A stretch of 32,265 nt of DNA from assembly GCA_018671775.1 (NCBI GenBank), contig JABHGY010000036.1, forward strand, positions 1 through 32,265, written 5' to 3'. The notes under the pieces are model-generated. The model worked only from the letters and a program-made list of their open reading frames with translations. It made no database searches and was not told the DNA's origin. The position numbers and the translations under genes are program-made. Of this stretch, positions 1 through 32,265 are shown in pieces (position 1 is the first letter of the stretch; each line of letters begins with the position of its first letter). The DNA is from Fidelibacterota bacterium (GTDB lineage Bacteria; Fidelibacterota; Marinisomatia; Marinisomatales; UBA1611).

Positions 1-147
1 GGCACTCAATCTCCTTCTTTGCAAAAAGGAATTGGCTTAGGTTATGTGAATATACCGTATCATAAATTTGGGCAAACATTGGAAATTGATATTCGGGGTA
101 AACGAAAAAAGGCGGAAATTGTGAAGGCTTTTATTAGTAAAAATTAG
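1..147 (+). CDS. gcvT: Aminomethyltransferase (glycine cleavage T protein), C-terminal fragment; 5' end outside window
   Basis: Frame 1 reads GTQSPSLQKGIGLGYVNIPYHKFGQTLEIDIRGKRKKAEIVKAFISKN*, which matches the GcvT C-terminal barrel pattern (SPSL..GIG.GYV...G....I.IRGK...A.IV). Stop TAG at 145-147. Confidence 0.8.
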   Translation, partial: GTQSPSLQKGIGLGYVNIPYHKFGQTLEIDIRGKRKKAEIVKAFISKN

Positions 148-212
148 GTTCTCTGTTTGCTTACATTCGGCACTTGTTCGGGGCTCTGAGTGAATAGTCA
201 AGGATAAGGCTG

Positions 213-218
213 TATAAT
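213..218 (+). promoter_or_regulatory. Candidate -10 box (TATAAT) upstream of ffh
   Basis: Exact TATAAT preceded by TG (TGTATAAT) in the 143 bp gcvT-ffh gap. No good -35 is visible at 17 bp spacing. Confidence 0.3.
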
Positions 219-259
219 TATCTAAATAAAAAAATTGTCTTATGAAAAAGAGCCGTGTA

Positions 260-287
260 ATTTCAAAGGCTATAAACCTATTGAAAT
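260..287 (+). promoter_or_regulatory. Hairpin in ffh leader immediately upstream of the start codon
   Basis: ATTTCAAAGG (260-269) pairs with CCT-a-TTGAAAT (277-287): 10 bp with one bulged A, loop CTATAAA. It ends 3 nt before the ATG at 291. Confidence 0.45.
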
Positions 288-290
288 TAG

Positions 291-1622
291 ATGTTTGATC
301 AAATAACAGATAAATTCGATTCGGTCTTTAGGTCTTTACGAGGCCTTGGAAAGATTACGGATCGAAATATAAACGATACCACGCGAGAGGTGCGCCGAGT
401 CCTATTGGATGCGGATGTGAATTTTCGTGTTGCTCGTGATTTCATTAAACGTGTTCAAAAGAGAGCGCAGGGAACAAAAGTCACAAAATCTGTTAAGCCT
501 GGTGAACAATTTATTAAAATCATTCACGAAGAAATGGTGCAATTATTAGGCGGAACATCGGAAACATTAGATTTGTCACAGAAACCGTCTGTCATTTTGA
601 TGGCAGGTTTACAAGGATCGGGAAAGACAACATCAGCCTCAAAATTGGCTTATTATCTCAAACAAAAAGGAAAAAAAGTATTATTGGTCGCGGCAGATGT
701 TTATCGTCCCGCAGCCATTGAGCAATTAAAAGCCTTGGGTCAAAAAGCAGGAACAAAAGTTTATGATGAAGGCGCAGGGGATCCGATTGCGATTTGTAAA
801 AATGCCATTGATGAGGCCAAATCTACTAATATTGATGTTGTTATCCTTGATACAGCTGGCCGTTTGCATGTGGACGGAGAAATGATGGCTGAGATTCAGT
901 CCATTTTTGAAGAAACCAAACCACAGGAAATTTTATTTGTGGCAGATGGAATGACCGGGCAAGATGCGGTAAATTCAGCACAAGTATTTAATGAAGCGCT
1001 TCCATTGACGGGTATTATCCTCACGAAAATGGATGGAGATGCACGAGGTGGCGCTGCAGTGTCTATTCGAGAGGTGACAGGGAAACCTATCAAATTTATT
1101 GGGGTTTCAGAAAAATTAGATGGATTGCAAATTTTTGAGCCTAAGCGCATTGCAGATCGGATTCTAGGCTTTGGTGATGTGATTTCATTTGTAGAAAAAG
1201 CACAGTCAATTGTGGACGAAAAAGAAGCAAAACTTCTTCAGAAAAAGATGATGAAGAATACGTTTGATTTGGAAGATTTTCGTGGACAAATGAAGCAATT
1301 AAAGCAAATGGGTTCCATGAAGCAATTGATGGGTATGATGCCTGGTATGAATCGCAAAATGCTAAAAGGCATGAGCTTCGATGATAAACAAATCGATTGG
1401 ACAGAAGCCATTATCAATTCAATGACAACAGACGAACGTCATAATCCAAAAATAATCAATGGATCTAGGCGCTTGAGGATCAGCAAAGGATCAGGACGAT
1501 CGGTTCACGAAATTAACACTTTGATTAAGCAGTTTTCACAAATGCAGAAAATGATGAAAAAAATAGGTAATTTAAAATCACTCAAAATCCCAGAAATGGG
1601 ATCTTTTACAGGACTAAACTAA
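291..1622 (+). CDS. ffh: Signal recognition particle GTPase Ffh (SRP54)
   Basis: 443 aa; NG-domain GTPase motifs (GLQGSGKTT, DTAGR, TKMDGDARGG) and Met-rich M domain (KQMGSMKQLMGMMPGM). Confidence 0.97.
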   Translation: MFDQITDKFDSVFRSLRGLGKITDRNINDTTREVRRVLLDADVNFRVARDFIKRVQKRAQGTKVTKSVKPGEQFIKIIHEEMVQLLGGTSETLDLSQKPSVILMAGLQGSGKTTSASKLAYYLKQKGKKVLLVAADVYRPAAIEQLKALGQKAGTKVYDEGAGDPIAICKNAIDEAKSTNIDVVILDTAGRLHVDGEMMAEIQSIFEETKPQEILFVADGMTGQDAVNSAQVFNEALPLTGIILTKMDGDARGGAAVSIREVTGKPIKFIGVSEKLDGLQIFEPKRIADRILGFGDVISFVEKAQSIVDEKEAKLLQKKMMKNTFDLEDFRGQMKQLKQMGSMKQLMGMMPGMNRKMLKGMSFDDKQIDWTEAIINSMTTDERHNPKIINGSRRLRISKGSGRSVHEINTLIKQFSQMQKMMKKIGNLKSLKIPEMGSFTGLN

Positions 1623-1633
1623 GGAGATACGCG

Positions 1634-2536
1634 TTGGCGACTACAATTAGATTCAAACGAATTGGAAGAAGAAATAGACCTTTTTACCGAATGGTTGCGA
1701 TTGACTCCCGGAAACGGAGAGACGGTGCAGCAATTGAAGAGTTAGGATGGCTCAATCCAATTGATAAAGACAAATCATATTCTTTAAAAGAAGATAGAAT
1801 CCTTCATTGGTTAAGCGAAGGAGCAACCTTATCGGATGCGGCACATTCATTGCTTAAAAGAGCAGGGCTTGCACATCGTTGGCATTTGATGAAACAAGGA
1901 TTAGATGATGCGACTATTCAAAAAGAAATGATGAAATGGTCTATGAACCGAGAAGATATATTGAAGAACAAGAAAAATAAAGCTGCAAAAAATGCAGAAG
2001 CAAAGGCAAAAGATGCTGAACCTGTAGCAGAAGAATCTACGTTGGAAGCCGAAGCACCAGCTAAACCTGAAGTAGAAGCATCGACTGAAGAAAACAGTTC
2101 TTCCGAGGAAACAAAAGTTGAGCCCGCTAAAGCATCAAAAAAATCTGATACAGATGAAACTAAGCCTGAAAATAAACCGGAAACGGAAGCTTCAGCTGAA
2201 GAAGCGAGTGCACCTGCAGAATCGGAAGATAGAACAGATGAATCAAGCGATGTGAAAGAAGATGCGCCAGAAAAATCTGATGATACAGAATCAAATTCTG
2301 ATGACGAAACGGTAGCGGAAGAAAGAGCAGATGAGTCGAAAGATGAAGCGCCTGCCGAAGAGACAAAAGAAGATGTGGAAGCATCTGTAGTATCAGAAGA
2401 GAAATCTGAAGAATCTTCTACTGAGGGAAAATCAGAAGAAAAAACTGAAGAGCCAAAAGAAGAAGCTCCCGTAGAAGAAAAAAAAGAGGAAGCACCTTCA
2501 GAGGCAGACGAAAAACCTGCTAAAGAAGAAAAATAA
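1634..2536 (+). CDS. rpsP: Ribosomal protein bS16 with an unusually long acidic, low-complexity C-terminal extension
   Basis: N-term MATTIRFKRIGRRNRPFYRMVAIDSRKRRDGAAIEELGWLNP is canonical bS16. TTG start with SD AAGGAGA at 1621-1627. Total 300 aa; about 180 aa of E/A/S/K/P/D-rich tail. Confidence 0.96.
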   Translation: MATTIRFKRIGRRNRPFYRMVAIDSRKRRDGAAIEELGWLNPIDKDKSYSLKEDRILHWLSEGATLSDAAHSLLKRAGLAHRWHLMKQGLDDATIQKEMMKWSMNREDILKNKKNKAAKNAEAKAKDAEPVAEESTLEAEAPAKPEVEASTEENSSSEETKVEPAKASKKSDTDETKPENKPETEASAEEASAPAESEDRTDESSDVKEDAPEKSDDTESNSDDETVAEERADESKDEAPAEETKEDVEASVVSEEKSEESSTEGKSEEKTEEPKEEAPVEEKKEEAPSEADEKPAKEEK

Positions 2537-2588
2537 TTGAGTTATTTAGATTCAATTTTTGAAAATGCTAATCTGATTGGAGGGTATT

Positions 2589-2822
2589 ATGCATGAGTTT
2601 ATTGAAAGCACAATCAAATTATTAGTCGATAATCCAGATGAAGTCAAGGTGAATATCGTTGAAACAGAAGACAGAATTGTCTATGAATTGACGGTTGGTG
2701 AAGGTGACTTTGGAATGGTGATTGGAAAGAAAGGTCGCAATATCTCCGCTTTAAGAACACTCGTTTTTGCTGTCAATGCAAAAGAGGGTGGGAAAAAAGC
2801 GCGATTGGACATTATCGATTAG
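2589..2822 (+). CDS. khpA: KH-domain RNA-binding protein (KhpA/YlqC family)
   Basis: KH motif GDFGMVIGKKGRNISALRTLV; location between rpsP and rimM. ATG at 2589 follows SD GGAGGG, so it is preferred over the TTG at 2577. Confidence 0.92.
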   Translation: MHEFIESTIKLLVDNPDEVKVNIVETEDRIVYELTVGEGDFGMVIGKKGRNISALRTLVFAVNAKEGGKKARLDIID

Positions 2823-2831
2823 TAAAATTTG

Positions 2832-3332
2832 ATGTCACGCATTCATCCTATAGCAAAAATTACAACTACATCTGGATTAAAAGGTGAAGTGCGCTTGCGC
2901 CCTTTATCTCGATATTTTGATGAATATATGAATGATAAATCCTTGATGATTGGATTTTCGCCAGACACATCAACCGACATGAATATTGAAAAAACCATTG
3001 GTATTGGCAAAAAAGTCCGATTTAAATTTGAAGGCGTCAATTCCATTGATGACGCAGAGCGTCTCATTGGTCAAACGATTTTTATTGAAGCATCTGAATT
3101 TGATGCGATTAATTACATTTCCAGTGAACTTATTGGATCGTTTGTGGTCACAGATGATGGTGAAATGGTTGGCGCATTACAGGATGTAATTTGGTTACCA
3201 AATAATGATGTTTATGTTATTCATGATGGTGAAAAGGAGCGATTAATTCCAGTCATTCCAGAAGTGGTAAAAGGGGTTGATTTTGAAGAGAAAATGATTC
3301 TGATTACGCCTATGGATGGTTTGCTCGATTGA
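2832..3332 (+). CDS. rimM: 16S rRNA processing protein RimM
   Basis: N-term IAKITTTSGLKGEVRLRPLS and C-term PRC-barrel (DVIWLPNNDVYVI...RLIPVIPEVV); conserved rpsP-rimM-trmD order. Confidence 0.93.
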   Translation: MSRIHPIAKITTTSGLKGEVRLRPLSRYFDEYMNDKSLMIGFSPDTSTDMNIEKTIGIGKKVRFKFEGVNSIDDAERLIGQTIFIEASEFDAINYISSELIGSFVVTDDGEMVGALQDVIWLPNNDVYVIHDGEKERLIPVIPEVVKGVDFEEKMILITPMDGLLD

Positions 3333-4048
3333 AACATTTTGCCCTGATAACACCAGTTCCGGGCACGATAGAAACGCTTATTGAAAATAGTATCTTGCGT
3401 AAGGCAAGAACCGAAGGAATCGTTCAATTTCATGTGATTGATCTCCGCGATTTTGGAAAAGGCAATTATCGTCAGATCGACGATAAACCTTTTGGAGGTG
3501 GAGATGGCATGATTCTGATGGCAGAACCGCTTTCTCAGGCCATTGAAATGGCCATTGAAAAAGTTGGAGGATTGGAAGGAACACACATTGTTTTTCCATC
3601 ACCAAGTGGTCAAATTTGGTCTCAAGATGTGGCGACGGAATGCAGTCAGCTTGAACGTGTCATATTCATCTGTGGTCACTACAAAGGCATTGATGAACGC
3701 ATAATTGAAAAATATGTGACGCATGAATATTCCATTGGAGATTTTGTCCTTACCAGCGGTGAAGTTCCCGCTATGTTAATATTGGATAGTATGGTCCGCT
3801 TGATTCCTGGAGTTTTGAATTCCATTGAGTCGGCATTGACTGATTCTTTTCCACATGGATTATTGGATCATCCTCATTATACGCAACCACGGATTGTGGA
3901 TGATGTGGCTGTTCCGGATGTTCTTTTGAGTGGGCATCACGCAAAAATACAAAAGTGGAAGAAAGAAAAAAGAGAAGAACGGACACAAAAAAAGCGTCCT
4001 GATCTTTGGAAAAAATATTTATCAGAAAAAAATAGAAATGGAGAATAA
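3329..4048 (+). CDS. trmD: tRNA (guanine-N1)-methyltransferase TrmD
   Basis: [58 protein letters not shown] motifs. TTG start overlaps rimM stop. Confidence 0.97.
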
Positions 4049-4050
4049 AA

Positions 4051-4395
4051 ATGGACAAAGTATTTGAAGCAGTAAAAGACCAACTTAAAAGTGATATTCC
4101 AGAATTTGGTTCTGGCGACACTGTGATTGTTGACGTACGTGTACGTGAAGGAAGTAAAGAAAGAATTCAGCAATACGAAGGTGTGGTTATTGCTCGTCAT
4201 GGTAAAAAAACCATGGATGCGACCTTTACTGTTCGTAAAATTTCAAATGGAATCGGTGTTGAAAGAATTTTTCCACTTCACTCGCCCAGCGTTGCTAAAA
4301 TTAATGTAAAACGCCGCGGAAAAGTGAGACGCGCGAAACTCAATTATCTAAGAAAGTTGACGGGTAAAGCAACCCGTATCGCTGAAAAACGATAA
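4051..4395 (+). CDS. rplS: Ribosomal protein bL19
   Basis: [30 protein letters not shown]...[39 protein letters not shown] upstream. Confidence 0.97.
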
Positions 4396-4416
4396 TTGAA
4401 CATTTTGCTAATTTAT

Positions 4417-4450
4417 AGCCCCTCTATCTTAGCATAGTAGGGGCTTTTTT
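4417..4450 (+). terminator. Rho-independent terminator after rplS
   Basis: AGCCCCTCTAT-CTTAGC-ATAGtAGGGGCT (one bulged T) followed by TTTTTT. Confidence 0.85.
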
Positions 4451-4454
4451 GTTT

Positions 4455-5615
4455 ATGAATCGTGACGAAAAAATATTACTCGCCATTACGGGACTTTCCC
4501 ATCTATCTGTCCATGTCTTGATGCTCATTTTTCCAGCAATTCTCATTGTGATGCAAAATCAGTTTGCGTTGGGTTTAGATCAATTGGGATTCATTGTTGC
4601 AATTAGTGCATTTATGTTCGGACTTGGCGCTATTCCTGCTGGCTATTTTGAATCTCGCTTAGGTGGCAGAAATCTATTGCTCATTTATCTTTTAGGAACT
4701 GGGCTTGTTTCTGTGAGTATGTTGCTGGTCGATTCCATTATAAATCTAACGCTTTTGTTGGGCCTTTTGGGTCTATTTGCAAGTATTTATCATCCAGCAG
4801 GTCTAACCCTCATTTCTCGTCGAGTAAAACATTTGAGTAAAGGCATGGCTTTTCATGGCATTGCAGGCTCAACAGGATTGGCAATTGGTCCATTTTATGC
4901 TTCTATTTTGTCAGAAACCTACTCATGGAAAATGCCATATTTAATCATCGGAATTGTTAATTTTATTTTAGCGCTTGTTGTTCTGATTGTTGTGCCCATT
5001 TTATATAAAAAAAGAAGTGAAGAAGCAAAAATAGAGATCAATACGAACAAACAAGGATTGTTCTATTATTATGGGTTTACAATAATAAGTGGATTCGTTT
5101 TTGGTGGATTTACAACTTTCATGCCTACATATTTTGCACAAGAAACGCAATCGATATTACCTTGGATATCACCCGTAGTTAAAGGGGGTTTATTTACGTC
5201 GATTGTTTTTTCTGCTGGCGCGATTGGGCAAGTGATTGGTGGATATACGGGTGCCCGTTACCCAAAGCCGATGATTTTAATGTGGGTTGCTTTATTGAAT
5301 ATTCCCGTCTTGATATTGATGGGGATGACCAGTGGATTGATTTTAATATTCATTAGTTTATTTTTGGGCATATTTTATTTTGTCAGTCAACCAGTTGGGA
5401 ATGCTTTACTGGCAGATTTAACACAAGACGGTCATCGTGGATTAGGTTATGGTATCAGTTTCTTTCTAAGCTTTGGCGTGGGAGGAATTTCCGCTGCTTT
5501 CTCTGGATGGTTGGCGGAAATAATGAATACGTCAATGGTTTTTATTTTTATGGGAATTGCACTTTTTCCTGCTGTTTATTTTGCTTATGTTTTAGAACGA
5601 AAAGTCAATCCTTGA
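4455..5615 (+). CDS. Major facilitator superfamily transporter
   Basis: About 386 aa, repeated hydrophobic TM segments, MFS-like GLGAIPAGYFESRLGGRN and GQVIGGYTGARYPKP loops. ATG at 4455 preferred over TTG at 4449. Confidence 0.85.
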   Translation: MNRDEKILLAITGLSHLSVHVLMLIFPAILIVMQNQFALGLDQLGFIVAISAFMFGLGAIPAGYFESRLGGRNLLLIYLLGTGLVSVSMLLVDSIINLTLLLGLLGLFASIYHPAGLTLISRRVKHLSKGMAFHGIAGSTGLAIGPFYASILSETYSWKMPYLIIGIVNFILALVVLIVVPILYKKRSEEAKIEINTNKQGLFYYYGFTIISGFVFGGFTTFMPTYFAQETQSILPWISPVVKGGLFTSIVFSAGAIGQVIGGYTGARYPKPMILMWVALLNIPVLILMGMTSGLILIFISLFLGIFYFVSQPVGNALLADLTQDGHRGLGYGISFFLSFGVGGISAAFSGWLAEIMNTSMVFIFMGIALFPAVYFAYVLERKVNP

Positions 5616-5650
5616 AATGATTAATAATAAGTCTGAATTTCATCACCCTC

Positions 5651-7018
5651 ATGAATAAAAAAGATTTACAAAATATTCCATCTGTTAGCGAAGTATTGGA
5701 AATGCTAAAAGTTCATCATATTCATCATGATTACATGATGCAATTAATTCAAGCTGAACTCAAGCAGATTCGCGCAGAAATCATAAAAAATTCTTTGTCA
5801 TATTCTCGCACAAAAATCATTAATAATATAGTCACCAATGTTGAAAATCAGATGAATTCCAGTTTGAAAAATGTCATAAATGGCACAGGAATTGTCTTGC
5901 ATACCGGATTGGGTAGAGCGCCATTTCGAGGAAAATTATTGAAAGATGTGGCGAAAAAGTTAGATGGTTTTGTCAATTTAGAATTAAATCTCAAAACAGG
6001 GAAACGAGGAGAAAGACAATCTCATATCGATCCATTGATTTCTGCTATAACGGGTGCAGAGTCTTCCTTAGTTGTTAATAATAATGCAGCAGCGGTTTTT
6101 TTGGCGCTAAATACCATGGCAGATGGGAAAGAAGTTATCATTTCTCGTGGACAAATGGTTGAAATTGGTGGCGCTTTTCGTATTCCAGATATTATTGAAA
6201 AAAGTGGCTGTATATTAAAAGAAATTGGATCGACCAATCGCACCCATTTAAAAGATTACGAAAAGGCTATTTCCAAAAAAACGGGGCTCATTTTGTGGGT
6301 GCACACCAGCAATTATATTGTAGATGGATTTACGAAAGAAGTTGAGCTTAAAGATTTGGTCGCATTAGGGAAAAAATCAAAAATTCCTGTCCTTGCTGAT
6401 TTGGGAAGTGGTGCCTTAATCGAAATGGATAAAATGGGTTTACCAGCAGAATTACCCGTACGGGATATTGTGACATTAAATCCAACGATAACTACATTTT
6501 CAGGAGATAAGCTTTTAGGAGGACCTCAATCAGGAATCATGGTTGGGCGCAAAAAGTGGATGAAGAAAATTCACGCAAATCCTATTTATCGCGCAGTTCG
6601 CTCAGATAAGATTACGCTTGCCTTGCTAGACGAAACTTTGCGTCAATATAATCGTAATTCAGTCCACAAAAACAATATTGCCTTGCGACTCCTATCTACG
6701 AAAAGAATGATGCTAAAAAAACGGGGTGAAAAAATATTATCTGCTTTATCAAAATCAAAAATCAAATTATTAGGCCTTTCGCTTCAAACTTCGAAAGTTG
6801 AAGCTGGAAGCGGATCACTTCCTGTGCAAAATTTAGAAAGTATGGCACTTTGTTTTTCATGCAAATCTCAAAAGCCAGGTGATTTAGCCTCTGCTTTTAG
6901 GCAGGCAAAGTACCCTGTTTTAGGCTACGTTAAACAAAATCACTTTTTCATCGATTTAAAAGCCATTTTACCTTCACAGATTGATTGCTTAATTCAAACC
7001 ATTTCTGAGATTAAATAA
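5651..7018 (+). CDS. selA: L-seryl-tRNA(Sec) selenium transferase SelA
   Basis: NVINGTGIVLHTGLGRAPF, VVNNNAAAVFLAL, PLP-lysine motif TFSGDKLLGGPQSGIMVG; directly precedes selB. Confidence 0.96.
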   Translation: MNKKDLQNIPSVSEVLEMLKVHHIHHDYMMQLIQAELKQIRAEIIKNSLSYSRTKIINNIVTNVENQMNSSLKNVINGTGIVLHTGLGRAPFRGKLLKDVAKKLDGFVNLELNLKTGKRGERQSHIDPLISAITGAESSLVVNNNAAAVFLALNTMADGKEVIISRGQMVEIGGAFRIPDIIEKSGCILKEIGSTNRTHLKDYEKAISKKTGLILWVHTSNYIVDGFTKEVELKDLVALGKKSKIPVLADLGSGALIEMDKMGLPAELPVRDIVTLNPTITTFSGDKLLGGPQSGIMVGRKKWMKKIHANPIYRAVRSDKITLALLDETLRQYNRNSVHKNNIALRLLSTKRMMLKKRGEKILSALSKSKIKLLGLSLQTSKVEAGSGSLPVQNLESMALCFSCKSQKPGDLASAFRQAKYPVLGYVKQNHFFIDLKAILPSQIDCLIQTISEIK

Positions 7019-8889
7019 TGCAACAAATTGTTGTAGGTACAGCGGGTCATATTGACCATGGAAAAACCTCATTGGTTAAAGCCCTAACAGGCACAGATAC
7101 GGACACGCTTCCTCAAGAAAAAATGCGTGGCATGACCATAGACCTGGGCTTTGCCTATCTCAATGAATCCGTCACGATTATTGATGTACCGGGACATGAA
7201 AAGTTCATACGAAATATGGCTGCGGGCGCCTCTTCTATTCATGTGGGTTTATTGGTAATTGCAGCAGATGATGGCGTTATGCCTCAGACGCGGGAGCATG
7301 TAGAAATCCTGAATATTATGGGTATTCAGCAAGGACTAATTGCCATCACGAAAATAGATTTGGTGGACGATCCAGAATGGATTGATTTGGTGGAATTAGA
7401 TATTTTATCTCTCGTCGAAGGTTCGGTCATGGAAGGAAGTGAAATGTGCCGCGTTTCCACCGAAACGGGTGAAGGTATTGAGGCTCTCTCAGATCACTTG
7501 ATCAAAACGGTAGGCAAAGTGAAGATCGTAGAAAAATCAGGTTTATTCAAAATGAATGTGGATAGAGTTTTTAGCAAAACTGGTTTTGGCGTGATTGTCG
7601 CTGGCACAGTGGATTCTGGAGAGGTTCAACAAAATGATATGATTGAATGCTTACCTGGGAATATCCAATGTAAAATTCGAGGGATACAAAGCCATGGAGG
7701 AGAAGTAAAATTGGTTAAAATTGGAGATAGAGCTGCATTTAATTTAACCCACATTGAAAAGGGTGATATTGCTCGCGGTAGCGTATTGTCCTCGACAGGC
7801 TCACTTCAGACCAGCGATACACTCATTGTTTGCGTTACTTTATTAAAAAACACAAAATGGAAACTTAAAAACAAACAACGAATTCGATTAAACATTGGGA
7901 CAAATGAAATTTTAGCACGTGTAAATCTATTAGGAAGAGAACTGTCAGCAGGAGAAGAACAAAATATCTATTTATCTTTAGAGAAACCGATTGCAGTCGT
8001 GTCCGATGAAGCGTTTGTGGTGAGATCTTATTCTCCCATGGAAACGATTGCTGGTGCGTGCGTATTAGATACTCAACCCAAAACGTGGCGAGTTGAAAAA
8101 AACCATATAAGTGAACTCCCCACAAGTGCTAAAGATAGATTCGCCTATTGGGTCAACTCAAAATGGAAATCACCTAAAACAAAGTATGAATGGTCGATTA
8201 CATTTTTTGTGACAATGGAGAAGATGGACAATTGGATTCAAGAATCTGCCTTTATCGTGGAGCCAATAACCAAGCTTATTTATAGCAAAAAATCATTGGA
8301 ACAAGTCATGAACGCCATCGAAGAATTTATAGTATATTCCTATAAAAAGAATCCGCTTCGAAATATAATTCCAGGCGAATCTATTTTAGAAAATTTAAAA
8401 ATAGATTCACAATGGGGACATTATGCATTGGAAACAATGATTGATAATTACAGCTTAGAAAAAAAAGGTAAGGGATACAATATAAAAGGATATAGCTATA
8501 CACTTAATGTTGAAGATGAACAAAATCTGGAAGCGATTCTCAAAATATTCCCTGAAAATAATTTTGATCCAATTTCACTAAAAGATTTAAATAACGTTCT
8601 TAAACATCCGCCAAAACGTTTGAATGATTTAATTCATTTATTAAAAGAAAATATGAAAATTGTAGCTGTGGGAACAAATCTTTGGTTGAAAAAAGAATCT
8701 GAGGAAAAATTGCAAAAAGTGATTTCAAAATATTTCGCAGAAAAAGATAGTTTGTCCGTTAGCGATTTTAAGGACTTGACCAGTCAATCGCGCAAGGGCG
8801 CGATTCCACTTTTAGAATATTGTGATAAAAAGGAATGGACTGTAAGAAGCGGAAATGAACGTCAAAAAGGAGCAAAAGTAGATGACTAG
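7018..8889 (+). CDS. selB: Selenocysteine-specific elongation factor SelB
   Basis: GTAGHIDHGKTSLVKALTGTDTDTLPQEKMRGMTIDLGFAYL, DVPGHEKFIRNMAAG, ITKIDL; long C-terminal region consistent with winged-helix repeats; 1 nt overlap with selA stop. Confidence 0.96.
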   Translation: MQQIVVGTAGHIDHGKTSLVKALTGTDTDTLPQEKMRGMTIDLGFAYLNESVTIIDVPGHEKFIRNMAAGASSIHVGLLVIAADDGVMPQTREHVEILNIMGIQQGLIAITKIDLVDDPEWIDLVELDILSLVEGSVMEGSEMCRVSTETGEGIEALSDHLIKTVGKVKIVEKSGLFKMNVDRVFSKTGFGVIVAGTVDSGEVQQNDMIECLPGNIQCKIRGIQSHGGEVKLVKIGDRAAFNLTHIEKGDIARGSVLSSTGSLQTSDTLIVCVTLLKNTKWKLKNKQRIRLNIGTNEILARVNLLGRELSAGEEQNIYLSLEKPIAVVSDEAFVVRSYSPMETIAGACVLDTQPKTWRVEKNHISELPTSAKDRFAYWVNSKWKSPKTKYEWSITFFVTMEKMDNWIQESAFIVEPITKLIYSKKSLEQVMNAIEEFIVYSYKKNPLRNIIPGESILENLKIDSQWGHYALETMIDNYSLEKKGKGYNIKGYSYTLNVEDEQNLEAILKIFPENNFDPISLKDLNNVLKHPPKRLNDLIHLLKENMKIVAVGTNLWLKKESEEKLQKVISKYFAEKDSLSVSDFKDLTSQSRKGAIPLLEYCDKKEWTVRSGNERQKGAKVDD

Positions 8890-11485
8890 TTCATTAAAAG
8901 CCGCTACACCGCTCATGAAGCAATTTTTGGATATTAAAAATAAATATCCAGATACTTTGCTTCTTTTTAGAATGGGTGATTTTTACGAAACTTTTGATGA
9001 AGATGCAAAATTGACTGCGAAAATTTTAGGAATTGTTCTAACTAAACGCTCAAATGGTTCGGCGGACGATGTGGCTTTAGCTGGTTTTCCTTATCATTCA
9101 ATTGACAATTACCTCCCTAAATTGGTGAAGGCTGGACATCGTATTGCTATTTGTGAACAAATTGAAGATCCAAAACTTGCGAAAGGGATTGTGAAAAGAG
9201 ATGTGGTTGAAATTGTGACGCCGGGCACATTGATTTCGGATCAAGCCTTGAGTCAAAAATCAAACAAATATCTTGCATCCCTTCATTTTAACGGGAAGAA
9301 TAACACAGTTGGTTATGCGGTGCTAGATCAATCTACTGGCGAGTTTATGGTGGGAGAAACCCAAAGAGAAACGCTCTCGGAGGCATTGCGGAAATTTGGT
9401 CCAAGTGAAGTGCTTCTTAGCGAAAGTGTTGTGTATTCTCTCTCAGATTGGTATCAAGAATTGTTGCCGTTTATTACTCAATTAGAGGATTGGGAATTTG
9501 AATATAATCAAGGTCGTCGCTACTTATTGGAGCATTTTTCGGTTAATTCTCTCAAAGGATTTGGATGCGATGATATGGCTGACGGTATTTCTGCGGCGGG
9601 GGCGATCTTTCATCATGTGACAAAAAATTTGAGTTCAACACTTTCCCACGTGGCGAAAATTCAAAAAATCCAAAATGAATCCTATATGGGGTTGGATGGA
9701 TTTACCATCAAAAATTTAGAAGTATTTCATTCTCTGGCGACTCAAGGTACGCATGGCACGCTCATCGATACTTTGGATGAAACCAATACAGCCGGAGGAG
9801 GACGCCTCTTAAAACGTTGGTTATTTCAACCGCTTATCGAAGTGAAATCCTTAAATGCTCGCTTAGATATTGTTGAAGTATTTACAAAAGAAAAACGATT
9901 TTTGAAGAAATTACAAGTCCAATTAAAAGAGGCAAGCGATTTAGAGCGAATTTTGGGAAAACTCAATAAATCTAAATGTTCTCCAAGAGAAATGATTGGA
10001 CTGGCGAATACATTATCTCTGATTGAAGCAATAAAAGATGAGCTAAATGCCATTGATAATCCAATATTGAATGAATTGGCAAAATCTTTTAGTAATGTGC
10101 GAAAGGTCATTGAAAAGATAAACTCGAGCTTGAAAGAAAACGCCCCAGTTCAATTGAAGGACGGAGGCGTGATTCAAGAAGGGCTTCACGCAGAATTAGA
10201 TGAATTGCGCAGTTTATTAAAAGGCGGGAAAGATTGGATAAAATCTTTTGAGAAAGATGAAAAAGAGCGATTGGAAATTTCCTCTCTTAAAGTGGGATTT
10301 AATAGAGTTTTTGGTTATTACATTGAAGTGACCAAAGTGCATTCGAGCAAAGTGCCCGAAACCTATATTCGGAAGCAAACTTTAGTGAATAGTGAGCGAT
10401 ACATCACTGAAGAAATGAAGGTCTATGAAGAAAAAGTATTGAATGCGGAAGAAAAAATATTGGAAATAGAATCACACCTTTATGCTGAACTTTGCCAATT
10501 TGTATTGAAACAAGCTTCTTTAATTCAAACAAATGCCTTCGGATTGAGCCGCACAGATTTACTTTCCAGTTTTGCCGAAATTGCGATTAATCATCAATAT
10601 TGTCGTCCAAGTTTAGTGAATGGTCCAGAGATTGAAATTATGGGTGGTCGTCATCCTGTGGTGGAAAACTTACTACCTCCCACCGAAAAATTCATACCTA
10701 ATGATTTGAGGCTCAATAGAGAAAAAAGTCAAATTCATTTAATCACTGGACCAAATATGGCGGGAAAATCCACCTTTCTTCGCCAAACAGGCTTAATTGT
10801 GCTGATGGCGCAATTAGGCTCATTTGTCCCCGCTAAATCAGCGAAAATTGGCATTGTAGATCAATTGTTCACTCGGGTAGGCGCGAGTGATAATCTTGCT
10901 GGTGGTGAAAGTACCTTTTTGGTGGAGATGAACGAAGCGGCCAATATTTTAAATAATGCGACCAAAAACAGCTTAATTCTCTTAGATGAAATTGGCCGAG
11001 GAACAGCGACCTATGATGGACTTTCTTTAGCGTGGGCGATTACAGAATATCTTCATCAAGAACCGTCTGTATCTGCCCGAACACTATTTGCGACCCATTA
11101 TCATGAATTAGCCGATTTAGAAAATACATTGGAGCGCTTAGAAAATTACCATGTTGAAGTGCAAGAGTTTGGGGATAAAATTGTATTTTTACGAAAGATA
11201 TCCAAAGGGCATGGCGATAAGAGTTATGGGATTCATGTAGCGCAAATGGCTGGATTACCAGCAAAAGTGATTCATCGTGCAAAAGAAATCTTACATGCCC
11301 ACGCCTCTAAAAGTCAGGAAGGCCAGGGAACTATTCCTCAGCTTGAATCGTCTAATCAAGTATCCTTATTTGAAGAACAGGAAGCGAAATTGAAAAAAGA
11401 ACTTTCTGCTTTGAATGTGAACGCAATGACGCCATTGGAGGCTTTGGGGAAGTTGGATGAAATTAAAAAGAAGCACGGGATTTAA
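8882..11485 (+). CDS. mutS: DNA mismatch repair protein MutS
   Basis: TPLMKQFLDIKNKYPDTLLLFRMGDFYETF N-terminus; ATPase TGPNMAGKSTFLRQTGLI, LLDEIGRGTATYDGLSLAWA, ATHYHEL. SD AAGGAG upstream. Confidence 0.98.
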   Translation: MTSSLKAATPLMKQFLDIKNKYPDTLLLFRMGDFYETFDEDAKLTAKILGIVLTKRSNGSADDVALAGFPYHSIDNYLPKLVKAGHRIAICEQIEDPKLAKGIVKRDVVEIVTPGTLISDQALSQKSNKYLASLHFNGKNNTVGYAVLDQSTGEFMVGETQRETLSEALRKFGPSEVLLSESVVYSLSDWYQELLPFITQLEDWEFEYNQGRRYLLEHFSVNSLKGFGCDDMADGISAAGAIFHHVTKNLSSTLSHVAKIQKIQNESYMGLDGFTIKNLEVFHSLATQGTHGTLIDTLDETNTAGGGRLLKRWLFQPLIEVKSLNARLDIVEVFTKEKRFLKKLQVQLKEASDLERILGKLNKSKCSPREMIGLANTLSLIEAIKDELNAIDNPILNELAKSFSNVRKVIEKINSSLKENAPVQLKDGGVIQEGLHAELDELRSLLKGGKDWIKSFEKDEKERLEISSLKVGFNRVFGYYIEVTKVHSSKVPETYIRKQTLVNSERYITEEMKVYEEKVLNAEEKILEIESHLYAELCQFVLKQASLIQTNAFGLSRTDLLSSFAEIAINHQYCRPSLVNGPEIEIMGGRHPVVENLLPPTEKFIPNDLRLNREKSQIHLITGPNMAGKSTFLRQTGLIVLMAQLGSFVPAKSAKIGIVDQLFTRVGASDNLAGGESTFLVEMNEAANILNNATKNSLILLDEIGRGTATYDGLSLAWAITEYLHQEPSVSARTLFATHYHELADLENTLERLENYHVEVQEFGDKIVFLRKISKGHGDKSYGIHVAQMAGLPAKVIHRAKEILHAHASKSQEGQGTIPQLESSNQVSLFEEQEAKLKKELSALNVNAMTPLEALGKLDEIKKKHGI

Positions 11486-11494
11486 AAGATTAAG

Positions 11495-12553
11495 ATGAAA
11501 ATAAAGGTATTATTTGCCCTCATAGCTCTATTACTAAATACAAGTTTTGCCAATGGTTATTGGGTCAAATATGGATGGGAAATATTCAATACAGGTGGCG
11601 GATCTCCATCGATTGCATTGGGCAATGCATTGGGTGCTTATCATGGTGAATATTCAGGCGCATATTTGGTGAATCCCGCGCACCAGGTTCAAGCAAAATC
11701 TCTTTGGACATTATCCCACCAAAGTCGTTTTGCAGGCATGATTAATCGCGAGATGATTGCTTTCCCATTTCAAATTCAAAATCGAAATATTCAATCTATT
11801 TTGTTTTATGAAGGGATCGGCCAAATTCCTGATACGAGAGACATGCTGTTAGATTGGGGATTAGATGGTCAATTTGGTACGAACGATTTAGGCGAAGGAA
11901 ATGGCGTATTAGATGAAGGGGAAAGACTTGCTCGAGATAACTTAGCCTATTTTGGTCAGTATCAGTTCGGAGCTTATTTTTCTACAAATGTAAAATTATT
12001 TCAAGAAGACGCTGGTATTGGATTCAAATTACTTTTCCATCAATTAGGGGAGCATTCGGGATTGGGTATCGGTTTTAACCTGGGAATATTGAAAAAAATT
12101 GGAAAGGGTAACCTTGGCTTGGCGATTAAGGATTTTCCATCATCGGGCATTATTTGGGATAATGGAACGATTGAAGGTACGATTCCAACGGTTTCTCTTG
12201 GATATGCAAGGCCGTTTCAAATGACACAGTTCCCCGTAAAAATAAATATAAGCTTGGGTTCACATTTTGAATTTTATGATCGTGCATTATCCAGTATTTT
12301 TGGCATTGGGAATCAAGGTTTGTCCTTTGATGCTGGCGCTGAAGTCATTTTCCGTGATAAAATTAAGTTCCAATTTGGACAATCTAAAGATGGGTTTATT
12401 TCCAGCGGATTGGGTCTTGATTTTAATAGATTATCCATTCATTATGCCTTTTTACTGACGCAGCCAGCAACTCAATTAGGCAATAATCATTATCTGTCTA
12501 TCTCTTTTCATCCCGATTGGATTTCGGAAAAAATTATGTCAAAGGATAAATGA
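11495..12553 (+). CDS. PorV/PorQ-like outer-membrane beta-barrel protein with signal peptide
   Basis: N-terminal signal MKIKVLFALIALLLNTSFANG; alternating beta-barrel pattern; N-terminal GGGSPSIALGNALGAYHGEYSGAYLVNPA resembles the PorV/PorQ/UPF0164 family entry motif. Family call from pattern only. Confidence 0.65.
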   Translation: MKIKVLFALIALLLNTSFANGYWVKYGWEIFNTGGGSPSIALGNALGAYHGEYSGAYLVNPAHQVQAKSLWTLSHQSRFAGMINREMIAFPFQIQNRNIQSILFYEGIGQIPDTRDMLLDWGLDGQFGTNDLGEGNGVLDEGERLARDNLAYFGQYQFGAYFSTNVKLFQEDAGIGFKLLFHQLGEHSGLGIGFNLGILKKIGKGNLGLAIKDFPSSGIIWDNGTIEGTIPTVSLGYARPFQMTQFPVKINISLGSHFEFYDRALSSIFGIGNQGLSFDAGAEVIFRDKIKFQFGQSKDGFISSGLGLDFNRLSIHYAFLLTQPATQLGNNHYLSISFHPDWISEKIMSKDK

Positions 12554-12581
12554 AGTTTAATGATTTAAAAATAAGGATTTA

Positions 12582-12627
12582 CGCGCCTTTCTTTGTTGCA
12601 GTTATTCGTGAAAAAGGCGTATTTTTT
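12582..12627 (+). terminator. Probable Rho-independent terminator between the PorV-like gene and yicC
   Basis: CGCCTTT (12584-12590) pairs with AAAGGCG (12613-12619), followed by TATTTTTT; 22 nt loop. Confidence 0.6.
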
Positions 12628-12652
12628 CCGACATTTTTAGAGACTAAATGAT

Positions 12653-13513
12653 ATGATAAAAAGTATGACAGGCTTTGGTAGAGGATCTGCCGAAAAAAAT
12701 GGCCAAAAAATTAATGCAGAAATCCGTGCAGTGAATTCTCGATTTTTAGAATTAAAAATTCGAGGCATCTCACTTAATCCGCAATTGGAAGCAATGGTTC
12801 GAGAAAAAGTGACGGAATCTCTTCAGAGAGGAACCATTCACATCAAGCTTGATTATTCATCAACACAAGACTTAGGGGCCATGAAGTTTAATCGTCAAAA
12901 ATATGAAAAGCTTCAATCGGTCATTCAAGAAATTCATATGGATTATGGTCAACGTTTGGATATTGGTGATATTATTACAGCGAGTGATCTGATCTCGGCA
13001 CCAGAGCCATCAGAATTGAATGCAAAAATTTTATTAGATGCAGTGAATTTCGCACTGAATCAAGTCAATGAAATGCGGGAAAAAGAAGGTGAAAAAATTG
13101 AAAAAGATTTGACCGCTCGCCTAAAAGATATTCGTGATAAAATAAGCATGATTGAAGAGGAATCTAAAAAATATCAAAACCAAAAAATGACAGCGCTTCG
13201 TGAAAAGATATCAGATTTATTATCTAACACTGAATTGGATGAAAATCGATTGATTCAAGAGGTTGCTTATTTTGTTGAAAAGGCTGACGTGACGGAAGAA
13301 TTGGTTCGAAGTCGAAGCCATTTTGATCATTTGGACTCATTCTTTGAATTGGAAGATCCCGTGGGAAAGCGCTTGAACTTTCTTCTGCAAGAAATTGGGC
13401 GAGAAGTGAATACCATCGGCGCAAAAAGTCCCATGCCAAATGTGACGAAACTTGTTGTAGATATTAAAGCAGAATTAGAAAAAATTCGGGAACAAGTCCA
13501 AAATATTTTATGA
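12653..13513 (+). CDS. yicC: YicC family endoribonuclease-like protein
   Basis: MIKSMTGFGRG...AEIRAVNSRFLELKIR...; C-term DPVGKRLNFLLQEIGREVNTIGAKS; next to gmk. Confidence 0.95.
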   Translation: MIKSMTGFGRGSAEKNGQKINAEIRAVNSRFLELKIRGISLNPQLEAMVREKVTESLQRGTIHIKLDYSSTQDLGAMKFNRQKYEKLQSVIQEIHMDYGQRLDIGDIITASDLISAPEPSELNAKILLDAVNFALNQVNEMREKEGEKIEKDLTARLKDIRDKISMIEEESKKYQNQKMTALREKISDLLSNTELDENRLIQEVAYFVEKADVTEELVRSRSHFDHLDSFFELEDPVGKRLNFLLQEIGREVNTIGAKSPMPNVTKLVVDIKAELEKIREQVQNIL

Positions 13514-14091
13514 AAAATATTATTAGTATATCTGCGCCATCAGGTTCAGGAAAAACGACGCTTTGTAGAGCTTTACAAAAAGATAATCCTGACATTCAAT
13601 GGTCTGTCTCCTGCACGACTCGCCTTCCAAGATCATTTGAAACGGATGGTATAGATTATCATTTTATCACGCATCAAGCATTTGAATCGAAAATAGAAGC
13701 TGGAGATTTTATTGAATATGAAGATGTGCATGGTGAATACTATGGTACATTGAAAAAAACGATTGAAGATGCACTCCAAAATAAGTCTAGTCTTTTGATG
13801 GAATTAGATGTGAAGGGATCCATGAACCTTAAAACGCTATTTCCCGACAATGTGTTTCTTATTTTTATTGTACCTCCCAGTATAGAAGCACTTCGAGATC
13901 GCCTTCAAAAGCGAGGAAGTGACAGCGAAGAAAGAATTGAAAAAAGGCTGCAACGTTTTGAAGAAGAATTAGGGTATAAAGATAATTTTGATTATACTCT
14001 TATAAATGAAAATGTATTAGAAGCGACTAAAGAATTGCTTGAAGTCGTGAGCGAACTAAACAAAGGCATGTCTTTCGTAGATTTGCCGTAG
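13510..14091 (+). CDS. gmk: Guanylate kinase
   Basis: ISAPSGSGKTTLCRAL, SCTTRLPRSFETDGIDYHFIT, FIEYEDVHGEYYGT motifs. Confidence 0.96.
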   Translation: MKNIISISAPSGSGKTTLCRALQKDNPDIQWSVSCTTRLPRSFETDGIDYHFITHQAFESKIEAGDFIEYEDVHGEYYGTLKKTIEDALQNKSSLLMELDVKGSMNLKTLFPDNVFLIFIVPPSIEALRDRLQKRGSDSEERIEKRLQRFEEELGYKDNFDYTLINENVLEATKELLEVVSELNKGMSFVDLP

Positions 14092-14104
14092 AAAGGAGTC
14101 AATT

Positions 14105-14383
14105 ATGGCACTAAGAACCATCCCATTTCGGGATATTGAAGATAAAACAGAAAATATGTATGAGGCGGTAGCCGCTATGTCTAGTCAGGCAAAACGTATT
14201 TTGTATGAGCGTGTTGTGGATGCAACACTCAAGGATGCGGAAAATGAAGAATTTGGCGTATTTGATGAAGTTGAAGAAGAACCAATTCCTGAAGATTATG
14301 TGGAATTAGAAAAGCCAACATCTATAGCTGTTAAACAATTTTTAACAGGCGAATATACTTGGAATAAACCGATCACTGAATAA
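14105..14383 (+). CDS. rpoZ: RNA polymerase omega subunit-like protein (RpoZ/RPB6 family)
   Basis: ENMYEAVAAMSSQAKRILYE core motif; position after gmk; SD AAAGGAG upstream. Confidence 0.82.
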   Translation: MALRTIPFRDIEDKTENMYEAVAAMSSQAKRILYERVVDATLKDAENEEFGVFDEVEEEPIPEDYVELEKPTSIAVKQFLTGEYTWNKPITE

Positions 14384-14388
14384 TTGTT

Positions 14389-15060
14389 ATGGTAGATTAC
14401 CATAGCGCTGACCGTTATTTTAGGCAAACGAAAGAATTGTATGGTAACACCTGCTACGTGCAAGAAAAGAAATTGAACATTGTAATGGAAGACGGAAGTC
14501 CAGGACCAAAATCGTTATTAGCGTTTCATGAACAAATATCAGATTGTCTCAAATGTGCTCTTGGAAAAAAACGAGATAAGTTTGTATTTGGCGTGGGCGA
14601 TCCTAATGCAAATTTACTATTGATTGGCGAAGCACCTGGCGCAAAAGAGGATGAAGTGGGTGAGCCATTTGTCGGGCGTGCAGGAAAAATGTTAGATAAA
14701 ATGCTTAGTGCCATTGATCGTTCACGAGAAAAAGATGTTTACATTTGCAATGTCTTGAAATGTCGTCCCCCTGATAATCGAGATCCACTTCCATCGGAAG
14801 TTGAGCAATGTGAATCTTATCTACACATGCAAATTCAATTGATTCAACCTAAGCTGATTGTGGCTTTAGGTCGTGTAGCTGGAAAAACTTTATTAGGGTT
14901 AGACACTGCTCTTAAAGATATGAGAAATATTACCCATGAATATGCAGGAACCCCGCTTCGCGTTACATATCATCCGGCGGCATTATTGAGGAATTCCAAT
15001 TTTAAACCTGCCGCTTGGGAAGATTTTAAATGGATTAATACATTTTTAGAGAAAAAATAA
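14389..15060 (+). CDS. Uracil-DNA glycosylase, family 4-type (4Fe-4S)
   Basis: CLKCALGKKRDKFVFGVGDPNANLLLIGEAPGAKEDEVGEPFVGRAGKMLDKML; CNVLKCRPPDNRDP; YHPAALLRNSN. Cysteines consistent with an Fe-S cluster. Confidence 0.93.
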   Translation: MVDYHSADRYFRQTKELYGNTCYVQEKKLNIVMEDGSPGPKSLLAFHEQISDCLKCALGKKRDKFVFGVGDPNANLLLIGEAPGAKEDEVGEPFVGRAGKMLDKMLSAIDRSREKDVYICNVLKCRPPDNRDPLPSEVEQCESYLHMQIQLIQPKLIVALGRVAGKTLLGLDTALKDMRNITHEYAGTPLRVTYHPAALLRNSNFKPAAWEDFKWINTFLEKK

Positions 15061-15063
15061 ATT

Positions 15064-16416
15064 ATGGTATCTAGAAAAAACGATAAAATATTAAATGTTC
15101 AGCCTCATTCAGATGAAGCAGAACAAGCAGTCTTGGGCTCAATGCTTTCTCAAAAAGAAGCAGTGAGTAAAACAATCCAATGGTTAACGCCAGATCAATT
15201 TTATAAAGATGCTCATGGAAAGATATTTTCTACAATGGTCCATTTGTTTGAAGTGGGCGAACCTGTAGATACTGTATCTGTCATGGATAGACTAAAAAAG
15301 AAAAAAGAATTAGAGCAGGTGGGTGGCGCATATTACATTACAGGATTAGTGGAGTCCGTGCCGACGGCCGCTCATGTGGAACGATATGCGAAGATAGTCT
15401 TGGAAAAATCGCTCTTAAGGCGATTAATTCAGCTTTCCCATGGCATCGCAAAAGAAGCGTATGATGATTCGCAGGATATAGGAGACATTCTTGATTCGGT
15501 CGAAAGTTCAATCTTTGAAATCACTCATAATCAAATGAAAGGTGGGTTTAAACATATTGAGCCCATCCTTCAAGATACATTTGAAAAAATTGATCAGTTA
15601 AGCCATCACAAAGGCTCTGTCATTGGCGTGCCAACAGGACTGGTAGATTTGGACGATATGACATCCGGATTTCAAGAAGGCGATTTGGTGATATTGGCGG
15701 GACGACCTGGAATGGGTAAAACTGCATTAGCTTTAACCATGATTCGAAATGCGGCTGTTGACAAAAAAATGGGTGTTGGATTATTCAGCCTTGAGATGTC
15801 AAACCATCAATTAGCCATGCGGATGCTATGTTCAGAAGCGAAGGTAGATAACCATTTAGTCCGAACTGGAAACTTGCCAAAAGCACACTGGAAGAACTTA
15901 GGTGTTGCGGTTGGTAGTTTGGCAGAGGCTCCGATTTATCTAGATGATACGCCAGGGCTAACTGTTTTAGAGTTAAGAGCTAAAGCAAGACGACTTAAAG
16001 CAGAGCATGATATACAAATGATTGTTGTTGACTATCTTCAGCTTATGTCTGGACCAAAAGGAATGGAAAGCAGACAGCAAGAAATATCCACCATTTCCAG
16101 ATCGTTAAAGGGATTGGCAAAAGAGTTAGATATTCCTGTCGTTGCTCTTTCCCAGTTAAGTCGTGCGGTTGAAAATCGTGCTGATCGCCGCCCGCAATTA
16201 TCAGATTTGCGGGAAAGTGGTGCGATTGAACAGGACGCAGATATTGTATTATTTTTGTACCGTCCATGGATCTATTCCCGCGATGAAGAGGATGAAGGTA
16301 AAGCGCAAGTGATTGTATCGAAACAAAGAAACGGTCCAACTGGACAAGTGGATGTAACCTTTATTGATCGATTTGCACGATTCGAAAATTTATCAAAAAT
16401 GGATGCGCCATTTTAA
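15064..16416 (+). CDS. dnaB: Replicative DNA helicase DnaB
   Basis: QPHSDEAEQAVLGSML, LAGRPGMGKTALALTM (Walker A), VVDYLQLM, SQLSRAVENRADRRPQLSDLRESGAIEQDADIV. No intein. Confidence 0.98.
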   Translation: MVSRKNDKILNVQPHSDEAEQAVLGSMLSQKEAVSKTIQWLTPDQFYKDAHGKIFSTMVHLFEVGEPVDTVSVMDRLKKKKELEQVGGAYYITGLVESVPTAAHVERYAKIVLEKSLLRRLIQLSHGIAKEAYDDSQDIGDILDSVESSIFEITHNQMKGGFKHIEPILQDTFEKIDQLSHHKGSVIGVPTGLVDLDDMTSGFQEGDLVILAGRPGMGKTALALTMIRNAAVDKKMGVGLFSLEMSNHQLAMRMLCSEAKVDNHLVRTGNLPKAHWKNLGVAVGSLAEAPIYLDDTPGLTVLELRAKARRLKAEHDIQMIVVDYLQLMSGPKGMESRQQEISTISRSLKGLAKELDIPVVALSQLSRAVENRADRRPQLSDLRESGAIEQDADIVLFLYRPWIYSRDEEDEGKAQVIVSKQRNGPTGQVDVTFIDRFARFENLSKMDAPF

Positions 16417-18608
16417 TGGAAAATCCCTTATCGAAGTTAGTTCCGCAATTCTTTGGTGAGTATCCTAAATCATTTATAAAACTCTTTAACTGCATAACGA
16501 TTCCACCCGAAATGACACCAGATTCAGTCAAAGCTGAATTATGGAAAGCATATCAATTTGCTAGTATCAGTCACGAGGGGCAAAAACGGCGATCAGGTGA
16601 ACCTTACTTTATTCATTGTGTTCACGTGGCAGAAACATTAGCAAGATGGAAAATGGATTTGACTACAATCATGGGTGGCTTGCTTCATGATACGGTTGAA
16701 GATACAGATGTAAGTATTGAAGATTTGAAAATTAAATTTGGTGATGATTTGGCGGATTTAGTTGACGGCGTTACTAAAATCAGTGGATTGGAATTATCAT
16801 CTCGCAGAGAAAAACAGGCAGAAAATTTCATGAAAATGTTGTTATCGGTTGCCAAAGATTTGCGTGTCATTATCATCAAGTTTGCTGATCGCCTTCATAA
16901 CATGGAAACAATTCAGCATATGACTAAAATGAAACAGAGACGTATTGCAGTTGAAACGCGAGATGTTTTTGTGCCCTTAGCTCATAGATTAGGTATGGCG
17001 CAGGTTAAATCTCAGTTAGAAGATTTAGTATTAAAAACATTGCACCCTGGCCCTTTTAAGGAGATTGAAAGCAATTTAAAAGCGACCAAAAAACAGCGAG
17101 AAAAATTTATACACCAAATGATTAAACCCATTAATGATGAATTGCAATCAAGAGAGATAAGTTCGAATATTTATGGACGGGCAAAATCCCATTCTTCTAT
17201 TTTCGGTAAAATGGTAAAACGGGAAAAATTATTTGAAGAAATTTATGATATTTATGCCATTCGAATTATTGTTGATAGTGTGGAAGCTTGCTACGTTTCC
17301 CTTGGGATTCTCCATGATGCATACACGCCTATACACGACAGATTCAAAGATTTTATTGCTACACCAAAATCGAATGGATATCAATCACTGCATACGACGG
17401 TAATGGACCCAGCGGGTCAGATGGTGGAAATCCAAATTAGAACGAAGGAAATGGACGAAACGGCTGAAATTGGAATCGCAGCCCATTGGATTTACAAGGA
17501 AGGTGGGAAAAAATCAAAGGATTTAGACTCTAATGTGAAGTGGCTACGAGAGTTGCTTGAAATGTTACAAGATGAAAAATCCGATTCCGCCGAGTTTATG
17601 CATTTATTAAAAATTGATTTATTTAAAAACGAAATTTTTGTTTACACGCCAAAAGGTGACTTGGTTCAATTGCCGTCCAATGCCACTCCTGTGGATTTTG
17701 CTTACGAAGTGCATACGGAAGTTGGCTTTCATTGCATAGGTGCAAAAATCAATCATCAAGTCGCTCCTTTGAATACAAAATTAAAAAATGGTGATGTGAT
17801 TGAGGTGATTACCAGTAAGAATCAAACTCCAAGCTATGGTTGGCAAAAATTTGCAGTAACCAGCAAAGCGCGAAATTCCATTTCAAAATATCTTCGTAAA
17901 ACGAGAATGGAAGAAAGTATTAAGCTGGGTCAAGAAATATTAGTCAAAACACTGCGTCGATTAAAAAGATTAAAAGACCAAGATGAAATAAAAGATTCGT
18001 ATGAAAGTTTTGGCTTCAAGACAACAGAAGAATTATTGAGTGCTCTGGGTGGCGGCCATATTACGGTTAGGGAAATATTTCAAAAATTACATCCGCAAGA
18101 TGAATTAGATATTAGTGACGAAGAAAAAGATGATTCAAATCGATTTCTTAATTTTGCTCGTTCTAAAACGGAAGGGATTGTTTTGGATGGGATTTCGGAT
18201 ATAATGGTTAATTTTGGAAAATGTTGCAATCCAATTCCAGGAGATAAAATGGTGGGTTTTATTACGAGAGGGAGAGGCATCACTGTCCATCGATCTGATT
18301 GTAAAAGCTTGCCCTTATTGAGTCACGAATCGGACAGACTTCTTCCTGTGGAATGGAATGTTAAACGAAAAGATTTATTTAATGTGCGATTAAAAGTAGT
18401 GGGCGAAGACAAAAAAGGCGTATTGAAAGATTTATCTGAAGCTATTTCAAAAATGAATATCAATATTACAAGTGTAGAAACAAAAGTATATGATAATATG
18501 GCTGAGACTTATTTTGTAATCTCTATTAATAACAATCGCCAGCTCGATCGCCTATTTAAAAAATTAACAGCGTTCCATCATGTTGATTATGTAGAAAGGA
18601 CAACATAA
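16416..18608 (+). CDS. rel: Bifunctional (p)ppGpp synthetase/hydrolase (RelA/SpoT family)
   Basis: HD domain (GEPYFIHCVHVAETLA...GGLLHDTVEDTD), synthetase (RFKDFIATPKSNGYQSLHTTV, EIQIRT), TGS (FVYTPKGDLVQLPSNATPVDFAYEVHTEVG), C-terminal ACT. Confidence 0.97.
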   Translation: MENPLSKLVPQFFGEYPKSFIKLFNCITIPPEMTPDSVKAELWKAYQFASISHEGQKRRSGEPYFIHCVHVAETLARWKMDLTTIMGGLLHDTVEDTDVSIEDLKIKFGDDLADLVDGVTKISGLELSSRREKQAENFMKMLLSVAKDLRVIIIKFADRLHNMETIQHMTKMKQRRIAVETRDVFVPLAHRLGMAQVKSQLEDLVLKTLHPGPFKEIESNLKATKKQREKFIHQMIKPINDELQSREISSNIYGRAKSHSSIFGKMVKREKLFEEIYDIYAIRIIVDSVEACYVSLGILHDAYTPIHDRFKDFIATPKSNGYQSLHTTVMDPAGQMVEIQIRTKEMDETAEIGIAAHWIYKEGGKKSKDLDSNVKWLRELLEMLQDEKSDSAEFMHLLKIDLFKNEIFVYTPKGDLVQLPSNATPVDFAYEVHTEVGFHCIGAKINHQVAPLNTKLKNGDVIEVITSKNQTPSYGWQKFAVTSKARNSISKYLRKTRMEESIKLGQEILVKTLRRLKRLKDQDEIKDSYESFGFKTTEELLSALGGGHITVREIFQKLHPQDELDISDEEKDDSNRFLNFARSKTEGIVLDGISDIMVNFGKCCNPIPGDKMVGFITRGRGITVHRSDCKSLPLLSHESDRLLPVEWNVKRKDLFNVRLKVVGEDKKGVLKDLSEAISKMNINITSVETKVYDNMAETYFVISINNNRQLDRLFKKLTAFHHVDYVERTT

Positions 18609-18610
18609 GA

Positions 18611-18919
18611 ATGAAAAAGAAAACATACACTAAAAAACATATTATTGCTGATTTAGCCTTACGGCATGAATTATCTATGAATACATCGCAAACAATTGTG
18701 GACGATTTTTTTGACATAATTCGGGGATACCTTATGGAAAATAGGCACAGTACTCGGATTGAAATTAGGAATTTTGGTGTGCTTGAAGTCAAACCTACCA
18801 AAGCAAAACCAAAAGCCCGAAATCCAAAAACGAACGAAGTATTATTCGTGCCTGCCCACAAAAAAACACGATTTAAGCCAGGGAAAATCCTCAAAGATCA
18901 TCTCAAAAAGCCTATATAA
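18611..18919 (+). CDS. HU/IHF-family DNA-binding protein
   Basis: IEIRNFGVLEVKPTKAKPKARNPKTNEVLFVPAHKKTRFKPGKILK matches the HU/IHF beta-arm and C-terminal pattern. Confidence 0.93.
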   Translation: MKKKTYTKKHIIADLALRHELSMNTSQTIVDDFFDIIRGYLMENRHSTRIEIRNFGVLEVKPTKAKPKARNPKTNEVLFVPAHKKTRFKPGKILKDHLKKPI

Positions 18920-18921
18920 AC

Positions 18922-19332
18922 GTGGGTAGAATTTTAGGAATTGATTATGGAGATCGTCGGGTTGGCATTGCGTTAAGCGATCCACTAAAGATGATTGCTT
19001 CTCCAAAACTCACACTGACCATTCGTTCCGAGTCAGATCTCATCACTCAATTGAAAAATATAATCGTAGAAGAAGACGTAGAGGCCATTGTGCTCGGCTT
19101 GCCGATTGGAATGAAAGGAAATGAAACCAAACAAACCAAGCACGTAAGAGATTTGGCTGAAAAATTAAAACAATTTTCCTTGCCCATTCATTTAGAAGAT
19201 GAACGATTATCCTCTGTTTCAGCCAAAAAAAGTCTTCAACTTCAAAATGTAAAAACGGGTCATGAAAAAGGAAAAGTAGATCGTGTTGCGGCCTCCATAT
19301 TCCTTCAACAATATTTAGATAAAACGTACTAA
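18922..19332 (+). CDS. ruvX: RuvX/YqgF Holliday junction resolvase-like nuclease
   Basis: GTG start; MGRILGIDYGDRRVGIALSDPL, IVLGLPIGMKGNE, LEDERLSSVSA; 136 aa. Confidence 0.95.
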   Translation: MGRILGIDYGDRRVGIALSDPLKMIASPKLTLTIRSESDLITQLKNIIVEEDVEAIVLGLPIGMKGNETKQTKHVRDLAEKLKQFSLPIHLEDERLSSVSAKKSLQLQNVKTGHEKGKVDRVAASIFLQQYLDKTY

Positions 19333-20819
19333 TGAATCGATTCTTTCAGCAGCCAAGTTGGCGACTTTCAATTTTATCTGGATTGATTATGGGCATTGCA
19401 ACTTATCCTTTCTCGCTAGGGTTTTTTGCCTGGTTTGGCTTTGTGCCTTTGATTCATGTGCTTCTCCATTCATCCCCAAAAAATGGAGCCAGAAATGCAT
19501 TCCTTTTTGCGCTTACGTTTCATTTGGTTTCAGTTTATTGGATTGGCAATAATTCTGGAGCATCATTTGGCGTGGTGCTATTATCTTTAATTGCGGCTGT
19601 CATTTATCTTTCACTTTTTTGGGGAGTCTTTGGATATTTATTTTGTTTATACAGAGATAAAAGTGGGCTTGGACTTTTGAGTTTGCCTTTTTTCATTGTT
19701 TCTTTAGAATGGTTAAGGAGTTTTGGTCCTTTAGGCTTTCCTTGGTTGAATTTGGCCCTAACCCAAAGTCATTATTTATCTCTTATTCAAATGATTGAAA
19801 TCACCGGGTCGTATGGGGTCACGTTTTGGCTCACAGCTGTCAATGGCATTTTTTACATACTTCTTACGCAAAAACAAGGTGTCAAGCAATTATCATTAGC
19901 GATGGCAGTTTTCTTTCTGAGTTTAATCCTAGCCGGATCTGCCAGAATGAGACAATTTGATGCTGAATCAAAATCAGTTAAAGTTGCCGTGATTCAGCCC
20001 AATATTGATCCAAATGAAAAATGGGATCGGGCATCTCAAGGGAAAACGATTTCAATTATGGATTCTCTTCATCTTGTTGCAATCGATTTACAGCCAGATT
20101 TGGTTTTATGGCCGGAAGCAGCTTTGCCTGTTTACTTGCGGTTGAACAGTCAACATAGAAAAAGAATCCAAGCTATTGTTGACCAATCTAAAATCCCCTT
20201 ATTAACAGGAACGGTAGATAGAAAGAAAGTGGATGGGGAAAGACACTATTTTAATGCGTCCATGTATTTTACGCCAAATAACGCTCAATCATTTTACAAT
20301 AAAATTCATTTGGTGCCTTTTGCTGAATATATTCCGATATCTGAGTATTTTCCATCCTTAAGGAAATTAAATTTTGGTCAAGGTAATTTTACTCACGGCA
20401 GTGATTTTACTCTTTTCCAATTGGACTCGACCTTTTTTTCCAATATCATTTGTTATGAATCAAGTATGCCGAATATGGTTCGGAAATTTGTAAAATCTGG
20501 CGCTGAATTTCTGAGTATAGAAGCCAACGACGGCTACTTAGGAAATACGGCAGGACCGTATCAACATTTTGAATTAGCTCGTTTACGAGCGATCGAAAAT
20601 CGGGTATCGGTTATTCGTGCTGCAAATACAGGAATATCAGGTTTGATTTCAGCCAGCGGTCAGGTTAAAGAAAAAATTTCCTTGGGGACACAAAAAGTAT
20701 TTTTGGCTCATGTTTCCTATGGAAACAGCGGTAGTTTTTACACACGATACGGCGATGTATTTGCAATATTTTGTTTAGGCTTATTAATGATTATGGGAAT
20801 CAGAACATGGAAAAACTAA
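19332..20819 (+). CDS. lnt: Apolipoprotein N-acyltransferase
   Basis: N-terminal TM segments; nitrilase domain with WPEAALPVY (Glu), NKIHLVPFAEYIP (Lys), NIICYESSMP (Cys) catalytic motifs. Confidence 0.95.
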   Translation: MNRFFQQPSWRLSILSGLIMGIATYPFSLGFFAWFGFVPLIHVLLHSSPKNGARNAFLFALTFHLVSVYWIGNNSGASFGVVLLSLIAAVIYLSLFWGVFGYLFCLYRDKSGLGLLSLPFFIVSLEWLRSFGPLGFPWLNLALTQSHYLSLIQMIEITGSYGVTFWLTAVNGIFYILLTQKQGVKQLSLAMAVFFLSLILAGSARMRQFDAESKSVKVAVIQPNIDPNEKWDRASQGKTISIMDSLHLVAIDLQPDLVLWPEAALPVYLRLNSQHRKRIQAIVDQSKIPLLTGTVDRKKVDGERHYFNASMYFTPNNAQSFYNKIHLVPFAEYIPISEYFPSLRKLNFGQGNFTHGSDFTLFQLDSTFFSNIICYESSMPNMVRKFVKSGAEFLSIEANDGYLGNTAGPYQHFELARLRAIENRVSVIRAANTGISGLISASGQVKEKISLGTQKVFLAHVSYGNSGSFYTRYGDVFAIFCLGLLMIMGIRTWKN

Positions 20820-21442
20820 TCTCACTTTACCTCTTTTTTGGAATTTGCTTTCCTTTGCACGGACAAGAGCAGACGTCTTTTCGGAGAATTTCACCTGTGA
20901 TAAAATCTTTAATTTTGCCAGGAAGTGGAGAATATGCGCTTGGCAATAAAGAACGGGGACGAAAATTTGTCATTACCGAAATTGCATTGGTTTTTTCTGC
21001 CGTTGCATCCTATCATCAATCTGACTCAGAAAGACAAACATATATGGCCTTTGCATCTGAGCATTCTGGAGCGCAATCCAGCGATAAAAGTCATAATTAT
21101 TGGGTTGATATTGGTAATTATATTTCCATTGATGCTTATAACGAAGAACATCTCCGATTTCGGGAAAACGATGATTTATACGAAGATTCAGAATTATGGA
21201 CTTGGGATTGGGATTCTGATGCGAATCGAAGCAAGTTTGAATCTATTCGGATTCGAAGTGATTTATGGAAATTGGGTGGTTCTTTCTTAATTGGAGGAAT
21301 TGTGATCAATCATATTGTTTCAGCAATAGACGCACTTTATCTCAAGCGGATTTCAGCATTAGAATCAATTTCGTTTCATCCAAAAATAAATCCTTCACAG
21401 AACTCTTTTGCACTGCAAATTGATTGGAACTTTTCTAAGTGA
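20807..21442 (+). CDS. Predicted membrane protein with signal peptide, DUF5683-like 'PGSGEYALGNK..G' motif
   Basis: ATG at 20807 overlaps lnt end. MEKLISLYLFFGICFPLHGQ signal; SLILPGSGEYALGNKERGRKFVITEIALVFS resembles the 'PG.GQ.Y.g...kg' motif of small FCB membrane proteins. Confidence 0.55.
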   Translation: MEKLISLYLFFGICFPLHGQEQTSFRRISPVIKSLILPGSGEYALGNKERGRKFVITEIALVFSAVASYHQSDSERQTYMAFASEHSGAQSSDKSHNYWVDIGNYISIDAYNEEHLRFRENDDLYEDSELWTWDWDSDANRSKFESIRIRSDLWKLGGSFLIGGIVINHIVSAIDALYLKRISALESISFHPKINPSQNSFALQIDWNFSK

Positions 21443-22164
21443 AATTGAATCCAGTCACTGTATTTGTCTTATATTTTCATGGAGTGATATTTGCAATATT
21501 GTTGTCAGAATTCAGATATTTTTTGATTTTCGTTCCAGTTTTTATTTTCTTGCTGACCCTTCACAAAAGCCAGCTCAAAAAATGGGGACAAACGGTGAAG
21601 CCTTTTATCATTTATTTACCAATTCTTGGTTTAACATTTGTGGGGGTATCTTTTTTTTTCACAGAAATGTCTTGGGGGAACATAGCACATAGTTTTGGAT
21701 TGGCAACGCTTCGACTTTGGTTGATGATATCGATGATGGCTTTTTATTTAATTTCACAAAATCGGATTTATTTTATTCCAGCCTTGAGAAGCATTCGTTT
21801 TCAATTGGGATTAAAAGGAAAGTGGAGTGAGAATCTTTTGCTTTTTATTGAGATGATTTTTCGTTTTTCGCCAGGAATTCAAATGGAATGGAATCAAATA
21901 TTTCGTGGGAAAAAAGCCCTGGGGTTTTCCGAACCTCAAACACGATTTGAAAAGATAAAGATGTTTTCAGGTGTGTTGCCTTATTTCTTACATAACAGCC
22001 TTTTGCAATCGGAGCAAATGACACGCGTGATGAAATTGCGAGGATATGGGAAGCAATTTCCACGAGGTGTTTATCCTTTTCATCCACTTAAAAGTATAGA
22101 TTTCATTGTTTTTATTTTGCTCATTTTATTCAATGGACTTTTTCAATTTTATGGCACGTTATAA
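21439..22164 (+). CDS. EcfT/CbiQ-like energy-coupling factor transmembrane protein
   Basis: GTG start; multiple TM helices; coupling-helix-like C-terminal motif SLLQSEQMTRVMKLRGYGKQFPRG resembles the EcfT 'A..ARGY' motif. Confidence 0.65.
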   Translation: MKLNPVTVFVLYFHGVIFAILLSEFRYFLIFVPVFIFLLTLHKSQLKKWGQTVKPFIIYLPILGLTFVGVSFFFTEMSWGNIAHSFGLATLRLWLMISMMAFYLISQNRIYFIPALRSIRFQLGLKGKWSENLLLFIEMIFRFSPGIQMEWNQIFRGKKALGFSEPQTRFEKIKMFSGVLPYFLHNSLLQSEQMTRVMKLRGYGKQFPRGVYPFHPLKSIDFIVFILLILFNGLFQFYGTL

Positions 22165-22882
22165 AATTATTATCCAATATGATGGCACGCACTTTTTTGG
22201 ATGGCAATTACAGCAAGAAGCTCGAACGGTCCAAGGCGTGCTTGAAAAAGCTCTCGTGGCACTTTCTGGTGGAGATCGAATTATTGTAAATGGTGCAGGA
22301 CGGACAGATTCAGGCGTCCATGCTTTTGGTCAAGTAGCTCATTTTGACCTTGAAACGCGTTTGGATGATACAACACTATTAGATGCGATGAATGGGCATT
22401 TACCCAAAGATTGCCGAGTAATGCAAGTTCAACAGGAAGGTGAAGATTTTCATGCACGTTATTCTGCTGTAAAAAGACATTACCGTTATCAATGTATGTC
22501 TAAGAAAAAATTAGTGTATGGCAATCAAGTTTGGATGACAAATCCTCTAAATATTGACAAATTAAATCAAGTGGCAAGCTTATTTCTTGGAGTCCATGAT
22601 TTCCTATCTTTCAGTAAATATAATGAAAAATTGGAACATACAAATTGTATTATTGATTCAGCATTATGGAAAGAAGAGGGCGACATGCTTATCTTTAATA
22701 TCTCCGCCAATCGTTTTTTGCATCATATGGTTCGTTATATTGTGGGATGTAGTGTGCAAAATAATGATGGGAAAATGTCATTTAATACCATAAAGAATTT
22801 GTTAGATTCTCCCCGCAAAGATGTGCAGATTTTTAAAGCACCCGCACAAGGCTTATTTTTGAATCATGTTGATTATGCATAA
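22151..22882 (+). CDS. truA: tRNA pseudouridine(38-40) synthase TruA
   Basis: MARYKIIIQYDGTHFFGWQLQ, NGAGRTDSGVHAFGQVAHF (catalytic Asp), FLHHMVRYIVG. ATG at 22151 preferred over the upstream ORF start. Confidence 0.97.
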   Translation: MARYKIIIQYDGTHFFGWQLQQEARTVQGVLEKALVALSGGDRIIVNGAGRTDSGVHAFGQVAHFDLETRLDDTTLLDAMNGHLPKDCRVMQVQQEGEDFHARYSAVKRHYRYQCMSKKKLVYGNQVWMTNPLNIDKLNQVASLFLGVHDFLSFSKYNEKLEHTNCIIDSALWKEEGDMLIFNISANRFLHHMVRYIVGCSVQNNDGKMSFNTIKNLLDSPRKDVQIFKAPAQGLFLNHVDYA

Positions 22883-23951
22883 AAAATCATATTTTAAAAT
22901 TATTTTGCTCTTCGTACTGACTTCCAGTGCGTTTGGAGGCGTCTCAAAAAGCAGAGAAACTGCCATCACGAGAGCCATCAAAAAAGTGGGCGGTTCGGTT
23001 GCAAGTATCAATGTGGTTCAAAACAAAAAAGTATATTACCAAGATCCGTTCTATTCATTCTTTTTGCCACCATCGGCTATGAATATTCCTTCTCAAACAT
23101 CTGGAAGTGGTGTGGTTATTAGTCCAGATGGATACGTGATGACAAATTACCATGTGATTGAAGATGCAGTCGAAATTACAGTAACACTCACTGGTGGTTA
23201 CGAATATGATGCAGAAATTATAGGGTTTGATCAAACTACAGATTTAGCGTTGTTGAAATTAGAAGGACATGATTTCCCCTATGCAGATTTAGGCGATTCG
23301 GAAGACCTTATCATTGGAGAATGGGTGATTGCTTTGGGGAATCCATTTAACCTTTTCGACATCAGTGATCAGCCCACAGCCAGTGCAGGAATTATATCTG
23401 CAACTCACATGAATTTTGGTCGTCAAGAATCGGGTAAAGTTTTTCAGGATATGATACAAACGGATGCGGCGATTAATCCAGGAAATAGTGGAGGTCCTTT
23501 GGTCAATGCGAATGGAGAAGTGATTGGAATTAATACATTTATTTTTACAGGCTCAAATCAATTTCAGGGATCCATTGGAATTGGATTTGCCATTCCGATT
23601 AATCATGCTATGGATATTGCAGAGGAGTTAAAACGAGAAGGGAGAATTAATCGGAGCTTTACCACAGGACTTCGGGTGCAAACATTGACACGAAATATTT
23701 CCCGTTATTTAGAATTGAATCTAAATGCGGGTGTAATTATTGTGGAGGTAGAGCCTAATAGTCCAGCAGATAGAGCGAATCTTAGGACTGGGGATGTTAT
23801 TGTAAAAGTGGGACGGGAAAGAGTACATGAACCACGTGATATTAGAAATGTGATTATAGAGCTAGATTTACGGCCAGGAGACATGCTTACACTTCGTATT
23901 TATCGAGAGGGAAAGTATAAAACAATTAAACTTAAGTTAGGAGCGATTTAG
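22875..23951 (+). CDS. HtrA/DegP-type serine protease with one PDZ domain
   Basis: Signal peptide; triad contexts NYHVIEDA (His), TTDLALLKLE (Asp), GNSGGPLV (Ser); C-terminal PDZ GVIIVEVEPNSPADRANLRTGDVIVKVGRERV. Confidence 0.94.
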   Translation: MHKKSYFKIILLFVLTSSAFGGVSKSRETAITRAIKKVGGSVASINVVQNKKVYYQDPFYSFFLPPSAMNIPSQTSGSGVVISPDGYVMTNYHVIEDAVEITVTLTGGYEYDAEIIGFDQTTDLALLKLEGHDFPYADLGDSEDLIIGEWVIALGNPFNLFDISDQPTASAGIISATHMNFGRQESGKVFQDMIQTDAAINPGNSGGPLVNANGEVIGINTFIFTGSNQFQGSIGIGFAIPINHAMDIAEELKREGRINRSFTTGLRVQTLTRNISRYLELNLNAGVIIVEVEPNSPADRANLRTGDVIVKVGRERVHEPRDIRNVIIELDLRPGDMLTLRIYREGKYKTIKLKLGAI

Positions 23952-24595
23952 TGAAAATTGCACCCGAAGGTCGGAATCTATTATTCATAAGTTTTCTTTT
24001 ATCTGTATTTTTTCTAGGCGTGAATTATAGTTTGAATAATACGTATTTCTTTTATCTTGGTTTGGCGACTGGATTATTTTTTCTATTTTCGCTCAATTTT
24101 TTCAGAGATCCAATTCGAGAACTTGACGCTGAAGATTTAGAGATTGTTTCTCCTGCTGACGGTAAAATTGTTGCCCTAAAATCCGTGATAGATAATTCAG
24201 GTGAAGAGCGCCAGTTAATTTCAATCTTTTTGAATGTTTTTAATGTACACACAAATCGAATGCCTGTTGATGGGACTTTTACTTCTGTGCAATACAAAAA
24301 GGGAAAATTTTTGGCAGCTTTTGATCATAAAGCTTCAGATGAAAATGAACAAACAATCATTGAAATTTCAACTCCAAAAGGAAAAGTCGGATTGAAACAA
24401 ATTGCGGGATTGGTGGCACGACGAATTCATTGTTATGCCTATGAAGGGAAAAAGATGTCCAAAGGCGATAGATTAGGATTTATTATGTTTGGTTCGCGGA
24501 CAGATATTATTTTGCCAGAAACGGTAAAGATTCAAGTGAAAATGGGACAAAAAGTGACAGGAAATAAAACGATTATAGGCAAATGGAATGGATAA
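23951..24595 (+). CDS. psd: Phosphatidylserine decarboxylase, short (FGSR-type)
   Basis: GTG start; FFRDPIRE, SPADGKIV, NVHTNRMPVDG, KQIAGLVARRI, MFGSRTDIILP (Gly-Ser self-cleavage context). Confidence 0.94.
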   Translation: MKIAPEGRNLLFISFLLSVFFLGVNYSLNNTYFFYLGLATGLFFLFSLNFFRDPIRELDAEDLEIVSPADGKIVALKSVIDNSGEERQLISIFLNVFNVHTNRMPVDGTFTSVQYKKGKFLAAFDHKASDENEQTIIEISTPKGKVGLKQIAGLVARRIHCYAYEGKKMSKGDRLGFIMFGSRTDIILPETVKIQVKMGQKVTGNKTIIGKWNG

Positions 24596-25358
24596 AAAAG
24601 AAAAACGTAAATTAGCGAGAAAACGATTCATACCGAATTTTTTAACAGTTTTAAATATGTTTTTAGGATTCATCTCCATAGGACTCATCATGGAAGGAGA
24701 AGTCGTTCAAGCAGGTATTTTCATTCTGATTGCAGGTTTGTTTGATGTCTTTGATGGGAAAATTGCCCGAATGTTAGGGATATCCTCTCAATTTGGGGTA
24801 GAATTTGATTCTATGGCAGACACGGTTTCATTTTGCGTCGTGCCTTCTGTGCTGGTTTACCAATTGTATGTAGCTGGTTTACCTCCTGTTTTAGGCGCAA
24901 TGTATAGTTTTCTCCCTTTGATGTTTGGAACCATTCGCCTGGCAAAATTCAACATGGATCAAAACCCAGAAATTGCAAAAAGTTATACCATCGGATTATC
25001 AACGCCTATTGCCACCATCACTTTATTTGCGTATTTATTTTTTAATTTAGAAGTGAGCGGAGATCATGGTGACCCTAGGACCGCATTGGTGCTTGTGGCT
25101 ATCCTTGGATTTTTAATGGTAAGTTCTGTCCCATTTTCGAAATTTCCCTTATTTTCATTTAAATCAGGTGCGACCAATTCATTTTTATTGATTTCGTTTA
25201 TTTTGACAATTATATCTCTCGCTATTTGGCAAGGTTATGTTTTACTTCCCCTTGTTCTGTTTTATATTTCTTGGAATATTTTTAGATGGATGGCGGTTCA
25301 GAGGCATCCGACAGAAGAAATTGAAAATTCTTTCGAGATAGACAAAAATCAGTCTTAA
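24588..25358 (+). CDS. pssA: CDP-diacylglycerol--serine O-phosphatidyltransferase
   Basis: CDP-alcohol phosphatidyltransferase motif DVFDGKIARMLGISSQFGVEFDSMAD; 8 nt overlap with psd. Confidence 0.95.
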   Translation: MDKKEKRKLARKRFIPNFLTVLNMFLGFISIGLIMEGEVVQAGIFILIAGLFDVFDGKIARMLGISSQFGVEFDSMADTVSFCVVPSVLVYQLYVAGLPPVLGAMYSFLPLMFGTIRLAKFNMDQNPEIAKSYTIGLSTPIATITLFAYLFFNLEVSGDHGDPRTALVLVAILGFLMVSSVPFSKFPLFSFKSGATNSFLLISFILTIISLAIWQGYVLLPLVLFYISWNIFRWMAVQRHPTEEIENSFEIDKNQS

Positions 25359-25366
25359 TTTAGACC

Positions 25367-25654
25367 ATGAATAAGCGGAACATATCTCTTATTATTGTGG
25401 GGCTCTTTTTGGGCGCAGCGTTCGGAGGACTTGTTGGTGAATTATTAGGTAATTTTCTACCCGATGGTGTTGTAAAAGATTTTTTCCTCACCGATTTTGG
25501 CTTTGATTTGGGTGGATGGGCAGGAAATGAATTGGGCGTCATTATCTTAGATTTAAAAGTAATTACGCTTAAGTTCGGACTTGCGATTCGAATCAATTTT
25601 ATGAGCATGATTGGGTTTGCAACCGCTTATTATTTTTTGAGATATTTTAGATAG
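25367..25654 (+). CDS. DUF4321-like small membrane protein
   Basis: 95 aa; two TM segments flanking a D/G-rich loop; N-term ISLIIVGLFLGAAFGGLVGELLG and C-term LDLKVITLKFGLAIRINFMSMIG resemble the DUF4321 pattern. Confidence 0.6.
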   Translation: MNKRNISLIIVGLFLGAAFGGLVGELLGNFLPDGVVKDFFLTDFGFDLGGWAGNELGVIILDLKVITLKFGLAIRINFMSMIGFATAYYFLRYFR

Positions 25655-25669
25655 AAAAAGGAGTAAAAG

Positions 25670-25912
25670 ATGACGAATCAAAATGAAGTCTTGTATGCCG
25701 TATTTAATTTGGGGACAGGCGAAATTGTCCTCATCCTCCTTATTGTCCTATTGTTGTTTGGCGCCAAGCGTTTACCTGAATTAGCAAAAGGATTAGGCAA
25801 AGGAATCAGTGAGTTTAAAGGAGCCGTCGATGGAGCAAAAAAAGAAATTAATGACATTGAAGAAACGGTAAAGAAATCCGCAGACAATGATGAGGATAAA
25901 TCAGAGAAGTAG
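25670..25912 (+). CDS. tatA: Twin-arginine translocase subunit TatA/TatE family
   Basis: [57 protein letters not shown] upstream. Confidence 0.94.
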
Positions 25913-25936
25913 TCTATTTCAGTTTTACCCATTTTC

Positions 25937-25977
25937 AAAAGGCCTTTGTCATCGTTAACGTTAGATATAGGTCTTTT
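25937..25977 (+). terminator. Possible terminator after tatA
   Basis: AAAAGGCCT (25937-25945) pairs with AGGTCTTTT (25969-25977; one G-U), 23 nt loop; weak T tract. Confidence 0.4.
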
Positions 25978-26050
25978 GTATTATTTGTCGAAACGTGGAA
26001 CACAAAAAAGATTACATCGTAATGTATAAAATGAAATTAATATTCTCACT

Positions 26051-27025
26051 ATGATAATTCAATTTCAAAATCCAATTTATCTACTCTTATTGAGTTTGAT
26101 TCCTATTTATGTGATTTGGTATCGTCGAATTGGACGGAGAAAAGAGGGCACAATCCGAATTTCAAGTTCATCTTATTTTGTCAAATCTTTTAAACGTCGT
26201 GGGCAAAATAGGCACAGAATTACTCTTGGATTAAATTTATTGGTCATATTATTTATTATTCTTGGCATTGCTCGACCTCAGTTGATTGATTATATGGAAG
26301 AATCAAAAATGGAAGTCATTGATATGGTGCTTGTATTAGATATTTCCAGCAGCATGCTTGCTGACGATTTTAAACCGAATCGATTGGAAGTGGCGAAACA
26401 GACGGCGACTGAATTTATTTCTGGTCGAAAAGGAGATCGCATCGGACTTTTGGTTTTTGCGGGACAAACGTTCATCCAATGTCCACTGACCGTGGATATG
26501 TCTGTTTTGAAGGGATTATTGCAAGAAGTGCAAGTGGCGACACGAGATTACGATGGGACCGCAATCGGAATGGCTATTGCCAATGCAACCAATCGTTTGC
26601 GTCATAGTGAAGCAAAAAGTAAAGTGATGATTTTATTATCAGATGGGAGCAATAATGCGGGGGAATTAGATCCAATTACAGCATCTGATTTGGCTTCGGA
26701 ATTTGGGATTAAGATTTATACCATTGGTATTGGCACAGATAAAGCAACGACGCGCATTCCTGGTCGAGGGCTTATCCGAAACGAAATTGATGAGAAAACT
26801 TTACGTCAAATCGCGAGCAAAACGAACGGAAAATATTTTAGAGCGAAATATGCAAATGCTCTCCGAGAGATTTATCAAGAAATTGATCAATTAGAACGTT
26901 CAGAAATTGAAGTAAAAACCTTTACCCGACATGAAGATTTATATGCTTGGTTTTTATTTCCAGCTTTTTTATTAGGGCTCGGTGGACAAGTATTGAATCG
27001 TTCAATATTTAGGAATAAAACCTAA
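26051..27025 (+). CDS. batA: BatA-like von Willebrand factor A domain membrane protein
   Basis: N- and C-terminal TM; MIDAS DISSSM; GDRIGLLVFAGQTFIQCPLT; first gene of bat cluster. Confidence 0.93.
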   Translation: MIIQFQNPIYLLLLSLIPIYVIWYRRIGRRKEGTIRISSSSYFVKSFKRRGQNRHRITLGLNLLVILFIILGIARPQLIDYMEESKMEVIDMVLVLDISSSMLADDFKPNRLEVAKQTATEFISGRKGDRIGLLVFAGQTFIQCPLTVDMSVLKGLLQEVQVATRDYDGTAIGMAIANATNRLRHSEAKSKVMILLSDGSNNAGELDPITASDLASEFGIKIYTIGIGTDKATTRIPGRGLIRNEIDEKTLRQIASKTNGKYFRAKYANALREIYQEIDQLERSEIEVKTFTRHEDLYAWFLFPAFLLGLGGQVLNRSIFRNKT

Positions 27026-28032
27026 TGGATTTTCGTTATCCTATAGCAGCGAGCTTGATCGCGATTCTTGTGATATTATGGATTGCAGGCATCTTGAAGT
27101 CTAAACGAACCCCCACACTTTTTGATGAAGCGAGTGAAAAAGTAAAACGGCAATTATTTGTAGGGCTGGATTCATTGAGACTCCAGTGGAAAAGGCGATT
27201 AGCCCTCTTTGGATTGTTTACCCTCGCTTTGGCGATATTAGGTCCACAAATTGGTACGCGCATTAAACCAGTAGAACGGAAAGGGGTTGATTTGGTTTTT
27301 GCATTGGATACGTCCGTCAGTATGGATGCAAATGATGTGAAGCCGAGTCGAATTGACAAAGCAAAATTTGAGATTGCCAGATTAATTCGTGGACTCAAAG
27401 GTGATCGTGTTGGCATTATCGTTTTTGCTGGATCTAGTCATTTGTATTTACCCATGACAACGGACTATGAAGCGGCACAGCTTTTTTTGAATGAAATCGA
27501 TACGCAAATGATTCCGACACAAGGGACATCCCTAAGTTCAGCTTTGGAAACAGGCATTTCCGCATTTACAGATGAAAGTGAAAAATATAAAGTTTTAATA
27601 CTCGTAACGGATGGTGAAGATCATGAAGGAGAAGCCATTGAAATTGCAAGGAAAGCAGCTGATACAGGCATGGGCATCTATACGGTGGGCGTTGGCTCTT
27701 TGTCTGGTTCGCTCATCCCTCTATCTGGGGAAAAAACACAAGAATATAAACGGGATAATAAGGGTAAACTCATCACCACTGTATTGAATGAACAAATTTT
27801 AAAAGACATCGCCAATGCGGGGAAAGGGCAATATTTTCGATTTTCCAATAACAGTGATACGGCAGAAGATATTGCTTTTGCTATTGATCATATGGAAAAA
27901 CGAACGGTGAGCACGCACGAATTCTCTGAATATGAAGATCGATATCAAATTCCGGCATTTCTTTCGTTACTTTTCTTTTTTGCGGGCTTGATATTGCCAA
28001 CACAGGCAAAAACGGAGCATCTTGATGATTAA
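27025..28032 (+). CDS. batB: BatB-like von Willebrand factor A domain membrane protein
   Basis: MIDAS DTSVSM; GDRVGIIVFAGSSHLYLPMTTDY; LVTDGEDHEG; TM at both ends. Confidence 0.93.
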   Translation: MDFRYPIAASLIAILVILWIAGILKSKRTPTLFDEASEKVKRQLFVGLDSLRLQWKRRLALFGLFTLALAILGPQIGTRIKPVERKGVDLVFALDTSVSMDANDVKPSRIDKAKFEIARLIRGLKGDRVGIIVFAGSSHLYLPMTTDYEAAQLFLNEIDTQMIPTQGTSLSSALETGISAFTDESEKYKVLILVTDGEDHEGEAIEIARKAADTGMGIYTVGVGSLSGSLIPLSGEKTQEYKRDNKGKLITTVLNEQILKDIANAGKGQYFRFSNNSDTAEDIAFAIDHMEKRTVSTHEFSEYEDRYQIPAFLSLLFFFAGLILPTQAKTEHLDD

Positions 28033-28804
28033 AGGTTTTGCGATTATATTCATATTTATGGCAGCATTATTATCGCAAGATAAAGGGCAAAGTCATTACG
28101 AAAAACAAGAATTTGATCAAGCACAGAAGTTTTACGAAGATATATTAACGGAACGTGAAGATGACTACACCGCGAATTTTGGTTTGGGTGCAAGTGCCTA
28201 TCAACAAAAAGATTTAGAAAAAGCAGTTCGATCTTTTGAGCAAACATTGAAAACAGAAAATGAAGCACTTCAATCCAAAGCCTTATTTAATATGGGCAAT
28301 ATTTTGCACGAGCAAGAAAAGCTCGAAGAAGCGGTAGCCTTTTATCGCAAATCATTAGAACTCAATGCAGACGATGAAGATGCCAGATACAATTATGAAA
28401 TCACCAAACAAATGATTCAAGAACAGCAGAAACAAGATCAAGAGCAGGATAAAAATAAAGATCAAGAAAATAACGAGGAACAGGAAAAAGAAGAAGAAAA
28501 CAAACAAGAGAATGATCAGGAAAAAGATCAAGAGAATCAGCAGAATAATGAAGAAAACCAAGATTCTGAATCTGACGAAAAAAAGGATGAGCAAGAGAAA
28601 TCATCCGAGAAAAATGATGAATCGAAGGAAGAGGAAAAGCAAAATCAGCAGAGTCAGGCTGATGAAAAAGAAGAAGAAGAGAAAAAGAGCGATAATCGCG
28701 TGCAAGCTGAAGCCATTTTGAATGCATTGAAAGACAAGGAGCAAATCAATCAAAAGCGTCAGATTTCTCGTGCAAAGTCAAAAAAAATGGAAAAGGATTG
28801 GTAA
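28022..28804 (+). CDS. batC: BatC-like tetratricopeptide protein with E/Q/K/N-rich tail
   Basis: TPR repeats (ALFNMGNILHEQEKLEEAVAFYRKSLELNADDEDARYNYEI), low-complexity tract, then AEAILNALKDKEQINQKRQISRAKSKKMEKDW*. Confidence 0.88.
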   Translation: MMIKGFAIIFIFMAALLSQDKGQSHYEKQEFDQAQKFYEDILTEREDDYTANFGLGASAYQQKDLEKAVRSFEQTLKTENEALQSKALFNMGNILHEQEKLEEAVAFYRKSLELNADDEDARYNYEITKQMIQEQQKQDQEQDKNKDQENNEEQEKEEENKQENDQEKDQENQQNNEENQDSESDEKKDEQEKSSEKNDESKEEEKQNQQSQADEKEEEEKKSDNRVQAEAILNALKDKEQINQKRQISRAKSKKMEKDW

Positions 28805-30531
28805 TGTTTCGGAGACTGGCCTTTTACTTTTTCATATTTTCGTATTTCTCCTCCACGATCATTTTTGCTCAAACCTTACATGCAACCGTCGATGCAACTC
28901 AAATTTCTTTGGGCGAAACCATTACATATAAAATTGAAGCGGTTGGGGCAAGCGAAATGCCGGAAGTGGATATTTTGCCCGCATTGAAACAATTTGATTT
29001 ATTAAGTGGACCGGGGCAACAAACCAATATCCAATGGATCAATGGCAAAATGAGCAGTAACTATAGTTTGACATGGACATTGAGTCCTAAAAAAACAGGG
29101 ACATTGACCATTCCAAAACTATGGGTAAAGCTAGGTGACAAAACTTACCAAACGACGTCCGTAAAAATAAGAGTTGGAAAAGGGAACGTGGAAAATGGAT
29201 CGGCTATTTTTATTCGGGCTGAATTGGATAAAGAATCTATTTTTGTGGGAGAACAGCTCACGGTAACTTATAAATTATATCGGAATGTTAATTTTTCTCC
29301 ATCTCCTTATAACTTACCGGATTTCGTTGGCTTTTGGTCAGAGGTCGTTTATACACCGCGATCCTTAAAATTTAGAAATGTGCGATTGAATGGAAAATCG
29401 TATCAAGTTGCAGATTTATTAAAAGTGGCTTTATTTCCAATGAAAACGGGAAAGCAAAATATTCCGCCGATTCATATACAAGGTCAAATGGAGAAGAAAT
29501 CGAAGAGGAATAGAGGACGTAATTCCGCCTTTGACCCATTCTTTAATTCATTCTTCACTGAAACTATAACTAAACAAATTCGCTCGCCAGAAAAGTCAAT
29601 TTTCGTAAAAACCTATCCCAAAGAAAAACCATTTGATTTTTCAGGTGCAGTCGGGTCTTTCAAAATTTCGACGGAATTAGATACGGATTCAGCCAAAGTA
29701 AATGAGGGTTTCACTTTTATAGTTCGTTTAAAAGGCACGGGAAATTTGGGGCAATTTTCTCTGTCTGAGATTCAGTTTCCAGAAACTGTAGAAGCATTTC
29801 CGCCAAAGGAGAACTTCAAAAAAGATGCTTTTCGAGACGAGTTAACAGGCGTGTCAACTTGGGAATATATTTTGATTCCCCGTCAAGCAGGGAAGCTTTT
29901 GTTGCCCCGTATAAAAATGTCGTATTTTAATCCAAAAAATCAGAGATGGGAAAAAACACAATCTCAGGTGCAAGAAATTTCCATATTGCCGGGAGAAATT
30001 GAAAAGTATAATTCAGGTAAATATACCAAACGTGAAGTCGAATTGCTGGGGAAAGATATACGGTTTATTCATACGGAAAGCACAGAATTTTCCCCGATAC
30101 AAAAAAGTTTTATTTCTCGATCCGTAATCTGGATTTACCTATTAGCCGGGTTTTTTGCTTTTATGCCTATCTGGATTAATAAAGCAACGGATTATCGATT
30201 ATCTACTGCGACAGGTCGTCTATCGCGAGGAGCGCTTAAAAAATCCAAGAAGTCCTTAAAACAAAAAACGGATGATCCTTTTACTTTGGCGAGCCAAACA
30301 ATTTATGTTTATTTCTTTGAAAGATTAGATTTGTCCTCGCCAAATTTAGATCCAGCCTTAGTCAAAAATGAATTATCGGGGCGGATTCCAAATGAACTAT
30401 CACAACGCTTAATGACTTTACTTCAGCAATGTGATTCGGGCCGATTCGCTCCTGGCGGAGAAGCTTTAGTGGACACGATTTTATTTGATACAAAGAACTT
30501 GCTTATTCAATTAGAGAGTAAATTGAAATGA
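28804..30531 (+). CDS. batD: BatD-like protein
   Basis: Signal peptide; beta-rich domains (ATVDATQISLGETITYKIEAVG...), late TM (SVIWIYLLAGFFAFMPIWI); between batC and batE. TAATG junction with batC. Confidence 0.88.
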   Translation: MFRRLAFYFFIFSYFSSTIIFAQTLHATVDATQISLGETITYKIEAVGASEMPEVDILPALKQFDLLSGPGQQTNIQWINGKMSSNYSLTWTLSPKKTGTLTIPKLWVKLGDKTYQTTSVKIRVGKGNVENGSAIFIRAELDKESIFVGEQLTVTYKLYRNVNFSPSPYNLPDFVGFWSEVVYTPRSLKFRNVRLNGKSYQVADLLKVALFPMKTGKQNIPPIHIQGQMEKKSKRNRGRNSAFDPFFNSFFTETITKQIRSPEKSIFVKTYPKEKPFDFSGAVGSFKISTELDTDSAKVNEGFTFIVRLKGTGNLGQFSLSEIQFPETVEAFPPKENFKKDAFRDELTGVSTWEYILIPRQAGKLLLPRIKMSYFNPKNQRWEKTQSQVQEISILPGEIEKYNSGKYTKREVELLGKDIRFIHTESTEFSPIQKSFISRSVIWIYLLAGFFAFMPIWINKATDYRLSTATGRLSRGALKKSKKSLKQKTDDPFTLASQTIYVYFFERLDLSSPNLDPALVKNELSGRIPNELSQRLMTLLQQCDSGRFAPGGEALVDTILFDTKNLLIQLESKLK

Positions 30532-31271
30532 ATAAATTTATTTTGACTTTATTCTTTTTCTCAGCACTTTTTGGTGAATCTATTGATGCGATTTATCAAT
30601 CCGCTCACCAATCAATGAATGCAGAGTCCTATCAAGTGGCGGCCAATCAATATGAATCCATTTTGGCGCAAGGATTTGAAAGTGGAGCATTGTATTATAA
30701 TTTAGGAAATGCATATTTTCGCCAACATTTATTTGGTCACGCCATTTGGGCTTATGAAAAATCCTTGCAATTTTCGCCAAGGAATGAGGATGGGAGATAT
30801 AATTTAGATTTAGCCAATGCACGCATTGTTGATAAAATAGATATGCCCGATTCAGGTTTTCTTCTATCTTTTTATCGCACAATAAAATATGCATTCACTT
30901 TAAATGAAATGATATTTATTGCGGGCATATTATTGTGCCTATCTGTATTTGTTTTTGCTTTGAAACGGCTTTTTGGTTTAGGGCTAAATATTATAAAAAA
31001 AATTGCTTACGGTTTAATTTTCTTTTCTCTTGTTTTACATCTGATCACATTCGATCAATATTGGACAAAAATGAATGAATCCCAAGGGATCTTAATTGAT
31101 AATCACGTTAGTGTTTTTTCTGGGCCATTTCAAAAGAATGATGCGATTCTTTTTAGGGTCAACGAGGGAACAAAAGTTGAAATATTGGTTTGGGAAAATC
31201 AATGGGTGGAAATTATTTTAATTGATGGAAAAAAAGGGTGGATTCCCGCCGAAACATTGCGAAAATTATAG
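30528..31271 (+). CDS. batE: BatE-like TPR protein with C-terminal SH3-like domain
   Basis: TPR (GALYYNLGNAYFRQHLFGHAIWAYEKSLQFSPRNEDGRYNLDLA), two TM segments, C-terminal VSVFSGPFQKNDAILFRVNEGTKVEILVWENQWVEIILIDGKKGWIP. Confidence 0.88.
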   Translation: MNKFILTLFFFSALFGESIDAIYQSAHQSMNAESYQVAANQYESILAQGFESGALYYNLGNAYFRQHLFGHAIWAYEKSLQFSPRNEDGRYNLDLANARIVDKIDMPDSGFLLSFYRTIKYAFTLNEMIFIAGILLCLSVFVFALKRLFGLGLNIIKKIAYGLIFFSLVLHLITFDQYWTKMNESQGILIDNHVSVFSGPFQKNDAILFRVNEGTKVEILVWENQWVEIILIDGKKGWIPAETLRKL

Positions 31272-31273
31272 AG

Positions 31274-31699
31274 ATGAAAAAACGCTTTATTTTTTTGATT
31301 ATCACATGTGGAAGTTTATTCGCACAGTCTGCCGATTCTTTATTTTGGTTTCATCCAGACTCGGCAAATGAACCTGCCATGAAATGGCCGATAGTTATTA
31401 ATCAGATATTTTCCCCAGAATATTGGGGTTTTATTGATTCAAACAAAACACAAACAATAGAAAGTAAGGATGGTTTTCGTATCCAAGTGTTTGAGTCAAA
31501 ATCCATTGAAGAAGCTCAAGCTTTTTATCGTAAATCCACCGTTGATTTTAGTGAAGAAGTCTATTTAATATTTGATGCTCCTTTTTATAAAGTTCGTATT
31601 GGAAATTGTGTAAGCAGAAATGAAGCGAACAATCTTCAAAATACATTGAAAGAAATGGGATATAAAACAGCTTGGATCGTTCGATCACGAATTGAATGA
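31274..31699 (+). CDS. Secreted SPOR-domain protein
   Basis: Signal peptide MKKRFIFLIITCGSLFAQ; C-term FRIQVFESKSIEEAQAFYRKS...VYLIFDAPFYKVRIGNCVSRNEANNLQNTLKEMGYKTAWIV matches SPOR. ATG at 31274 follows batE stop. Confidence 0.82.
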   Translation: MKKRFIFLIITCGSLFAQSADSLFWFHPDSANEPAMKWPIVINQIFSPEYWGFIDSNKTQTIESKDGFRIQVFESKSIEEAQAFYRKSTVDFSEEVYLIFDAPFYKVRIGNCVSRNEANNLQNTLKEMGYKTAWIVRSRIE

Positions 31700-31707
31700 A
31701 GAAATAT

Positions 31708-31784
31708 GCGCCCGTAGCTCAGCTGGATAGAGCGTTGGATTCCGGTTCCAGAGGCCACAGGTTCGACTCCTGTCGGGCGTACCA
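31708..31784 (+). tRNA. tRNA-Arg(CCG), CCA encoded
   Basis: Full cloverleaf: acceptor GCGCCCG/CGGGCGT (G-U at first pair), D arm GCTC..GAGC, anticodon loop TTCCGGT (anticodon CCG), T arm ACAGG-TTCGACT-CCTGT, discriminator A, CCA. Confidence 0.95.
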
Positions 31785-31787
31785 CTT

Positions 31788-31818
31788 GTCTTTAAAATCG
31801 AACTTTTCGACTTAAGAC
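31788..31818 (+). repeat. Imperfect hairpin directly after tRNA-Arg
   Basis: GTCTT(t)AA..TCGA-ACTTT-TCGA.TTAAGAC; arms pair with small bulges. Confidence 0.5.
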
Positions 31819-31837
31819 ATTTACTTTATAAAAATGA

Positions 31838-31869
31838 GCTGTATCTTTCGATATTGTGATAGATACAGC
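31838..31869. repeat. 9 bp perfect inverted repeat (hairpin)
   Basis: GCTGTATCT (31838-31846) / AGATACAGC (31861-31869), 14 nt loop. Confidence 0.75.
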
Positions 31870-32005
31870 GACACATCAATACACACATCCTTTTTACATT
31901 TTTTGTTTTTACTGTGTTGTCCGGTCGATTATTACGTTAAATCGAACAAATGTGGGAAAAGTCTCTGATTCTCTCTTTTTTGCAAAATACTCTGGGTTGG
32001 GATTG

Positions 32006-32029
32006 TAAGTCTCACAAATAAGAGACTTA
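32006..32029. repeat. 8 bp perfect hairpin with an upstream competing copy of one arm
   Basis: TAAGTCTC (32006-32013) / GAGACTTA (32022-32029), loop ACAAATAA. AAGTCTCT at 31959-31966 is also perfectly complementary to AGAGACTT (32021-32028). Confidence 0.75.
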
Positions 32030-32265
32030 TAGCGAAAACTCGAAAAATAGACAAATAATAGTTGGCGTTTTCAACGACGCTCAATCCGGCGTTACAGTGC
32101 ATCGAGAAATAGGGACTTTTTGAAATTTGTAATATGGGTTAAAATATCTTGTATCATTAGTAATATGGGCGAATAGGGGATTTTTAAGTTTTATATTATT
32201 TCGAATATTTTGAGGTGCTATAGCGGTTTTTGAATATCGAAATATATATATTAAAAACGACGCCA

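Follow-up and report, generated by a model that had tools for sequence, protein, structure and literature searches.

A conserved noncoding stretch behind tRNA-Arg in Neomarinimicrobiota is probably the left end of a tandemly stacking integrative island

The described systems closest to the locus reported here are islands at genes for tRNA or tmRNA. CIMEs and accreted tRNA islands (ICESt1-related; PMC5704250) lack integration and transfer genes, keep their att ends, accrete in tandem, insert at a targeted gene and hold variable cargo. The ssrA islands of Dehalococcoides (vcr-GI; PMC3146451) have a 20-bp ssrA repeat and insert in the T-loop, and 16 of them carry the CcrB-like serine recombinase DsiB. 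In Pseudomonas, tmRNA-linked defence islands (I55 among them; PMC12595487) insert just behind a structural RNA gene, have direct repeats and phage-defence cargo, and encode their own tyrosine integrase.

The stretch under study, positions 31785–32265, closes a window (the whole stretch of DNA that was analysed, 32,265 bp) that is itself an entire contig, G000:C83, of a 167-contig genome. We conclude that this stretch is very probably the left end (LE) of an integrative island that lies behind a tRNA-Arg gene, directly after the tetranucleotide GTAC, and that belongs to a family stacking in tandem with exchangeable cargo. The islands are like CIMEs and accreted tRNA islands in all of the features listed above; they differ in that GTAC is here the sole exact direct repeat and in their very long, conserved, noncoding and hairpin-bearing left end. 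They share with the Dehalococcoides islands the tandem arrangement at one tRNA-like gene, the absence of an integration module from many members and the adaptive cargo, but serine recombinases are absent from seven of the nine LE carriers found here. With the Pseudomonas islands they have in common the position just behind a structural RNA gene, phage-defence cargo and, as far as the exact repeat of GTAC goes, direct repeats, whereas no tyrosine integrase of their own was found here. The kind of island is therefore already known, while its ends, its 4-bp core and its missing mover are unusual, and it is best filed as an unusual variant of the non-autonomous, accreting tRNA islands (cis-mobilizable type). 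The Neomarinimicrobiota are abundant uncultured marine bacteria, and literature searches found no description of this gene-exchange route in them.

A first-pass annotation, made from the sequence alone, had pointed to a gene-free stretch after the tRNA-Arg with at least four inverted repeats and frequent TCGA tetramers, and held that simple termination could not account for all of the repeats. These observations were borne out. The stretch is noncoding, with open reading frames of at most 60 aa after the tRNA-Arg, and these short frames are not preserved among homologues; because the window ends with its contig, it is the assembly, and not biology, that truncates the apparent loss of coding. 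The four inverted repeats were all located at the places named (Table 1). Short hairpins with 6-nt arms are not unusually many (5 versus 3.2 expected, a number reached by 161 of 1000 shuffles), and the two 8-nt hairpins are mildly unusual (39 of 1000 shuffles), but the folding of the entire stretch is better than that of 100 of 100 shuffles (z = -4.0). TCGA occurs nine times versus 2.95 expected, a count reached by none of 1000 shuffles; the other 480-bp tiles of the window have a mean of 1.5 and a maximum of 4. A search of the stretch for intrinsic terminators or terminator-like sites returned none.

Table 1 Features at the end of the window.
Feature	Position	Strand	Remarks
tRNA-Arg(CCG)	31708..31784	+	attachment site; native part ends with GTAC 31779-31782
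GTAC core	31779..31782	+	recurs at the tRNA 3' end, at right ends and at tandem junctions
left end (LE, subtype 1), conserved noncoding	31783..32245 (right limit approximate)	+	similar to L029, L061, L054, L035, L063 and L051; alignment A1
terminal hairpin 1, GTCTT...AAGAC, inner TCGA/TCGA	31788..31818	+	kept in 8 copies, 0 double changes
terminal hairpin 2, GCTGTATC...GATACAGC	31838..31869	+	98% of cells pair in the 7 copies holding the hairpin
inverted repeat TCGATT/AATCGA	31925..31945	.	kept or nearly so in other LE copies
most conserved core AAATCGAAC...AAAAGTCTCTGATTCTCTC	31939..31973	+	same register in LE1 and LE2
inverted repeat AAGTCTC/GAGACTT	32007..32028	.	kept or nearly so in copies of other genomes
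start of upstream region of predicted WYL-regulator gene (cargo)	32251..32265	+	collinear with L035; TTAAAAACGAC motif; 15 nt, suggestive

Conservation in relatives and extra copies in the same genome had been proposed as checks. The first was found, as the LE of ~480 bp recurs, 77–89% identical, in a small number of genomes from several families of Ca. Neomarinimicrobiota; the second was not, since a search of the window's own genome returned tRNA matches only. Among relatives, LE matches were obtained in G002 (77%), G042 (79%) and G039 (85%, partial), and a wider search added a copy in G159 that is 89% identical to that of G042; these four carriers come from different families. Identity between the copies of G002 and G042, from different families, is 87% and exceeds the 77% between those of G000 and G002, from one genus. 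Most copies stand directly behind a tRNA-Arg gene with anticodon CCG or ACG. A second left-end subtype, LE2, was found in G124, G018, G033, G159, G172 and Scalindua. The first 110 bp of LE2 and of the window's subtype, LE1, differ, but the two share the core at the same offset (~157–206 bp from the element start) and are thus variants of one left end. LE1 or LE2 is present in at least nine of ~245 genomes of the phylum, in several families, the nine carriers being a lower bound because the LE1 scan covered the class (171 genomes). Such a patchy distribution is as would be expected for mobile DNA.

A scan of the collection with one 20-base pattern returned seven contigs, all of Ca. Neomarinimicrobiota or Ca. 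Scalindua rubra BSI-1. Element copies L033, L035 and L057 are on contigs binned as Ca. Scalindua rubra, which is in another phylum; they may be real transfers or mis-binned pieces and, if real, would mean transfer between phyla. An LE2 covariance model added no genomes within the phylum. No match was obtained for LE1 in plasmids and phages, for LE2 in plasmids or for the right end in phages, and viral contigs held neither the hairpin 2 pattern nor that of the LE1 start. Three short-pattern matches in viral contigs (L089, L090, L174) were set aside as chance, being phage DNA with no other element sequence, as was a right-end-like match in a pilus operon (G042:C138), which reads as coding sequence; weak LE matches in G075, G153, G141 and G008 also look like chance.

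The insertion point was defined by comparing occupied and empty sites. In several relatives the SPOR-like gene before the tRNA (window 31238–31699) has yebC/ruvC behind it, but in this genus a local rearrangement has put unrelated genes there; because synteny is broken at this place, the comparison was made at folD–tRNA-Arg instead. Empty folD–tRNA-Arg(CCG) sites in 12 relatives end in ...GGGCGTAC (GCAC in one) followed by unrelated DNA, and none of them encodes CCA. The occupied sites of G039 and G124 read GGGCGTAC|CACTT, and the genes that leuS and folD enclose differ between the two. Thus, insertion is directly behind GTAC, and it is the element that contributes the CA of the encoded CCA. 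Every LE with preceding sequence comes after GTAC, TTAC or GCAC; nine copies lie directly at a tRNA-Arg and the others at a known right end or at another CAGTAC end. One junction, GTAC|ATCAAT in G172, is an exception to the CACTT start. The exact direct repeat is GTAC alone, far shorter than is usual for tRNA islands, and the conserved part of the empty site is the tRNA-Arg side only.

The family is bounded at its other side by a shorter noncoding right end (RE, ~200 bp, versus ~350–480 bp for the LE) that ends in CAGTAC. Five RE ends hold a TCGA 26 nt from the end that resembles a degenerate T-loop (TTCGA), which leads us to infer that this box is a tRNA mimic. In L030/L054, L033 and L061 the LE stands behind non-tRNA sequence ending in CAGTAC or ATTAC, and the sequence before the LE in L030/L054 and L033 is itself a repeat, which occurs in G159, the Scalindua genome, G039 and G042. 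In G039 the RE (C1:180599–180675) lies 20 kb from the LE, and the two bound a 20-kb island (G039:C1 180599–200662) that has leuS and a K+-channel gene beyond its one end and tRNA-Arg and folD beyond the other; in G124 the same flanks frame different genes, beside an LE2. Tandem accretion at a shared att site was seen in L054, L033 (two junctions) and L092, where RE|GTAC|LE junctions have a single GTAC each. In G018:C91, two successive LE2 copies lie 403 bp apart with an RE and no gene between them, forming a gene-free LE–RE unit. Where no RE turned up near a copy, the island may have decayed. The window itself contains the left end only; its right end and cargo were not assembled in this bin. 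Of the earlier suggestions, that of an integrated element with its edge at the tRNA was right, except that this edge is conserved and not decayed; that of a MITE-like element was partly right, as a gene-free unit exists, but most copies bound cargo.

The staphylococcal cassette chromosome, which targets the protein gene rlmH and carries Ccr recombinases, is another system in which cassettes with conserved ends stack at one site and exchange their cargo. Here, too, the cargo is modular and differs from island to island, often comprising anti-phage defence. The genes named here lie behind an LE or ahead of an RE. Both L035 and L054 hold a WYL regulator, a metallo-hydrolase and an IetA-like AAA ATPase, to which L054 adds a RecQ/DpdF-like helicase and a PLD protein; L033 holds DUF6088 with AbiEii (AbiE), L061 a bSEFIR protein, and the 20-kb cargo of G039 an RpiR regulator, a transporter, an FAD oxidoreductase and a PhoD phosphatase. 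The LE and RE sequences provide a search handle for such defence and metabolic cargo in metagenomes.

The likeliest account of how these islands move is that they are of a cis-mobilizable type and would depend on a recombinase acting in trans, in line with descriptions of other tRNA and tmRNA islands (PMC5704250, PMC3146451). A site-specific recombinase supplied in trans would join the GTAC of the tRNA 3' end to the GTAC of a circular form, and the TCGA motifs and inverted repeats of the LE and RE would be candidate binding sites for this recombinase or an accessory protein; TCGA is also present in the tRNA T-loop. No tyrosine or serine recombinase was among the Pfam matches of the cargo in the complete G039 island, nor was a complete one found near any LE or RE examined. 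Mobility is accordingly deduced from comparison and was not seen. As in a CIME, the G039 island has att ends, and scans that took all but a few of its proteins singly showed neither a recombinase nor transfer genes, the latter judged from Pfam names. In this genome PF00589 matches lie on contigs other than that of the island, and PF00239 is absent. Genome-wide, three tyrosine-recombinase matches each were counted in G000, G002, G039 and G124; serine recombinases were rejected as movers given their genome-wide absence from most carriers, and no autonomous relative with an integrase was found. The islands thus pose a puzzle, since they move, or once did, with no recombinase of their own. It is conceivable, though doubtful, that they represent a new type of recombination, in which cassettes with noncoding ends would be moved wholly in trans, with long ends rich in hairpins and TCGA, GTAC as their 4-bp core, an asymmetric target and possibly a folded single strand as the recombining form, by a recombinase of an unrecognised kind or by a repurposed host XerCD or IntI.

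The hairpins of the LE bear on a different explanation, that the stretch is a structured noncoding RNA co-transcribed with or after tRNA-Arg, its hairpins being selected as RNA, which the first-pass annotation had listed among its options. The folding of the whole stretch noted above argues for such an RNA, as do the paired changes in LE2. There, three hairpins occupy the first 110 bp, and the second, ACCCTRCA(G/A)[GNRA-type loop](C/T)TGTGGGGT, shows a loop-closing pair that changes from A-U to G-C in four of nine copies and three double-change pairs overall; its covariation score was reached by 5 of 500 shuffles. However, LE1, the window's own subtype, has two hairpins at similar positions that are kept without double changes, the consistent hairpins are confined to the first 110 bp, and the window and its homologues matched no Rfam family other than tRNA. 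A large RNA fold from the arms 31957–31973/32104–32120 was rejected, as by eye its pairing is not kept in G002. Moreover, every LE found marks the end of an island, and few of the phylum's genomes have one, which is the pattern of mobile DNA and not of a housekeeping RNA. We consider an RNA unlikely as the main reading. For the island end that we favour, the terminal hairpins may protect the tRNA transcript or terminate it, or may be recombinase sites; together with the supplied CA they would preserve an intact tRNA 3' end and isolate the tRNA transcript from the cargo.

Integron gene cassettes also follow one another in tandem, with noncoding, hairpin-bearing recombination sites between them, and so resemble the islands described here. 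The modular cargo with defence genes and an integron integrase encoded in the window's own genome (G000:C156) and in G039, where it is one of the three tyrosine-recombinase matches in each case, would fit an end of an integron cassette array or of a Tn7-like transposon in place of a tRNA-targeted island. Nevertheless, the CAGTAC|CACTT junctions have no attC-type RYYYAAC/GTTRRRY boxes, the cargo reaches 20 kb, the anchor is a tRNA and not attI, and the integrase genes lie on other contigs. Nor is an integron integrase evident as mover in the carriers G002 and G124, whose tyrosine recombinases do not, by size, look like complete integron integrases. Unlike Tn7-like ends (TGT...ACA), the ends here are CACTT... 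and ...CAGTAC, the 5-bp target duplication is absent, and there were no Tns genes among the cargo proteins scanned. Both origins are very improbable. IS200/IS605-type elements fit in their insertion 3' of a tetranucleotide (here GTAC) and their subterminal hairpins, but not in the tRNA specificity and 20-kb cargo.

The integron integrase genes themselves are L099 1–954 (G000:C156) and L100 7915–8868 (G039:C7), both matching TIGR02249 with >430 bits, and an attC-like sequence is visible by eye upstream of the one in G039. At L095 6920–7285 (G159:C73), a contig whose start coincides exactly with LE2 encodes a truncated N-terminal fragment resembling an integron integrase, and behind it lie genes for an HTH protein and a DNA methylase.

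That the stretch is merely a long promoter/operator region of a WYL-type regulator gene starting just beyond the contig is largely refuted and hardly credible, for although the LE runs into the WYL gene in L035 and L054, other LEs precede RpiR, LamG-type, bSEFIR or other genes, and WYL homologues in G059, G035 and G047 have the same short proximal motif, TTAAAAACGAC, with no LE. A WYL gene may nonetheless follow, as the earlier annotation had allowed for an ordinary gene beyond the window: collinearity with L035 (LE, then WYL-regulator gene) extends to 32261, and the last 15 bases, the beginning of that motif, are suggestive of a start codon near 32300, ~35 bp past the contig end.

Further observations concern tRNA genes. 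The contig end L132 (G128:C107) falls exactly at GGGCGTAC of a tRNA-Arg, which is what an assembly break caused by a variable insertion point would produce; islands of this family may explain assembly breaks behind tRNA-Arg in several genomes. Upstream of tRNA-Arg, the 5' part of the tRNA recurs in partial copies that contain an inserted hairpin, GCGCCCGTAGCTTCCCGATAAATCGGGACAGGCAGCTTCGCTACGGAC, at L013 ~1798–2085 (G124:C1), where they form a tandem row, and at L008 ~186–260 (G002:C16); these copies may be left over from repeated insertion at the 5' side. At L016 ~1275–1760 (G042:C133), a tRNA 3' part (Met-like, CAT anticodon region) is followed by strongly diverged LE/RE-like sequence, which suggests a related element with another tRNA target.
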